Below the pieces are notes generated by a model. That model did not search any database and was not told the origin of the DNA. It saw only the letters and a list, made by a program, of their open reading frames with translations. The translations under genes and the position numbers were made by a program. This document shows positions 1-64,000 of a DNA stretch of 64,000 nt, in pieces (the stretch's first letter is position 1; each line of letters starts with the position of its first letter). The stretch covers positions 1-64,000 of the forward strand of contig NZ_JAERQJ010000015.1 of assembly GCF_016735115.1 (NCBI RefSeq). Direction: 5' to 3'. Source of the DNA: Aquimarina mytili. GTDB lineage: Bacteria > Bacteroidota > Bacteroidia > Flavobacteriales > Flavobacteriaceae.

Positions 1-88
<88 letters not shown>

Positions 89-92
89 CTTG

Positions 93-127
93 AAAACCCT
101 TCATTATCATAATGAAGGGTTTTTTTT
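93..127 (+). terminator. Rho-independent terminator of the rRNA operon
   Basis: A 10-bp perfect stem (ACCCTTCATT at 96-105 pairing with 111-120) with a 5-base loop is followed at once by seven T. It lies directly behind the 5S rRNA. Confidence 0.9.
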
Positions 128-220
128 ATATCCTGTTTTTAAAACCAAAGAAAGAAAAACATAAGCTTTAGGTATATTACCGTCAATATTATTTAGCTTT
201 ACTATTTTTTAGTATTCACA

Positions 221-847
221 ATGAAAATACAATCTCAAATAGAAGAAAGATGGAACTGGATAACTCATGGATTGGGATTTGTTTTATCCATTTTGGGCTT
301 TTTCCTATTAATTACTGAAGACTCTAATAAAACAGAATATAGTACTTTTTCAATTATAGTATATACTGGATCATTATTGATGCTTTATTTCGCTTCAACG
401 GCATATCATTATACTTCTAATGTTGATCTTAAGAAAAAGTTTAGAATAATGGACCATATTAGTATTTATTTGCTAATTGCCGGGACATATTCTCCTGTTT
501 GTCTTGTTTCTTTAATTGATAGTAGAGGAATATTGCTTTTTATAGTGGTTTGGTCTATTGCTATATTTGGGTCCTTATTAAAATTGTTTTTCACAGGAAA
601 ATTCCAAGTCTTATCTATAATTCTGTATTTGGTAATGGGCTGGTTAATAGTTTTTGATATTGATGCGTTAAACCAGAAGATAAGTGCTGAAGGGATAAAT
701 TATTTAATTATGGGTGGCTTAGCCTATACAATTGGTATTGTTTTTTATGCGTTAAAAAAGATGCCTTTTAGCCATGTTATATGGCATCTTTTTGTGCTAG
801 CAGGAAGTATTTTTCATTACCTGTTGATATATCACTATGTGATTTAA
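221..847 (+). CDS. Hemolysin III family (PAQR-type) membrane protein
   Basis: This 208-residue protein has about seven hydrophobic segments. It carries the family's metal-site pattern: SxxxH (S59, H63), an Asp-His pair (D78-H79) and HxxxH near the C terminus (H185, H189). It also has the typical N-terminal ERWNWITHGLG segment. The family, which includes the TrhA/YqfA proteins and distant adiponectin receptors, sits in the inner membrane and probably acts as a zinc-dependent hydrolase or in membrane fluidity control; the name hemolysin is historical. It stands alone, starting about 95 bases after the rRNA terminator, and converges on the next gene with only a 5-base gap and no terminator between them. 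No exact -7 promoter element is visible upstream. Confidence 0.88.
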   Translation: MKIQSQIEERWNWITHGLGFVLSILGFFLLITEDSNKTEYSTFSIIVYTGSLLMLYFASTAYHYTSNVDLKKKFRIMDHISIYLLIAGTYSPVCLVSLIDSRGILLFIVVWSIAIFGSLLKLFFTGKFQVLSIILYLVMGWLIVFDIDALNQKISAEGINYLIMGGLAYTIGIVFYALKKMPFSHVIWHLFVLAGSIFHYLLIYHYVI

Positions 848-852
848 AGAAA

Positions 853-3120
853 TCAAACTTTTATAAGATTCTCTTGATGCCTCTCTTTATTCGATAATTC
901 TTCATGAATAATAGTAGCTAATTTGTAGGATAAAGATGAGATTCTACCCGCATGTTCAACATGCCAAATAGGCTTATTGTCGATTAAATTACCTCCTAAT
1001 AAGGGGCCAATAATATAAAACCCTTCAGAAGCTTCTAATGATGTGTTTACAGTAATTCCTCTATTAGAATCATTAATTTGGCAAATATTATTTTTACTTA
1101 AAGTACGGAGTAGAGTGTTTTCATTCTTTGGATCAGTAATATCTGAACCACCAGAACAATTAATAATAACATCAACAGGTTGATTATGATGAATTACCTT
1201 CTTTTTTGTTTCATAAGCAAATTGCAATCCATTAGTAGTACTTGATAATATGCCTGAAAACTTACCTGAAAGATTAGTTAATCGTTCTTGAGCGTGGAGA
1301 TCGCGTATTACCTTAGAGTAATGGGATCCGGCTTCTCGCTGCCTTTTTCCAATTTCATTTCCAATTTGTGTAGCAAATTTTCTTTTTTCCGAAGCACTTA
1401 ACTCATCAAGTAATGAACAAAACACTTCAGATATCGGTTGTATTGTATATATCGAACTTATATTATGTTGATCTGCATAATCTAAATCCTTTTTTGCAGC
1501 TTTTTCTATATCAGATGCGGTAATTTTTTTCTCTTTAGTAAGTTTTATTAGATGTGTTGGGGTAAACGTTACAGATGGATCTACATCCATTTTTGCATCG
1601 GGAAATTTTCCTTGTGTCGAAAGTGCATAGAAATGGTTAATCTTAGACTTGATAGTAGGGTCATCATTAAGTTTATAGACTAATTCTATACCGCTAGCAT
1701 TTGTGCCAATTACAAGAATGTTTATTTTCCTTTTTTGTTTTTTATCAATAAAACTCTTTATTTCATTTAATATAATTTTTAAACTTGGGGCATAGGGGTC
1801 TTCAATCATGATACCATTATCTTTACCAACAAGTAAATCATTTGTTGAGAATAATTTACGGTTAGGCGCTGCACCAGTGGCAAGTACTACCTTTTTTGAT
1901 ACCACAGAAGAGAAATTATTCTTTAGATTGATAGTATAATTACCTGATGACTTATCAATAGAAACAACTTCATCAGTAATATAGTCAATTGATAATGTGC
2001 CTTGATTTATAGCCGATCGTATCTTTTTTTCTACTACTTGAGAAATGTATTTTCCAAAAAAACCTCTCGGAATGTAGAGTTCTAACCAATCATCCTTTTC
2101 AATAGCTTCACGATTATTCTCATACCATTCTTGGGTTAACGTACCACCTTGTAAAAGTGCATTTTCGACTAATTCTTTTTTGTTTAATGTAAGCCATTCA
2201 ATAAAATAATTTAATTCTGCTGAAGGCAAGAACTGTGATAATGGCTTAATCAATAATGAGGTGTCGGTAGATCGATATCCATATGGGATACCAGTATGAA
2301 ACTCGTTGCTTTTCTCTATTATAGATAATTTTAGAGGATGCTTTTTGTTTTTGTAAAGATCTAATAATTTAATTATTGTAAAGGATGTAGAGATACCAGA
2401 GCCTACAAAAGCGATATCATTATGTTTATTTGACCTGTATGGCTTTTTTGCTTTAATAATTTTTCCGGGATTACCAACAACTGTACAATAATCAGGAACA
2501 TCCTTTATCACTACTGCTCCGGCTCCTATAGTACACCATTTCCCAATTTTGACTTTAGGAATTACACATGCACTTACACCTACATGGGTTCCTTCACCTA
2601 TTTCTACATGCCCGCAAAGAGCTGCTTGTGGGGATATATGTGCATAGTCACCTATAATATTATCATGATCAATACTTGCCCCGGTATTAATAATTACATG
2701 CTTTCCAACGGAGGTGTTGGGTTGAATAATTGCACCTGCAAAAATAACAGTTCCTTCTCCAATAATAGCTTTTGGAGATACTATAGCTGTATCATGAATC
2801 GCAGTATAAAAACTGCTTCTCAACATTTGTGAGATTTCTAATCGCTCACGATTATTTCCAACCGATATTATAAAAGGCGGACCTTGATGCGGAAAAGAGT
2901 CTATATCTTGTCTAACACCTTTGTGTACTTTAGGTACCAAATGGTGTTTTCGTTTAGGATTGTCATCAAAATATTCATGAACTGCAATCCCTTCGCAGCC
3001 TAAGGTTTCTTTGATCACTTGCGAGTGACCACCAGCACCATATAATCTAACTTCAGATATCTTTTGGGATGAGTTGTCAGAGGATTTAGGTTTTTGAGTA
3101 AGCCTTTCCTTATCAAGCAT
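853..3120 (-). CDS. Fusion: NeuD/PglD-type acyltransferase + FAD/NAD(P)-binding oxidoreductase
   Basis: A 755-residue, two-part protein. Residues about 24-225 are a NeuD/PglD-like sugar O- or N-acyltransferase. They hold a small nucleotide-binding-like N domain (GAGGHS at 28-33), then hexapeptide turns of a left-handed beta helix (about 115-205), a candidate catalytic His (H152 in SIDHDN) and the usual C-terminal GNPGK. From about residue 234 a second domain begins with an FAD-binding GSGIST (240-245), has a second dinucleotide site around VIGTNASG, and ends with NCSGG-type FAD contacts. It resembles the NAD_binding_9 / YdhS-like proteins. No signal peptide is present, so it is cytoplasmic. 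The acyl acceptor and the redox substrate are unknown, and no sugar pathway genes lie beside it. A -7 box sits about 46 bases upstream of the ATG. Confidence 0.75.
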   Translation of the reverse strand: MLDKERLTQKPKSSDNSSQKISEVRLYGAGGHSQVIKETLGCEGIAVHEYFDDNPKRKHHLVPKVHKGVRQDIDSFPHQGPPFIISVGNNRERLEISQMLRSSFYTAIHDTAIVSPKAIIGEGTVIFAGAIIQPNTSVGKHVIINTGASIDHDNIIGDYAHISPQAALCGHVEIGEGTHVGVSACVIPKVKIGKWCTIGAGAVVIKDVPDYCTVVGNPGKIIKAKKPYRSNKHNDIAFVGSGISTSFTIIKLLDLYKNKKHPLKLSIIEKSNEFHTGIPYGYRSTDTSLLIKPLSQFLPSAELNYFIEWLTLNKKELVENALLQGGTLTQEWYENNREAIEKDDWLELYIPRGFFGKYISQVVEKKIRSAINQGTLSIDYITDEVVSIDKSSGNYTINLKNNFSSVVSKKVVLATGAAPNRKLFSTNDLLVGKDNGIMIEDPYAPSLKIILNEIKSFIDKKQKRKINILVIGTNASGIELVYKLNDDPTIKSKINHFYALSTQGKFPDAKMDVDPSVTFTPTHLIKLTKEKKITASDIEKAAKKDLDYADQHNISSIYTIQPISEVFCSLLDELSASEKRKFATQIGNEIGKRQREAGSHYSKVIRDLHAQERLTNLSGKFSGILSSTTNGLQFAYETKKKVIHHNQPVDVIINCSGGSDITDPKNENTLLRTLSKNNICQINDSNRGITVNTSLEASEGFYIIGPLLGGNLIDNKPIWHVEHAGRISSLSYKLATIIHEELSNKERHQENLIKV

Positions 3121-3165
3121 GGTTAATTCTTCTAAATATTGTTCCTAAAAATAATTTGTGCCCTA

Positions 3166-3173
3166 CAAATATA
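3166..3173 (-). promoter_or_regulatory. -7 promoter element for the acyltransferase-oxidoreductase fusion
   Basis: On the minus strand this reads TATATTTG, an exact match to the Bacteroidetes -7 consensus TAnnTTTG. It would give a leader of roughly 40 bases. No clear -33 TTG is seen. Confidence 0.45.
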
Positions 3174-3384
3174 TAGATAAATATCTATACTTATGTTTTT
3201 TAATACTTTTATAATGCGCTGACTGTAAGAGTATTAATATAATTTAATTCTATTGTTAAATTGTTATTATATTCTAAATTTTTGATAGAATATGCATTGA
3301 TAAATTTTATTATCTTCAATTGTATGGCTATAACTTTTGTGTGTTTTAAATCTTTCAAGATCTAAAAACAAAAAATAATAGATT

Positions 3385-3813
3385 TTATTGCGAAATGAAG
3401 TCTTTATATTCTATAAAAAAAGCTTCGAGTTTATCCATATGATAATTTAAGAAGTTCATTGTTTGTTCCCAGGTGTTTTTATTATGGATACTTACATTTT
3501 GTAATTCGACATAAATTCTGGAAATAACTTTTCCATTTTCTAATTGGTAGTGATCTTCAAAAACAATATCCTCTAGATATTCGGTTTTGATAATATTGTT
3601 TAAGCTTAACAATTTATCATAATAATATGCTCTAATGATTTCATCATATGGTTCTATGTCTATAGATACTTGCGCTTTTTTTGTAGTGAAAGTAAATTTT
3701 AGTGAGACATCCTTTATCTTGGTATTGTATAATAACCATTTTCTTGGATATTGTTTTCCAAAATGTATCCAAAACTCTTGCCTTATTTTTTTGGATTCTT
3801 CTTTACTAAACAT
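3385..3813 (-). CDS. DUF4268 domain protein
   Basis: A 142-residue soluble protein with the pattern of DUF4268: FWxxFGKxYPRKWLLYNTKIK near the start (broken here as F14 to K33), then a beta-rich middle and an aromatic, acidic C terminus. Some relatives of this domain occur as the C-terminal part of restriction-like or DNA-binding proteins, but the stand-alone flavobacterial form has no known function. It is the last gene of an operon with the methyltransferase and ZIP transporter, starting only 2 bases after the transporter's stop codon, so it is probably translated from the same mRNA. Nothing in the context fixes its role. Confidence 0.65.
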   Translation of the reverse strand: MFSKEESKKIRQEFWIHFGKQYPRKWLLYNTKIKDVSLKFTFTTKKAQVSIDIEPYDEIIRAYYYDKLLSLNNIIKTEYLEDIVFEDHYQLENGKVISRIYVELQNVSIHNKNTWEQTMNFLNYHMDKLEAFFIEYKDFISQ

Positions 3814-3815
3814 AT

Positions 3816-4493
3816 CTATATTAAGTAGGCTATAAATGTGGCAACAAGAATTACCAGAAGTTTTGATACATTAAATTTATGGCCTTCATTACTTTCAAAT
3901 AAAATAGTAGTTGAAACATGTAGAAATATACCGATCACCAATGCCGTAATTTCCTTGTAGTAATTCTGAATCGTACTAATGTGCTCACTGATAAATGTCC
4001 CAAAAGGTGTCATAAGAGCAAAAACGGTAAGCGTTAAAATTATTGTTATCTTTTTGATTTTGGTATTTAACAAAAAGGTAGTAAGAATCATGGCAATAGG
4101 AATCTTATGAATTATAATTCCGATAAGAATACCATCAGTATGATGTATTGGAAACCCTTCAAGTATGGCATGCAACCCAAGGCTAATAAATAACAGTTTT
4201 GGGAGTTGATATGTGTTTTTATCTAAATGAAGATGGCCGTGCTCAGCACCTTTGGAAAAATATTCAAGAATTTTTTGAAGTAAGATTCCTATCATAATCC
4301 AAACTCCGGTTCGTTTTGCAAAAGGATTGTCTTCAAAAACTTCAGGTAATAAATCAAAAATTGTAATTGCTAACAGAAAAGCCCCACTAAAAGCTAATAG
4401 CAATTTCAAATTCTTTTGGTTTGATGGTCTAAAAATGAAGACGATTAAGGCTCCGATAAAAACTGCAGATATGGATAAAATGTAATTGTGCAC
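3816..4493 (-). CDS. ZIP family divalent metal transporter
   Basis: A 225-residue protein with about seven membrane segments. Family signs are the helix-4 metal site HAILEGFPIHH (H108, E112, H117, H118), the helix-5 site HKIP (H129) and the histidine-rich loop EHGHLHL (84-90) between helices 3 and 4. ZIP proteins carry Zn(II), Fe(II) or Mn(II) towards the cytoplasm. It starts with GTG, and that GTG overlaps the stop of the upstream methyltransferase gene by one base (TAGTG), which suggests translational coupling. No metal regulator lies nearby, so the substrate cannot be named. Confidence 0.85.
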   Translation of the reverse strand: MHNYILSISAVFIGALIVFIFRPSNQKNLKLLLAFSGAFLLAITIFDLLPEVFEDNPFAKRTGVWIMIGILLQKILEYFSKGAEHGHLHLDKNTYQLPKLLFISLGLHAILEGFPIHHTDGILIGIIIHKIPIAMILTTFLLNTKIKKITIILTLTVFALMTPFGTFISEHISTIQNYYKEITALVIGIFLHVSTTILFESNEGHKFNVSKLLVILVATFIAYLI

Positions 4494-5224
4494 TATCTAA
4501 ATATTAATATAAGTCTGTTTGATGTTTTTGAATTAAACTTTTGTAACTGATAATCACCAAATATATCAAGAAGATCTACATCAGCTTTGTCAAAATAGTT
4601 TTGAAAATCTCTGAGGGTGATTGCTTTTACACGTTCTGTATAGAAAAAATCTTCATCCTTATCTCTAAATCTAATTTCTTTAAATATATACCCATCTTGT
4701 ACGTATCTTTTTATCTTAAAAAGGATACCGTTTACTTCTTTATTTTCCTCAGGAACCAAGTGATCAATTACATAATCAACATTCATAAAATCAATGACTC
4801 CAAAACCACGCTGATTAAGGTCAGCTTTTATTGCTTTGATCGTACTTAAGTTATCTTCTTCCTGGTCAAAATATCCAAAACTAGTAAACAGATTAAAAAC
4901 TGCTGAGAATTTCTCAGAATAAGGGCGACACATATCATGAACTCTGAATTTTAGTGTTTCATTTTCAAATTGCGACGCATATTCGATACTGTTTTTTGAA
5001 AGATCTACCCCTGTAACGTCATATCCTAATGTATTTAAATAGATACTATGACGTCCTTTTCCACAGGCGAGATCCAAAATTTTTTCACCTTGTTCCAGAC
5101 TGAGATAAGTAGTGAGATTATCCATGAAATCACTGGCTTCAGTATGATTTCTATCCTTGTATAGTATATGATAGTATGGTGTGTCAAACCAAGACGCATA
5201 CCACATTGTTGAATCTTTTAGCAT
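4493..5224 (-). CDS. Class I SAM-dependent methyltransferase
   Basis: A 243-residue soluble protein with the SAM-binding motif I ILDLACGKGRH (about residues 49-59), the acidic residue ending strand 2 in VTGVDLS, and the motif-IV-like FNLFTSFGYF stretch. The fold is that of small-molecule class I methyltransferases; the substrate is unknown. The frame is open further upstream to a TTG at 5233, but the ATG at 5224-5222 is preferred. A perfect -7 element (TAATTTTG, minus strand 5238-5231) ends six bases before that ATG, so a start upstream of it would not be transcribed. It is the first gene of a three-gene operon with the ZIP transporter and the DUF4268 gene, overlapping the transporter start by one base. 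Confidence 0.8.
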   Translation of the reverse strand: MLKDSTMWYASWFDTPYYHILYKDRNHTEASDFMDNLTTYLSLEQGEKILDLACGKGRHSIYLNTLGYDVTGVDLSKNSIEYASQFENETLKFRVHDMCRPYSEKFSAVFNLFTSFGYFDQEEDNLSTIKAIKADLNQRGFGVIDFMNVDYVIDHLVPEENKEVNGILFKIKRYVQDGYIFKEIRFRDKDEDFFYTERVKAITLRDFQNYFDKADVDLLDIFGDYQLQKFNSKTSNRLILIFR

Positions 5225-5230
5225 AGGGCG

Positions 5231-5238
5231 CAAAATTA
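5231..5238 (-). promoter_or_regulatory. -7 promoter element for the methyltransferase-ZIP-DUF4268 operon
   Basis: The minus strand reads TAATTTTG, an exact TAnnTTTG match, six bases before the methyltransferase ATG. Transcription would begin at or next to the start codon, giving a leaderless or nearly leaderless mRNA. Confidence 0.55.
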
Positions 5239-5241
5239 ATG

Positions 5242-5249
5242 TATTTTTG
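5242..5249 (+). promoter_or_regulatory. -7 promoter element for the RlmL-like methyltransferase gene
   Basis: The plus strand reads TATTTTTG, an exact TAnnTTTG match. It lies three bases from the opposite-facing -7 box, so the two promoters are back to back. It makes the ATG at 5296, not the one at 5239, the usable start. Confidence 0.55.
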
Positions 5250-5295
5250 CGGTTTAATTATATCGAATTCGAAGATAGTGAGTAATTCATTTAAA

Positions 5296-6438
5296 ATGGT
5301 AGCCAAAACCTTATATGGTTTTGAAGAAGTTCTAGCAACCGAACTTAGAAATTTAAGAGCTCAAAAAGTTCAATTAGGTAATCGTATGGTTAGTTTTTAT
5401 GGCGATACTGGTTTTATGTATAAAGCAAATTTATGTTTAAGAACGGCTATTAAAATCCTTAAACCTATTACCTCTAAAAGAATTAGGAATGAAAAAGATT
5501 TATATAATTTTATTCAAAGTATACGATGGGATCAGTATCTGGCTGTAGAAGATACTTTTGCAATTCATGCTACCGTAAATTCTACACTTTTTAATCATTC
5601 AAAATTTATAGCTTTAAAAAGTAAGGATGCTATTGTAGATAAGTTTAGAAAAGAAACAGGAAAAAGACCAAGTATTGAATTAAACCATCCTGATCTTTCG
5701 ATTGATATACATATTCAGCAAGATCTATGCACTGTGTCTCTTGATAGTTCAGGCGGTTCATTGCATCATAGAGGATATCGAACCGCAACTAATATTGCAC
5801 CGATTAATGAGGTTTTGGCGGCTGGACTATTATTACTTTCTGGATGGGATGGGCAATGCGATTTTTTAGACCCTATGTGTGGTAGTGGTACTATGGCTAT
5901 TGAAGCGGCTATGATTGCCTGCAATATTCCGGCAAATCTAAATCGCAAAGAGTTTGCTTTCGAAAAATGGTTGGATTGGGATATGGATCTATTTGAAAAA
6001 ATCGAAGAAGTCTGTCTTAATAAAACCCGAGATTTTCATCATTCAATCATAGGAATGGATAAAGCCCCATCTGCAGTTAGAAAGGCTCTTACGAATGTCG
6101 AAAATGCTAATCTTAATGATTTTATTAAAATACAACAAGGCGACTTTTTTGAATCAACTAAACAAGTTGAAGGACCATTACATATGGTTTTTAACCCTCC
6201 GTATGATGAGCGATTAGAGATAAATATTTCTGAGTTTTATGCTCAAATAGGAGATACTTTAAAGAAAAGTTACCCTGGCACCAATGCATGGTTTATTACC
6301 GGTAACCTTGAAGCTTTAAAACATGTTGGACTTAGACCATCGAGGAAAATAAAAGTTTTTAATGGTAAGCTAGAATCGCGTTTGGCAAAATATGAAATGT
6401 ATGCCGGTAGTAAAAGAACAAAATTTCAGCAAAAGTAA
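5296..6438 (+). CDS. THUMP-domain class I rRNA methyltransferase (RlmL N-terminal-like)
   Basis: With the start at 5296 the protein has 380 residues. It consists of an N-terminal ferredoxin-like/THUMP RNA-binding part (about 20-160) and a Rossmann methyltransferase part. The latter has the SAM motif DPMCGSGT (192-199) and the catalytic NPPYDERLE motif, typical of enzymes that methylate the exocyclic amino group of a base. It matches the half of E. coli RlmL that makes m2G2445 in 23S rRNA, without the RlmK half. An in-frame ATG at 5239 would add 19 unconserved residues, but it lies upstream of the predicted -7 box (5242-5249) and is rejected. It diverges from the methyltransferase operon. Confidence 0.85.
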   Translation: MVAKTLYGFEEVLATELRNLRAQKVQLGNRMVSFYGDTGFMYKANLCLRTAIKILKPITSKRIRNEKDLYNFIQSIRWDQYLAVEDTFAIHATVNSTLFNHSKFIALKSKDAIVDKFRKETGKRPSIELNHPDLSIDIHIQQDLCTVSLDSSGGSLHHRGYRTATNIAPINEVLAAGLLLLSGWDGQCDFLDPMCGSGTMAIEAAMIACNIPANLNRKEFAFEKWLDWDMDLFEKIEEVCLNKTRDFHHSIIGMDKAPSAVRKALTNVENANLNDFIKIQQGDFFESTKQVEGPLHMVFNPPYDERLEINISEFYAQIGDTLKKSYPGTNAWFITGNLEALKHVGLRPSRKIKVFNGKLESRLAKYEMYAGSKRTKFQQK

Positions 6439-6601
6439 TTTTTGTCACTTCATTTGGTTCTCAAACTATCATTGGTTAATTAATTCTTAAAATCAATTTA
6501 GCAGGAAGTAGTTTTATGCTTTTGTTAAGAGATAATTATTGAAATAACAATAATTTTCTGGTCTAAACTCAACAAACAACTAACTAATACTTCCTGTTTA
6601 T

Positions 6602-9600
6602 ATGAAAACAAAACTCACACATGTCTTTTTTTCAGCATTTTTTATTCTAATTTCTTATCAGGCGATAGGACAACGATCCAAAGGAAAACAAACAACGCAA
6701 TCAATACTTACAGATTCTGTTTTTTCAGGATTGAAACTACGAAATATTGGCCCGGCTTTTATGTCAGGGCGAATTGCAGACATAGCTATACACCCAAAAA
6801 ATGAAAGCATTTGGTATGTTGCTGTAGGGTCTGGTGGTGTATGGAAAACAATCAATTCTGGTACAACATGGAAACCCATTTTTGATGATCAAACGTCATA
6901 TTCCATAGGGTGTATTACCATTGATCCTAATGATCATAATATCATTTGGGTGGGTACTGGAGAAAACGTAGGAGGACGACACGTTGGTTATGGAGATGGT
7001 ATCTATAGAAGTGCTGATGGTGGTGCTTCATGGGAGAATATGGGATTGAAAACATCAGAACATATCTCTAAAATCATAGTACATCCTGACAATTCTAATG
7101 TGATCTGGGCAGCAGTACAAGGTCCGTTATGGAAAAAAGGAGGAGAACGAGGACTGTATAAATCAAGTGACGGTGGAAAAACCTGGAAGAAAACTCTAGG
7201 TGATGATCAATGGATTGGTGTTACAGACTTGATCGTTGATCCCCGTAATTCAGATCGTCTTTATGCTGCTACATGGCAGCGTCATCGAACCGTTGCCGCC
7301 TATATGGGTGGTGGACCTGGATCAGGAATTCATCTCAGTACTGATGGTGGAGAAACCTGGTCAGCACTCAAAAATGGATTGCCAAAATCACAAATGGGTA
7401 AGATTGGTTTGGCAATTTCGCCACAAAATCCAGATATTATCTATGCCGCAATAGAGTTAGACCGAAGAACAGGAGGGGTGTATCGATCTGCAGATCGTGG
7501 TACTACTTGGCATAAGCGCTCTGATGCAGTAGCAGGAGCTACAGGACCACATTATTACCAAGAATTATATGCTTCACCTCACCAATTTGAAAAACTTTAT
7601 TTAGTTGATAATAGAATGCAAATTTCAAATGATGGGGGGAAAACATTTCATAGAATGAACTCAAAGCATAAGCATGGAGATAATCATGCCGTGGCGTTTA
7701 AGAAAAATGATCCTAACTATGTTTTAGTTGGAACCGATGGTGGTTTATACGAGACATTTGACCTTACCAAAAATTGGCGTTTTATTGATAATCTACCCGT
7801 AACCCAGTATTATAAAGTTGCTGTAGATGATGCAGAGCCTTTTTATAATATTTATGGAGGAACCCAGGATAACAGTACCCAGGGAGGACCATCAAGAACC
7901 GATAATGTTCATGGTATACAAAACTCCGATTGGAAAATTGTCCTTAATTGGGATGGACATCAACCGGCTACAGAACCAGGTAATCCAGATATTATGTATG
8001 CAGAGCGACAAGAAGGGCATTTATCTCGTGTTGACCTAAGTACGGGAGAAGTTATTGATATACAACCGCAGCCTGGGGCAAATGAAAACTTTGAACGATT
8101 TAACTGGGATGCACCTATTTTGGTCAGTGCTCATGATCCTAAACGTATTTATTTTGCTTCGCAGCGCTTATGGAGGTCTGATAATCGAGGAGATAAGTGG
8201 ACAGCCGTGTCTGGAGATTTAACTAAAAATCAAGAGCGAATAGAATTATCCATTATGGGTAAAAAACAATCCTGGGACGCACCTTGGGACTTTTTGGCGA
8301 TGTCTAATTATAATACAATTACTTCAATTGCCGAATCTCCAAAGAATGAAAAGGTGTTGTACGTAGGTACCGATGATGGAATTATACAAGCAACAGAAGA
8401 CGGAGGAACGAATTGGCGCAAAATAGATGTAGGAACATTGCCAGGAGTTCCAAACACAGCTTTTGTAAATGATATAAAAGCTGATCTTTTTGATGCCAAC
8501 ACATTATATCTAGCCTTAGATAATCATAAATATGGTGATTTTAATCCTTATCTGTTGAAAAGTACAGATAATGGACGTACCTGGAAATCTATAAAAGGCA
8601 ACCTTCCAAAAAGAACATTAGTATGGCGAATAGTACAAGATCATGTACAGGCCAATTTGTTTTTTGCAGCGACCGAGTTCGGAATTTATTTTACCATAAA
8701 TGGCGGAAATCAATGGGTGAAGCTAAAAGGTGATATGCCTACTATTTCTTTTAGAGACTTAGCTATACAACGTAAAGAAAATGATTTAGTGGGGGCTTCT
8801 TTTGGAAGAGGATTCTTCGTATTTGATGATTACACCCCGTTGAGAACGGTTTCTGAAGCAAAACTTAACGAAGAAGCTACATTATTTCCAACTCGAGATG
8901 CCTGGTGGTATATCCCAAGACCTGATCTTAGTTTTGATGAAGAAAAAGGAAGTCAGGGAGCATCACATTATGTAGCACCTAATCCAGATTTTGGAGCCGT
9001 TTTTACGTATTATCTGAAAGATGGTTTTAAAACCAGTGAAGAAAAACGAAAAGAAATCGAAAAGAAAAATAAAGATAGAGATATAACCTTCCCGGGATGG
9101 GATAAAGTAGAAATAGAACGTACAGAATCTAAACCGCAAGTTATTCTTACGATTACCAATAGCTCAGGAAAAACTATTCGTAGAATAGATGCACCTATTA
9201 CTTCAGGTTTTCATAGAGTTGCTTGGGATTTGCGTTATCCAGCTACAGAGTCTATTACACTTAAAAAGCAGGAATATTCATATGGGCCGCCACAAGGACT
9301 TATGGCAGTTCCTGGAAAATATACAGCAACATTATCTAAAGTTATAGACGGAAAAGTTACACAGCTTTCTGATCCAATATCTTTTACTGTTAAGCAAATG
9401 AGAGAGGGAGCACTAAAAGGAGCTACACCTGCTGAAGCGGCTACTTTTTGGAGAAGTTATGAAGCTGCTCAAGGAAAAGTTTCTGCATTGGATATAAAGA
9501 TAGGAAAGGTTGAAAAACGTGTTAAAGCTATGGAAAGAGCCTTAAAACAAGCTAATACAGCACCAGGCGATTTAGATGTGCGTCTTTCATCTCTAAAAAA

Positions 9601-9874
9601 GGGTGTTGATAATTTAAGTATAGAATTTAAAGGAAATCAATCTAAGCAACAGGTAGGAGAGAAAACCAAGCCTACTATTGGTGATAGAATGTTTGCCATT
9701 TATAAAGGCGTAGATCGTTCTACGTATGGCCCAACAAGCACGCACCTCGAAACGATGACGATTATTAATACTTTAATCAATACGCTAACTTCAAAATATA
9801 ATGACTTGAAAAACCAAACGGATTCGCTGTCAAATGCTTTAGAAAAGGCTGGAGCACCTTATGTTGAAGAATAA
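6602..9874 (+). CDS. Secreted BNR/Asp-box (VPS10/sortilin-like) beta-propeller protein
   Basis: A 1090-residue exported protein with a signal peptide (about residues 1-23, ending IGQ). It has many Asp-box repeats of the form SxDxGxxW: SADGGASWE, SSDGGKTWK, STDGGETWS, SADRGTTWH, RSDNRGDKW, TEDGGTNWR and STDNGRTWK. These build a large sortilin/VPS10-like or glycosyl-hydrolase-like propeller of the kind common in Bacteroidetes genomes. The last about 300 residues leave the propeller: a beta-rich part (FTVKQMREG) precedes a helical, coiled-coil-like tail. There is no T9SS sorting domain. The usual sialidase catalytic set is not evident, so the activity (glycosidase or peptide binding) is unknown. 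The gene is monocistronic. Confidence 0.8.
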   Translation: MKTKLTHVFFSAFFILISYQAIGQRSKGKQTTQSILTDSVFSGLKLRNIGPAFMSGRIADIAIHPKNESIWYVAVGSGGVWKTINSGTTWKPIFDDQTSYSIGCITIDPNDHNIIWVGTGENVGGRHVGYGDGIYRSADGGASWENMGLKTSEHISKIIVHPDNSNVIWAAVQGPLWKKGGERGLYKSSDGGKTWKKTLGDDQWIGVTDLIVDPRNSDRLYAATWQRHRTVAAYMGGGPGSGIHLSTDGGETWSALKNGLPKSQMGKIGLAISPQNPDIIYAAIELDRRTGGVYRSADRGTTWHKRSDAVAGATGPHYYQELYASPHQFEKLYLVDNRMQISNDGGKTFHRMNSKHKHGDNHAVAFKKNDPNYVLVGTDGGLYETFDLTKNWRFIDNLPVTQYYKVAVDDAEPFYNIYGGTQDNSTQGGPSRTDNVHGIQNSDWKIVLNWDGHQPATEPGNPDIMYAERQEGHLSRVDLSTGEVIDIQPQPGANENFERFNWDAPILVSAHDPKRIYFASQRLWRSDNRGDKWTAVSGDLTKNQERIELSIMGKKQSWDAPWDFLAMSNYNTITSIAESPKNEKVLYVGTDDGIIQATEDGGTNWRKIDVGTLPGVPNTAFVNDIKADLFDANTLYLALDNHKYGDFNPYLLKSTDNGRTWKSIKGNLPKRTLVWRIVQDHVQANLFFAATEFGIYFTINGGNQWVKLKGDMPTISFRDLAIQRKENDLVGASFGRGFFVFDDYTPLRTVSEAKLNEEATLFPTRDAWWYIPRPDLSFDEEKGSQGASHYVAPNPDFGAVFTYYLKDGFKTSEEKRKEIEKKNKDRDITFPGWDKVEIERTESKPQVILTITNSSGKTIRRIDAPITSGFHRVAWDLRYPATESITLKKQEYSYGPPQGLMAVPGKYTATLSKVIDGKVTQLSDPISFTVKQMREGALKGATPAEAATFWRSYEAAQGKVSALDIKIGKVEKRVKAMERALKQANTAPGDLDVRLSSLKKGVDNLSIEFKGNQSKQQVGEKTKPTIGDRMFAIYKGVDRSTYGPTSTHLETMTIINTLINTLTSKYNDLKNQTDSLSNALEKAGAPYVEE

Positions 9875-9899
9875 ATTTGTAGTTTATATAGAAAAAAAT

Positions 9900-9930
9900 G
9901 ACCTCGCAAGTTTCTAAAACCTGCGAGGTC
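9900..9930 (+). terminator. Hairpin after the BNR propeller gene
   Basis: A 9-bp perfect stem (GACCTCGCA at 9900-9908 with 9922-9930) has a 13-base loop. The plus-strand T-run behind it is poor, whereas the A-run in front would serve as a T-run on the other strand. It is probably a weak or bidirectional terminator. Confidence 0.55.
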
Positions 9931-10140
9931 TATACTTTTGGTTCTATCTTTTCCTGACAATGTAAGAAAGAAAATTGATGATTTTTTGTTAGATAATGAA
10001 CCAATCTAGATCATGTAAATATATTATATAGTAAAACCACCTTGAGGTAAGCCTTGAAGCATTTAAATCTGGATTATCGATTAAAATTCATTATTTTTAA
10101 GAAACGTAACATAAACTAACTTTAATTTCTGGCTAACACT

Positions 10141-11001
10141 ATGAAAAAACTAATCAACATTTATTTATTTGTACTTTGTTTTATATGTATATTTAGTTGT
10201 AAAGACAATAAATCTGGTTCTGAAAAACAAGAAATTACTGAAGAAAAACAGGAAGAAATTGTAGAAAAACCATTTGAATTAAATGGTGAAGAAGTCACGT
10301 ATAAAGCAGATACTTTATCGATGAAGGGATATTTGGCTTATAACAAAAATGCTGCACAAAAAAAACCAGGTGTTATTGTAGTTCATGAGTGGTGGGGACA
10401 TAACGATTATGTAAGAGAGCGAGCAGATATGCTTGCAGAATTAGGATATGTAGCTTTGGCAATAGATATGTATGGTGATGGTAAACTCGCAGCTCATCCT
10501 GACGATGCCGGAAAATTTGCTATGAGTGTGATAGGTAATATAGATACGGCTACGGCTCGTTTTAATGCTGCTTTGAAGATACTTAAGGAGCAGGAGTCTG
10601 TAGATCCAGATAAGATCGCAGCTATAGGTTATTGTTTTGGGGGTAGTGTTGTACTTACAATGGCTAATATAGGAGCGGATTTAGATGCCGTAGCGGCTTT
10701 TCACAGTGGTGTAAAACTTCCGGTGATGCCTACAGAAAATATCAAAGCAAAAATATTGGTTTGTAATGGCGAAGATGATCCTTTTGTACCCAAAGAAACT
10801 GTTGTTGCATATAAGAAGGCTTTAGATAGTGTTGAAGCACGTTATAAATACATAGCATATAAAAACACTACACATTCATTTACCAGTAAAGGAGCAGACT
10901 CTATAGGTAAAAAATTTAATTTACCTCTAGCGTATCAACAAGAAGCCGACGAACAATCTTGGGCAGAGCTTCAAAAGTTGTTTAATGAAGTATTTAAATA
11001 A
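10141..11001 (+). CDS. Dienelactone hydrolase family lipoprotein
   Basis: A 286-residue lipoprotein: a hydrophobic signal ends at IFSC with the lipid-carrying C20, followed by a charged linker. The rest is an alpha/beta hydrolase of the dienelactone hydrolase (DLH) family. It has the nucleophile elbow GYCFGG (C165), the acid in EDDPF (D213), the histidine in THSF (H245) and the family Glu in HEWWG (E83). Classic DLH enzymes open dienelactones in chlorocatechol breakdown, but exported relatives in Bacteroidetes have no established substrate. The gene is single, and a strong terminator separates it from the convergent DUF6048 gene. Confidence 0.88.
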   Translation: MKKLINIYLFVLCFICIFSCKDNKSGSEKQEITEEKQEEIVEKPFELNGEEVTYKADTLSMKGYLAYNKNAAQKKPGVIVVHEWWGHNDYVRERADMLAELGYVALAIDMYGDGKLAAHPDDAGKFAMSVIGNIDTATARFNAALKILKEQESVDPDKIAAIGYCFGGSVVLTMANIGADLDAVAAFHSGVKLPVMPTENIKAKILVCNGEDDPFVPKETVVAYKKALDSVEARYKYIAYKNTTHSFTSKGADSIGKKFNLPLAYQQEADEQSWAELQKLFNEVFK

Positions 11002-11043
11002 TGTGAGTTTGATATAGGGGAGCTTACGTTACATAAAACTAAA

Positions 11044-11079
11044 AAACCTGTCAGGTAATTAAAAACTGACAGGTTTTAT
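11044..11079. terminator. Bidirectional terminator between DLH lipoprotein and DUF6048 genes
   Basis: A perfect 11-bp stem (AAACCTGTCAG at 11044-11054 with 11066-11076) is flanked by A and T runs. It lies between two convergent genes and can serve both. Confidence 0.88.
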
Positions 11080-11102
11080 TTTATATATCCATACATGGTT
11101 TT

Positions 11103-11822
11103 CTATTTTTTCTTCTTGAAAAACGGTATTAGATAACTCACGGTATATGCATATCCTACACCAATTTCACTAAAATCATTAGTTCTGCCAAATCCAGGAA
11201 TATAAAGATTGTCAAAACCTTCTGGGATTTCTTCGCTAACTAAATTTCTTAGAGATACATTGGCTCCAAGATATAGATTGTTTATAATTTCTACTTTAAT
11301 ACCAAAAACAAGCTCAATCCAACTGGCTGTCAATCCATCAGATTCTCTACTTTCGGTAATTCTATTTTGGCCAAAGTAGTTTGTGCCAGTAAAGATTGTA
11401 TATTCATTCAAAGTTTGATCAAAAGTAGAAAAACCATAGCGTAACCCAACATAAACGCTATTTTGCATACCTCTCCAGTTGTCATATGCATTATAGTCTA
11501 CACCAACTCTGATATAGCTTCCAGACCCTTCCACATTGATATTTTCTTCATCTCTAATAAGAGACTCATTACCTACTTCTGCTGCGATATAAAATTTCTT
11601 ATGAAATCTATAATCACCAGCAATTTCAAATCCTTCATATTTCTTGTCCGCGGCTGTTCTAATCAAGCGCGCTATATCGACTCCAGCTCTAAATCCATAT
11701 TTTTCTGATGGAGCAAGAGTATCCTGAGGTAGTGCTTTTTCTTCTATCTCTTCTTCTTGAGCCTGAATGATTCCAACAAGCAAAATGCTAATGAAAAATA
11801 AATATATGCGCTGTTGTTTCAT
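11103..11822 (-). CDS. DUF6048 family protein (outer-membrane beta-barrel-like)
   Basis: A 239-residue protein with a cleavable signal peptide (about 1-21, ending IQA). Amphipathic beta strands then alternate with aromatic girdle residues and end in an aromatic/basic terminus, which looks like a small outer-membrane barrel. It matches the Bacteroidetes family DUF6048 in size and in position after a DUF6452 gene. Its start overlaps the end of the DUF6452 gene by 35 bases, so the two are tightly co-expressed. Function unknown; an envelope role is inferred from the signal peptide and strand pattern only. Confidence 0.72.
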   Translation of the reverse strand: MKQQRIYLFFISILLVGIIQAQEEEIEEKALPQDTLAPSEKYGFRAGVDIARLIRTAADKKYEGFEIAGDYRFHKKFYIAAEVGNESLIRDEENINVEGSGSYIRVGVDYNAYDNWRGMQNSVYVGLRYGFSTFDQTLNEYTIFTGTNYFGQNRITESRESDGLTASWIELVFGIKVEIINNLYLGANVSLRNLVSEEIPEGFDNLYIPGFGRTNDFSEIGVGYAYTVSYLIPFFKKKK

Positions 11823-12303
11823 CTGTTACGTCTTCTCTTTGTATGGTTATATTTCTAATCCAACTGCCGTCATCACCTGATTGCGGTGGTGATGCAGTAA
11901 GACCTCTATAGTTAACTCTAAATCCACAAGCACTACTCACATATTCCTGTTCTAATGTATACTGAAAGCTTACGGTATCTGTATTTAATGGGATAGAGTC
12001 ATTTTCGAAGATTGAATTTATGGTAAATTCGTAGTCTGTTATAGCTTCGTTTGTTTTTAGTGGTATTGCTATTGAATCTGTAACACCGCTTAAAGTAAAA
12101 ATGGTCTCTACATCCACTGCTTTTACCTGTAGCTCTACAGGGGCTTTTATTTCTGTTCCAGTATCAAAATCGAGAAATTTTATAATAAGTAGTGGAGTAG
12201 TAGGTGTACCTTCTGCACAGATGTCATCTCGTTCGCAGCTTGTACTTGTAAAGATTATTGATAGTATTGCTGATAATAGTAGCAAATATTTAAATATTCT
12301 CAT
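11788..12303 (-). CDS. DUF6452 family lipoprotein
   Basis: A 171-residue predicted lipoprotein with a hydrophobic signal ending in TSTSC (C23 lipidated), then a beta-sandwich-like body with a GVTDSIAIPLKT turn. It fits DUF6452, a Bacteroidetes family found next to DUF6048 and rlmD. It starts 3 bases past the rlmD stop and overlaps the following DUF6048 gene by 35 bases. The two products could form an outer-membrane lipoprotein/barrel pair; that is an inference from gene order. Confidence 0.72.
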   Translation of the reverse strand: MRIFKYLLLLSAILSIIFTSTSCERDDICAEGTPTTPLLIIKFLDFDTGTEIKAPVELQVKAVDVETIFTLSGVTDSIAIPLKTNEAITDYEFTINSIFENDSIPLNTDTVSFQYTLEQEYVSSACGFRVNYRGLTASPPQSGDDGSWIRNITIQREDVTDETTAHIFIFH

Positions 12304-12306
12304 ACG

Positions 12307-13716
12307 CTATCTTTTTTCTAATAAAACCACATTTTCTACATGATACGTTTGCGGAAACATATCTACTGGTTGTACTTTGGTTACTTTGTATGCTTCATCT
12401 AATAACGCCAAATCACGTGCTTGTGTTGCACTATTACAACTTACATATACAATCTTTTTGGGTGAAATATTTAGCAATTGCCCCACAACATCTTTATGCA
12501 TACCATCCCTTGGAGGGTCTGTAATCACCACTTCAGGTTGCCCATGTTGAGCTATAAATTCTTTTGTAAATACTTTTTTCATATCACCTACATAAAATTC
12601 TGTATTCGTGATATTGTTGTTTTTAGCATTTTCTTTAGCATCCTCTATGGCTTCTGGTACAGCTTCAACACCGATTACTTTTTTTGCTTGTTTAGCAACA
12701 AATTGCGCTATTGTACCTGTACCTGTATATAAATCATATACCAGTTCGTTACCTGTTAGACCTGCAAAATCGCGTGTAATTTTATATAGCTCATAGGCCT
12801 GTTTAGAATTAGTCTGATAAAAAGACTTAGCATTAATCTTAAATCGCAGTCCTTCCATCTCTTCTTCTATATAATCTTTTCCTTTATAGCATATTACTTC
12901 CTGGTCATAAATGGTATCATTTCCTTTTCCATTGATCACATACTGCAAAGAGGTAATTTCAGGAAACTCTGAAGCAATATAATCAAGAAGTAGTGTTCTT
13001 TTTTCTACGTCTTCATTAAAAAATTGTATCAGCACCATGATCTCTCCAGTAGAAGCTATCCGTAGCATTAATGTGCGTAAAAAGCCTTCTTGCTTTCGAG
13101 CATTGTAGAAAGAAAGGTTATTGGCGGTAGCAAAAGCCTTTACTTTGTTTCTAATTGCATTGCTAGGGTCTTCTTGTAAATAACATTTGTCAATGTCTAA
13201 AATTTTATCCCACATCCCCGGCATATGAAAACCTAATGCATTTCTACTTTCAATTTCTATATCGCTTTGGATCTCTTCTAATGTTAACCATCTACTATCA
13301 CTAAAAGAAAATTCCATTTTATTTCTGTAAAAAAATTGATCTGCCGATCCTAATATTGAGTCCACTTCTGGTAATTCTATTTTACCTAACCGTGTTAGAT
13401 TATTTACAACTTCTTGCTGTTTATATTCTAATTGGTGTTCATAGGCCATAAATTGCCATTTACAACCACCACAGGTCCCAAAATGCTCGCAAGTGGGATC
13501 AACGCGTTTATCGGATTGTTTATGGAAAACAGTAGCAGAACCCTCATAATACGCTTTACGCTTTTTTGTAGTTTGTATATCTACAACATCACCAGGTACT
13601 GCATTGTTAATAAATATCACTTTACCATCAGGAGCCTTGGCAATACTCTTTCCCTTTGCGCCTGCATCTATTACTTCGATATGTTCAAAGATTTGTCTTC
13701 GATTTTTTCTTGCCAT
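12307..13716 (-). CDS. rlmD: 23S rRNA (uracil-C5)-methyltransferase, RlmD/TrmA family
   Basis: A 469-residue enzyme that methylates uracil C5 in 23S rRNA (U1939 in E. coli numbering). It has an N-terminal TRAM RNA-binding domain (about 1-65) and the iron-sulfur cysteines C76, C82 and C85 in CEHFGTCGGC, with a fourth in DKCYL. The methyltransferase part has the SAM motif YDLYTGTGTIA, DPPRDGMH and the catalytic cysteine in VSCNSATQARD. It heads an operon with DUF6452 and DUF6048. A perfect -7 box ends four bases before the ATG, which points to leaderless translation. The family can also carry TrmA-like tRNA activity, but the Fe-S cysteines favour RlmD. Confidence 0.9.
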   Translation of the reverse strand: MARKNRRQIFEHIEVIDAGAKGKSIAKAPDGKVIFINNAVPGDVVDIQTTKKRKAYYEGSATVFHKQSDKRVDPTCEHFGTCGGCKWQFMAYEHQLEYKQQEVVNNLTRLGKIELPEVDSILGSADQFFYRNKMEFSFSDSRWLTLEEIQSDIEIESRNALGFHMPGMWDKILDIDKCYLQEDPSNAIRNKVKAFATANNLSFYNARKQEGFLRTLMLRIASTGEIMVLIQFFNEDVEKRTLLLDYIASEFPEITSLQYVINGKGNDTIYDQEVICYKGKDYIEEEMEGLRFKINAKSFYQTNSKQAYELYKITRDFAGLTGNELVYDLYTGTGTIAQFVAKQAKKVIGVEAVPEAIEDAKENAKNNNITNTEFYVGDMKKVFTKEFIAQHGQPEVVITDPPRDGMHKDVVGQLLNISPKKIVYVSCNSATQARDLALLDEAYKVTKVQPVDMFPQTYHVENVVLLEKR

Positions 13717-13720
13717 AGCG

Positions 13721-13728
13721 CAAAAATA
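13721..13728 (-). promoter_or_regulatory. -7 promoter element for rlmD
   Basis: The minus strand reads TATTTTTG, an exact TAnnTTTG match, followed by CGCT and the rlmD ATG. The start of transcription must fall on or beside the start codon. Confidence 0.55.
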
Positions 13729-13821
13729 AGAATAGAAAGCATATACTTATTAATTATTCAATATATCTTATAAAAAAATGAACCTATCTAATAGTTCTAC
13801 GTCTATATTATAAAGGCCACT

Positions 13822-14370
13822 ATGACAACAACCGATAAGATATTTGACTCTTTGTTGGTCATGCAATGCCAATTGGGTAATAAAAAAGCTATGGAACTTC
13901 TTGTACAAAGATGGCATGGTAGATTTTGTAAGCAGGCATATTGGTATACAAATGATATAGAGGTTTCGAAAGATGTGGCTCAGGATAGTTGGAGTAAAAT
14001 TCTTCAAAAAATTCACAGCCTCAAGGATCCAAACAAGTTTGGAAGTTGGGCATTAACAATTGTAACTCGTTGTGCGATTGATTGGCAACGAAAACACAAG
14101 AAGGAACAAGAAAACATAAATTTTTATCAAAAAGTGAATACTAGTAGCCAAGCTCATCAAGATAATGATGATATGGTTTTTATTCTTCTTAAAAAATCTA
14201 TAAAGGAACTACCAAAAAATCAACAGATTGTACTTCACCTCTTTTATATAGAAGAGTATAGTATTAAACAGATAAGCAAAATAATGGATGTATCGACAGG
14301 TACTATCAAATCTCGTTTATTTAATGCGAGAGAAAAATTGAAATTAATTCTTAAAAAACAGAAATTATGA
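13822..14370 (+). CDS. ECF-type RNA polymerase sigma factor
   Basis: A 182-residue sigma-70 family factor of the extracytoplasmic-function group. Region 2 holds the AxxxxVxQDSWSKIL-type segment (about 50-65) and FGSWALTIVTRCAIDWQRK. Region 4 is the C-terminal helix-turn-helix around LPKNQQIVLHLFYIEEYS and IAKIMDVSTGTIKSRL-like residues. The start ATG at 13822 fits the family length. The stop overlaps the start of the next gene (ATGA), so the factor and its membrane partner are made together. Its target promoters are not evident, and no related copy of its own promoter could be identified. Confidence 0.9.
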   Translation: MTTTDKIFDSLLVMQCQLGNKKAMELLVQRWHGRFCKQAYWYTNDIEVSKDVAQDSWSKILQKIHSLKDPNKFGSWALTIVTRCAIDWQRKHKKEQENINFYQKVNTSSQAHQDNDDMVFILLKKSIKELPKNQQIVLHLFYIEEYSIKQISKIMDVSTGTIKSRLFNAREKLKLILKKQKL

Positions 14371-14750
14371 AAAATGATATGAAAGATATTGATCGATTGA
14401 TTAAGGAAACATTGACTAAGGAAGAAGCAAAATTTTATGACGAATTAGACGAGCAGAACCTCTTAGAAATGATAGGAGGACTTTTTAAAAGCAGAAATAG
14501 TTGGATAATCATTGTAATGAATATTGTGCATGTTATAGCATTTATACTTTTAGTCTATTGCATTGTTCAGTTTTTAAATACTGATAATACCAATGAGTTA
14601 ATCAAATGGTCTGTTGCAGGATTTACTTGTATGAGTTTTGTGGTAATGCTTAAACTTTTTTCCTGGATGCAAATGGATAAAAATGCGTTGTTGAGAGAAA
14701 TTAAGCGATTAGAACTGCAAGTTTCTTCTTTGGCAGGCAAAGTATCATAA
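14367..14750 (+). CDS. DUF6768-like membrane protein, probable partner of the ECF sigma factor
   Basis: A 127-residue protein with an acidic, helical N terminus (IDRLIKETLTKEEAKFYDEL), two membrane helices (about 46-66 and 75-95) and a C-terminal amphipathic helix. Its overlap with the sigma gene (ATGA) and its topology suggest an anti-sigma or sigma-anchoring role. It has no classic zinc anti-sigma HxxxCxxC motif, so this is inference. The N-terminal pattern fits what I remember of DUF6768, a Bacteroidetes family seen beside ECF sigma genes. Confidence 0.62.
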   Translation: MKNDMKDIDRLIKETLTKEEAKFYDELDEQNLLEMIGGLFKSRNSWIIIVMNIVHVIAFILLVYCIVQFLNTDNTNELIKWSVAGFTCMSFVVMLKLFSWMQMDKNALLREIKRLELQVSSLAGKVS

Positions 14751-14955
14751 TACTAATTCCTTACTCGGGATTTGTCTAAACAATAAAGATGAAAATTTTA
14801 TGGTTTATCGAGATATAAAATTAAAAATTAGATAAAGATTTAGTAATTTGCGACATTCTTAGGGATGATTTCTCTCCCACGCTGAATTTTCGAGTCTTTT
14901 CGAAAGGATAAAGGTACAGAAGGAATGGTTATTTTATCAATTTAAATTATTAAAA

Positions 14956-16233
14956 ATGGCTGTTTTAGAAAAATTAACTTCTCAACAAGCAATCGATTTA
15001 GAAAATAAGTATGGAGCTCATAATTACCATCCTTTACCGGTAGTATTAAATAAAGGTGAAGGTGTATATGTATGGGATGTAGAAGGAAAAAAGTATTATG
15101 ATTTCTTAAGTGCATATTCTGCTGTTAATCAAGGGCATTGTCATCCTAAAATTGTAGGAGCAATGGTAAACCAAGCACAAACATTAACATTAACTTCTCG
15201 AGCGTTTTACAATGATAAATTAGGTGAATATGAGAAGTTTGTATCAGAGTTTTTTGGTTTTGACAAACTTTTACCGATGAATACTGGAGCCGAAGCTGTA
15301 GAAACTGCTTTAAAGATATGTAGAAAATGGGCATATGAGAAAAAAGGTATTCCTGAAAATGAAGCACAAATTATTGTGTGCGAAAATAATTTTCATGGAA
15401 GAACAACTACTATTATCTCTTTTTCGAATGATCCGGTAGCCCGAAAGAATTTTGGACCTTATACTGCTGGATTTATTAAAATAGAATACGATAACCTTGA
15501 AGCTTTAGAGCAAGCGCTAGAAAGTAATAAGAACGTTGCAGGATTCTTAGTAGAACCCATTCAGGGGGAAGCAGGAGTTTATGTTCCTTCAGAAGATTAT
15601 TTGTCAAAAGCTAAAGCCCTTTGTGAAAAGTATGGAGTATTGTTTATTGCCGACGAGGTTCAAACAGGAATTGCACGTACTGGAAGATTATTGGCAACAT
15701 GTGGTAATTGTTCATGCTCTGATAAAAATTGTTCTAATGAACCAGAAGTAAAACCTGATATTTTAATCCTTGGTAAAGCATTAAGCGGTGGGGCTTATCC
15801 GGTATCGGCTGTATTAGCCAATGATCCTATTATGGAAGTAATTCGACCAGGTAATCACGGAAGTACTTTTGGAGGTAATCCAGTGGCTGCTGCAGTAGCG
15901 ATTGCCGCTCTAGAAGTGGTAAGAGATGAGAAACTTGCAGAAAATGCTTTTGAACTTGGAGAATTATTTAGATCAGAGCTAAACAAATACATAGAAAACT
16001 CATCTATTGTAAACTTAGTGCGTGGTAAAGGTTTGTTAAACGCTATTGTAATTAATGATTCTGAAGAAAGTGAAACGGCATGGAATATTTGTGTTGCTTT
16101 AAAAGAAAACGGTCTTTTGGCTAAACCAACTCATGGTAATATTATCCGTTTTGCGCCACCATTAGTTATGAATAAAGAACAACTATTAGAATGTGTAAGT
16201 ATTATTACCAAAACGTTACAAGAATTTGAATAA
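14956..16233 (+). CDS. rocD: Ornithine aminotransferase
   Basis: A 425-residue PLP enzyme of class III aminotransferases. It converts ornithine and 2-oxoglutarate to glutamate semialdehyde and glutamate, linking arginine and proline metabolism in the cytoplasm. Visible signs are NYHPLPVVL at the start, the [12 protein letters not shown] loop, NFHGRT, the PLP aspartate in IADEVQTG (D233) and the Schiff-base lysine K274 in ILGKALSGG. Between strand and lysine loop sits an unusual cysteine-rich insert, [11 protein letters not shown] (C249, C252, C254, C259), which I recall from flavobacterial homologues but which is absent from the human and Bacillus enzymes. The gene is monocistronic, followed by a perfect palindromic terminator. 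Confidence 0.92.
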
Positions 16234-16243
16234 CAGATATATG

Positions 16244-16292
16244 TATTTCATAAAAAAAACCTCGCACACTGCGAGGTTTTTTTTATGAAATA
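16244..16292. terminator. Perfect 22-bp inverted repeat, bidirectional terminator
   Basis: Arms at 16244-16265 and 16271-16292 are exact reverse complements with a 5-base loop (ACACT). The GC core CCTCGC/GCGAGG is flanked by A8/T8. It lies between the convergent rocD and CCC-motif genes and can end transcription both ways. Confidence 0.92.
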
Positions 16293-16309
16293 TAACTTAT
16301 GTTATTATG

Positions 16310-16639
16310 TTATGCTCCTCCTTGGTATTCTCGGGCCATTTCTTCTATCATTTGCTGATATCCATCCATTCCAACCGTTGCAAATGTGATAATCACAAAA
16401 ATCAAATAGATAGCACTTAGGATTAAACCAATAATGGCCAAAATTTTACCCGTTTTAACATTGTTGTACCCTTCATATAACTCTGGGTTTTCTGTATATA
16501 AGGCAGTTGCTTTTTTGGCAAGAACTAAGGCCACAATAGCAAAAATAAGCCCTAGTAATCCATAGCAACAGCATCCTACAATAGATAGAATTCCAAAAAC
16601 CAAGATAAGGGTAGAATTAGGTAATGTTTGTTTTTCCAT
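16310..16639 (-). CDS. CCC-motif small membrane protein (DUF4190-like)
   Basis: A 109-residue protein with two or three membrane helices. The first helix ends in three consecutive cysteines (GCCCYGLLG, C23-C25), the mark of the Bacteroidetes CCC-motif membrane proteins. It is followed by GLIFAIVALVLAKK and NVKTGKILAIIGLILS, a pattern shared with DUF4190-type proteins. The function is unknown. It follows the DUF2752 gene by 12 bases on the same strand; both are typical small membrane proteins that occur together in flavobacteria. Confidence 0.78.
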   Translation of the reverse strand: MEKQTLPNSTLILVFGILSIVGCCCYGLLGLIFAIVALVLAKKATALYTENPELYEGYNNVKTGKILAIIGLILSAIYLIFVIITFATVGMDGYQQMIEEMAREYQGGA

Positions 16640-16651
16640 AATTTTAATTAA

Positions 16652-16948
16652 TTAGTTAAAAATAATTTTCATTTTTATAATATAGCTAATGATCATAGTT
16701 AGCACAGTAGTAACCATAAGACCAATTTTTATAATAGAATCGTGTTTAAACTTTAAAAAAAAATTGAAACCAAGAAATAGTAGTAATAGTAAGAGAGGAT
16801 AAATAGCAGGGTACATGTAAAATGCAGCTGTAAATTCTCCTTTGCATAAAAGCGCAATGGCTCTTTGCATACCGCAACCTAAACAATCGATACCAAGAAT
16901 CTTTTTATTAACGCAAGGAAGCATGTATTTTTCCAAAGGTAATTTCAT
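16652..16948 (-). CDS. DUF2752 membrane protein
   Basis: A 98-residue protein with the DUF2752 signature CLGCGMQRA (usually CPGCGxTRA) at about residues 22-30, followed by AFYMYP and two membrane helices. The family has no known biochemical role. It is the first gene of a two-gene unit with the CCC-motif protein; 166 bases of AT-rich DNA separate it from the divergent gene at 17115. Confidence 0.82.
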   Translation of the reverse strand: MKLPLEKYMLPCVNKKILGIDCLGCGMQRAIALLCKGEFTAAFYMYPAIYPLLLLLLFLGFNFFLKFKHDSIIKIGLMVTTVLTMIISYIIKMKIIFN

Positions 16949-17114
16949 ATTTGATTAACATTTGCAATATACATAATTAAGTTATTTAAAGTATTTGAAG
17001 GATAAAAAAACTATTATTTGATACTTTTGTGCTGAAATTAGCCAGGATTACTATGTAAATAGACATTAAAATGTACTTTGGCAAAGTTCATCACTTAAAT
17101 GATAAAAAATATAA

Positions 17115-17324
17115 ATGAAACAAGAAAGGGTAAAAAAAATAATAAGCCTACTTAGTATCAGTATAGGCGCTATTGCTCTAATTAGTGAAATCTCCTCAAA
17201 AAATAAGAATTATTATATTCAAAGTATTGGAGTTGTGCCATTAATGATTGGGTTATTTTTATTGAATTCAAAAATTGAATCTAAGAAAGAAATTGATATC
17301 GATAAAAATGTTGAAGAAGAGTAG
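17115..17324 (+). CDS. Small two-helix membrane protein, unknown function
   Basis: A 69-residue protein with a basic N terminus (MKQERVKKI), two membrane helices (about 9-25 and 35-52) and a charged C terminus. I do not recognise a family. Only two bases separate it from the following Smr-domain gene, so the two are very likely one transcript, which is the main support for it being real. Confidence 0.6.
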   Translation: MKQERVKKIISLLSISIGAIALISEISSKNKNYYIQSIGVVPLMIGLFLLNSKIESKKEIDIDKNVEEE

Positions 17325-17326
17325 TT

Positions 17327-17875
17327 ATGATAAAAGTTGGTGATATGGTATCGGTGTTAGATGAGCCCATTACAGGAAAGGTTATTTCTGTAAATGCTGA
17401 AGAAATCACAATTGAAACTGAAGATGGTTTTGATATGACATTTTTTGTTAAAGAAGTCGTCAAAATACAGTCAGGTGAAATGATCGTTCCATCTTATGAA
17501 GAAGTACATAAAAACTTACAGGAAAAAGAAATTTTTAAGAAGAAACCCAAAAGGGCTGCACCCAAACCTAAAGAGCGACATTTACCACCAATGGAGGTAG
17601 ACCTTCATATTCATAAATTAGTCAAATCCACAAAAGGAATGACAAATCATGAGATGGTAACTTTGCAATTGGATACAGCAAAAAGACAATTGGACTTTGC
17701 AATACACAAACGTATTCCAAAAGTTGTATTTATTCATGGTGTAGGACAAGGGGTACTAAAAGAGGAGTTAACGTATCTTTTTGGAAGATATGATAATGTG
17801 AAAATCTCTGATGCAGATTATAAAAAATATGGACTAGGAGCTATGGAAATCTATATTGTTCAGAATCCAAATTAA
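17327..17875 (+). CDS. Smr-domain protein (MutS2 C-terminal-like endonuclease domain)
   Basis: A 182-residue protein. Residues 1-50 form a KOW/SH3-like barrel (IKVGDMVSVLDEPITGKVI), then a basic proline-rich linker. The C-terminal Smr domain (about 88-182) has the conserved VDLHIHKL start (family usual DLHG), the amphipathic helix LDTAKRQLDFAI and the glycine loop FIHGVGQGVLKEEL. Smr domains nick branched DNA or cleave RNA at stalled ribosomes. Here the DLHG motif is DLHIH, as in Bacteroidetes homologues. It shares an operon with the small membrane protein upstream and ends 1 base before the convergent lipoprotein gene. Confidence 0.85.
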   Translation: MIKVGDMVSVLDEPITGKVISVNAEEITIETEDGFDMTFFVKEVVKIQSGEMIVPSYEEVHKNLQEKEIFKKKPKRAAPKPKERHLPPMEVDLHIHKLVKSTKGMTNHEMVTLQLDTAKRQLDFAIHKRIPKVVFIHGVGQGVLKEELTYLFGRYDNVKISDADYKKYGLGAMEIYIVQNPN

Positions 17876-18403
17876 CTAATTTGTTATGGTGATTTTGTCA
17901 GATCCAAACTCTAAAACTTCTTGTCGTATTACTCTATCTGCTCCAATTATAGTTACATTTTGAAGAGCGATGTTTCTATTATAAATAGTTTCTGTACTTG
18001 TTGTACTATCAACGGTATATGTTATCACAATACTACCATCAGAGCCTATTAATTCCTGGGTAATAGTTACACCACTTGGCGGGACACTAGCACAAAAATA
18101 ATCAGCTCCATTAATTGCCGAACCAAATTTTCGATAAAAGAGAGTGTTTGTGGTTTCATTAAGTGGTATTGTAATTGAAAGGTCTTCGGGCACTGTATCC
18201 ACTTCAAAAGTCGTACTCGTAAAACCAAGCGATAATGCTTGGTTTATAGAATCATCTATTTTATAAAATACAAAAGTATTATCGTTAAGATTTGAGCAAC
18301 TTTCTAATGAAGCATTAAAGTCAATATCATTTTCAATAATATCTCCCTCACTACAACTAGTAATAAGTAAAATAAAAATTATAAGGCTAAAAACTTTATT
18401 CAT
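17876..18403 (-). CDS. Predicted lipoprotein, paralog of the neighbouring repeat lipoprotein
   Basis: A 175-residue lipoprotein (signal ending ITSC, C17) of unknown function. Its body follows the pattern GDIIExDIDF, FVFYKIDDSINQALSLGF, TLFYRKFG, DYFCASVPPSGVTITQEL. All of these recur in order in the next gene upstream (18424-19425), so the two are tandem paralogs. It lacks the Asp-rich repeats of its neighbour and shows the uninterrupted form of the domain. It lies 20 bases downstream of the neighbour and is probably co-transcribed. Confidence 0.72.
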   Translation of the reverse strand: MNKVFSLIIFILLITSCSEGDIIENDIDFNASLESCSNLNDNTFVFYKIDDSINQALSLGFTSTTFEVDTVPEDLSITIPLNETTNTLFYRKFGSAINGADYFCASVPPSGVTITQELIGSDGSIVITYTVDSTTSTETIYNRNIALQNVTIIGADRVIRQEVLEFGSDKITITN

Positions 18404-18423
18404 ATTGTAAAACTATTTTTTAA

Positions 18424-19425
18424 CTACATTTTTTTTGTGGTCTTTGGGATAGTAACATCTCTAAACCCAAATGAAAAATTCTCATCCTGAAAATTTTGAT
18501 TACTACCACTAAAAATAATTCGATTAATCGTAACTGTAGTTCTAAAGGTCGTTTGTACTGTATTATCTAAACTTGGAGATATATCACCGTTTGGATTGTT
18601 TGAGTCATTCTCGGAGTTGGTGTCAAGATAATTTGGGATACCATCATTGTCATCATCATCATCTCTTGGATTTCCATTACCATTTGTATCTTCTTCAATT
18701 GTAGGAATTCCATCATCATCATCATCATTATCAAGATAGTCAGGAGTCCCGTCATTATCATAATCATCATCTCTTGGATTACCATTATTGTTGAAGTCTT
18801 CATTAATAGTTAGAATACCATCATTATCATCATCCGGATCAAGATAATCAACAAGAGAATCACCATCCGTATTTCTAGGTTCATCATTATCTGGAATACC
18901 GTTAGATAATTCTACACTAGTTAAAATATTATCATTATCATCGTCTTGGTCTTTAAAATCAGGAATACCATCATTATCAGTATCGACATTGGCTTCATCT
19001 GCAGCTGGGATGCCATCATCATCATCTTCTTCAATGATCTCTGTAAATATTTCTGACGTACCAGATGTGCCTACTAATTCTTCCGTAATGGTAATATTAC
19101 TAGGTGGAATGTTTGAACAATAATAATCAGCCGATATGCTGGTACTAAATTGTCTGTAAATTAAATTGTTTGTTTCATTATTTAATTCAATGGATATGGG
19201 TGCTTCGATAGCAATTGTATCAGAATATGTTTCGCTTATAAAGTTATATGATATGGCCTCGTTAATAGTTTGATTGATCTTAAAAAAAACAAACTCATTT
19301 TTCTTTGCGCCTTCACATAATTGTAAATCGACATCGTCAAATTCAAAACTGGTAATAATAATGTCACCATCATCACAAGAAAGTAATACTAGTATAGAAA
19401 ATAGAAAGTAAAAAAGCTTTTTCAC
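18424..19425 (-). CDS. Lipoprotein with inserted thrombospondin type 3-like calcium-binding repeats
   Basis: A 333-residue lipoprotein (signal ending LLSC, C17). Residues 18-130 and 288-333 align with the two halves of the paralog at 17876-18403. Between them sits a block (131-287) of DxDxDGxxD units such as DTDNDGIPD, DPDDDNDGI and DDDDNDGIPNYLD, the pattern of thrombospondin type 3 / OmpA-linker repeats that bind calcium. It is therefore a surface or periplasmic-facing lipoprotein in which a repeat array was inserted inside an older domain. Function unknown. Confidence 0.78.
   Translation of the reverse strand: MKKLFYFLFSILVLLSCDDGDIIITSFEFDDVDLQLCEGAKKNEFVFFKINQTINEAISYNFISETYSDTIAIEAPISIELNNETNNLIYRQFSTSISADYYCSNIPPSNITITEELVGTSGTSEIFTEIIEEDDDDGIPAADEANVDTDNDGIPDFKDQDDDNDNILTSVELSNGIPDNDEPRNTDGDSLVDYLDPDDDNDGILTINEDFNNNGNPRDDDYDNDGTPDYLDNDDDDDGIPTIEEDTNGNGNPRDDDDDNDGIPNYLDTNSENDSNNPNGDISPSLDNTVQTTFRTTVTINRIIFSGSNQNFQDENFSFGFRDVTIPKTTKKM
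18565..19035 (-). repeat. Coding tandem repeats (Asp-rich calcium-binding units)
   Basis: This stretch encodes residues 131-287 of the lipoprotein. Imperfect units repeat GNPRDDD-DNDGxPxYLD and similar, visible on the plus strand as runs of ATCATC and ATTATC. Three nearly identical units (near 18620-18800) differ by few bases and could recombine. Confidence 0.75.
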
Positions 19426-19592
19426 GTATCCGAAAGTTTTATTGAATTATTAATTGTAGTGGTGTTATTTCTATTCTAAAGACGGTATAAAATTGAAAAT
19501 GTTTTAGCATACCAATATTTTAACAATTTTTGACAAAAGTAAAGGAATTGAAAGATTATAACGAGTCTGCCTAAAAATAATTTTATTTAAAC

Positions 19593-19645
19593 TAGTTTTG
19601 TAATCGCAAAAACATGGATAGTTAAAAAAACATAGCTTATTTTTG
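19593..19645 (+). promoter_or_regulatory. Two candidate -7 promoter elements for the cysteine desulfurase gene
   Basis: TAGTTTTG at 19593-19600 and TATTTTTG at 19638-19645 both match TAnnTTTG exactly. The nearer one would give a leader of about 40 bases before the ATG at 19693. A -33 TTG at the right distance is not clear for either. Confidence 0.45.
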
Positions 19646-19692
19646 CATAAAACCTTTAAATATCTGTTCAAACGATTAATTTATTGAATTTA

Positions 19693-20841
19693 ATGCAAAA
19701 AGTTTATTTTGATAGTGCAGCCACAACAAAGTTACGACCAGAGGTAATAACAAAGATGGTTTCGGTTTTAAATGAAGATTATGGTAATCCATCTTCTACT
19801 CATGGTTTTGGAAGATCTGCTAAAAATCATATCGAGCAAACTCGCAAAAATATAGCAGGGTATCTTGGGGTAAAAGCTTCAGAAATTATTTTCACTTCAG
19901 GAGGTACTGAAGCAGATAACCTTGCCTTAAATAGTGCTGTAAGAGATTTACATGTGAAACATATTATAACTTCAAAGATTGAACATCATGCTGTTTTGCA
20001 TACTGTACAAGAAATAGAATCGCATTTTGGAATCGATATAAGCTATGTAGATATTAATACCGATGGTTCTATAGACTATAAACACCTAGAATCATTACTA
20101 AAAACTTCAAAAGAGAAAACCTTAGTAAGTTTAATGCATGTTAATAATGAAGTTGGAACGATATTAGATATACAGGCAGTTAGCAAGTTGTGTAAAGAAT
20201 ATGATGCGCTATTTCATAGTGATATGGTTCAGTCTATTGGCCATTTTGAGGTTGATTTCAACGAATTACAGGTCGATTTCACTGCGGTAAGTGCGCATAA
20301 GTTTCATGGTCCAAAAGGTGTGGGTTTTGCTTATATTCGTAAAAACTCAGGACTAAAACCATTGATTTTTGGAGGGGAGCAGGAGAGAGGTTATCGTGCG
20401 GGAACAGAGAGTGTTCATAATATCGTAGGAATGGACGAGGCATTGCGCTTAGCCTATGAAAATATGGATGAAGAAAAGCAATATGTTAGAGAGTTGAAAC
20501 AATATTTTATAGATCGTCTAAAAAAATCTATTGATGGGGTAAAGTTTAATGCGAATTGTTGTGATCATGAACATAGTACCTATACACTGATTAACGTTTG
20601 CCTGCCTATTTCTGATGATAAAGCTGGGATATTGTTATTTCATTTAGATATTAACGGTATTGCTTGTTCTAAGGGTAGTGCATGTCAAAGTGGAAGCAGT
20701 AAGGGATCTCATGTATTATCAGAAATTCTTTCTGAAGAAGATCTGCAAAAACCTTCTGTTCGGTTTTCTTTTTCAAAATATAACACCCGAGAAGAAGTTG
20801 ATTATGTGATAGATGTATTGAAAAAGTTTATTGACAGTTAA
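19693..20841 (+). CDS. Cysteine desulfurase (NifS/IscS family)
   Basis: A 382-residue PLP enzyme that takes sulfur from cysteine as an enzyme persulfide. It begins QKVYFDSAATTKLRPEV. It has GNPSSTHGFGR, TSGGTEADNLAL, the PLP-aspartate region VSLMHVNNEVGT, the lysine motif SAHKFHGPKG and the sulfur-carrying cysteine in CSKGSACQSGS. The insert-free active loop and the CSxGSACxSG motif put it in the NifS/IscS (class I) group. An in-frame TTG nine bases earlier is possible but the ATG gives the family's usual start. It is isolated from any isc, suf or tRNA-thiolation partner, so a house-keeping versus specialised role is open. Confidence 0.9.
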   Translation: MQKVYFDSAATTKLRPEVITKMVSVLNEDYGNPSSTHGFGRSAKNHIEQTRKNIAGYLGVKASEIIFTSGGTEADNLALNSAVRDLHVKHIITSKIEHHAVLHTVQEIESHFGIDISYVDINTDGSIDYKHLESLLKTSKEKTLVSLMHVNNEVGTILDIQAVSKLCKEYDALFHSDMVQSIGHFEVDFNELQVDFTAVSAHKFHGPKGVGFAYIRKNSGLKPLIFGGEQERGYRAGTESVHNIVGMDEALRLAYENMDEEKQYVRELKQYFIDRLKKSIDGVKFNANCCDHEHSTYTLINVCLPISDDKAGILLFHLDINGIACSKGSACQSGSSKGSHVLSEILSEEDLQKPSVRFSFSKYNTREEVDYVIDVLKKFIDS

Positions 20842-20892
20842 TTTAAATTCAATCAATAGTTTTATAATATATTGTAATTGACCCTATTATAT

Positions 20893-23403
20893 TTAAAATT
20901 TCATTCCTAAACGTACATTAAAAACTCGTGGAGTTAAAAAGTTGGGTATTGCAAATTGAACCTGGCTTGAAGCATCTCTAACAAAAGTATTGGTAATCGC
21001 ATTTTGATTATCAAAGATATTGTAGATTTCAAGACCTAGACTAAGTTCTCTAAAAGCATTTAAAAAATGACCTTCCCGCAGTCTTTTTTCTGAATCTAAA
21101 ACAACATAAGACATTCCTAAATCGGCTCTTCTATAATCTCTTAATCGTGACTGAAAACTATATGGATCGGCATAACTAGGTGAACCTCCAGGTAGTCCTG
21201 TTTGATAAACCATATTTAGATACATCTTTAGATTAGGAATTGTAGGCACATAATCTTGAAACAATACACCAATTTTTAATCTTTGATCGGTAGGTCTGGA
21301 TATATACCCTCTATTATCAATATTTTCTTCAGTTTTTAAGTACCCCAAACTTACCCAGCTTTCAGTTCCCGGTACAAATTCTCCATTAAGTCTTAAGTCT
21401 AACCCTTGTGCGTAGGCTTTAGCGTTATTTCTTGCACGATATCGAATCCTTACATTCTCTAAGGTATATGGATTTACATCGGTTAGAGTTTTGTAGTATA
21501 GTTCCGTTGTAAGCTTAAATGGCCTGTTCCACATGCTAAAGCTATAGTCGTTACCTACAACTAAATGAATTGATTGTTGGGCTTTCACTTCGGGCCTAAC
21601 TTGACCTAAAGAATCTCTTAGTTCCCTGTAAAATGGAGGCTGGTAATATACCCCACCGGATGCTCTAAAAATCATATCGGCTTTCCAATTTGGTTTTATA
21701 GCAATCTGGGCTCTCGGGCTAAATACAATTTGTGAATCAGAGCTATTTACTGTTTCGCCAGAAATATTCCAGTTGTGAGCTCTTATACCAATATTAGCCC
21801 ATATTTCATTTTCTTTAATGGCTGAACGAACATTATACTGTAGATATCCAGAAATCCTTTCAGTAGTAAGATTATTGATTGCTCTGGCATTGGTAAAAGG
21901 AACAATTGGACTGGCAAAAGGAGTGTAGGGTTGATCGTTTACAATATCTAATATTGGTGGTCTTATAGAAAATCCTGCAGAATCAATAATTTCATATTCC
22001 TGTAAGCGGTCTCTAATATCTTCTGATGTGAATTTAATTCCCCAATCCAGCTGATGCTGATTTGCTATATAGCTTCCTTTGTGTTCTACATTAAATATTA
22101 GCGCGTCTAAATCATTTCTTGCATGCGTAAGCTGCGATCCTACGCCTTCACTAAACTCAACCTGCCCTAAATTTTCACTACCAATATCCGTATTAACAGT
22201 TCCTAGAGCATATTCGGCAAAGATATCATAGTGTTCCTGTTCTTGAGTTTGATATCCAGAAGCTATTAATTTTAGGGTTAAGTTGTCATTAACTTTATAA
22301 GTTCCTTTTAAGGCTCCAAAATACGTATCATAGCGATCTCTTTCTTGTCCTTGATAGCGTACCGTAAGAGCTTGTACGGTTTGCAATGTGCCAAAATTAA
22401 CTTGTCGTCTCAAGGGTTCATAGTCATACGTGTTGATGGCTAAATTACCCAAGAATCCTAATTCAAATTTGTTTGTAATGTTATACGAGATGTAGGTTTG
22501 TACATCAGCAAATCTTGGTCTGAAATTAGTTTCTGTGTCTTTGGCGTTTACTAATAAACTATTATCTCGATATCTAATACCAACAATACCAGCCAATTTT
22601 TTGTTTTTTGAAATGCCACCTGCTGATACACTCGCTCCAAGAAGGCTTGCATCTGCAGTTATTCCTAATCTTGTAGGTCTTTTGTAAGTGATGTCTAAAA
22701 CAGAAGAAAGCTTATCGCCGTACTTCGCTTGAAAACCTCCTGCAGAAAAATCTACATTTCTTACTAAGTCTGTATTTACAAAGCTTAACCCTTCTTGTTG
22801 CCCTGATCTAATTAAAAATGGTCTGTATACTTCAATTTCGTTTACATAGACTAAATTTTCATCAAAGTTACCTCCTCTTACAGAATATTGTGTGCTCAAC
22901 TCGTTATTAGCACTAACACCAGGTAAACTTTTAAGAAGGCCTTCAACTCCTGCATTTGCAGATGGAGTCGTCCTGATGGTTTCTGGATCTAGCGTAGTAA
23001 TCCCTTCAACAACTTTTTTTTCTCTACCCGATATAACTACCTCACTTATTTGCTCAACATCGGTTTTTAAAACTGGGTTTAATTCGTATTCTTGATTTTC
23101 CTCAAGGTTGATTTTAAATTGTACATCTTTTAATCCGAGATGAGATATAGTGATGTTGACTTCTTGATTTGCTGGTATACTAAGTTGATAAACACCATTT
23201 TCGTCAGATTGAGTTCCTGATGTGTTATATGTAATATTAGCACCTTGTATTGGAAAATTATCTTCGTCTAGAATCACGCCTTTTAGGACGGCTGTTTGTG
23301 CTAAAGAAGAAAAACTGATTAAAAGTATTGCGGTTAAAAGAAGTAAGGTTTTATTTTTCAAAAAGTAAGAGTATTTAAGGTTTTCTGTAAAACGTTGTTT
23401 CAA
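20893..23403 (-). CDS. TonB-dependent receptor with N-terminal carboxypeptidase-regulatory-like domain
   Basis: An 836-residue outer-membrane receptor. After an internal signal segment (about 17-36, ending SLAQ) comes a carboxypeptidase-D regulatory-like domain (about 37-112: LKGVILDEDNFPIQGANITYN). Then come a plug (about 140-240, with SVRGGNFDENLVYVNEIEVYRP broken here as SVRGGNFDENL and VYVNEIEVYRP) and a 22-strand barrel ending in RLGMKF with terminal Phe. It imports an unknown ligand with TonB energy. It is not SusC-like: there is no SusD partner. It overlaps the end of the M23 peptidase gene by 29 bases and is probably co-transcribed with it. Confidence 0.87.
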   Translation of the reverse strand: MKQRFTENLKYSYFLKNKTLLLLTAILLISFSSLAQTAVLKGVILDEDNFPIQGANITYNTSGTQSDENGVYQLSIPANQEVNITISHLGLKDVQFKINLEENQEYELNPVLKTDVEQISEVVISGREKKVVEGITTLDPETIRTTPSANAGVEGLLKSLPGVSANNELSTQYSVRGGNFDENLVYVNEIEVYRPFLIRSGQQEGLSFVNTDLVRNVDFSAGGFQAKYGDKLSSVLDITYKRPTRLGITADASLLGASVSAGGISKNKKLAGIVGIRYRDNSLLVNAKDTETNFRPRFADVQTYISYNITNKFELGFLGNLAINTYDYEPLRRQVNFGTLQTVQALTVRYQGQERDRYDTYFGALKGTYKVNDNLTLKLIASGYQTQEQEHYDIFAEYALGTVNTDIGSENLGQVEFSEGVGSQLTHARNDLDALIFNVEHKGSYIANQHQLDWGIKFTSEDIRDRLQEYEIIDSAGFSIRPPILDIVNDQPYTPFASPIVPFTNARAINNLTTERISGYLQYNVRSAIKENEIWANIGIRAHNWNISGETVNSSDSQIVFSPRAQIAIKPNWKADMIFRASGGVYYQPPFYRELRDSLGQVRPEVKAQQSIHLVVGNDYSFSMWNRPFKLTTELYYKTLTDVNPYTLENVRIRYRARNNAKAYAQGLDLRLNGEFVPGTESWVSLGYLKTEENIDNRGYISRPTDQRLKIGVLFQDYVPTIPNLKMYLNMVYQTGLPGGSPSYADPYSFQSRLRDYRRADLGMSYVVLDSEKRLREGHFLNAFRELSLGLEIYNIFDNQNAITNTFVRDASSQVQFAIPNFLTPRVFNVRLGMKF

Positions 23404-25063
23404 AGGTGGCTCTGTTGCCTGTTTTATCTAACACAACAAGTTTAAAATTATTTTCTGAATCGGTATTAATTTTGTCATTAAAATCGTAGACTAACATCCC
23501 TGTTTTGTAATCATACTCCATTAAGATAAACTTTCCGTTTATGGTAGCTCGATAACTTTTAATTCCAGATTCGGTATCATTAATTTTTATTTTGAGGTGA
23601 GTTTCTTTCGAGATCCACTTCTTATTAGCAAAATTCACAGGTACTATAGTTGGTTTCTGAAGGTCAGAAAATAAGGAGTAGGTTCCGAAGGTACGAGTTC
23701 TGGTAGAAAACTGATTTCCTTTTTTATAAGTTCTTGAGAAGTATACTTTTTTATTGTCACTAATTCTACCGATATATAATTTTTTTCTATCCTCTTCTTT
23801 ATAATGCGAAACGTCAAAAACCAATGTCATATTTTTATGAAGAGGAGTTTCTTTGTTGTGTATTTTTGCTGTTTCACCATTAACTGATATATCCAGATAT
23901 GTGTTTTTGTATAAACTACCTTTTGGAATTAAGAGATCAAAAATTCCAGAACTAAACGTATAGTTTTCGTTTGACAATGCATAATTTGATGTTTTCTGGA
24001 TTTCTGATTTTTTAATAGAGTTTGATTTTTTGCCTTGTATAGGTACATTAATTATAGTTGTATTGTTTTTGAAATCTTTAATATGAATTGTGTAGTTGTA
24101 TGATAGACTATCTTCTACAGTAATATACCCATTATTTGTTTTGTTTTTATATACACTTAAAGGGTTGTTTTTTTCTATAAAAAGTTTGCTTATTCTACTT
24201 CGATTTTTCTTGAAATATGAAAAATCAATTAGCCTATTAATATATCTGGTTTCGGCAAAAGAAAAGCGATTCATTTCTAATTTGAAATTCTCTTGTCCAT
24301 TAATTTCTGTGATAATTTTATAAACACCATTGTTATTTGCAGCGAGATCTTGTTTATCTATTGTAGAGACGCCAAAACCAATTCTTCCAAGGGCACTTAT
24401 ATTTTCGGCTTTAAAGCTCCCGTCTTCTTGTGGGGTTAGTTGTAGTTTTATTGTTTCTTGTGCATTATTAATATGTCCGTCTTTATCTAAGTTATATACC
24501 CAAAGGCCATTAACAATTGGCTTTCTGGTATCCTTTACATCAATACCAAAGCTCATTGGATTCATAGGTCTTGATTTTGCATCTCTGATTTCAAAATGTA
24601 AATGAGGACCAGAACTCCCTCCGGTATTTCCGCTGTAGGCAATAATATCTCCTTGTTTTACGGTTAACGAACCAGATTTTGGAAAGAGTTCTATTTCATA
24701 AGACTCTTTTTTATATTGTCTTTGTTTTACATATGCTTCAATTTCTGGAGAAAATCGCTTTAAATGTGCATAAACAGTAGTGTATCCATTAGGATGTACT
24801 ACATACATTGCTTTACCATATCCACCATGCGAGACTTTGATACGACTCACTCTTCCTGATGCAGATGCATACACATTTAGTCCTTCTTCACCATTAGTTT
24901 TCATATCCAAACCAGAATGAAAATGATTGGATCTTAACTCGCCAAAGGTTCCAGAAATTACTAAAGGAATGTCAAGAGGGTGTATAAAATAATCTTTTGC
25001 AATTTTTTCTTGGGCTTGGCACAAAGAAATACCAAATAAAATAAAAGCTAATATTGAACGCAT
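23375..25063 (-). CDS. M23 family metallopeptidase, exported (LytM-type)
   Basis: With the ATG at 25063 the protein has 562 residues, beginning with a clear signal peptide MRSILAFILFGISLCQAQ; the frame is open 13 codons further up but those would spoil the signal. The N-terminal third is an M23/LytM zinc peptidase domain with the ligands in HSGLD and the second motif HLHFEIRD, acting on peptidoglycan cross-bridges or peptides in the periplasm. The remaining about 380 residues are beta-rich and unassigned. The start lies behind a C-run (six G on the plus strand), and no Shine-Dalgarno is seen. It overlaps the TonB-dependent receptor gene by 29 bases. Confidence 0.88.
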   Translation of the reverse strand: MRSILAFILFGISLCQAQEKIAKDYFIHPLDIPLVISGTFGELRSNHFHSGLDMKTNGEEGLNVYASASGRVSRIKVSHGGYGKAMYVVHPNGYTTVYAHLKRFSPEIEAYVKQRQYKKESYEIELFPKSGSLTVKQGDIIAYSGNTGGSSGPHLHFEIRDAKSRPMNPMSFGIDVKDTRKPIVNGLWVYNLDKDGHINNAQETIKLQLTPQEDGSFKAENISALGRIGFGVSTIDKQDLAANNNGVYKIITEINGQENFKLEMNRFSFAETRYINRLIDFSYFKKNRSRISKLFIEKNNPLSVYKNKTNNGYITVEDSLSYNYTIHIKDFKNNTTIINVPIQGKKSNSIKKSEIQKTSNYALSNENYTFSSGIFDLLIPKGSLYKNTYLDISVNGETAKIHNKETPLHKNMTLVFDVSHYKEEDRKKLYIGRISDNKKVYFSRTYKKGNQFSTRTRTFGTYSLFSDLQKPTIVPVNFANKKWISKETHLKIKINDTESGIKSYRATINGKFILMEYDYKTGMLVYDFNDKINTDSENNFKLVVLDKTGNRATFETTFYRKP

Positions 25064-25115
25064 AGGGGGGTAAAAAAGTTTTGTAACACTGTAAAAATAC
25101 ATGTTTTTTGTTTAG

Positions 25116-26162
25116 CTATATGTTTTGCATTGCCTGATGTATTGCATCGCTTAAGTGTCCTCCAGAGATTATTTTTTTTCTAACCTCGTTTACATTTTTT
25201 TTCATTTCTAAATATTCTTCTTGAGATAAGTTTTCAAGAGTGTCGCTTAGATCTTTTAGGTTTGATACCGCAATACCTATACCATTTTCAAGTATAAAAC
25301 TACCTATTGCAGCTTTATCCCAAACAATAACCGGTAAACCACATAAAATATATAGTGATGTTTTGTGTGGGTTGTTGTATTTCAAATATTGACCATATTG
25401 TCCGCTACATTCTTCGGTAGAGGTGCCATCCCACACGAGGCCAAAAGATCCTTCTATTTTGTAGGCTACCACATCAGAAGGGAATCCACCTTTATAATCT
25501 AATATTGAGTTTTCTTTTGGGACCTTAAGTTTTTCATAATCAAAACCAAGACCATAAAGGTTCATCTTGAAATTATTTTTTTCTAATGTGTCAAGGTCAT
25601 ACATATACGAGTTTTTTCCTTCGCCAAAACCACCAGCATACACAACCTCGAATGGTTTTTTGCCAGTATTAGTGTTGTTTTGCTCAGGTAGTCCCTGGTT
25701 TGATAGATAGTCAAAAATTCCTAATACAATGACTGGTATTTGTACACCTTGATCAAGAAACCACTTCTTCATAGCTTCGTTATGTACAATAATCGCATCA
25801 GAAGAAATTATTTTTTTTAGTTCTTTTTCGGCGCTACTGGTGCGCCCTTTTAAGAATCGAACATCATGGACAATAGTAATCACTCGACATCTTTTTAATT
25901 TTGCACCAAAAAGAACATACTTTCTAAATTTATTTAAGGGATATTGTGTACAAAGTGTACTTTTGATTGGTAAACGTAATAGAGCAAGGCTAATTCCAAA
26001 AAAGTTTTTTATAGTGCCTTTAGCAGAACTAGGGATTGAAGATTGTTTAAACCCTAAATTTTTAAAGCCCATTTCTGATAAAATATTTTCGCAATCAGTT
26101 TTGGCTTTTCCTGCGGCATTAAAAAGAGATTTGTAATTTCTGGAAATATAATATCCTTTCAT
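25116..26162 (-). CDS. Glycosyltransferase, probable beta-galactofuranosyltransferase
   Basis: A 348-residue protein with a GT-B-like build. It has an N-terminal half with YPLNKF and ITIVHDVRFLKG, the acceptor-domain turn DAIIVHNEAMKKWF, and a C-terminal donor half with VVYAGGFGEGKNSYM and GLVWDGTSTEECSGQYGQYL. This pattern resembles WbbI-type beta-1,6-galactofuranosyltransferases of O-antigen loci. It lies back to back with glf (UDP-galactopyranose mutase), which makes the only known bacterial galactofuranose donor; this context supports the assignment. No signal peptide; it would act at the cytoplasmic membrane face. It could instead transfer another sugar. Confidence 0.7.
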   Translation of the reverse strand: MKGYYISRNYKSLFNAAGKAKTDCENILSEMGFKNLGFKQSSIPSSAKGTIKNFFGISLALLRLPIKSTLCTQYPLNKFRKYVLFGAKLKRCRVITIVHDVRFLKGRTSSAEKELKKIISSDAIIVHNEAMKKWFLDQGVQIPVIVLGIFDYLSNQGLPEQNNTNTGKKPFEVVYAGGFGEGKNSYMYDLDTLEKNNFKMNLYGLGFDYEKLKVPKENSILDYKGGFPSDVVAYKIEGSFGLVWDGTSTEECSGQYGQYLKYNNPHKTSLYILCGLPVIVWDKAAIGSFILENGIGIAVSNLKDLSDTLENLSQEEYLEMKKNVNEVRKKIISGGHLSDAIHQAMQNI

Positions 26163-26361
26163 TTAATATTAATTTTTGGATCTGTTTAAATAAATTTATG
26201 GAAGGAAAGATACATACATTTTATTTTTTTATACAAAATCTTAATAAGATAATTGAAATAGAATTTTTTTAAGTAGGATTATAGAAAATTAAATAGATTA
26301 AAAAGCATTAGTTTTGACGATGTTAGTTTTAGAATAGTATATTTAAACAAAAGAGAGAAAA

Positions 26362-27483
26362 GTGATAGAAAAAAAATATGATTATTTAATTGTTGGTGCA
26401 GGATTATTTGGGAGTGTTTTTGCTCATGAAATGACGAAGCGAAATAAGAAATGTCTGGTAATAGATAAGCGTAATCATTTGGGAGGTAATGTATATTGTG
26501 AAGAAAAAGAAGGAATAAATGTCCATAAATATGGGGCTCATATTTTTCATACTAATGATAAAAAGATATGGGATTATGTAAACCAGTTTGCAACATTTAA
26601 TAACTATATAAACTCTCCATTATCGTTATCAAAAGGTAACTTGTATAACTTACCTTTTAATATGAATACTTTTTATCAATTATGGGGGACAAAAACTCCC
26701 GAAGAAGCAAAACAAAAAATAAACGAACAGATTGCAAAGTATGGCGTTAAATCACCAAATAATCTCGAAGAACAGGCTTTGTCATTGGTTGGTAAAGACA
26801 TTTATGAAACTTTTATAAAAGAATATACAGAAAAACAATGGGGTAAAAAGGCGACAGAACTCCCAGCTTTTATTATCAAAAGACTCCCTGTTCGATTTAC
26901 TTATAATAATAATTATTTCAATGATATATACCAAGGTATCCCAATAGGAGGGTATAATGTTATTATTGATGGGTTACTAAAAGGGATTGAAACAAAAACG
27001 AGTATAGATTTTTTTGAAGACAGACAACATCTAGAATCTCTTGCAAATAAGATCGTGTATACCGGAAAAATTGATGAGTTTTTCGGCTATAAGTTTGGGC
27101 AATTAGAATATAGGTCTTTACGATTCGAGAATGAAGTACACGATATTGAAAATTATCAGGGGAATGCTGTAGTAAACTATAATGATGCTCAATATTCATA
27201 TACGCGAATTATTGAACACAAGCATTTTGAGTTTGGAAAACAAGAAAAAACGATTATTACTAGAGAGTATCCAGAAAATTGGGATAGAGGAAAGGAAGCA
27301 TATTATCCAATAAATAATGATGATAATCAAAAGGTGTTCAAGCAATATAAAGAAGAATCATTAAAGTCGAAAAATGTTATTTTCGGAGGTAGATTAGCAG
27401 AGTATAGATACTATGATATGCATCAAATAATAGCCTCATCTTTGGCCAAAGTAGAAGAAATATCAAAGAGAAAACAAGAATAA
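26362..27483 (+). CDS. glf: UDP-galactopyranose mutase
   Basis: A 373-residue flavoenzyme that interconverts UDP-galactopyranose and UDP-galactofuranose. It has the FAD-binding GAGLFGSV at the start, the acidic end of strand 2 followed by KRNHLGGN, the HKYGAHIFHT motif of the active site, KQWG, and the C-terminal GRLAEYRYYDM that contacts FAD. It starts with GTG preceded by an A/G-rich stretch (AAGAGAGAAAA). It diverges from the glycosyltransferase gene across a 199-base AT-rich region; the two probably build a galactofuranose-containing surface glycan. Confidence 0.95.
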   Translation: MIEKKYDYLIVGAGLFGSVFAHEMTKRNKKCLVIDKRNHLGGNVYCEEKEGINVHKYGAHIFHTNDKKIWDYVNQFATFNNYINSPLSLSKGNLYNLPFNMNTFYQLWGTKTPEEAKQKINEQIAKYGVKSPNNLEEQALSLVGKDIYETFIKEYTEKQWGKKATELPAFIIKRLPVRFTYNNNYFNDIYQGIPIGGYNVIIDGLLKGIETKTSIDFFEDRQHLESLANKIVYTGKIDEFFGYKFGQLEYRSLRFENEVHDIENYQGNAVVNYNDAQYSYTRIIEHKHFEFGKQEKTIITREYPENWDRGKEAYYPINNDDNQKVFKQYKEESLKSKNVIFGGRLAEYRYYDMHQIIASSLAKVEEISKRKQE

Positions 27484-27513
27484 TAAGTGGCATTAAAATT
27501 AGTTTAAAAACTA

Positions 27514-27544
27514 TTGGGTTTTTTCAATTGGTATGTTAACTTTG
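27514..27544 (+). promoter_or_regulatory. Promoter (-33 TTG and -7 TAACTTTG) for the zapA-rny unit
   Basis: TTG at 27514-27516 and TAACTTTG at 27537-27544 are separated by 20 bases, matching the Bacteroidetes promoter layout. It lies 29 bases before the coiled-coil gene. Confidence 0.65.
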
Positions 27545-27573
27545 TGTAACGAAGTATTGTGTAAAATTAATTA

Positions 27574-27864
27574 ATGAGTGATTTAATTGAAATTGTTGAT
27601 TCTCTTGAAAATAGAATAAGTAAGTTGCTTCATAAGTATGAATTGGTGAAACAACAAAACGCTAACCTAAAAGATAAAATCAAGGAATTAGAGTCTAATT
27701 CAGACCTTCAAGCAGATCAATTAAAGCACTGGGAAGAAAAATTCAGTGCACTCAAAAATGCAAACGCAATGCTTGGCAGTGACGAACATAAAAGGGAGAC
27801 CAAGCTCAAAATAAACGCTTTAATAAGAGAAATTGATATGTGTATAGCACAACTCTCTGAATAA
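27574..27864 (+). CDS. Small coiled-coil protein upstream of zapA, ZapB-like
   Basis: A 96-residue protein that is almost wholly a coiled coil with heptads of Leu/Ile (IEIVDSLENRISKLLHKYELV and onward, shown here only by its first residues I6 to V26). It ends in INALIREIDMCIAQL. It lies seven bases before zapA. Size, coiled-coil make-up and its place beside zapA suggest a division-associated partner comparable to ZapB, but there is no sequence proof. A good promoter precedes it. Confidence 0.68.
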   Translation: MSDLIEIVDSLENRISKLLHKYELVKQQNANLKDKIKELESNSDLQADQLKHWEEKFSALKNANAMLGSDEHKRETKLKINALIREIDMCIAQLSE

Positions 27865-27871
27865 GTAAAAT

Positions 27872-28162
27872 ATGGCAGAAAAGCTCAAAATTAAACTATC
27901 AATTGCAGATAGAGTATATCCTTTAACGATCTATCCTGATCAAGAAGAAGGTTTGCGTAAAGCAGCAAAAAAGATAGATGCAATGATTAAGCAATTTGAG
28001 CAAAGTTATGCGGTAAGAGATAAGCAAGATGTACTAGCAATGTGTGCTTTACAATTTGCGGCACAGGTCGAACAAAAAACTATAGATAAAAATGATGATA
28101 TGGTTAATGTAGAAAGCAGATTGCATACATTAAATGAATTACTACTTGACCATTTATCATAA
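27872..28162 (+). CDS. zapA: Cell division protein ZapA
   Basis: A 96-residue ZapA-type protein. The N-terminal part has the LKIKLSIADRVYPLTIYPDQEE strand region (L4 to E25), then RKAAKKIDAMIKQFE and the long helix VRDKQDVLAMCALQFAAQVE. ZapA tetramers cross-link FtsZ filaments at the division ring. It sits between the coiled-coil gene and the 6S RNA. The zapA-6S RNA neighbourhood is also seen in proteobacteria. Confidence 0.88.
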   Translation: MAEKLKIKLSIADRVYPLTIYPDQEEGLRKAAKKIDAMIKQFEQSYAVRDKQDVLAMCALQFAAQVEQKTIDKNDDMVNVESRLHTLNELLLDHLS

Positions 28163-28184
28163 CGTTCATTAAAATAAATAAGGT

Positions 28185-28356
28185 TACTGCCTGCACTAGT
28201 TGTTATTTTGATAAACTCAACAAGAATTAATTAAAAAGGGTGAGTTTAAGTTGTAAAAGCGCGCTGCCATTATGAGCAGATTCTTGATCAATTTGTTAGC
28301 CCTAAACCTGTTTTTACAGAGTTTATACAGAACCTTTGCTAGTGCAGGCTTTTTTT
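28185..28356 (+). ncRNA. ssrS: 6S RNA, 6S-Flavo type
   Basis: An 11-bp closing stem GCCTGCACTAG (28189-28199) pairs exactly with CTAGTGCAGGC (28339-28349) and is followed by seven T (28350-28356). The interior is a long, interrupted rod of about 140 bases. Length, closing stem and the place between zapA and rny match the flavobacterial 6S RNA (Rfam 6S-Flavo). 6S RNA mimics an open promoter and binds the RNA polymerase holoenzyme. The 5' end is estimated. The closing stem with its T-run also looks like a terminator in front of rny, which starts 24 bases later. Confidence 0.85.
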
Positions 28357-28379
28357 ATATATAAACATTAACAACGATT

Positions 28380-29945
28380 ATGGATAACATTATATATCTG
28401 GTCGGCGCTTCAGTAGTGGGGTTAGTAATAGGATTTATTATTGCTAAAATGCTGGAACGCAGTAAAGCATCAGAGATTATTAAAGACGCAAAGAAAACTT
28501 CAGATAGCATTCTCAGAGATGCAAAAAGTGAAGGAGAAACCATCAAAAAAGATAAAATACTTCAGGCAAAAGAAAAATTTATTGAATTAAAATCTGAACA
28601 CGAAAAGGTTATACTGTCTAGAGATAAGAAAATAGCTGAAGCTGAAAAAAGAACACGAGATAAAGAGTCTCAGGTTTCTAATGAATTGTCTAAAAGTAAA
28701 AAACTGAATACAGAGCTGGAAGAGAAGATCAAAAATTATGATCATCGCAATGAATATCTCGAAAAGAAACAGAGCGAGCTTAAAAAGCTTCATAAAAGCC
28801 AGGTTCAGCAGTTAGAAGTAATTTCAGGATTATCGGCAGAAGAAGCAAAAGAACAATTAGTAGAATCTTTGAAGGAGCAGGCTAAGACCGACTCGATGGC
28901 ACTTATTCAAGATACTATTGAAGAAGCAAAATTAACAGCTAAACAAGAGGCTAAGAAGGTTGTTATTAATACCATACAAAGAATAGGTACTGAAGAAGCT
29001 ATAGAAAACTGTGTTTCTGTATTTAATATCGAAAGTGATGATGTAAAAGGAAGAATCATTGGTCGTGAAGGAAGAAATATTAGAGCAATTGAAGCGGCAA
29101 CAGGAGTAGAGATCATAGTCGACGATACACCAGAAGCTATAATTCTTTCTTGTTTTGATTCTGTTAGAAGAGAAGTTGCAAGATTGTCTCTTCATAAACT
29201 TGTAACCGACGGAAGAATACACCCTGCTCGAATCGAGGAGATTGTTAAGAAAACAAGAAAACAAATTGACGAAGAAATTATAGAGGTTGGAAAGCGTACT
29301 GTGATTGATTTAGGAATTCATGGATTGCACCCAGAATTAATCAAAACCGTCGGAAGAATGAAGTACAGATCTTCTTATGGTCAGAATTTGTTGCAACACT
29401 CTAGAGAAGTTGCAAAATTATGTGGTGTTATGGCAGCAGAATTAGGATTAAACCCAAAGCTTGCTAAAAGAGCTGGTTTGCTTCATGATATTGGAAAAGT
29501 TCCAGATACTGAAACCGAAGTTCCTCATGCCATTCTTGGAATGCAATGGGCTGAAAAATATGGTGAAAAACCAGAGGTGTGCAACGCTATTGGTGCCCAT
29601 CATGATGAAGTAGAAATGACTTCGTTGATATCTCCTATCATTCAGGTGTGTGATGCAATTAGTGGAGCTAGACCTGGAGCAAGAAGACAAGTTTTGGATT
29701 CTTATATTCAAAGATTAAAGGATCTGGAAGAGATTGCTTTTGCTTTTGATGGTGTTAAGAAGGCATATGCTATACAGGCCGGTAGAGAATTACGTGTGAT
29801 TGTTGAAAGTGAAAAAGTGAATGATGAAAGAGCAGCAAGTTTATCTTTTGAAATCTCACAAAAAATTCAAACCGATATGACGTATCCAGGCCAGGTAAAA
29901 GTAACTGTAATTAGAGAAACAAGAGCGGTTAATATTGCCAAATAA
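28380..29945 (+). CDS. rny: Ribonuclease Y
   Basis: A 521-residue membrane-anchored endoribonuclease that starts mRNA decay. It has one N-terminal membrane helix (about 3-24), a long charged coiled coil (about 25-165), a KH RNA-binding domain (around [23 protein letters not shown]224 to D245), and the HD metal-dependent phosphohydrolase domain with HSREVAK and the LLHDIGK pair. Family length and order are normal. It follows the 6S RNA by 24 bases, so part of its transcription may depend on read-through of that RNA's closing stem. A bidirectional terminator follows. Confidence 0.95.
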
Positions 29946-29977
29946 GTTACTGCTTATTTCTATATAATAAACGGAAT

Positions 29978-30008
29978 AAAAAATGGAGAGGTATCCTCTC
30001 CATTTTTT
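29978..30008. terminator. Bidirectional terminator between rny and the STAS-like triplet
   Basis: A perfect 14-bp stem (29978-29991 with 29995-30008) has a GGAGAGG/CCTCTCC core, a 3-base loop and A6/T7 flanks. Its right edge touches the stop of the convergent gene. Confidence 0.92.
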
Positions 30009-30406
30009 TATTGATCTTTTGTTGTTATTCCATCCTTGCGTTTTTTTATAATCTCATCTTTCCAATCTAATGCTTCTTCAAGAGTGTCAAATTGCTGGAG
30101 CTTTTTGTTTGTAAACACTTTTTCTATTTTAGCTTGACTTCTTTGCTTTGGATCATTAGAAACAATAGCAATTCCAAGTAAGTTCGGGATTTTATTACTT
30201 TCAACATATATCATGGGGTCAATAGTGTAAGAGTTGATACGAACTGCCAGGTATACAAAGAATTTATTTTCGAAATGTTTCTTTGTGACAAAATTCAATT
30301 CAGAAATATGTTCTGGTACCACAGTAACTCCTTCATTTATATACACACGTATATGGTCTTCATAAATTTCTGCAAGACAGTAGTCAAAATTGTAAGATGT
30401 AATCAT
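30008..30406 (-). CDS. STAS/SEC14 (SpoIIAA-like) domain-like protein, third of a tandem triplet
   Basis: A 132-residue soluble protein of the same family as the two genes upstream on the same strand. Shared landmarks, in order, are YNxxxC near the start, an EGVTVxPE turn, NKxFVYLAVRINSYTIDP, IVSNDPxQ, and the C-terminal FDTLEEALDWKDEIIKK helix. The alternating strands and the ending EEALxWKD helix suggest a SpoIIAA/STAS-SEC14-like fold, inferred from pattern only. It carries a short extra tail (RKDGITTKDQ). Function unknown. It is 131 bases downstream of the middle copy. Confidence 0.65.
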   Translation of the reverse strand: MITSYNFDYCLAEIYEDHIRVYINEGVTVVPEHISELNFVTKKHFENKFFVYLAVRINSYTIDPMIYVESNKIPNLLGIAIVSNDPKQRSQAKIEKVFTNKKLQQFDTLEEALDWKDEIIKKRKDGITTKDQ

Positions 30407-30537
30407 GTAATTTTTTAAAAAATATAGTTCCGTTTTTAATTAGGAAAAGGTAAAAATCCCTTACTTTTCTAACTAAAAGGTATGAAAAAAATACGATATT
30501 TCAATTTACGTCTGTATTATGCTCGGATTTAGAGTTG

Positions 30538-30915
30538 TTAATCTATATATTTTTTAATGATTTGATCCTTCCATTTTAAGGCTTCTTCAATTGTGTTAAA
30601 GTGTTTGAATTCTTTTTCAAAAAATGGTTTTTCAACTTTAGTTTGTATTTTTTGTAAAGGATCATCAGATACCACGGCAACACCAATCAAACTGGGTACT
30701 TTGCTGGATTGTAAATGAGTGGCGGGATTAACAGAATAAGAGTTGATTCTATGAGAAATATATACAAAGGGCTTATTCTTATAATGTTTATTAACGATTT
30801 TTAGAAATGTACCTATGTATTTTGGAGATACCGTTACGCCTTGCTTCATTACTACAATAGCATAATCATTGTATAGTTCGGCTGTACAAAAATCTAAATT
30901 ATAGAACTTAATCAT
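30538..30915 (-). CDS. STAS/SEC14-like domain protein, middle of a tandem triplet
   Basis: A 125-residue paralog of its two neighbours, with YNLDFCTAEL at the start, KQGVTVSPKY, the best-conserved central FVYISHRINSYSVNP, VVSDDPLQKIQTKVEK and the ending FNTIEEALKWKDQIIKK. Identity to the flanking copies looks like roughly half of positions by eye. No signal peptide or membrane helix is seen. Separate AT-rich spacers on both sides may hold individual promoters, but no exact -7 box was found. Confidence 0.65.
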   Translation of the reverse strand: MIKFYNLDFCTAELYNDYAIVVMKQGVTVSPKYIGTFLKIVNKHYKNKPFVYISHRINSYSVNPATHLQSSKVPSLIGVAVVSDDPLQKIQTKVEKPFFEKEFKHFNTIEEALKWKDQIIKKYID

Positions 30916-31013
30916 TGGTAATAAATAGGCGTCAGAGTATAAGTTATTAAGTTACAATAAATACAGATGAATTTAATATAATAGCCATACTTTTTTTACA
31001 TATTTCAAATGGG

Positions 31014-31400
31014 TTATTTACACGATAAGGAGTGTTTTTTAATGATTTCATCCTTCCATTCCAAAGCTTCCTCCATAGTATCAAATTGTCTAAATTCTTT
31101 TCCGAAAAATGTCTTTTCTATTTTGGTTTGCATTTTTTGAAGAGAAGTATTAGATACAACAGCGAAGCCTACTAAATTTTTGATCTTAGCAGTTTCAATG
31201 TATATAGTTGGGTCTACAGAATATGAATGAATTCTGTGTGTAATATAGACAAACGCTTTATGCTTGAAATGCTTGTTTGCGATTTCGACAAATACATTAT
31301 TGTATTCTGGAATAACTGTAATTCCTTCATTCATTACATTGATTACATAATTTTCGAATATATCCATTTGGCAAAAGCCTAAATTGTATGATGCAATCAT
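31014..31400 (-). CDS. STAS/SEC14-like domain protein, first of a tandem triplet
   Basis: A 128-residue paralog and the promoter-proximal copy. It keeps YNLGFCQMDI, NEGITVIPEY, FVYITHRIHSYSVDP, VVSNTSLQKMQTKIEK and FDTMEEALEWKDEIIKKH. The central HRIxSYSVxP and the end helix are the most constant parts of the triplet and probably mark the functional surface. The molecular role is unknown. Confidence 0.65.
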   Translation of the reverse strand: MIASYNLGFCQMDIFENYVINVMNEGITVIPEYNNVFVEIANKHFKHKAFVYITHRIHSYSVDPTIYIETAKIKNLVGFAVVSNTSLQKMQTKIEKTFFGKEFRQFDTMEEALEWKDEIIKKHSLSCK

Positions 31401-31777
31401 TTAGTGGTCTTAAATTTGGTTTATGTATTAGTTATGAGATAATGTGTTCTTTGTTAAAATATTTATCGTTCTCTGCTTATTGATAATTCTAGTCTATTAA
31501 TATTATCTCCTTGTAATATGAAATTTAATAAAACGTATACGATTTGATATATAAACTAATAAGAGTCGTTTGTGTAATATTCTTTTAAATAGCCATTTAG
31601 CTATCTTATCATTCGCATTAGCAACAACATTGAATTCATGCGCTTTAAGCAACAAAGTACTAAGAAAATTGTACTTCATCAATAAAGTTTATTAGTAACT
31701 ACAAAATTATGTTTAATTTATTAATTAGAAAAATGAACAAAAGTTAAATGTTGTGCTACAAGCAGTATTTAGTAATA
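31401..31777. other. Intergenic region before the triplet, no gene seen
   Basis: About 380 AT-rich bases with stop codons in all frames. One exact minus-strand -7 box, TAATTTTG (31709-31702), points towards the triplet but is 300 bases away from its first gene. No tRNA, long repeat or riboswitch-like fold could be recognised. Confidence 0.5.
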
Positions 31778-31812
31778 AAAATTGCCTTTAGTAGTACTAA
31801 AGGCAATTTTTG
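31778..31812 (-). terminator. clpC terminator
   Basis: A 17-bp perfect inverted repeat (31778-31794 and 31796-31812) with core TTGCCTTTAGTA/TACTAAAGGCAA and A/T-run flanks. It lies just behind the clpC stop on the minus strand and is symmetrical enough to work both ways. Confidence 0.9.
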
Positions 31813-31835
31813 TAATTAACTATTTTGTAAAACAA

Positions 31836-34394
31836 TTATGATTCTGCTGATTTTTCGGGTTTTTTGATATTTATCGTTAACTCTCCAGAATTATCATCAA
31901 TGTCCATATATATGCTATCTCCTTCTTGAAGTTGTGCATTAATAATCTCTTCGGCAAGGGCATCTTCTATATATTTTTGAATAGCTCTTTTTAAAGGTCT
32001 TGCACCATACTGTTTGTCAAATCCTTTTTCGGTAATATAATCTTTAGCCTTTTCACTTAAGGTAAGATCATATCCCAGACCTTTAATTCTTCCATATAGT
32101 TTATCAAGTTCGATATCAATAATCTTATGTATATCTTCTCTTTCAAGAGCATTAAATACTACAACATCATCAACTCTATTTAAGAATTCGGGTGCAAATG
32201 CTTTTTTTAGTGCATTTTCTATAACTCCTTTTGCGTAGCTTTCTGCCTGAGTTTTTTTGGCTGTAGTACCAAAACCTACACCTTGACCGAAATCTTTTAA
32301 TTTTCGTGCTCCGATATTAGAAGTCATGATAATGATGGCATTTCTAAAGTCTATTTTTCTACCTAAACTATCGGTAAGGTATCCATCATCCAGCACCTGA
32401 AGCATCATGTTAAACACATCTGGATGAGCTTTTTCTATTTCATCTAAAAGAACAACGGCATATGGTTTTCTTCGTACTTTTTCTGTAAGCTGACCACCTT
32501 CTTCGTAGCCTACATATCCCGGAGGTGCACCTATAAGTCTTGAGACGGCAAATTTTTCCATGTATTCGCTCATATCAATTCGAATAAGGGCATCTTCGCT
32601 ATCAAAAAGCTCTTTGGCCAGTACTTTGGCTAACTGTGTTTTACCTACACCTGTTTGTCCAAGAAAGATAAAGGAGCCAATGGGTTTGTTTGGGTCTTTT
32701 AAACCAGCACGATTACGTTGTATGGCCTTAACCACTTTGGTAACTGCTTCTTCCTGACCAATCACTTTACCCATAATTAGGTTAGGTAATTCTGCAAGCT
32801 TATTACTTTCGGTTTGTGCTATACGATTTACAGGGATACCTGTCATCATTGAAACTACATCTGCAACATTTTCTTCATCAACAGTTTCTTTGTGCAGTTT
32901 AGATTCTTTTTCCCATTGTTCTTGTGCTACACTAAGCTCTTTTTCAAGATTTTTTTCATCGTCTCTAAGTTTGGCTGCCTCTTCATACTTTTGCTTTTTA
33001 ACGACACTGTTTTTAAGCTCTCGTACTTCTTCTAGTTTCTTTTCTAAATCAAGAACCTTTTTTGGAACATCAATATTAGTTATATGAACTCTAGAACCTG
33101 CTTCATCCAGGGCATCAATTGCCTTGTCTGGTAAAAAGCGGTCGGTCATATACCTATTCGTTAATTTTACACAAGCTTCTATTGCATCGTCGGTATAACT
33201 AACATTGTGATGCTCTTCATACTTTTCCTTAATATTATTAAGGATTTCGATAGTTTCTTCAATATTTGTAGGCTCTACAATTACTTTTTGGAAACGTCTT
33301 TCTAAAGCTCCATCTTTTTCAATATACTGTCTATATTCATCTAGTGTCGTAGCACCAATACATTGTATTTCTCCTCTGGCAAGTGCAGGTTTGAACATGT
33401 TTGAGGCATCTAGACTTCCGGTGGCACCACCGGCACCAACAATAGTGTGAATCTCATCTATGAAAAGGATAATGTCGTCATTCTTTTCAAGCTCATTCAT
33501 CACAGCCTTCATGCGCTCTTCAAATTGTCCACGGTATTTGGTACCAGCAACTAAACTGGCTAAGTCGAGTGTAACAACCCGTTTGTCAAATAAAATTCGA
33601 GAAACTTTTCGTTTTACTATTCGTAATGCAAGTCCTTCCGCTATAGCAGATTTACCAACTCCAGGTTCACCTATAAGCAAAGGGTTATTTTTCTTACGTC
33701 TGCTTAGAATTTGAGATACGCGTTCTATTTCTTTAGACCTACCGACTACGGGGTCTAATTTTCCTTCTTCTGCCATTGCAGTTAAATCTCGCCCAAAATT
33801 ATCTAAGACAGGAGTTTTAGATTTTTTTCCAGCTTTGCTTCCTCCGGTAGGAGAGTTAAAAGGATTTTCTTTTGAAGAATCTCCACTTAAATCATCATCG
33901 TCTTCAGAGAAAGATTCTGCTTTTGGGTTGTCCATATATTCTTCGTCGTTAGCAATCATATATTTAAATTGGTCTTTAACGTTATCATAATCTACTTTTA
34001 AACGATTTAAAAGTTTAGTAGTTGGGTCATTTTCATTTCTTAAGATACACAAAAGCAGATGTGCAGTATTGATTGATGAGCTTTGAAACAACTTTGCTTC
34101 AAGGAAAGTAGTTTTTAGAGCTCTTTCTGCCTGTCTGGTTAAATGCAGATTTTTTTTCTCATTTGATACAATGGCTACATCTGGGTTCGCTGGACTAAGA
34201 ATTTCGACTTTCCTTCTTAGGTTTGTCAAGTCTATATCTAATGCATCAAGGATGTTAATTGCCTTTCCGCTACCGTCTCTTAATAAACCTAGCATAAGGT
34301 GCTCTGTGCCTATAAAATCATGCCCCAATCTAAGAGCTTCTTCTTTACTATATGCAATAACATCTTTTACTCTAGGTGAAAAATTATCATCCAT
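31836..34394 (-). CDS. clpC: ATP-dependent Clp protease ATP-binding subunit ClpC
   Basis: An 852-residue Hsp100 unfoldase that feeds substrates to ClpP. Order: N-terminal double Clp-N repeat (about 1-145), acidic linker, first AAA+ module with Walker A GEPGVGKSAIAEG and Walker B FIDEIHTIVGAGG. A UVR-type coiled coil follows (KKQKYEEAAKLRDDEKNL), then a second AAA+ module with GQTGVGKTQLAK and LLDEIEKAH, and the C-terminal D2-small domain. The IGAPPGYVGY pore loop and the VGFG ClpP-contact motif are present. It diverges from gyrA. Confidence 0.95.
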   Translation of the reverse strand: MDDNFSPRVKDVIAYSKEEALRLGHDFIGTEHLMLGLLRDGSGKAINILDALDIDLTNLRRKVEILSPANPDVAIVSNEKKNLHLTRQAERALKTTFLEAKLFQSSSINTAHLLLCILRNENDPTTKLLNRLKVDYDNVKDQFKYMIANDEEYMDNPKAESFSEDDDDLSGDSSKENPFNSPTGGSKAGKKSKTPVLDNFGRDLTAMAEEGKLDPVVGRSKEIERVSQILSRRKKNNPLLIGEPGVGKSAIAEGLALRIVKRKVSRILFDKRVVTLDLASLVAGTKYRGQFEERMKAVMNELEKNDDIILFIDEIHTIVGAGGATGSLDASNMFKPALARGEIQCIGATTLDEYRQYIEKDGALERRFQKVIVEPTNIEETIEILNNIKEKYEEHHNVSYTDDAIEACVKLTNRYMTDRFLPDKAIDALDEAGSRVHITNIDVPKKVLDLEKKLEEVRELKNSVVKKQKYEEAAKLRDDEKNLEKELSVAQEQWEKESKLHKETVDEENVADVVSMMTGIPVNRIAQTESNKLAELPNLIMGKVIGQEEAVTKVVKAIQRNRAGLKDPNKPIGSFIFLGQTGVGKTQLAKVLAKELFDSEDALIRIDMSEYMEKFAVSRLIGAPPGYVGYEEGGQLTEKVRRKPYAVVLLDEIEKAHPDVFNMMLQVLDDGYLTDSLGRKIDFRNAIIIMTSNIGARKLKDFGQGVGFGTTAKKTQAESYAKGVIENALKKAFAPEFLNRVDDVVVFNALEREDIHKIIDIELDKLYGRIKGLGYDLTLSEKAKDYITEKGFDKQYGARPLKRAIQKYIEDALAEEIINAQLQEGDSIYMDIDDNSGELTINIKKPEKSAES

Positions 34395-34759
34395 AAGGTT
34401 AATCTCTTTCTTTTTAACTAAAATAGTAATTTTTTAGGATAGTAAGGCAAAAACTATTCCTTTTACGTGATCATTAACAAATATCTGACAGTAACGCAAT
34501 ATAATGTCATATAAATGAGAATTTTATATAAATAGTACTACAAATTTACTGACAAAATGGGTGTATTTTACCTTTACTATGGGTAAATAGACAAAAAAAG
34601 CTTTAATAATCAAAACCTATACATATAGACTTATTAACCATTAGCTATATTATTTTTGTTAATAAATTACGTATATTACATAGCTTATTAAGCGTTAAAA
34701 CCGTCTTAAATTACTTAAATTAGCGCGTTTATTAATTCAATTTTAGAAAAAAGTTTTTT
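34395..34759. promoter_or_regulatory. Divergent regulatory region between clpC and gyrA
   Basis: 365 AT-rich bases. Exact -7 boxes face each gene: TATTTTTG at 34651-34658 towards gyrA (leader about 95 bases) and TAAATTTG on the minus strand at 34548-34541 towards clpC (leader about 140 bases). No convincing CIRCE or CtsR-like inverted repeat was seen near clpC. Confidence 0.45.
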
Positions 34760-37300
34760 ATGACAGAAGGAGAAAAACTTATACCTATCAATATAGAAGA
34801 TGAGATGAAATCGGCATACATCGATTATTCGATGTCAGTTATTGTATCTCGTGCTCTTCCAGATGTTAGGGATGGTCTTAAACCTGTGCATAGACGTGTT
34901 TTGTATGGTATGTATGAGCTCGGTGTTAGAGCTAGTAGTGCCCATAAGAAATCGGCTAGAATCGTTGGAGAAGTTCTTGGTAAATATCACCCACATGGTG
35001 ATACTTCAGTATACGATACAATGGTTCGTATGGCCCAAGAGTGGAGTTTAAGATATATGTTAGTTGATGGTCAAGGTAACTTTGGTTCTGTAGATGGGGA
35101 TAGCCCGGCAGCAATGCGATATACAGAAGCAAGAATGCGTAAGATATCAGAAGATATGCTTGCCGATATCGAAAAAGATACTGTAGATCATACCTTTAAT
35201 TTTGACGATACATTACAAGAGCCAACAGTTCTTCCTACAAGAGTACCAGGATTATTAATTAATGGAGCTTCGGGGATTGCAGTGGGTATGGCAACTAATA
35301 TGCCACCGCACAACTTAAGTGAAGTTGTTGACGGTACAATTGCCTATATTGATAATACTGATATAGAGATTGATGAGCTCATTACACATATCAAAGCACC
35401 TGATTTTCCTACGGGTGGTATCATTTATGGATATGATGGAGTAAAAGAAGCTTTTAAAACAGGAAGAGGAAGAATAGTAATGCGAGGTAAAGCCACTTTT
35501 GAAGAGGTAAATGGCCGTGAATGCATTATTGTTACTGAAATTCCTTATCAGGTCAATAAGGCGGATATGATTAAAAAGACCGCTGATCTGGTTAATGATA
35601 AAAAGATCGACGGTATTTCTACTATTCGCGATGAATCGGATAGAAAAGGAATGCGTATTGTGTATGTTCTAAAGCGTGATGCAATACCAAATATTGTACT
35701 TAATCTTTTATATAAATATACAGCTTTACAGTCTTCTTTTAGTGTAAATAATATTGCATTGGTTAATGGAAGACCGCAATTGTTGAATGTAAAAGAAATG
35801 ATTCATCATTTTGTAGAGCACAGACACGAAGTTGTTGTGCGTCGTACAAAATTTGAACTTAAAAAAGCCGAAGAAAGAGCGCATATACTTGAAGGATTAA
35901 TTATTGCTTCAGATAATATAGATGAAGTAATAGCATTAATTCGTGCTTCTGCAAATGCAGATGAAGCACGCGAAAAGCTCATAAAACGTTTTAAACTTTC
36001 TGAGATACAGGCTAAAGCAATCGTAGAGATGCGTTTACGACAGCTTACAGGTCTGGAACAAGATAAACTTCGTGCCGAGTATGAAGAACTAATGAAGACT
36101 ATCGAAGATCTTAAAGATATCTTGGATAAGAAAGAACGAAGAATGGATATCATCAAAGAAGAACTTATCGAGGTTAAAGATAAGTATGGTGATGACAGAC
36201 GTTCTCAAATCGAATATGCTGGAGGAGATTTAAGTATCGAAGATATGATCCCTGACGAGAAAGTTGTAATAACGATTTCTCACGCTGGTTATATTAAAAG
36301 AACTTCGCTTACCGAATATAAGAAACAAAATAGAGGTGGAGTAGGTCAAAAAGGAAGTACCACTCGTAATGAAGATTTTCTTGAGCATTTATTTGTAGGG
36401 ACAAATCATCAATATATGTTGTTCTTTACACAAAAGGGTAAATGTTTCTGGATGCGGGTATATGAAATTCCGGAAGGAAGTAAAACTTCTAAAGGTAGAG
36501 CTATCCAAAACCTTATTAATATCAGTAATGATGATAAGGTAAAAGCTTTTATCTGTACTCAGGATCTTAAAGACGAAGAATACATTAATTCTCATTATGT
36601 CATAATGGCAACCAAAAAAGGGCAAGTCAAAAAGACATCTTTAGAGCAGTATTCTAGACCAAGAACAAATGGTATTAATGCGATCACGATAAAAGATAAC
36701 GATGAACTTCTAGAAGCTAAATTAACAGACGGGAAAAGTCAGGTTATGTTAGCTGTTAAATCAGGAAAAGCAATTCGTTTTGAAGAAGAAAAAACGAGAC
36801 CTATGGGTCGTGGCGCATCTGGAGTTAGAGGAATACGTTTAGCTAATGACAATGATGAAGTAATAGGAATGGTTGCCGTAAATGATATGGAAAGCAATAT
36901 TTTGGTTGTTTCTGAAAATGGTTACGGAAAGCGTTCTAAACTAGAAGACTATAGGATTACCAATCGTGGTGGTAAGGGAGTGAAAACGATCTCTGTTACC
37001 GAAAAAACAGGAAACCTGGTTGCAATCAAAAATGTAACCGACTTGGATGATCTTATGATTATCAATAAATCGGGTATTGCTATTCGATTATCTGTTGAAG
37101 ATTTACGCGTTATGGGGCGTGCAACACAAGGTGTTCGTCTGATTAATTTAAAAGGTAAAGATTCAATTGCAGCAGTAGCCAAAGTAATGCATGACGAAGA
37201 TGATATTGATGAAAATGGAATGGAAGACGAAAATATTTCTGTTCAAGATTCTGAATCTGCATCAGATGGCACAAATATTGATAAAGAAACAAAGGAATAA
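34760..37300 (+). CDS. gyrA: DNA gyrase subunit A
   Basis: An 846-residue type II topoisomerase subunit that cuts and rejoins DNA during negative supercoiling. It starts with the usual [20 protein letters not shown] region (I8 onward). It has the active-site tyrosine Y121 in [10 protein letters not shown] and the winged-helix KYHPHGD, then a coiled coil and a six-bladed C-terminal DNA-wrapping domain with the GyrA-box [10 protein letters not shown]. The last about 35 residues are acidic. At the quinolone pocket it has T82 (E. coli S83) and D86 (D87), a wild-type-like state. It shares a transcript with the TPR gene 32 bases downstream. Confidence 0.97.
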
Positions 37301-37332
37301 TTAAATCCCAATTTTTAAAAAAAAATCGAGTA

Positions 37333-38607
37333 ATGAAAACTAAATTTATCGTAGTACTATTTGTAACATTTAGTACTATAGGATTTTCTCAAAAACAAGA
37401 ATTAAAATCAGCTTCTAAAGCACTTAAATCTGGTAATGTTGAAGCTGCTAGTGAAGCATTAAAAGCAGCTGAAGGACTTTTAGAAACTGCTGATAATAAA
37501 ATGAAAGCTCAATATTATTTCCTGAAAGGTCAGGTGCTTTCTACGTCTGCAGATACGTCTATGGAAAAAATAGAAAATGCAGCTAATGCTTATACTAAAG
37601 CAATTGAAATAGAAAAAGAGTCAGGAATTTCTAAGTACTCTGCTGAAGCGAACCAAAAAATTCAGACAATACGTCAGTCATTGGTTGAGAATGCAATTAA
37701 AGATCAAAATGCAAGCAACTATAAAGGAGCAGCAGAAAAATTGTATTTAAGTTATACTACTAACAAAGTTGATACTATATATCTATATTATGCAGCAGGT
37801 AATGCTGTGAATGGTAAAGATTATGATACAGCCTTAAAATATTACGAAGAATTAAAAACTTCTGGGTTTACAGGGATTACTGAAGAATTTGTAGCTACCA
37901 ATAAAGAAACTGGAGAAGTTGAACCTTTTGATTCTAAACAAACTAGAGATCTTTCTGTTAAATCAGGAAAATATATCAAACCTGAATCTCGCAAATTAGA
38001 ATCAAAAAGAGCCGAAATAGTTAAAAATATCGCATTGATATATATGACTCAAGGAAAAGATGAAGATGCGATCAAAGCAATTGAAGAAGCTAGGCAAGAA
38101 AATCCTGAGGATACTGCTTTAATGCAAGCTCAGGCAGATATGTTTTATAAACAAGGTAATATTGCTAAGTATAAAGAAATTATGGAGCAGATCGTTGCTA
38201 ACGATCCGGAAAATGCAGATTTACTATATAACTTAGGAGTAAGTGCTTCTCGTTTAGGAGATGATGAGCAAGCTATGGGGTATTATAAGAAAGCTTTAGA
38301 GTTGAAACCTGATTATACTTCTGCTCAAATTAATATAGCGGCTTTGATTCTTGGTAATGAAAAGGCGATCGTTGAAGAAATGAATAACCTTGGTACTTCT
38401 AGCAAGGATTATAAGCGTTATGATGAGTTAAAGGTTGAGAGAGAGGATTTATATAAGAGCGCAGTACCGTATTTAGAAGGAGCATTAAAAAGTGATGCAG
38501 ATAACATTGAAGCTGTACGTACATTAATGAACATTTTCATGCAACTAGATGATCCTAAAGCTGATGCTTTGAAGAATAAATTGAAAGCTTTAGAAGGAGG
38601 TAATTAA
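37333..38607 (+). CDS. Exported tetratricopeptide-repeat protein
   Basis: A 424-residue protein with a cleavable signal peptide (about 1-18, ending GFSQ). Helical TPR units fill the rest, clearest at residues about 235-345: AEIVKNIALIYMTQGKDEDAIKAIEEA, LYNLGVSASRLGDDEQ and YYKKALELKPDYTSAQ. TPR arrays are protein-binding scaffolds; here it would act in the periplasm. It follows gyrA by 32 bases, a pairing typical for flavobacteria, and is closed by a terminator. The partner is unknown. Confidence 0.83.
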   Translation: MKTKFIVVLFVTFSTIGFSQKQELKSASKALKSGNVEAASEALKAAEGLLETADNKMKAQYYFLKGQVLSTSADTSMEKIENAANAYTKAIEIEKESGISKYSAEANQKIQTIRQSLVENAIKDQNASNYKGAAEKLYLSYTTNKVDTIYLYYAAGNAVNGKDYDTALKYYEELKTSGFTGITEEFVATNKETGEVEPFDSKQTRDLSVKSGKYIKPESRKLESKRAEIVKNIALIYMTQGKDEDAIKAIEEARQENPEDTALMQAQADMFYKQGNIAKYKEIMEQIVANDPENADLLYNLGVSASRLGDDEQAMGYYKKALELKPDYTSAQINIAALILGNEKAIVEEMNNLGTSSKDYKRYDELKVEREDLYKSAVPYLEGALKSDADNIEAVRTLMNIFMQLDDPKADALKNKLKALEGGN

Positions 38608-38626
38608 TCCTTTCAAGTATATAAAC

Positions 38627-38660
38627 AAAAAAACGGGTTCAGTAATGATCCCGTTTTTTT
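38627..38660 (+). terminator. Terminator of the gyrA-TPR unit
   Basis: AAAAAAACGGG (38627-38637) pairs with CCCGTTTTTTT (38650-38660) over a 12-base loop. It lies 20 bases behind the TPR gene. Confidence 0.88.
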
Positions 38661-38758
38661 GTATAAAGGTTTAGATAAAACTGAATTATATATATAGTTG
38701 ATTATACGATTGGATAGGTCTATTAACTAGATAGATGTTATTCTAAAACTGAGATATT

Positions 38759-38792
38759 AAAAACGCCTTTGTATAAACTCAAAGGCGTTTTT
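38759..38792 (-). terminator. pheT terminator
   Basis: AAAAACGCCTTTG (38759-38771) pairs with CAAAGGCGTTTTT (38780-38792) over an 8-base loop. It stands 28 bases behind the pheT stop on the minus strand and is symmetrical. Confidence 0.88.
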
Positions 38793-38820
38793 AATTGATG
38801 TTATTTAGGAATATAATTAA

Positions 38821-41247
38821 TTATCTAAGTTCGGCTCCTAATTTATTTACAAAATTATGTTGCAGCTTATTCATGATCTTGTCTATTTGCTTGTCAGTAA
38901 GTGTTTTGTTTTCATCTTGCAATGTAAAACTTACTGCATATGATTTTTTGCCTTTAGGTAAATTCTTGCCCTGGTAAACGTCAAATAAATTGATGTCTTT
39001 CAAAAGCTGTTTTTCGGTTTGTTTGGCTATAGTGTGAATTTCTTCAAATTTCACAGAATCATCTAAAAGTAAAGCAAAGTCACGACGAACTTCCGGAAAC
39101 TTTGGAATATCGTTATACCAAATTTTATTATGCTTTGCGTAATCTAAAATAGCATCCCAATTAAAATCAGCGTATAAGACTTCTTGAGTAATAGAAAAAT
39201 GCTTTAAAATCGATTTTTTTACAATTCCAAAATCCACTAGTTTGGCTTTGCCAAGACTAATAGAAAGCCCTTCAGAAAATAGATCATTCTTAATAGGAGT
39301 AGCTCTTGTTTTTGTTAGTCCAAGGCGTTCTAAAACAGAGGATACAACACCTTTAAGATAAAAGAAATCACCATGTTCTTGTTTCGAGTTCCAGTTTTCT
39401 TTTGTTCGGTTGCCCGAAATAAGAACGCTTAGATGCTTATTTTCGATTCTTTTACCATCATAATCATGATAAGTTTTACCAAATTCGAATAATTTTAGAT
39501 CCGCACGTTTCCTGTTGATGTTATATGCAATCGCTTCGAGTCCAGAAAATAACATGGATTGTCTTAAAACTGCCAGGTCATTACTAAGTGGGTTCAACAT
39601 CTCAACATTATTTTCCACTTTAAGTTGCTCGCTTAAGCTTAGATATTCTTGAGTGGTAAGCGAATTGGCCAACATCTCATTGTACCCCTGACCAACTAAT
39701 TGATTTGATATTGTATTCCGCACATTGTGATCAGAAAACTTGTCAATATTAGAAATAGAAGCGTTTAGTTTCTGTGTAAATTCTATATTATTGTAACCGT
39801 ATACTCTAAGGATTTCTTCAATTACATCAACTTCTCTTTGTACATCATTTCTGTATGCCGGGATAGTAAGTCCGATACCTTTTTCTGTAATACTATTAAT
39901 TTTAATATCTAATGATGTAAGAATAGATTTAATAGTTTCTTGAGGAAGTTCTTCTCCAATTAACTTAGCAGCATTTTCAAAAGACAAAAATACTTGGAAA
40001 TCTTCAATCTTTTTCGGATACAAATCTATGATTTCACTAGAGATGTTACCACCTGCCAATTCTTGTATTAACAATGCTGCTCTTTTCAGAGCATACTCAG
40101 TAATATTCGGATCTATACCTCTTTCAAATCTAAATGAAGCGTCAGTATTTAATCCATGGCGTTTTGCAGTTTTACGTACACTAACTGGATTGAAATATGC
40201 GCTTTCCAGGAAAATTGAAGTAGTACTCTCTGTCACACCAGAATTAATACCACCAAAAACACCAGCAATACAAAGTGGTTTTACGGCATCACAAATCATA
40301 AGATCCTCTTCATGTAATTCTCTTTCTACCTCGTCTAGAGTAGTGAACTTAGTTCCAGCTTCTAATGTTTTAACTTCAATGGCATTACCTTCAATAAAAT
40401 GAGCATCAAAGGCATGTAATGGTTGTCCTAACTCATGCAATACATAATTAGTAACATCAACTACATTGTTTTTTGGAGTTATTCCAATGGCTTTTAACCT
40501 ATGTTGTAACCAAGAAGGAGATTCACTTACTTTAATATCAGAAATAGTAACTCCACAATATCTTGGAGCTAGAACGGGATCTTTAACCTCTATATTAATC
40601 TTGTGTAATCTGTTTTCAACTCTAAAATTGCTTACAGACGGAGTAATAAGTTCTAAATTGATGTCTTTTTGCTGTAATCCAGCTTTAAGATCACGGGCAG
40701 TACCCCAGTGACTCATAGCATCTGCGCGGTTGGGAGTAAGTCCTATTTCAAAAATTTGATCATTTTCGATATCAAACACTTCAGAGGCTTTTGTACCTAC
40801 AGTAAGGTTAGAATCAAGTACCATGATTCCATCATGACTTTTTCCTAGGCCTAATTCATCTTCGGCACAAATCATACCGTGGCTTTCTTCTCCTCGAATT
40901 TTACCTTTTTTGATAACCCATTCTTTTCCTTCATCGTCATAGAGTTTTGTACCAATTGTCGCTACAGGCACTTTTTGACCAGCTGCCACATTTGGAGCAC
41001 CGCAAACGATTTGTACAGGATTATTGTTACCTAAATCTACCTTGGTAATCTTTAATTTATCTGCATTAGGATGTTTTTCGCACGCAAGAACTTGTCCTAC
41101 GACAACACCTTCCAATCCTCCTTTTACACTTTGGTAGGTTTCAATTCCTTCTACTTCGAGTCCTAAATCTGTAAGTAATTCTCCTGTTTTTTCGGCATCC
41201 CATTCTGGGTTGATGAATTGCTTCAGCCAGTTATATGAAATCTTCAT
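38821..41247 (-). CDS. pheT: Phenylalanine--tRNA ligase beta subunit
   Basis: An 808-residue subunit of the alpha2-beta2 synthetase that charges tRNA-Phe. It has an N-terminal tRNA-binding OB domain (about 40-150: VVVGQVLACEKHPNADKLKI, V48 onward), and B3/B4 editing domains with the PLHAFDAHF and LEsAYFNPVSVRKTAKRHGL regions. These are followed by the B5 domain, a catalytic-like core (SNDLAVLRQSM) and a C-terminal FDX anticodon-binding domain (FPEVRRDFALLLD). Size and order are normal. pheS is not in the window, which is usual for Bacteroidetes. Confidence 0.96.
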   Translation of the reverse strand: MKISYNWLKQFINPEWDAEKTGELLTDLGLEVEGIETYQSVKGGLEGVVVGQVLACEKHPNADKLKITKVDLGNNNPVQIVCGAPNVAAGQKVPVATIGTKLYDDEGKEWVIKKGKIRGEESHGMICAEDELGLGKSHDGIMVLDSNLTVGTKASEVFDIENDQIFEIGLTPNRADAMSHWGTARDLKAGLQQKDINLELITPSVSNFRVENRLHKINIEVKDPVLAPRYCGVTISDIKVSESPSWLQHRLKAIGITPKNNVVDVTNYVLHELGQPLHAFDAHFIEGNAIEVKTLEAGTKFTTLDEVERELHEEDLMICDAVKPLCIAGVFGGINSGVTESTTSIFLESAYFNPVSVRKTAKRHGLNTDASFRFERGIDPNITEYALKRAALLIQELAGGNISSEIIDLYPKKIEDFQVFLSFENAAKLIGEELPQETIKSILTSLDIKINSITEKGIGLTIPAYRNDVQREVDVIEEILRVYGYNNIEFTQKLNASISNIDKFSDHNVRNTISNQLVGQGYNEMLANSLTTQEYLSLSEQLKVENNVEMLNPLSNDLAVLRQSMLFSGLEAIAYNINRKRADLKLFEFGKTYHDYDGKRIENKHLSVLISGNRTKENWNSKQEHGDFFYLKGVVSSVLERLGLTKTRATPIKNDLFSEGLSISLGKAKLVDFGIVKKSILKHFSITQEVLYADFNWDAILDYAKHNKIWYNDIPKFPEVRRDFALLLDDSVKFEEIHTIAKQTEKQLLKDINLFDVYQGKNLPKGKKSYAVSFTLQDENKTLTDKQIDKIMNKLQHNFVNKLGAELR

Positions 41248-41405
41248 CTATGATCTTTGTAAATTCAGTCGGTAAAGATAATATATTGGTTAGAGGTTAC
41301 AAACAAGAAATCTATCTTAATATTGAACTAGAAGTTATTTTTAATTCTTAAAAAAGAAGGTTTATTCATAATTCGGAAAAAATAAAATTTATCCACTTAA
41401 TTTTT

Positions 41406-41413
41406 TACTTTTG
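41406..41413 (+). promoter_or_regulatory. -7 promoter element for the thioredoxin-domain lipoprotein gene
   Basis: TACTTTTG matches TAnnTTTG exactly and is followed by ATAGA and the ATG of a gene whose signal peptide fixes the start. Leaderless transcription is expected. Confidence 0.55.
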
Positions 41414-41418
41414 ATAGA

Positions 41419-42648
41419 ATGAAGAAACAAATCATTTTAACGCTAGCGATAACCTTAGTATTTTTTTCGTGTAAGAAAGATCAACCTAAAGAACCTGTAG
41501 ATTTTAAGAGTGGCCCTTGGAAAGCTGTTTTGGATGTTCAGGATAATAAACAACTCCCTTTTTTGTTTGAGGTCATGGAGGACCAAACATTAAAAATCTT
41601 TAATGCTGAAGAAACCATAGATGTAGATGAGATAGAGATAATAGGGGATTCTATAAAGATCAAATTTCCTGTGTTTGAAGGATATGTTGCTGCAAAATTT
41701 ATAGATTCTATGAGTATCTCTGGTAGTTTTATAAAAGAAAGTTTAGGCAGAGTAGTACCTTTTGAAGCAAAATACGGGGAACAGGATCGATTTGAAATTT
41801 CTTCCAAACCAGCAGCTAATATTGCCGGTAATTGGGAAACTATTTTCAGTGCCGACAGTGAAGAGGATAGATATATTGCTAAAGGTACATTTTCTCAAAA
41901 TGGTAATATCGTTACTGGAACATTTAGAACTACCACTGGGGATTATCGATATCTTGAAGGAGTACTAAATGAAAATCAATTACAATTATCAACGTTTGAT
42001 GCAGCCCATGCATTTTTATTTACTGCGCAAGTAACTGATAGTATTATGAATGGTTATTTTTATTCTGGTAATCATTGGAAAGAACCATTCACCGCTAAGA
42101 GAAATGAAAACTATGAACTCCCCTCAGAAGATTCGTTAACCTTTCTAAAAGAGGGTTATGATGCTTTTGCTTTTGATTTTCCTGATGCAAAAGGAAAACA
42201 AGTTTCTTTAAATGATCCACAGTTCAAGGATAAGGTTGTAATAGTGCAGATCATGGGTACTTGGTGTCCTAATTGTATGGACGAAACAAAGTATTATGTT
42301 GATTTTTATAATCAAAACAAAGAAAAAGATATAGCTATTGTTGCGTTAGCATTTGAATATGCTAAGACTAAAGAAAAAGCTTTTACATCTATAGCAAGAT
42401 TACAAGAAAAGCTAAAAGTAGAGTATCCAATTCTTCTAGCTCAGTTTGGTACTTCGGATAAACAAAAAGCTCAAGAGAAATTACCAATGCTTAACCATGT
42501 TTTATCATATCCAACTACTGTTTTTATTGATAAAAAAGGCAAAGTACGTAAAATACACACAGGTTTTAATGGTCCAGCTACAGGGCAAAAATATATTGAC
42601 TTCAAAAATGATTTTGAGAAGTTTGTTAATCAGCTGTTAATGGAATAG
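41419..42648 (+). CDS. TlpA-like thioredoxin-domain lipoprotein
   Basis: A 409-residue lipoprotein: the signal ends in FFSC (C18). Residues about 28-230 form a beta-rich N-terminal region of a type common in front of TlpA domains in Bacteroidetes. Residues about 248-405 are a thioredoxin/redoxin fold with the active-site motif WCPNC (C283, C286) and the cis-proline loop YPTTVFID. Such proteins act as thiol reductants in the periplasm, for example for cytochrome maturation or redox repair. The signal peptide fixes the ATG, which follows a perfect -7 box by only five bases. Confidence 0.85.
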   Translation: MKKQIILTLAITLVFFSCKKDQPKEPVDFKSGPWKAVLDVQDNKQLPFLFEVMEDQTLKIFNAEETIDVDEIEIIGDSIKIKFPVFEGYVAAKFIDSMSISGSFIKESLGRVVPFEAKYGEQDRFEISSKPAANIAGNWETIFSADSEEDRYIAKGTFSQNGNIVTGTFRTTTGDYRYLEGVLNENQLQLSTFDAAHAFLFTAQVTDSIMNGYFYSGNHWKEPFTAKRNENYELPSEDSLTFLKEGYDAFAFDFPDAKGKQVSLNDPQFKDKVVIVQIMGTWCPNCMDETKYYVDFYNQNKEKDIAIVALAFEYAKTKEKAFTSIARLQEKLKVEYPILLAQFGTSDKQKAQEKLPMLNHVLSYPTTVFIDKKGKVRKIHTGFNGPATGQKYIDFKNDFEKFVNQLLME

Positions 42649-42796
42649 ATTGGTTTAACAATCAATTATGACTTTCTTGATGAGTTTAACACTATGGTAA
42701 CATTAGGATAAATTTTTACCTCTTAAATTGTTGCTGTTGAAGCTATAAAAAAGCTTCAATACGATAACAATTAATTCAAATCAAAAAACATCAGTC

Positions 42797-43897
42797 ATGA
42801 AACAATCAAATCTGTTTGCAGTATCTACTGCTGTATTCTTGTTGTTGTTCTCTATTGAGACAACAGCACAATTAAAAACTCCAGAAGCCAGTCAACGGGC
42901 AAAAGTATCACAACGAGTTGGAATAACTGATATTACCATTGATTATGGTAGACCCAGTGTAAAAGAACGAGAAATTTGGGGCAAATTAGTGCCTTATGGA
43001 TATAATGATCTCGGTTTTGGAACATCTAAAGCTGCACCATGGCGTGCTGGTGCCAATGCGAATTCAGTAATTAAATTTACGCATGATGTAAAAATTGAAG
43101 GAAAAGATATTAAAGCTGGTAAATATGGACTACATATTGCTTTAAAAGAAGATGGAGGTGCAACGATTATACTTTCTAATAACTATACTTCTTGGGGAAG
43201 TTATTTTTATGATGAAAAAGAAGATGCCCTTAGAGTTGATGTTCAAACCAAAGATGTTGCACATACAGAAACATTAACTTTTTTATTTCCAGAGTTTGAT
43301 GCGAATAGTGCTACAGCAGCTTTACGTTGGGAAAAAAAGGAAATTCCTTTTAAGATTGAAGTGAATGTGAAGGAGATCGTAATGAATAAAATTGAAAATG
43401 ATTTACGAGGTTCTAAAGGGTTTTCTCAGTCAAATTGGGACAGTGCCGCTGGATATGCCTTTAGGGCAGGAGAACTGGATAAGGCTTTAGAGTGGGTTAA
43501 TACCTCTATAACTGGAAGTTTTTTTAGTAAAGAAACATTTAATAATCTTTCACTTAAGTCCAGAATATTGGCAAAACAAGGCAACACAACAGAGGCGATG
43601 ACATATGTTGACAAGGCTGTAAAATTAGGTAATGCAACGCAAGTTTTTAGATTAGGTTCGGGTCTTATTAAGCAAGGACAAAAAGATAAGGCATTTTCGA
43701 TTTTAAAGGATAATGTAAAAAATACTAATGGTGTGTGGCCATCAAATTATGGTTTAGCAAGAGCATACTCTGCAAATGGAGATTATAAAAATGCAATTAA
43801 GGCGATAAATACTTCATTACCCCAAGCTCCGGAAAGATTTAAAGCAAGATTAAACGGAGACCTGGAAAAATTAAAAAAAGGAGAAGATATTAACTAA
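42797..43897 (+). CDS. DUF2911 protein with C-terminal TPR-like repeats
   Basis: A 366-residue exported protein. After the signal peptide (1-25, ending TTAQ) comes DUF2911 (about 30-190), recognisable from ASQRAKVSQRVGITDITIDYGRP (split as ASQRAKVSQRVG and ITDITIDYGRP), KEREIWGKLVPYG and PWRAGANANSVIKF. Helical TPR-like repeats fill residues about 205-355. The DUF2911 role is unknown; it looks like a carbohydrate-binding-like beta domain. A 148-base leader contains a short hairpin (42737-42759). Confidence 0.83.
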   Translation: MKQSNLFAVSTAVFLLLFSIETTAQLKTPEASQRAKVSQRVGITDITIDYGRPSVKEREIWGKLVPYGYNDLGFGTSKAAPWRAGANANSVIKFTHDVKIEGKDIKAGKYGLHIALKEDGGATIILSNNYTSWGSYFYDEKEDALRVDVQTKDVAHTETLTFLFPEFDANSATAALRWEKKEIPFKIEVNVKEIVMNKIENDLRGSKGFSQSNWDSAAGYAFRAGELDKALEWVNTSITGSFFSKETFNNLSLKSRILAKQGNTTEAMTYVDKAVKLGNATQVFRLGSGLIKQGQKDKAFSILKDNVKNTNGVWPSNYGLARAYSANGDYKNAIKAINTSLPQAPERFKARLNGDLEKLKKGEDIN

Positions 43898-43920
43898 TGA
43901 TATTGAACAATACAGTATTT

Positions 43921-43951
43921 AAAAAGGTTTAGAATTTTCTAAGCCTTTTTT
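43921..43951 (+). terminator. Terminator of the DUF2911 gene
   Basis: AAAAAGGTTTAGA pairs with the segment ending CTAAGCCTTTTTT around a short TTTT loop (one G-T wobble). It lies 23 bases after the stop codon. Confidence 0.82.
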
Positions 43952-44039
43952 GCTGAAATTATAAGTGTACTCTTAAAAAATGATCATTTCATGGAGTAGT
44001 TTTATTCCTTAATAATTTTATGGTAAAGGTGTATTAGTG

Positions 44040-44047
44040 TATCTTTG
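44040..44047 (+). promoter_or_regulatory. -7 promoter element for pta-ackA
   Basis: TATCTTTG matches TAnnTTTG exactly, 19 bases before the pta ATG at 44067. It excludes the in-frame ATG at 44037, which lies upstream of the element. Confidence 0.55.
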
Positions 44048-44066
44048 CATCACCAAATTTAACCAC

Positions 44067-46160
44067 ATGAGTAAAGCCGTTTATATTGCTACTATTGAAC
44101 CTAATAGTGGTAAATCTATTGTTGTTTTAGGGATGATGCGTATGCTACTTGGTAAAATAGCCAAAGTAGGATATTTTAGACCTATTATTGACGACCCTGC
44201 ATCAGGAGAAGTAGACAACCATATTAATACCGTGATATCCCACTTCGAGCTAGATATCAATTTTAAAAATGCATATGCATATACCCGCAGCGAAGTATTA
44301 CAGAAATATAATCAAGGAAAATCAGGAGAGATAATTGATGGTATCATTAGAAAATATAAAAGCCTTGAAGAAAAATTTGATTTTATTCTTGTAGAAGGTA
44401 CTGACTTTTCTGATGAAGGCAGCATTATTGAATTCGATATTAATGTAATTATTGCCAAAAATCTAGGAATACCTGCAATTATCGTTGCTAGTGGTATTGA
44501 CAAAAAGAATGAAGAAATTGCAGGAAATCTGAAATTGGCTTTCGATACGTTTAACAGCAAAGATGTTGAGGTTTTGGCTATGGTGGCTAACAAAGTGACA
44601 CCAGGTTGCGAACAAGAATTGAACACTGCTTTTGAAAAGAATTTTAAAAATGGAGTAGAGAGAATAATCATACCAAGGGTAAATTCTTTGATCAATCCTA
44701 CCATTAAAGAAATTGTAAACGAACTAGATGGTACCGTTTTATTTGGGAAAGAGTATTTGAATAACCAAGCAGGTAATTTTGGAGTAGGAGCTATGCAATT
44801 GCGTAATTATCTTACCCATCTTAAAGAAAACAGTTTGGTGGTAACACCAGGAGATCGCGCTGATATTATTTTGGGAGTATTGCAGGCTAACATTTCAGAT
44901 AATTACCCTAAAATCTCTGGAATTATACTTACTGGAGGAATTATCCCTGAAAAGCCTATTCTTAAATTAATTGAAGGAGTTTCGATATCATTTCCGATTA
45001 TATCTGTTCCTAGTGGAACCTTTTCCATTACAAATCAAATAGGAGCCATCAAATCAAAAATATATGTCGATAACCTGCAAAAGATTAATACTTCAATAAG
45101 TACATTCGAAAAATATGTAGATGAAGACCATTTGGCTGATCGATTGATTACTTTCAAATCTGAAGGATTAACTCCGCGTATGTTTCAGTATAACTTATTG
45201 AGAAGAGCCCTGCAACATAAAAAGCATATTGTACTGCCAGAAGGAGCCGATGAAAGAATCCTAAGAGCTACATCCAGATTATTGGCTTCTGATGTAGTTG
45301 AGATTACATTAATTGGTGATCAGAAGAAAATAAAAAACAAGGCTGTAAAACTTGATATTCCTATTGATTTTAATAAAGTAAATATTGTTTTTCCTACCGA
45401 ATCTCCATATTATGATGACTATGTGCAGACATTTTATGAGTTAAGAAAACATAAGAATGTAAATCTTGATATGGCCAAAGACATGATGGCAGATGTTTCG
45501 TATTTCGGTACAATGATGATTTATAAAGGTCATGCCGATGGTATGGTATCTGGAGCGATACACACCACTCAACACACCATAAGGCCTGCATTACAATTTA
45601 TCAAAACTAAACCAGGGGTAAAAGTAGTTTCTTCTGTCTTTTTTATGTGTTTAGAAGATCGTGTGTCTGTGTTTGGAGATTGTGCAATTAATCCAAATCC
45701 TAATGCTGAACAATTGGCAGAAATTGCAATTTCTTCTTCAGAATCGGCTTCGGCTTTTGGCATAGAGCCTAAGGTAGCAATGCTGTCGTACTCTTCAGGA
45801 ACTTCTGGAAAAGGAGCAGACGTAGAAATTGTAAGAGCTGCCACTACAATTGTTAAAGAAAAACGACCCGATCTTAAAATTGAAGGACCGATACAATACG
45901 ATGCCGCTGTAGATATGAAGGTCGGACAAAGTAAGCTTCCCGATTCTGAAGTAGCAGGGCAAGCCAGTGTTTTGATATTTCCGGATTTGAATACCGGAAA
46001 TAACACGTATAAAGCAGTACAAAGAGAAACTGGTGCATTGGCCATTGGCCCAATGTTACAGGGACTAAATAAACCAGTTAATGATTTAAGCCGTGGATGT
46101 ACAGTAGATGATGTATATAATACCGTTATTATTACGGCGATCCAGGCGCAGGGATTATAA
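44067..46160 (+). CDS. pta: Phosphate acetyltransferase, long form
   Basis: A 697-residue enzyme that converts acetyl-CoA and phosphate to acetyl phosphate. It has an N-terminal P-loop (BioD-like) domain with EPNSGKS, then a DRTGG-type middle domain (about 205-310). The C-terminal catalytic PTA_PTB domain (from about 375) has VLPEGADERIL, DGMVSGAIHTT and YSSGTSGKG. This is the long, regulated enterobacterial-type architecture. The ATG at 44067 begins SKAVYIATIEPNSG, as in homologues; a frame start 10 codons earlier lies before the -7 box. It is followed 18 bases later by ackA. Confidence 0.95.
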   Translation: MSKAVYIATIEPNSGKSIVVLGMMRMLLGKIAKVGYFRPIIDDPASGEVDNHINTVISHFELDINFKNAYAYTRSEVLQKYNQGKSGEIIDGIIRKYKSLEEKFDFILVEGTDFSDEGSIIEFDINVIIAKNLGIPAIIVASGIDKKNEEIAGNLKLAFDTFNSKDVEVLAMVANKVTPGCEQELNTAFEKNFKNGVERIIIPRVNSLINPTIKEIVNELDGTVLFGKEYLNNQAGNFGVGAMQLRNYLTHLKENSLVVTPGDRADIILGVLQANISDNYPKISGIILTGGIIPEKPILKLIEGVSISFPIISVPSGTFSITNQIGAIKSKIYVDNLQKINTSISTFEKYVDEDHLADRLITFKSEGLTPRMFQYNLLRRALQHKKHIVLPEGADERILRATSRLLASDVVEITLIGDQKKIKNKAVKLDIPIDFNKVNIVFPTESPYYDDYVQTFYELRKHKNVNLDMAKDMMADVSYFGTMMIYKGHADGMVSGAIHTTQHTIRPALQFIKTKPGVKVVSSVFFMCLEDRVSVFGDCAINPNPNAEQLAEIAISSSESASAFGIEPKVAMLSYSSGTSGKGADVEIVRAATTIVKEKRPDLKIEGPIQYDAAVDMKVGQSKLPDSEVAGQASVLIFPDLNTGNNTYKAVQRETGALAIGPMLQGLNKPVNDLSRGCTVDDVYNTVIITAIQAQGL

Positions 46161-46178
46161 AAAAAATAAAAAAGGGAA

Positions 46179-47363
46179 ATGCAAATACTAGTATTAAACT
46201 CAGGAAGCTCTTCTATAAAGTTTCAATTATTTTCTATGCCACAAGCACGAGTAATTTGTTCTGGTCTTGTAGAGCGTATTGGTTTAGAAAATGCTAAAAT
46301 CACATATACTTCTAAGAAAGATGAAATAGAAAAAATAGGCATAATTAAAAATCATCAAGAGGGGTTGCACTTGATAGCTAAATATTTGATGAGTACTGAA
46401 GTGGGAGTGATAAAATCTGCTTCAGAGATACATGCCGTTGGTCATCGAGTAGTGCATGGTGGTAGTACTTTTGCCGATACAGTCGAAATTACTGAAGAAG
46501 TGAAACAAAAGATCACTAAGTTATCGGCTTTGGCACCTTTGCATAATCCGGCGAATTTAGAAGGGATTTTAGTGGCCGAAGAAATTTTTCCGGAAGCGAA
46601 ACAAGTGGCCGTTTTTGATACAGCTTTTCATCAAACTATTCCTGTTGAAGCTTATAAATATGCCATTCCAAATAAATTTTTGATAGAAAACAATATAAGA
46701 GTGTATGGTTTTCATGGGACTAGTCATAAGTATGTATCGGAAAAAGCAATTCAATATCTAGAAAAACCGAAATCCAAAATTATAACAATTCATTTAGGAA
46801 ATGGTTGTAGTATGACTGCGGTTAAGAATGGAAAGAGTATTGATCATACCTTAGGTTTTGCTCCCATGAATGGATTAATCATGGGGACACGATCAGGAGA
46901 TATTGATCCCGCAGTAATATTTTACATGGTAAATTCTTTAGGGTATTCATTAGATGAGGTAAATACACTATTACAAAAGGAAAGCGGAATGCTTGGACTT
47001 ACAGGGTATAGTGATCTTCGTGATATTGAGTCAGAAGCAGAAAATGGTAATGAAGATTGTATCTTGGCCTTAAAAATGAATGCATACCGTATCAAGAAGT
47101 TTATTGGGGCTTATGCTTCAGTAATGAGCGGCTTAGATGCCATAGTCTTTACAGCGGGTATTGGAGAAAATTCGGATGTGGTACGAGAATTAGTGTGTGA
47201 AGATCAAGAGTTTTTAGGAATTCAATTGGATAAAGAAAAAAATAAGAAACGATCAAAAGAAACAAGAGATATTAGTACTTTGTCCTCAAAAGTGAAAATT
47301 CTTGTAATCCCAACAGATGAAGAATTTGAGATAGCTAAACAGTCTTTCAATTTGCTTGCATAA
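46179..47363 (+). CDS. ackA: Acetate kinase
   Basis: A 394-residue ASKHA-fold kinase that makes acetate and ATP from acetyl phosphate and ADP. Family signs are LNSGSSSIKFQLF at the start, GHRVVHGG, FDTAFHQTIP, GFHGTSHKYV, HLGNGCSMTAV, GTRSGDIDPA and FTAGIGENS. It sits 18 bases behind pta in the classical pta-ackA operon and has an A/G-rich stretch (AAAAAGGGAA) before the ATG, one of the few Shine-Dalgarno-like sites here. A symmetrical terminator follows. Confidence 0.97.
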   Translation: MQILVLNSGSSSIKFQLFSMPQARVICSGLVERIGLENAKITYTSKKDEIEKIGIIKNHQEGLHLIAKYLMSTEVGVIKSASEIHAVGHRVVHGGSTFADTVEITEEVKQKITKLSALAPLHNPANLEGILVAEEIFPEAKQVAVFDTAFHQTIPVEAYKYAIPNKFLIENNIRVYGFHGTSHKYVSEKAIQYLEKPKSKIITIHLGNGCSMTAVKNGKSIDHTLGFAPMNGLIMGTRSGDIDPAVIFYMVNSLGYSLDEVNTLLQKESGMLGLTGYSDLRDIESEAENGNEDCILALKMNAYRIKKFIGAYASVMSGLDAIVFTAGIGENSDVVRELVCEDQEFLGIQLDKEKNKKRSKETRDISTLSSKVKILVIPTDEEFEIAKQSFNLLA

Positions 47364-47367
47364 TAAA

Positions 47368-47394
47368 AAGGCAAACTATAAAGGTTTGCCTTTC
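47368..47394. terminator. Bidirectional terminator of ackA and of the first cysteine-rich peptide gene
   Basis: AAAGGCAAAC (47368-47377) pairs with GTTTGCCTTT (47385-47394) over a 7-base loop, with an A-run in front that becomes a T-run on the minus strand. It lies between the convergent ackA and peptide genes. Confidence 0.85.
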
Positions 47395-47453
47395 AAATTT
47401 TGATTACAAAATAAGACTTGTATGATATTTAGAAGTTCGAAAATTTCAAAATA

Positions 47454-47642
47454 TTATGCCCAAATACAACTTCCATTAGGTTGACAATATCCATAATCGC
47501 AAAATACAAATCCGCTAGGAGTAGTAATACAGCATTGTCTTGGACCACCACAATAAGGTCTGCCAAAATTTGATCCAATCACTTCCTGTTGCTCTTTTTT
47601 TGTGAGTTCATGAACTCCATTAAGTTTTAAAATTTTTTTCAT
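47454..47642 (-). CDS. Cysteine-rich peptide precursor with glycine-type leader (copy A)
   Basis: A 62-residue peptide with a leader MKKILKLNGVHELTKKEQ and a predicted cut after VIG (residue 23), followed by a 39-residue core with six cysteines (C31, C37, C38, C48, C53, C59). The C terminus FCDYGYCQPNGSCIWA matches copy B in cysteine spacing (C-x4-C-x5-C) and ends in an aromatic-Ala pair. The leader is like the double-glycine or natural-product precursor leaders of Bacteroidetes, cut by C39-peptidase ABC exporters. No exporter or modifying enzyme lies in the window. It could be a secreted disulfide-rich bacteriocin or another modified peptide. Confidence 0.72.
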   Translation of the reverse strand: MKKILKLNGVHELTKKEQQEVIGSNFGRPYCGGPRQCCITTPSGFVFCDYGYCQPNGSCIWA

Positions 47643-47794
47643 TAGTAATAAGTATTAAAGAGTTAATATGTAAAGATTACTTCTAAAAATATTGTAAAGT
47701 GTTGGAAATAAAAAAGGTATGTTCTTGACATTTATAAATTTCAACTACTTAATGAATTATTATGGGGGTATGAAGAAGAGCTTCGATTTTAAAG

Positions 47795-47820
47795 AAAAAA
47801 GACAAACTATAAGTTTGCCT
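47795..47820 (-). terminator. Terminator of the second cysteine-rich peptide gene
   Basis: On the minus strand AGGCAAACT (47820-47812) pairs with AGTTTGTCT (47808-47800) over a 3-base loop with one G-U pair, followed by a T-rich run. Its sequence closely resembles the hairpin at 47368-47394. Confidence 0.72.
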
Positions 47821-47923
47821 TTACTCAATAATCGAGATTTAAATGCTCTGAGGCCTGCCACGAAATCAAAATTATTTTCCAACCGATGCCTTGCGGACTA
47901 GCCCTGAGGTAGTTTGCTTCTAT

Positions 47924-48109
47924 TTATGCAAAAATGCATCGCCCCCAACGGTCACAATATCCGGGTTCGCAGAAGGTTTGTCCTCCCCATCCAATAAGGC
48001 ACCCTCTACCAGATGGGCAACATCTCGCTCTAGAAGATGCACCTCTAACTTGCTTTTGCTGTTCTTTATTTAGTTCATGAACACCAGTTAAATTTAAAAT
48101 TTTTTTCAT
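47924..48109 (-). CDS. Cysteine-rich peptide precursor with glycine-type leader (copy B)
   Basis: A 61-residue paralog of the gene at 47454-47642. The leader MKKILNLTGVHELNKEQQK keeps the same pattern and ends at VRG (residue 23). The core of 38 residues has six cysteines (C30, C31, C37, C47, C52, C58) and is rich in Arg and Gly. The C terminus FCEPGYCDRWGRCIFA matches copy A at all three last cysteines, at GYC and at the final Ala. The middle of the core has diverged, with the CC pair shifted, as expected for peptides under diversifying selection. A perfect inverted repeat lies just upstream of the ATG. Confidence 0.72.
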   Translation of the reverse strand: MKKILNLTGVHELNKEQQKQVRGASSRARCCPSGRGCLIGWGGQTFCEPGYCDRWGRCIFA

Positions 48110-48461
48110 TTGTGTACTATATTTAAGTTAGTACCTAAATATAGTTTAAATTACTGATAGACAGGGGTGTTAAAACCTAAAAAGAAGTGAGGTTCTATTG
48201 AAGTAGGTTTACCCATTTAGTGTTATTTTGGCAGAACTTATTTGAAGTATAATTCTGATGGTTGATGTAAGAAATAACTTATTAACAAATGTTAAATACC
48301 TTAATTGACTGTATATTAGTTGTTTATATTGTTTTTTTGAGCTAAACATTACATTATCAACATACTGCATAACCATATGGTAACATAGGATGCTGGTAAG
48401 TTTAATAAAATAATTTTAGCTTCGGGCTGGAATAAATAAACTAACTCACAATACAACACAC
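48110..48461. other. Intergenic region between peptide copy B and the endonuclease gene
   Basis: 352 AT-rich bases shared by two divergent genes. The part nearest the peptide gene holds the inverted repeat at 48116-48145. No exact TAnnTTTG box was found for either direction, and no further short cysteine-rich frame could be seen. Confidence 0.5.
48116..48145. promoter_or_regulatory. Perfect inverted repeat before peptide copy B
   Basis: ACTATATTTA (48116-48125) and TAAATATAGT (48136-48145) are exact reverse complements around a 10-base spacer. It begins seven bases upstream of the start codon, so it may be an operator or a leader hairpin that hides the start. Confidence 0.55.
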
Positions 48462-51041
48462 ATGAAAAAAGTACTACTATTTATGCTGGTAGTATGCACT
48501 ATGGGATATAGTCAGGTGCCGGCATATTACAACGATGTAAATCTTAATTTATCCGGAAATGCTCTTAAAAATGAATTAGGAGCAAAAGTAACGAATACTC
48601 ATACAACTTTTCTAACCTATACTCCTGGTGTTTGGGAGGCCCTGAAACAAACAGATTTGGATCCAACTAATGCATCAAAAGTGATTTTGATTTATGGATA
48701 TAATGACACCGATGGAAACTCTACTACAGATAGAACAAGAGGAGTCGATAATAATGGAGGGGGATCTACAGATTGGAATAGAGAACATGTGTATCCTAAA
48801 TCATTAGGAACTCCAAACTTAGGTACAGAAGGACCAGGTGCAGATGCGCATCATTTAAGACCTGCAGATGTACAACGTAATTCTTCCAGAGGAAATAGAA
48901 AGTTTGCAGACGGATCCGGAAACTCTGGTGCCACAGGTCAAGGACACTGGTATCCGGGTGATGAGTTTAAAGGCGATGTTGCTCGTATGATGATGTACAT
49001 GTATATACGATATCCAAATCGTTGCTTACCTACTAATGTAGGTATAGGAACAACGGCAAGTGGAGACAGTAATATGCTTCAGTTGTTTCTTGAATGGAAC
49101 GCAGAGGATCCGGTTTCACAATTAGAATTACAGCGCAATCCATTGTTAGAAAATATACAAGGCAATAGAAATCCATTTATTGATAATCCTGCTTTTGCAA
49201 CGCAAATTTGGGGTGGACCACAAGCCGAAGATAGATTTGGAAATACAGGAGGTGGAACAGATACTACAGCTCCAAGTACACCTACAAATCTTGTTGCTAG
49301 TAACACTACTCAAACTTCAACAGAATTAACCTGGAATGCTTCTACAGATAATGTTGGAGTCACTGGGTATTTTGTGTATCAAAACGGAGGGTTTATGACC
49401 TCTACAGTTTCGCCAACTTATGTTGTAACTGGATTAACTGCAAATACCAGTTATACTTTTTCAATAAAAGCTAAGGATGCTGCAGGAAATGTGTCTTCCT
49501 CAAGTACAGTAATTAATGTGACTACTCAAGACAATACTTCAGGAGGAGGAAATGCAACAGAGTTGTTCTTTTCTGAGTATATTGAAGGCTCTTCAAATAA
49601 TAAAGCATTAGAAATAGCAAACTTTACCGGAACCTCTAAAAACCTTTCTGGATATGTGATTAAAAAACAAACTAATGGAGCCGGGTCTTGGTCAGGTGGG
49701 TTATCCCTTTCTGGAAGTTTAGCGAATAGCGATGTATATGTGGTTGCTAATAGTTCGGCATCTACAACGATTAAAAATCAAGCCGATGTTTTATCATCTT
49801 CTACCGAAATGGTGTTTAATGGAAATGACGCTGTAGGATTATTTAAAAACGGAGTTTTAATTGATATTATAGGAACATTTAATGGGGGTTCATCTAATTT
49901 TGCAAAAGATGTAACATTAAGAAGAAAAGGAACTGTCTCAGCTCCTTCTGCAACATATACAACATCTGAATGGGATTTGTATCCTCAAAATACTTTTGAT
50001 GATTTGGGAAAGCATACTTTCAATGGAGGAGGAGGTAGTGCGGATACTGTTGCGCCCTCAGCACCTACAAATCTGATTGCATCTAATGTAAATGAAACTA
50101 GTGTCCGCCTTTCATGGACCGCTGCAACTGATAATATTGGGGTTTCTGGTTATAATGTGTATCGAGACGGAGCGTTAATAACTACTGTAACGGGTACCTA
50201 CTATAATGTTACTGGGTTATCTCCTGGTACAACCTATACGTTTGAAGTAAATGCATATGATGCCGCTCAAAATACCTCTACATTAAGTAATTTGGTTTCA
50301 ATAACCACACAAGATGTGGTGATTTCGTATTGCGCGTCAAAAGGAAATACTACCAATTACGAGTTTATTGATTATGTTGGTATAGGTGGGATTTCCAATG
50401 CTACAGGAGCAAATGGAGGATATAGAGATTTTACATCTCTAGTAGGAAATCTTCCTTATGGTACAAATACGATTGTATTAAGCGTTGGATTTGTTAGTTC
50501 TTCTTATACAGAACATTGGGGAGTATGGATTGATTTTAATAAAAACGGAACCTTTGAATCTTCTGAAAAAGTTGTGACTGGATCTACATCAAGCTCGGGA
50601 AATTTGTCATATAACTTTACGGTCCCTTCTAGCACTCAAGCGGGTAGTACCCGAATGAGAGTTTCCATGAAATGGAATGGAGCTCCTACTTCTTGTGAAA
50701 CCTTTGGATATGGAGAGGTAGAAGATTATACTGTTAACATTGGAAGCACAGCAGCTAGAGCAAAAGGATTTATAGAAACAAATATTGATGGAAAATTAGA
50801 GCAAGAAAATAAGGTGTATACCGCAAACGTATATCCTAACCCTGCAAAGAACTATATTAGTATAGGGACTACAGATAATAGAGAAGTAGAGTATAAGTTA
50901 ATCGATTTAAAAGGAAGTGTCATCAAGTTTGGAACAACTACGAGAAGTACTATTCCGGTAGGAGACATTAAACGCGGCATGTACATCTTAGAAATTAATA
51001 ACAATGGAAGAATTATTTCAGAAAAAGTTATTTTTGAATAA
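48462..51041 (+). CDS. T9SS-exported endonuclease I with FN3, lamin-tail and GEVED domains
   Basis: An 859-residue modular protein. After a signal peptide (1-18, ending GYSQ) comes an EndA/NucM-type nuclease (about 20-262) with WNREHVYPKS, DAHHLRP and NSSRGNRKF. Then follow an FN3 domain (about 270-355), a lamin-tail-like domain (about 365-470: ELFFSEYIEGSSNNKALEI, E367 onward), a second FN3 (about 530-617), a GEVED domain (about 620-755, GEVEDYTVNI) and a type A T9SS sorting domain (about 785-859, YPNPAKNYI to IISEKVIF). It would be secreted or surface-bound and degrade extracellular DNA or RNA for nutrients or biofilm turnover. The gene is monocistronic. Confidence 0.9.
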   Translation: MKKVLLFMLVVCTMGYSQVPAYYNDVNLNLSGNALKNELGAKVTNTHTTFLTYTPGVWEALKQTDLDPTNASKVILIYGYNDTDGNSTTDRTRGVDNNGGGSTDWNREHVYPKSLGTPNLGTEGPGADAHHLRPADVQRNSSRGNRKFADGSGNSGATGQGHWYPGDEFKGDVARMMMYMYIRYPNRCLPTNVGIGTTASGDSNMLQLFLEWNAEDPVSQLELQRNPLLENIQGNRNPFIDNPAFATQIWGGPQAEDRFGNTGGGTDTTAPSTPTNLVASNTTQTSTELTWNASTDNVGVTGYFVYQNGGFMTSTVSPTYVVTGLTANTSYTFSIKAKDAAGNVSSSSTVINVTTQDNTSGGGNATELFFSEYIEGSSNNKALEIANFTGTSKNLSGYVIKKQTNGAGSWSGGLSLSGSLANSDVYVVANSSASTTIKNQADVLSSSTEMVFNGNDAVGLFKNGVLIDIIGTFNGGSSNFAKDVTLRRKGTVSAPSATYTTSEWDLYPQNTFDDLGKHTFNGGGGSADTVAPSAPTNLIASNVNETSVRLSWTAATDNIGVSGYNVYRDGALITTVTGTYYNVTGLSPGTTYTFEVNAYDAAQNTSTLSNLVSITTQDVVISYCASKGNTTNYEFIDYVGIGGISNATGANGGYRDFTSLVGNLPYGTNTIVLSVGFVSSSYTEHWGVWIDFNKNGTFESSEKVVTGSTSSSGNLSYNFTVPSSTQAGSTRMRVSMKWNGAPTSCETFGYGEVEDYTVNIGSTAARAKGFIETNIDGKLEQENKVYTANVYPNPAKNYISIGTTDNREVEYKLIDLKGSVIKFGTTTRSTIPVGDIKRGMYILEINNNGRIISEKVIFE

Positions 51042-51074
51042 AAATAATTAATGATTTTTATTATTGGATTATTA

Positions 51075-51120
51075 AACAACAAGCCCCCAAAATTTTAAAT
51101 TTTGGGGGCTTGTTGTTTTT
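51075..51120. terminator. Perfect 21-bp inverted repeat, terminator of the endonuclease gene
   Basis: Arms 51075-51095 and 51097-51117 are exact reverse complements about a single central T, with a GCCCCC/GGGGGC core and a T-run to 51120. It is the strongest terminator of the window. Confidence 0.93.
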
Positions 51121-51796
51121 AGAAATAGAAGTTAAATCCATAAATAGATTACGTTAATTTAATGAGTATGTTATGGTTTTTTAACAATTATTTGACGTTT
51201 TTGATAAAATAACGTGTAACTATTCCTTTTTTTAAATAAAAATATTAAAGTTAATTACTTGTATTTTACGATGAAATACATGGTTTTTTTGATGAAATTG
51301 CGGAAAACCATAAGGTTGTTATTTTTTTTGTAATCTGTTTCTTATTTCTGAAGTATTGCTATTTCTGCAATTCGAAAGGATTGTGAATTAAAACCTTATT
51401 TAAAATACGGTTTAACCGTAAATTTATATAAGTGCTAGTTTGTAAATTTATAAAAGTTGAACAAGAGCTTATGTTTAAAAGAGCTTGTAAATAAAATAGC
51501 ATATGATATAAAAATACTATTTCTACATTAAAACATAACCAAAACACACAAATCAAAATTACTCTTAAAACTTTTCAATTTAGTCTTAATATTAATGGAT
51601 AATTAAAGGCTATAAATGGTATAAATCCATTGCATTATAACGTAAATATCGATCTCATTCTGCAAATCATGATAATATGATCTATGTATTTTAACCGCTT
51701 ATTACTATGATCAATAGTATACTCGATTACTACATCTCAAGGCTTCTATTATCATGTTGAAAATAACTTTTGTGTAATTGGAAAATATAAGAGAGA
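51121..51796. other. Long noncoding region before the CD-NTase-like gene
   Basis: About 675 very AT-rich bases. Visible structure: a 15-bp palindrome (51406-51420), an 8-bp inverted repeat ATGGTTTT/AAAACCAT (51280-51287 and 51304-51311), and a near -7 box TAACTTTTG at 51764-51772 (one base too long in spacing) 24 bases before the next gene. No coding frame or RNA gene could be supported. Confidence 0.5.
51406..51420. promoter_or_regulatory. 15-bp palindrome, possible operator
   Basis: TACGGTTTAACCGTA is a perfect palindrome about the central T, GC-containing within a strongly AT-rich region. It could bind a dimeric regulator, but it is 376 bases from the next gene and no second copy was found by eye. 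Confidence 0.35.
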
Positions 51797-53269
51797 ATGA
51801 GTATATCTATAAATTTTAATCAGTTTTGTGAGAATTTAAAGATTTCTGCTAAGAAGAAATCAATAATTTCTCTTCGACATAATTCTATCTGTAAAAAACT
51901 TAATAATGATTTTTGGAATATGAATACTGACAATGGGGGTATTTATGTCGGATCCTATGGTAGAGAGACTGCAAATGATCATATTGAAGAGATTGAAATG
52001 ATCTTCGAAATGCCATATCGATTGCAGGAAGAGTATTCTAAAAAACCCAAAAACGGACAGTTTTTATTTTTAGAAGATGTAAGAAGATCAATTGCTACCT
52101 TATATCCTAACACTTCTTTGATACAAGATAAGTTTGGAATTAAAGTTTCCTTTTTTGATAATATGAGCTTTCATATAGCTCCGGTTTTTTTTGGAAAAGA
52201 TAATGTACATGTATATGCAGATCCACGTAAAGGTGGAAGCTGGAAAACTAAAAACTTTAAAAAAGAAAAGGAAACCATAAGAATAGGAGACATTGCCACG
52301 AATTATAATCTTAAAAGATTGTGTAGAATGATTAAAGCATGGAAACACCATTGCAATGTTCCGATTAAAAACATTCTTATTGATACATTGGCTCATAAAT
52401 TTTTAATGTCCTGGCAATATAAAGATAAACCTTATTCGTATTATGATTTAATGTGTAAAGATTTTTTCAAATTTCTTATGGATCAAAAACCATCCGAAAA
52501 AGAATGGAAATCAATAGGAGGGATGCTTATTATTCCTGATTCATTTAATTTTAGGTATAAAGCAGTGATGGCCCATCATAAAGCCGAAAGCGCAATTACA
52601 TTTTCTCAAAATAATGAACATTGGCTATCGATATTAAAATGGAAGGAGATATTTGGTTCAGAATTTCCAGAGTCAATTCCATTAGAAAACCAACTTAGAA
52701 CGTTAGAACAAAATGTTTCTAAAACATATAACGTTCAGAAAAAATGTATGAATATACTTATAAAACGAAGAGTCATGTTTTCTTTATTACAAGTTTTATC
52801 CGCGGTAGCTATACCATTGGGACTTTTGGTAATAGAGTACACTAAAAACTTTGGTTTTGGTTTAAGCGTGTTTTTTACGTCAGTATTACTTTTTATAATG
52901 AGTTTGATATATAGAAAATCAAACCAGGTTAGGATAATTTTAAAACATAAAACATCTGCAAGATTAGCTATGAAAATTCATAAAAAAATTCAGCAATCTC
53001 TTAGGGATCTATACTATAATGATATTGATATATTGATTATACAAAAAAGAAAAAATAAAATTGTTTCAAAATTTCAGTCTTTGTATCAAGGAACGTCTAT
53101 GCATGTAAATAAAAGGTATCTCGAAACGATTAAAGAGTTGCCCATTACTTCAAACGTAATTAGTGAAACATTTATAACACCATCCTCAAAATTAAGAATA
53201 CCAAAATGGGAAGAAAATAAATTCAGTAAAGAAAATCATGTACAACAAGCAGTAAATTATAGAGACTAA
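51797..53269 (+). CDS. CD-NTase-like (SMODS) protein fused to a SLATT membrane domain; catalytic residues altered
   Basis: A 490-residue protein. Residues 1-300 look like a cGAS/DncV-type nucleotidyltransferase: GSYGRET (52-58) is the substrate loop, and RLCRMIKAWKHH and NILIDTLAHKF match the OAS1-C-like helices. Normally DxD follows the loop, but here the site is EEIEM, giving E65 and E67. The third carboxylate, in the F-D-x-x-P position, is H126 (FHIAP). Residues about 305-435 have two membrane helices (324-346, 351-372) and a following helical bundle, as in SLATT effector domains of anti-phage systems. Known SMODS-SLATT proteins would make a nucleotide signal and open a pore; this one may be non-catalytic. 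It is followed by a membrane protein gene. Confidence 0.68.
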   Translation: MSISINFNQFCENLKISAKKKSIISLRHNSICKKLNNDFWNMNTDNGGIYVGSYGRETANDHIEEIEMIFEMPYRLQEEYSKKPKNGQFLFLEDVRRSIATLYPNTSLIQDKFGIKVSFFDNMSFHIAPVFFGKDNVHVYADPRKGGSWKTKNFKKEKETIRIGDIATNYNLKRLCRMIKAWKHHCNVPIKNILIDTLAHKFLMSWQYKDKPYSYYDLMCKDFFKFLMDQKPSEKEWKSIGGMLIIPDSFNFRYKAVMAHHKAESAITFSQNNEHWLSILKWKEIFGSEFPESIPLENQLRTLEQNVSKTYNVQKKCMNILIKRRVMFSLLQVLSAVAIPLGLLVIEYTKNFGFGLSVFFTSVLLFIMSLIYRKSNQVRIILKHKTSARLAMKIHKKIQQSLRDLYYNDIDILIIQKRKNKIVSKFQSLYQGTSMHVNKRYLETIKELPITSNVISETFITPSSKLRIPKWEENKFSKENHVQQAVNYRD

Positions 53270-53379
53270 TATAAAAGGCAGTATTCATTTTAATACTCCA
53301 ACGCATTAATACCGTAGCAGAAAAAGATTTATTTGTAATTGATTATCTTGTAGAAGAATAACCAACACAAATCTCTTTT

Positions 53380-55341
53380 ATGTATAATTTTAACCAGCTA
53401 AAACAGCTTCTTGTAAAAGAAGGGCCAGGTAACCTCTTTTTACTTATTGTTCTCGTTGGTATTCTTCCTGCTATAGAAGATTTTTCACTTTTTGCTGTTT
53501 TTGGTTTCTCTATATCTAAGTTTCATGTTCATGAAGAGTTTCGGTTACTATATACTATTTCTTTATACTTGATTCCTTTAGGTTTAGCATTAACAATGGG
53601 AGGCAAAAATTACTATCGCATTTTAGGATTGTTGCCTACTTTTTTTGCCGCATATGTTTTTGTAATCGGTAACTCCAAAGAAGTTTCGTTAGAGGAGTAC
53701 CAAGCATTGATTGGAATTCTTCATTTTTTATGTTATAAAATCGCATTTCTTTATTTTATTGTAAAAGGGAAATTACGCTCTATACCTTTTTTATTGACCT
53801 TAATTTTAGTTTGGATTTTACTCGATATTCAACACTTGGTATTATTTTTAACCTATACTGTGCTCATACGTTTTTTATTCCTTGCCTTCAAACAAAATAT
53901 TGCCATTTTTAGAGAAACCGGACTTCAGAAAACAGCTCAATTGGCAATTAAGTCTTTCTTTTACTGGTCACCATTATTGATTTTTATTATCCCGGGAGCA
54001 ATACTAAATAATAAAATGAATAAAGCTTCTATTGATCAGCTTTATAATAATACATTTATAATGTCTACTAACGAAAGTAGAAAGTATGAAAGAGATCAGT
54101 TTGAAAAAGACCTTGAGTTTTCTCTTGAAGCCGAAGTGATTTGTCTACATGAGGCTATCGAAAAGGGGAATAATGAGATAGTACGTATCGTTAAAAGTGA
54201 AACAGATGACATCCCGGGAGAGGTAGACGATATTTTTAAAGGAATTTTTAAACCATCATTACCCCAAATGGCCCCGGTTTTTAAAGAGGAAGATTGTGGT
54301 TTTTGGGGAAAGCTCAATATTACTTGTCAAGCAAAAAATAGTGCAAAAAACACCGTAAATAAGTCTTATGTAAAGCAACGCAAACGAATGAGAGAACTTT
54401 TGGTTAATGAAGTTGATAAATCTACCAAAGATATTCAAAAAGGAGTTGAAGGCTCAACAGATGGGATTAATGATCTAATGCTGCAGGAGATCGATGCTAT
54501 TACAGAAAAATTGAAATTTACAATCCAATCTACATTTGATACGATATTGTTTATTAATCTTCTTTTGGATATCGCATTTGGTTTTTTGATTCTCAAGAGT
54601 TTTTTATATGTGTTCTCTAGAGTGGCTTTTTCATCTGATGATGAAAACTATGTAACTTTATTAGAGGGTGATAAAAATACTTCAATTGGGACATTACATA
54701 AAGCTGGTAACCAATATACTATAGATCCTGCTTCTACAAAAGAAAACTATTTTGTTTCTCGCTCCTTTGAACCTAGTGGTAGAGCACCAAAATTTTCATT
54801 ACCTCAATGGAGATCTGCTATTTTAGCAAGAATATTTACTCGCAATTATGCCATGAATAAAGTGGTCATGAAATCGAGACCAGAAATAGTTCATTTTAAA
54901 GCCATGGGTAGTCACGAATTTGTGGAGTGGGATATTAAAGAAGGAGAGGAGGTGGTTTTTCACTTTAAAAACTTTGTAGGAATGAGTGAGGGGATCAAAA
55001 TCTCGGCAATACTAAGTTTAAGATTAACGTCGCTACTTTTTGGACGTTTACTATTTACAACGGCAAAGGGTCCCGGAAAATTAATTTTAATGACCAAAGG
55101 AGAACCTATAACCGCAGAGCATACTAATGCCAATGCTAGTGTAGCGACCAGTAGAATTTTGGCGTGGCAAAAAAATACACGTTTTAATGTAGAATCAGAA
55201 CTTAACTTAGTAGATGTCTTTATGAGTGGTATTTACCTCAAAAAGAAAGAACATGACCTAATCCTCATAGATGCAGATATTAAAGGTCCTTCCAAAAATG
55301 GGATTGTTCGATTTATTAAGAATTTTATATTACCAATATAA
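53380..55341 (+). CDS. Multi-pass membrane protein with a C-terminal AIM24-like domain, unknown function
   Basis: A 653-residue protein that I do not recognise as a whole. About seven membrane helices lie in residues 15-210, then a charged region (about 211-385) with cysteines C306 and C316 and helical, coiled-coil-like segments. One more membrane helix (about 386-412) leads to a C-terminal beta-rich domain. In that domain MGSHEFVEWDIKEGEEV, KGPGKLILMTKGEPI and RILAWQKNTRFNVESEL recall the AIM24/TIGR00266 family pattern, including its Gly-Pro-Gly turn. It starts 110 bases behind the CD-NTase-like gene on the same strand, with no terminator between, so joint expression is likely. It ends 24 bases before a convergent gene. 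Confidence 0.6.
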   Translation: MYNFNQLKQLLVKEGPGNLFLLIVLVGILPAIEDFSLFAVFGFSISKFHVHEEFRLLYTISLYLIPLGLALTMGGKNYYRILGLLPTFFAAYVFVIGNSKEVSLEEYQALIGILHFLCYKIAFLYFIVKGKLRSIPFLLTLILVWILLDIQHLVLFLTYTVLIRFLFLAFKQNIAIFRETGLQKTAQLAIKSFFYWSPLLIFIIPGAILNNKMNKASIDQLYNNTFIMSTNESRKYERDQFEKDLEFSLEAEVICLHEAIEKGNNEIVRIVKSETDDIPGEVDDIFKGIFKPSLPQMAPVFKEEDCGFWGKLNITCQAKNSAKNTVNKSYVKQRKRMRELLVNEVDKSTKDIQKGVEGSTDGINDLMLQEIDAITEKLKFTIQSTFDTILFINLLLDIAFGFLILKSFLYVFSRVAFSSDDENYVTLLEGDKNTSIGTLHKAGNQYTIDPASTKENYFVSRSFEPSGRAPKFSLPQWRSAILARIFTRNYAMNKVVMKSRPEIVHFKAMGSHEFVEWDIKEGEEVVFHFKNFVGMSEGIKISAILSLRLTSLLFGRLLFTTAKGPGKLILMTKGEPITAEHTNANASVATSRILAWQKNTRFNVESELNLVDVFMSGIYLKKKEHDLILIDADIKGPSKNGIVRFIKNFILPI

Positions 55342-55365
55342 AACAATTACTATTTATTTACCTGA

Positions 55366-55821
55366 TCACTTATTAATAACGTACAATAAATGACTGCCAG
55401 AATCGGCAGAAGTATCCAGCATAACGGCAATAGTACTTTCTTTAGAATCAAATATATGAAGTGCTTTGTTTTCTCCTTGTTTCTCTGATTTTATTTTTGA
55501 ATAGTCTGTCATAAAATGTGATAATAAGCGTAACACATAGTTTTGATCATTGGTGAGATAGGTTACTTGCTTAGAACTTTTATTGATTCGTACGCCATAA
55601 TAAAAGCCGTCCGTTTTTTTCCAGTTGTAGAATATATATTTATTATGTTCTTTAGTATCTTTTAAAAACCCCTTTGTTTCTAAGAAATCGCTTAATCCTT
55701 TCATATCACCAGAACTAGAAAAATTGGTCAATATAGCACATTCTTGTTCTTTTAGATATTGGCCTGTAATATGATTTGAGGCTAAAAAAAGTAATAAACT
55801 AAAGATTAACGAATATTTCAT
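55366..55821 (-). CDS. Exported protein of unknown function
   Basis: A 151-residue protein with a signal peptide (about 1-20, ending TGQ), then a mixed alpha/beta body (LSDFLETKGFLKDT, GFYYGVRINKSSKQVTYL) without a recognised motif. It converges with the AIM24-like membrane protein gene over a 24-base gap, with no hairpin. No relation to the CD-NTase-like unit can be shown. It is monocistronic or the tail of a short unit; the gene upstream starts at 58102. Confidence 0.6.
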   Translation of the reverse strand: MKYSLIFSLLLFLASNHITGQYLKEQECAILTNFSSSGDMKGLSDFLETKGFLKDTKEHNKYIFYNWKKTDGFYYGVRINKSSKQVTYLTNDQNYVLRLLSHFMTDYSKIKSEKQGENKALHIFDSKESTIAVMLDTSADSGSHLLYVINK

Positions 55822-55945
55822 GTTTTTAAGTATTTGATCAAACTTTTTTAATAACTAAGGTTGGGATTAGTATTTAAACGGGTTCTTTGCTTTTATATTT
55901 TTTTCATTATAATTTTTGTGTTCAAATATCCCTGGTTTGAGTGTA

Positions 55946-58102
55946 TTATGTCTGCACAGTTTCAATTTTCCTGATAGCTACAGGATGACCATTAAATGCC
56001 ATATTATACGATAAAGAATCCAGTCTATTATGATCCATTAATTGATTAATATTAGCCCCTGCATTACGTTTTGCTGTTTCCATTTGAACCCCATCTCCAT
56101 AATGCCCCCAACCATGAGGAATACTGATTGTACCCGGTATGATATTGGTTGTTACCTCTGCTTCAATTGAGATGGCACCAAACTCTGAATATACTTCTAC
56201 CATTTCTTCTGGTTCGATGCTATGGCTTGCGGCATCATTGGGATGAATCATCATAGTACATCGTCTTGACCCACCTTCTAGAACAGGTAAATTATGCATC
56301 CATGAATTATTGCTACGCAGATGTCTTCGTCCGATTAGTTTTAAGGGGTATTGTTCTGCGCTTTGAGGAGTCAAAAGTTGTTCTACTTTTTTCATTTCCT
56401 CAACAAAAATTTCTGGCATCAGTTCTATACGCTTATTCTTTGTAAATAATCGTTTGGGAAGTACAGGGCGTAAAGGTGCTAATTCTATGCCTTCAGGATG
56501 CTTTTTTAAACGCTTTAAACTTACACCATCTTTTCGTAAAAAACGACCTCCCCATACACCATATGGACCTGTTTTGAGAGCTAAATCCAGTTTTGTTTTT
56601 GGGTGAATTCTGGACATAATATTACTTTTTATTCGTTGAAGTATGTTTCCGGTAAATAAACGTCTTTGTAATTCTCCCATGATTTGCCAATCATAACGCT
56701 GTTCTTTAGAAATGGATAAAGGAGCAGGGCTAAATTTTGTGGTATTACGAGTAGCTATCATATGCAACACAAACGAATAATGCATGGTTTCTAATCCCAC
56801 GGCAGGTGGCATAATAAGATCGGCATGTTGTGTTGTCTCATTTATATACATATCAATCGCCAGCATAAAATCTAAACTGGCTAAGGCTTTTTCTACGAGT
56901 TGAGAATTGGGAGCAGAACGAGCAGGATTACCGGCAATACTAATAAAGCCTCTTATCTGATTTTTGCCTTCAGTCAAAATTTCATCAGCCAGGGTCGCTG
57001 TTGGAAATTCTCCCACAATCTCTTTGTATGATTTTACTCTGCTACTATAGCGAAACATTTTTGATTCGTGTGCCATTAAAGTCACATAATCTATGGCCGG
57101 TAAAGTAAATAAGAGCCCGCCTTTTTCGTCTAATTGGCCAAGTAATACATTAATACAAGTAATTAGCCATTGACATAAGGTGCCGTATGATTGCGTATTA
57201 ACGCCCAATCTTCCGTATACTACACTATGGGAGTGTTTTATCAAATCATCCACAATATGTGTGATTTGTTCTACGGTCATGCCCGTTATAGGAGCTACCA
57301 TTTCTTTGGTATAGGGTTGGACCATTGTTTTTAACTCTTCAAAATGATCTGAAAGTAAAAGAGCTTTAGAAGTAGGGACGCCATCTTGTAGTACCAATTC
57401 ATTAATTATGGCTAATAACAGTAATACATCTTTTTCTGGGTGAATAAAATAATGTTCACTGGCTTTGGTTGCAGTTTCGGTTTTACGTGGATCAATAACA
57501 ACTACTTTTCCTCCTTTTTGTTGAATAGATTTTATTTTTTCTCGAATATTTGGAGTAGACATAAAACTACCATTAGAAGCCATAGGGTTAGCTCCTATGA
57601 TAAGGAGATAATCTAGGTTGTCTATATCAGGAATTGGAGCCATCATTGCATGACCAAACATCATTTGATTTACCAAAAAAACGGGTACCGAATCTAAACT
57701 GTGAGAGGCAAAGCGATTTTTAGTATTTAAGGCATTAATGGTATCATATAAGGTTATTGCAGTTCCAGTATTGTGAACTGTTGGATTTCCAGTGTATGTA
57801 CCTATAGCATCATTACCATATTTTTTTCTTATGCTTTTAAATTCTTTTTCTGCTATTGAAAAGGCTTCATCCCAAGATATGGTTTGCCATCCAGAAGCGG
57901 TTTTTTTTATAGGCTGCTTTAATCGATTAGGATCATTGTGTAGATCTTTTAGAGCTATGCCTTTGGGACAAATGTGCCCATGACTGTAAATATCTTCTTG
58001 GTGCCCTTTAATTCCAATTACCTCGTTATTTTGTACTTCAATCGCTAAGCCGCACATTGCCTCACAAAGATGGCAAGTACGGTATTTCATTGTTTTTGGC
58101 AT
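55946..58102 (-). CDS. Molybdopterin-dependent oxidoreductase (formate dehydrogenase/BisC-like)
   Basis: A 718-residue enzyme of the DMSO-reductase superfamily. An N-terminal Fe4S4 site is formed by C10, C13, C17 and C45 (CHLCEAMC and HICPKG). The Mo-bis-MGD domains contain YTGNPTVHNTG, the NPMASNGSFMSTP segment, ISIAGNPARSAP-like residues (FISIAGNPARS) and the C-terminal molydopterin-binding domain (LKLIGRRHLRSNNSWMHNL, L627 onward). No Tat signal is present, so it is cytoplasmic. No electron-transfer or chaperone subunit lies nearby; it may work as a single subunit with an unknown substrate. The ATG at 58102 or the one four codons later could be used. Confidence 0.88.
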   Translation of the reverse strand: MPKTMKYRTCHLCEAMCGLAIEVQNNEVIGIKGHQEDIYSHGHICPKGIALKDLHNDPNRLKQPIKKTASGWQTISWDEAFSIAEKEFKSIRKKYGNDAIGTYTGNPTVHNTGTAITLYDTINALNTKNRFASHSLDSVPVFLVNQMMFGHAMMAPIPDIDNLDYLLIIGANPMASNGSFMSTPNIREKIKSIQQKGGKVVVIDPRKTETATKASEHYFIHPEKDVLLLLAIINELVLQDGVPTSKALLLSDHFEELKTMVQPYTKEMVAPITGMTVEQITHIVDDLIKHSHSVVYGRLGVNTQSYGTLCQWLITCINVLLGQLDEKGGLLFTLPAIDYVTLMAHESKMFRYSSRVKSYKEIVGEFPTATLADEILTEGKNQIRGFISIAGNPARSAPNSQLVEKALASLDFMLAIDMYINETTQHADLIMPPAVGLETMHYSFVLHMIATRNTTKFSPAPLSISKEQRYDWQIMGELQRRLFTGNILQRIKSNIMSRIHPKTKLDLALKTGPYGVWGGRFLRKDGVSLKRLKKHPEGIELAPLRPVLPKRLFTKNKRIELMPEIFVEEMKKVEQLLTPQSAEQYPLKLIGRRHLRSNNSWMHNLPVLEGGSRRCTMMIHPNDAASHSIEPEEMVEVYSEFGAISIEAEVTTNIIPGTISIPHGWGHYGDGVQMETAKRNAGANINQLMDHNRLDSLSYNMAFNGHPVAIRKIETVQT

Positions 58103-58320
58103 GACTTGTAAAGGTATTTATTAATGAAATTATGAATACCAAAGGGAGCTTCCATTATTAGTATACACTAATTTTTGGAACCATCTTTGACTATGGTAAT
58201 TAGTCTTTATGGGGCAGACATTATCAAATATCACACAAAAGTGATAAAGGTGTATAGCTAAGATAATAAATGTGAATGAAATTTAGAAGGCGACGCTATA
58301 AAGCATCACACATTGTGTTT

Positions 58321-58698
58321 TTAGTACATGGTGTTTGGATTTTTTGAATGTTTTGGAATCTTCTGAATCGAATCCCAATGTTCGCAGATCTTCCCATTTT
58401 CATCAAATCTAAAAAAATCCATAGTAACATACTCATCATTTCCTGGCCAGGTTTGATGTGTATGCAGGGCAACTAGATTTCCCTCGGCGATACACCGTAC
58501 AAATTGTATAGATTTCTGAGGATATTCATTTTGCATACGATCAAAATAAGCAATAAACCCTTGGGTTCCGTCTGCAACATCTGGATTGTGTTGAATATAT
58601 TCTGAACCTAAATATAGCTCTACAGCTTTTTTAGGATTTCCTTCATAGGCCATCTTGTAAAAAGCAATCGCATTTTCTTTATTCTTCTCTAAATTCAT
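58321..58698 (-). CDS. SnoaL-like (NTF2-fold) protein
   Basis: A 125-residue soluble protein with the SnoaL-like ester-cyclase pattern: NAIAFYKMAYEGNPKKAVELYLG, YIQHNPDVADG (the usual YIQHNP motif), GFIAYFDRM, and ALHTHQTWPGNDEYVTMDFFRFD with the ending GKICEHWDSIQ. NTF2-fold members in such settings are often uncharacterised hydrolases or binding proteins. It is the last of a minus-strand run and 63 bases behind the DUF1579-like gene. Confidence 0.83.
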   Translation of the reverse strand: MNLEKNKENAIAFYKMAYEGNPKKAVELYLGSEYIQHNPDVADGTQGFIAYFDRMQNEYPQKSIQFVRCIAEGNLVALHTHQTWPGNDEYVTMDFFRFDENGKICEHWDSIQKIPKHSKNPNTMY

Positions 58699-58761
58699 TT
58701 GTAAAGTATTTCGTTATATTCTTATAATATGAGTGTTTGTATTAAGAAAAGATAGCTCTTA

Positions 58762-59298
58762 CTACTTAATTCGAGATCCTTTTTCTATATATTTCCAAAT
58801 ACTGGGATTTTTTGGATCACCATATTTATTTTGGCCTGTCCACGTATATGTATTGAAGTCTTCTTCAAAGATAATTTCTCCATACCTTTCATGATATTCA
58901 CCCTTATTTTGATCTTTATCATTTTGAATGATTAGTTTGCGCTTTTTTGGATCCCAATGTAGAATATCAAATAAGATCTTAGGCCAATTACTAAACATAG
59001 ATACCATTTCAAATTGTTGAGCTTTAGAATTATAATGAATGTACCAGGTATAGGTTCTTTCTTTGCCACTTGATGAAATGGCTACAGATTTTAACTCAAT
59101 GTATGTACTATCTAGTGTATATTGACAGGTACGCGTACTTTTTTCCCACCATTTTTCTTCTTTATTATCTTCTCTAACTTCCCATTTTCCAATTAAAAAA
59201 TCTAAGTCCTGAATACTTTTTTTCTGTGCAAGAATGGTCCCTGTTGCAAGTAATAGTGTAATTAGCAAAGATGCTTTCTTGAAGAATATAGTTTTCAT
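58762..59298 (-). CDS. Exported DUF1579-like (lipocalin-type) protein
   Basis: A 178-residue protein with a signal peptide (1-24, ending ILAQ). The body is a beta-barrel-like domain that starts with DLDFLIGKWEVRE, the common opening of DUF1579 and related small-molecule-binding lipocalin-like proteins. It goes on with WWEKSTRTCQYTLDSTYIEL and NTYTWTGQNKY. A ligand is not evident. It lies 78 bases behind the AraC regulator gene. Confidence 0.7.
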   Translation of the reverse strand: MKTIFFKKASLLITLLLATGTILAQKKSIQDLDFLIGKWEVREDNKEEKWWEKSTRTCQYTLDSTYIELKSVAISSSGKERTYTWYIHYNSKAQQFEMVSMFSNWPKILFDILHWDPKKRKLIIQNDKDQNKGEYHERYGEIIFEEDFNTYTWTGQNKYGDPKNPSIWKYIEKGSRIK

Positions 59299-59376
59299 AC
59301 TATGGTATTGAGTGTTAAGGATGATAGGTATGCCCCCTAATGAATATGGCTTACACCTATCATCTGTAAAGTGTTT

Positions 59377-60294
59377 TTATTCTATAGGAATGTAAAAGTC
59401 TACAATACATTTCCTTTCAGGGTGTTCATTAAAATTATTATGATAAATCTCAAAAGGGCTTCTATTCGCCTTTTTATATCCATTTTCGTTCATCCATAAA
59501 AATAGTCCTGTCCATGATTTTTCAAATTCGTCCACGCCAATTTCAAAACTACCTATAATACATTTTCCCTGTTCAATTGTAGTTAATCCTATTTCTCCTT
59601 CAGTTTTAATTGGTTTATCTAGTATAATAGAAGCACTCATCCTCACTTTATTTGCTTCTGTTATTTTGAAACTATCATAATAGATGGTAGCCATTTTTGC
59701 ATGTTCATTCATTAATCCTTTTGGCGTTGCCCATTGAATTAGTTTTTGATAGGCAGCTTCAAGATTTTGTGAACCAATACATGAGACATATGCCAAATTC
59801 ATTTTTGATATTCTCTTGACTTCAATTTTTGCACTCATTTGTATCCATTTTTTTAGGTTATTAATGATACAAATATATTTTTCGCGATCAGGATACTCTT
59901 GACCATTCTTGCTTTCGAGTTGACAAATCTTGCTAAACTTGTTTGGATTTTGTTTCCTAAATTCTGTTGGACTTACAGAATAGTATTTTTTAAATGCCCT
60001 GGTAAATGAAGAATTGTCGTTAAAACCATAGGTGATAGAAATTTCAGATATTCTACGAGTGGTATGCAATAAATCAGAAGCAGATTTTTCAACCCTTCGT
60101 CTGGTTACATATTCATTTAGGGTTTCAGAATGTGTATATTTAAATATTCTATGAAAATGAAAGGGAGAGAAGCAAGCGATTTCTGAAATTGTATTTAGGG
60201 ATAAATCGCCATCCAGGTTTTCATCAATATATTGATAAACTCTATTGATCCTGTTTTTATAATCTACTTGGATTTCGTTTTCTATTATCTTCAT
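59377..60294 (-). CDS. AraC-family regulator with GyrI-like effector domain
   Basis: A 305-residue regulator. The first 115 residues hold the double helix-turn-helix DNA-binding domain: YIDENLDGDLSLNTISEIACFSPFHFHRIFK (split at position 45) and RISEISITYGFNDNSSFTRAFKKYYSVSPTEFRK (second unit). Residues about 150-305 are a GyrI/Bmr-binding SHV-type effector domain, which in relatives such as Rob, SoxS-linked regulators and BmrR binds cationic drugs. It may control the nearby genes of this minus-strand run. No exact -7 box or operator repeat is evident. Confidence 0.9.
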   Translation of the reverse strand: MKIIENEIQVDYKNRINRVYQYIDENLDGDLSLNTISEIACFSPFHFHRIFKYTHSETLNEYVTRRRVEKSASDLLHTTRRISEISITYGFNDNSSFTRAFKKYYSVSPTEFRKQNPNKFSKICQLESKNGQEYPDREKYICIINNLKKWIQMSAKIEVKRISKMNLAYVSCIGSQNLEAAYQKLIQWATPKGLMNEHAKMATIYYDSFKITEANKVRMSASIILDKPIKTEGEIGLTTIEQGKCIIGSFEIGVDEFEKSWTGLFLWMNENGYKKANRSPFEIYHNNFNEHPERKCIVDFYIPIE

Positions 60295-60387
60295 TTTTTA
60301 AATGCATTCTAATAGTAAATATAACAAACATATCTTAGGCAAAGATGTATAACTAAGTGATTATTTTAGGTCATATTTGTGAAAATG

Positions 60388-61583
60388 CTATTTTTTAATC
60401 GGAAGGAGTTCTTTGTATGTCAAACATCTCCAAATCCATTCCAGGGGGCCGAATCGAAAATACCTCAGCCAAATTTTACTCAATATCACCTGAAAGATAA
60501 ATATAAGGATTGCCGTCGATAACGTTTCTGAAGGACTTAATGTTTCGTAAAGTTTAAATCCGATAGATGAAAATAATATAAGACCAATGAAACTTTGCAA
60601 TATATAATTTGTTAATGCCATTCTACCGGCATATTTTAAAAATACTAAAACCTTTTTCCATTGTGTAGTATACCAAAGCCAACCAATAAGCCAAAGGTAA
60701 AATATCCCCATTGCAGTATCAGAGAGTACCATTAATTTGATAAATATTGGCCGAAAAGCTTCTGTTGAATATATTTCATATTTAGGAAGTACAAATAAAA
60801 ACACAATTCTATAGGCATTAGTAATGATGGTAATCATTACCATCGTTTTTTTTATTTTCTGGATATAGGATTCTAAGGATTCGTATATTTTGTTTTTTCC
60901 AAGATATAGCCCTAGAAGAAACATTGAAATTGCTATTGGTGCTAAAAAACCAAATAACATTGGTATATTAGAAAGATATTCTAACAATCTCAATTGTACT
61001 CCTTCTAGATAGGTTCCATGTCTAATAACTTGACGTACCGTCTCTCCTGTATGATTACTTAAATAGATTTCTGGGTGGAAGTTCAAAATTCTAAATATAT
61101 ATTCGAATATTTGATCATAGAAAGGGAAGAAGAGGAAAAATGCGGATAAAAAAAGTATTAATTTGTTAGACTTTTTAATCATGAGTGTAGTCAAAAGCCC
61201 AAGAATGGCATATAGGTTGAGTACATCTCCCGACCAAAATAATATAATATGTAAAGCTCCAAATACAAATAAGATGAACATTCTTCGCACAAAGAATGAA
61301 GAAGAGAGTTTGTTTTTATTTAACAGCTTTAAGGCTTGCATTGAAATCCCTAATCCAAACAATAAAGAGAAAATGGGAAGAACTTTGTATAAAAAAATAG
61401 CTGTAATATTTTTTCTGAAATTATGTCGATGTTAGACGTCCATTGTTTTGCAAATTCATCTTGATTAAGAAACGTCGAATTCATTATGACAATATTGACA
61501 ACAAAAATGCCTAGAATTGCGAATCCTCTGAAAACATCTAATACTTCAATTCTTTTTTCTTCTTTGGTAGGTTGTTTGTTCAA
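60388..61583 (-). pseudogene. DUF418 membrane protein, interrupted by a one-base deletion
   Basis: The first part (61583 to about 61375) reads MNKQPTKEEKRIEVLDVFRGFAILGIF-type residues up to KFFP and then runs out of frame, reaching a stop 7 codons later. The rest (to 60388) continues in another frame as SLLFGLGISMQALKLL and many membrane helices, ending PLEWIWRCLTY. Together they make a normal DUF418 protein, with the RxxxLDxxRGFAxLGI start and the FSLLFGLG motif. Adding one C to the CCC run (plus-strand GGG at 61375-61377) restores KFFPIFSLLFGLG. It is either a decayed gene or a base-call error. DUF418 proteins have unknown function. Confidence 0.8.
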
Positions 61584-61600
61584 TTTTAGTTTTAGTAAAA

Positions 61601-62649
61601 TTAATGTTCATTTTGTATTCTGACAATAGGGTCGACTTCAGAGATTTTCTTCCACTTATGGTTTACAAATTCCCAAGTGTCTCCAAAAATATTCTTTCCA
61701 TCATGGCCACCAAAAAGAATAATTTTTTTTCGTTTTTTATCAAAGACCATATTACTGTGATTTCTTGAAGTTGGTTTGTGATCTATCTTTAGTATATTCC
61801 ATGTATTGTTATCTAATGACCATGTTTCATTAACTCTGGATTCTCCATTCCATCCACCAAATCGAATTAACTTTTTGAGTTCTTTATCATAAACCATATT
61901 AGAGTTGAATATGCCATGAGGTTGTTTTATCTCAAGTTTATTCCATTGAGCACCGTTCCATTTCCAAGTTTCTCCCTTAGATTCTCCATATTGTTTGTCA
62001 ATTGTGCTACCTCCAAAAAGAATAACAGATTCATTATTTGTATCATAGGCCATTGAAACACCATGTCGTTCAGAAGGCCCTTCGGTTGATACTAAGTGCC
62101 ATTCGTCATTTCGAAACTCCCATGTATCTCCAAGTTTGATATACTCGTCATCTTGGATTTTGTATCCACCAAATAGAACGATTGTTTGGTGATTTTCATC
62201 ATATACCATTGCTGACTCTGCCCTTGGTGAAGGAGCATTTCTTGGGGTTAATTTTTTCCAATGGTTATTTCTGAATTCCCAAGTATCGTTTAGGAGGTTT
62301 TTCAGATCAGGATTTTTCCCAAATAACACTTTACTTCCACCAAATAGGACTAATCGATGATTTGCTTTGTCATAAATCATGGAGCTAAAAGTTCGCGGTT
62401 CTGGTCCATCTTCAACTATTATTTTTTCCCAATTTATACTGTTCCAGATCCATAAATCTGATAAAACTTCTTTTTCGCTTGCTCCACCAAAAAGATAAAC
62501 ATTAGCATCTTTGGAATTATAGGCCATTGCATGTGCATTTCTGACAGAAAGAGTGATGTTGTTATTCTTTTGTGGTATTTTTTTTCGGCATTTTTTCCGC
62601 AGCCCAAAAATAGGATAAAACAAATCAGTAAAGCAAAGTTTTTCTTCAT
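61601..62649 (-). pseudogene. Kelch-repeat lipoprotein, reading frame broken at a poly-A tract
   Basis: The start at 62649 gives a clear lipoprotein signal (MKKNFALLICFILFLGCGKN, C17) that runs out of frame after AEKK. The body, in another frame down to 61601, has six kelch-like repeats, each with an FGG turn: YLFGG, LVLFGG, IVLFGG, VILFGG, LIRFGG and IILFGG. One more A in the A8 tract (plus-strand T run 62578-62585) joins them as AEKKIPQKNNN. The whole would be a lipid-anchored beta-propeller, with about 347 residues. A8/A9 slippage could make this a phase-variable gene, but an error in the sequence is equally possible. Confidence 0.78.
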
Positions 62650-62725
62650 GTCGGTATCATATTATTTAACCCAAAAGTTAAGACCTAATTAATTATGGGG
62701 TTTAGTAATAGTACAGAGTTTAGTA

Positions 62726-63184
62726 TTAACTTTTGTCAGTTATACTTTTAATTTTGTTGTGTTCAAATTCAAATTCAGAAATACCTTTCAATTCTAAAGT
62801 ATCTCCCGTTTTTAGGCCGTTTGGTAAATCAATGGCTAATATTGCTTTATAACCAATTTGAATTATAACTTTTGACTTAAGAAATTGCCAAGATTCGATC
62901 GTTTGTTTTCTATGTGTAGAATATTGTTTTGCTGTTTCGGCTTGCTTTTTGAATTCTGTAATTCCTTCAGTTCTCAAATCTACGTTTCCGTTAGAGATAT
63001 TTTCGAAAACGATATTCTCAGTCAGATCTTTTGTCATTCCATCAATATCAAAACGATTATAAGAATTCACATAATTTTCAACTATTTTCTGTTGTTGTTC
63101 CTTCATATCATTATTCGTTTTACATTGTGTTGTGAGTGTTAATAGTAAAACAAGTATTACGTTTTTTATCCTAATTTCATTCAT
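62726..63184 (-). CDS. NTF2-like (SnoaL-type) predicted lipoprotein
   Basis: A 152-residue protein with a hydrophobic signal ending TTQC (C21, a possible lipidation site). An NTF2-fold domain follows: IVENYVNSYNRFDIDGMTKDLTENIVFENISNG (N-terminal cone, split in two: the start and VFENISNG), GITEFKKQAETAKQ, and a strand-rich end (LKGISEFEFEHNKIKSI). The substrate is unknown. It lies 77 bases behind the broken kelch gene, and the two plus the DUF1059 gene could share transcription. Confidence 0.75.
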   Translation of the reverse strand: MNEIRIKNVILVLLLTLTTQCKTNNDMKEQQQKIVENYVNSYNRFDIDGMTKDLTENIVFENISNGNVDLRTEGITEFKKQAETAKQYSTHRKQTIESWQFLKSKVIIQIGYKAILAIDLPNGLKTGDTLELKGISEFEFEHNKIKSITDKS

Positions 63185-63284
63185 ACTTGAACATATGGAT
63201 TCTGCTATGATTGATTACATGTATAAGTAACTAATTTAATAAATCCTTATTGATATCTTGTTTATTACTCCTAAATTTCGAAAC

Positions 63285-63521
63285 CTATGTATGAGGTAAC
63301 GCATTAAATTCTTTTCTTTTGTTTTCGAACCACCTATGAATTGCGTTAGGATCTTGCATTAACTTCTGCATTGCGGTCATAGCTTTTTGATGTGCTTTAT
63401 CATTTTTTTGGTACATTTCTAAACCGTGTTTTTTACTCATTTCGGCAATATCTTCAAAGGTATTGGCTTGAAATTCTTTGTCACATGCTCCACCTAATTG
63501 TTTACAGGTCATTGTTTTCAT
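63285..63521 (-). CDS. DUF1059-like small protein
   Basis: A 78-residue protein whose start MTCKQLGGACDKEFQANTFE fits DUF1059, with its paired cysteines (CKQLGGACD) and the AxTFEDIAEMSKKHG helix. Charged helices follow and it ends WFENKRKEFNALPH. Small size, no signal peptide, function unknown. It sits 18 bases behind the SRPBCC gene and is probably co-transcribed with it. Confidence 0.72.
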   Translation of the reverse strand: MKTMTCKQLGGACDKEFQANTFEDIAEMSKKHGLEMYQKNDKAHQKAMTAMQKLMQDPNAIHRWFENKRKEFNALPHT

Positions 63522-63539
63522 ATTGATATTGTGTATTAA

Positions 63540-63997
63540 TTATATAGTACTAAGTAGCTCCTCAAGTCTATCGAATACAGATCCCCAACCGTTCATAATG
63601 CCCATTTTTTCTTGTTGAATTTTATATTCTTCGGTGGGATGAATTACATTGAAAGTGAATTCGGTTTTGTCACCTTTCCTTTAAATAATGATTGAATTTC
63701 AACTCCTTCTGTCATAGGTTTGAAACTTGCTGATGAAACTATTTTTTCAAATTCGATTATTTCTGTGTATTTGCCCTCAGCAATAAATTCTTGACCGTTG
63801 GGCATTGGCATAATGTATTTCCATTTTCCTCCAATTTTAAAATCATGTTCGACTACTATCGTTTTAATTCCTTTCGGACTCCACCATTCTGCAATGTGTT
63901 CAGATTGTGTCCAAGCCTCCCAAACTAGGTTTAATGGGGCATTAAAAGTTCGGTTAATCGTTATGGTTCGTTTGTCCATTTCGTTTGGAGTATTCAT
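63540..63997 (-). pseudogene. SRPBCC (AHSA1-type) protein, interrupted by a one-base deletion
   Basis: The frame from 63997 reads TITINRTFNAPLNLVWEAW, EWWSPKGI, GGKWKYIMPMPNG and EGKYTEI, typical of AHSA1/SRPBCC ligand-binding or activator proteins. After LFKGK it shifts to VTKPNSLSM and a stop. Adding one A in the AAA run (plus-strand TTT at 63675-63677) gives GKGDKTEFTFNVIHPTEEYK and the normal family ending MGIMNGWGSVFDRLEELL up to the stop at 63540-63542. It is probably full length in this window, with the ATG at 63997-63995 near the window edge. An error in the sequence cannot be excluded. Confidence 0.78.
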
Positions 63998-64000
63998 CAA

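Follow-up and report, generated by a model that had tools for sequence, protein, structure and literature searches.

Predicted double-glycine precursors of six-cysteine peptides form a family in Aquimarina and are probably exported and oxidised in trans

Two six-cysteine precursor genes and their surroundings

The window, which is the whole stretch of 64,000 nucleotides from Aquimarina mytili that was analysed, carries two small precursor genes on the reverse strand, located between two conserved flanks with the following features:

44037..47363, (+): conserved flank, genes for a 707-aa phosphotransacetylase-like and a 394-aa acetate kinase-like protein (pta-ackA), named from reading of the sequences
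47454..47642, (-): gene 1, ORF with an ATG start, type 1 precursor of 62 aa
47571-47642, (-): leader of gene 1, residues 1-24, followed by the core (residues 25-62, C-x5-CC-x9-C-x4-C-x5-C)
47798..47822, (-): terminator-like hairpin downstream of gene 2
47924..48109, (-): gene 2, ORF with an ATG start, type 2 precursor of 61 aa
48038-48109, (-): leader of gene 2, residues 1-24, followed by the core (residues 25-61, CC-x5-C-x9-C-x4-C-x5-C)
48462..51041, (+): opposite conserved flank, 859-aa secreted nuclease-like protein with fibronectin-type repeats and a C-terminal sorting signal, as read from the sequence

With a slash at the expected cut, the precursor of gene 1 reads MKKILKLNGVHELTKKEQQEVIGS / NFGRPYCGGPRQCCITTPSGFVFCDYGYCQPNGSCIWA and that of gene 2 reads MKKILNLTGVHELNKEQQKQVRGA / SSRARCCPSGRGCLIGWGGQTFCEPGYCDRWGRCIFA. 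Start codons of both genes are unambiguous because an in-frame stop lies 5-7 codons upstream of the ATG, with no alternative start between. Both precursors contain six core cysteines and a glycine at residue 23, and in a search of the 5.0 Mb genome one finds the other with E = 1.1e-10. The hairpin downstream of gene 2, one found against 0.7 expected by chance, faintly suggests that the two genes have separate transcripts. Promoter-like sites near them occur at chance level and a promoter signal is not established. Scans of Pfam and NCBIfam returned no family for either gene, and a scan of viral contigs gave nothing with gene 1 and one 15-residue match with the core profile.

In AlphaFold2 models both cores are predicted to contain short beta strands in a compact beta core, with pLDDT of about 80 for type 1 and 85 for type 2. 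Foldseek and VIA-align searches of the PDB found no matching fold at E below 0.001 and, for type 1, none at a Z of 2. A weak Foldseek row for the PAF/PAFB fold (E 2.1) is not significant, and rows for an insulin-like growth factor (E 0.017) and uS5 (E 0.6) in a profile search of PDB sequences were taken as chance.

A family with two cysteine frameworks in a conserved slot

Family matches with E below 0.001 are present in 47 of the 66 Aquimarina genomes, or 46 of the 58 near-complete ones, with the cysteine spacing kept and all six cysteines retained, and relatives of gene 1 share 54-73% identity across the genus. Together with the ORFs and the mutual match, this distribution establishes as real the two small six-cysteine genes proposed in the preliminary description, which had been made from the letters of the window. 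Named relatives come nearly all from Aquimarina, with the addition of one Tenacibaculum strain, one Flavobacteriaceae bacterium and one "Bacteroidia bacterium" MAG. When a full-length profile was applied at family level, 18 of 397 genomes matched at 1e-5; strong matches were restricted to Aquimarina and one other genome, and the rest mostly follow the leader. A core-only profile searched in 395 genomes of the class matched only the source genome and one other genome, the same as the full-length outlier. By sequence comparison the peptides are a previously unnamed family, kept by most Aquimarina species.

Two frameworks can be distinguished within the family. For the type 1 framework, C-x5-CC (gene 1), an alignment of 19 sequences has the six cysteines among its invariant columns, and for the type 2 framework, CC-x5-C (gene 2), none of the six cysteines varies across 61 aligned sequences. 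The spacing of the last three cysteines, FC-x2-GYC-x3-G-x-C-I-(W/F)-A, is common to both peptides, as had been described. The middles, earlier regarded as diverged, do differ, but they differ because the peptides represent two separate conserved cysteine frameworks. Arrays vary from 1 to 6 genes across species, often with one type 1 and several type 2 members. Two family members appear broken, one by an in-frame TAA (L028:1501-1683) and the other as a truncated 40-aa type 2 copy (L069:6001-6123).

The usual arrangement in the genus is a tandem array in one conserved slot beside pta-ackA. This slot is orthologous, since the acetate kinase-like gene flanks the array in 48 related loci and the gene for the 859-aa secreted protein in 31; the phosphotransacetylase-like gene was found in 29 related loci with 84-96% identity. 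In three species, small genes of another leader type, MKKK..IK.LKL.K.TI...GG, weakly matching lant_leader_L1a, are located inside six-cysteine arrays (L017:977-1135, L039:2198-2347 and L041:1981-2130).

Median dN/dS values, obtained by a simple counting method from sequence pairs that are not independent, were 0.23-0.33 for leaders and 0.33-0.35 for cores, and point to purifying selection on leader and core of both subfamilies. Core values in this range argue against a freely varying core, and hence the "variable core" of the preliminary description gives way to cores that are conserved in both subfamilies (dN/dS about 0.33).

A predicted double-glycine leader shared with dispersed precursors

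Double-glycine motifs include Gly-Ala and Gly-Ser, and the ComA consensus consists of Leu-12, Glu-8 and Leu-7 (PMC6363468). Leaders of genes 1 and 2 have L at -12, I/V at -4, G at -2 and A/S at -1, gene 1 ending in GS and gene 2 in GA, and nearly all family members end in GA, GS or GG. From the ComA positions, L-12 is found in both genes and E-8 in gene 1 only, with Q at -7 in both, and Gln is usual at -7 in Aquimarina leaders. In G384, a genome of another genus, the family member reads LSKEELSEIHGA and shows the whole pattern L-12 S-11 E-8 L-7 I-4 G-2 A-1. By its motif the leader is therefore classed as double-glycine type, and because G23-[A/S]24 is the Gly-Ala/Gly-Ser form of the site, the cut is expected after residue 24 and not, as proposed earlier, after residue 23.

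A leader-only profile of 24 positions matched the genome at 11 sites with E up to 7e-4, genes 1 and 2 among them. Ten of the 11 were inspected in full and contain 6, 6, 4, 6, 6, 4, 4, 4, 5 and 2 core cysteines. Judged by these matches, no fewer than eight precursors in the source genome, besides genes 1 and 2, carry this leader in front of different cores that contain cysteines. The earlier view of both genes as precursors of secreted peptides with a common leader is supported. At G000:C23:665090-665771, directly after what reads as a response regulator gene, three precursors with this leader and different cysteine cores stand in a row, the first of which has a near copy at C10:7712.

Possible role of the peptides

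The most likely role would be bacteriocin-like, at a little under an even chance, followed by signalling, which is distinctly less likely, or another extracellular task. C39-exported cysteine-rich peptides could act as species-level signals or cell-surface factors instead of antimicrobials, and purifying selection on the core, the fixed syntenic locus in most species and the lack of any recognised immunity gene beside the six-cysteine arrays agree with such a function. This explanation is nevertheless rather improbable: species differ in copy number, with 1 to 6 genes, in the way often seen for competition genes, the arrays have no adjoining receptor or regulator, and bacteroidetocins kill even though they too have no immunity genes (PMC6671954).

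Exporter and C39-like/VKOR/thioredoxin fusion on another contig

A search for a C39 exporter elsewhere in the genome was suggested in the preliminary description, and one was found on another contig. This single complete C39 peptidase-ABC exporter (PCAT) is encoded at C1:834112-836316 with an HlyD protein, and has a C39 domain (PF03412, E 1.2e-33) plus ABC domains. Adjoining it is the gene for a 526-aa fusion of C39-like, VKOR and thioredoxin domains, in which, by reading of the sequence, HPTYPS aligns with the catalytic stretch KDCGPTC of the exporter and hence lacks the cysteine. The exporter locus also holds a further GG precursor and, between the fusion and this precursor, a DUF6734 protein (G000:C1:837946-839229), which may be part of the maturation set. 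In G045 (L101) a 440-aa protein resembling this DUF6734 protein comes after the fusion. The conserved PCAT-HlyD locus has SusD-like, outer-membrane and alpha-amylase-like genes next to it (G000:C1:839947-844425, L139-L146) in most Aquimarina genomes viewed.

Orthologues of the exporter and of HlyD are present in all eight other species checked, with exporter identity of 86-92%, and three of these species (G013, G008 and G031) contain no exporter besides this PCAT. Many genomes have several PCATs, and the partner can be assigned clearly only in genomes with a single one. Among 57 sampled genomes, all 40 with peptides have a fusion and an exporter; of the 17 without peptides, 10 are devoid of a fusion and 6 of any PF03412 match. 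Co-occurrence of fusion and peptides gave a Fisher p of 4.5e-7, a value that ignores the relatedness of the genomes and is confounded by phylogeny and genome size, the association of LanB being similar. The fusion of the source genome shares only about 33% identity with the copy found in most species, and hence "fusion" denotes a protein type and not one orthologue. Its neighbourhoods in other species hold GG precursors, which in G013 and G008 have the same leader type, e.g. MLKNILQLNGVQELNKEQKSKLSGG.

The six-cysteine peptides have no physical link to this machinery, and no relatives of the PCAT or the fusion were found among the ORFs of 50 named related loci with flanks up to 6 kb. Together with an exporter on another contig, this supports the earlier suggestion of processing in trans.

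Proposed maturation and its alternatives

The two genes are best read as double-glycine precursors of small secreted disulfide-rich peptides, which are probably exported in trans and would contain three disulfides. The C39 domain of the PCAT, acting with HlyD, would recognise the 24-residue leader, cut after Gly-Ala or Gly-Ser and export the 37-38-residue core. The fusion, a membrane protein, probably recognises the same leaders and would oxidise the six cysteines to three disulfides, with an expected mass loss of 6 H, and about ten dispersed precursors that carry this leader would share the machinery. The fusion, located beside the exporter and with a C39-like domain that has no catalytic cysteine, is a natural candidate for the disulfide-forming protein. 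Guilt by association, namely its occurrence beside GG precursors, is the main support for disulfide formation. Where the preliminary description had left a choice between three disulfides and thioethers, disulfides are favoured, because the fusion adjoins the exporter and same-leader precursors mostly have an even number of cysteines.

A more specific mechanism can be put forward tentatively, in which the C39-like domain of the fusion would bind the double-glycine leaders of dispersed precursors and so couple export to ordered disulfide formation. If such a leader-tethered oxidase operates, one exporter/oxidase pair would, in trans, mature a whole library of cystine peptides present across the genus. 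A literature search for papers joining VKOR, C39 and bacteriocins gave nothing relevant. The C39-like/VKOR/thioredoxin protein is a candidate factor for maturing disulfide peptides in Bacteroidota. The unnamed family itself is spread over a marine genus with a reputation for natural products, where mining by gene cluster could miss it because the machinery is not beside the genes.

Thioether maturation is unlikely. The peptides would in that case be lanthipeptides, with a distant LanB/LanC pair dehydrating Ser/Thr and forming thioethers before the C39 exporter cuts the leader. The genome does encode a Lant_dehydr_N protein (C6:14544-16505) and a LanC-like protein (contig C41), LanB presence correlates with the peptides, and a few arrays in other species have neighbours resembling a class I lanthipeptide leader. 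However, both proteins are on contigs separate from the peptides and no six-cysteine family member lies in their regions; lant_leader_L1a, with its cut-off of 22 bits, gives 10.7 bits for gene 2 and does not match gene 1, and no core Ser/Thr is conserved as strongly as the cysteines. Moreover, LanB is absent from two peptide carriers that are both 99% complete (G013 and G054), and hence thioethers are not needed for the family. The lanthipeptide reading accordingly has a very small probability. The TIGR04149 model of rSAM-modified RiPPs matched neither gene at E up to 10. Least probable of all is an exported metal-binding peptide whose cysteines bind zinc, iron or copper, to which six invariant cysteines including adjacent CC pairs would be suited, since the machinery found beside same-leader precursors is a thiol-oxidising fusion and the two frameworks shift one cysteine yet keep six, as expected of disulfide pairs.

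Comparison with known systems

The fungal antifungal proteins PAF and PAFB resemble the Aquimarina peptides in their small, beta-rich, cysteine-stabilised cores, but the structural match is not significant and no sequence relation was found. Class I lanthipeptides of Bacteroidota (lant_leader_L1a) likewise have a short leader with a Gly-Gly-like end, and such genes occur in a few arrays, but the Aquimarina peptides fall below the model cut-off, have no LanB/LanC nearby and include the two carriers devoid of LanB. The double-glycine bacteriocin precursors of AMS/PCAT systems share the Gly-Ala/Gly-Ser leader end and Leu at -12, and there, too, a single transporter may handle many cores behind a common leader (PMC6363468). 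Unlike them, the Aquimarina precursors have Gln and not Leu at -7, and a core unrelated to any Pfam/NCBIfam family.

Bacteroidetocins, anti-Bacteroidales peptides of Bacteroidota, use a C39 exporter and a thiol oxidoreductase presumed to make their disulfides, have no immunity gene and kill relatives (PMC6671954). Bacteroidetocins A and B contain four cysteines in contrast to six in the Aquimarina peptides, their leaders measure 15-16 aa in comparison with 24 aa to the end of the motif, and a transmembrane protein, peptide, oxidoreductase and exporter are encoded in one cluster, whereas the Aquimarina arrays are far from the machinery (PMC6671954). Hence neither the shared cluster nor the 15-16 aa leader of bacteroidetocins is seen in Aquimarina. 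Both groups nevertheless comprise small cysteine peptides of Bacteroidota with a glycine-ended leader, a C39 ABC exporter, a thiol oxidoreductase presumed to form disulfides and no recognised immunity gene, and by this analogy bacteroidetocins would be the nearest precedent for function.
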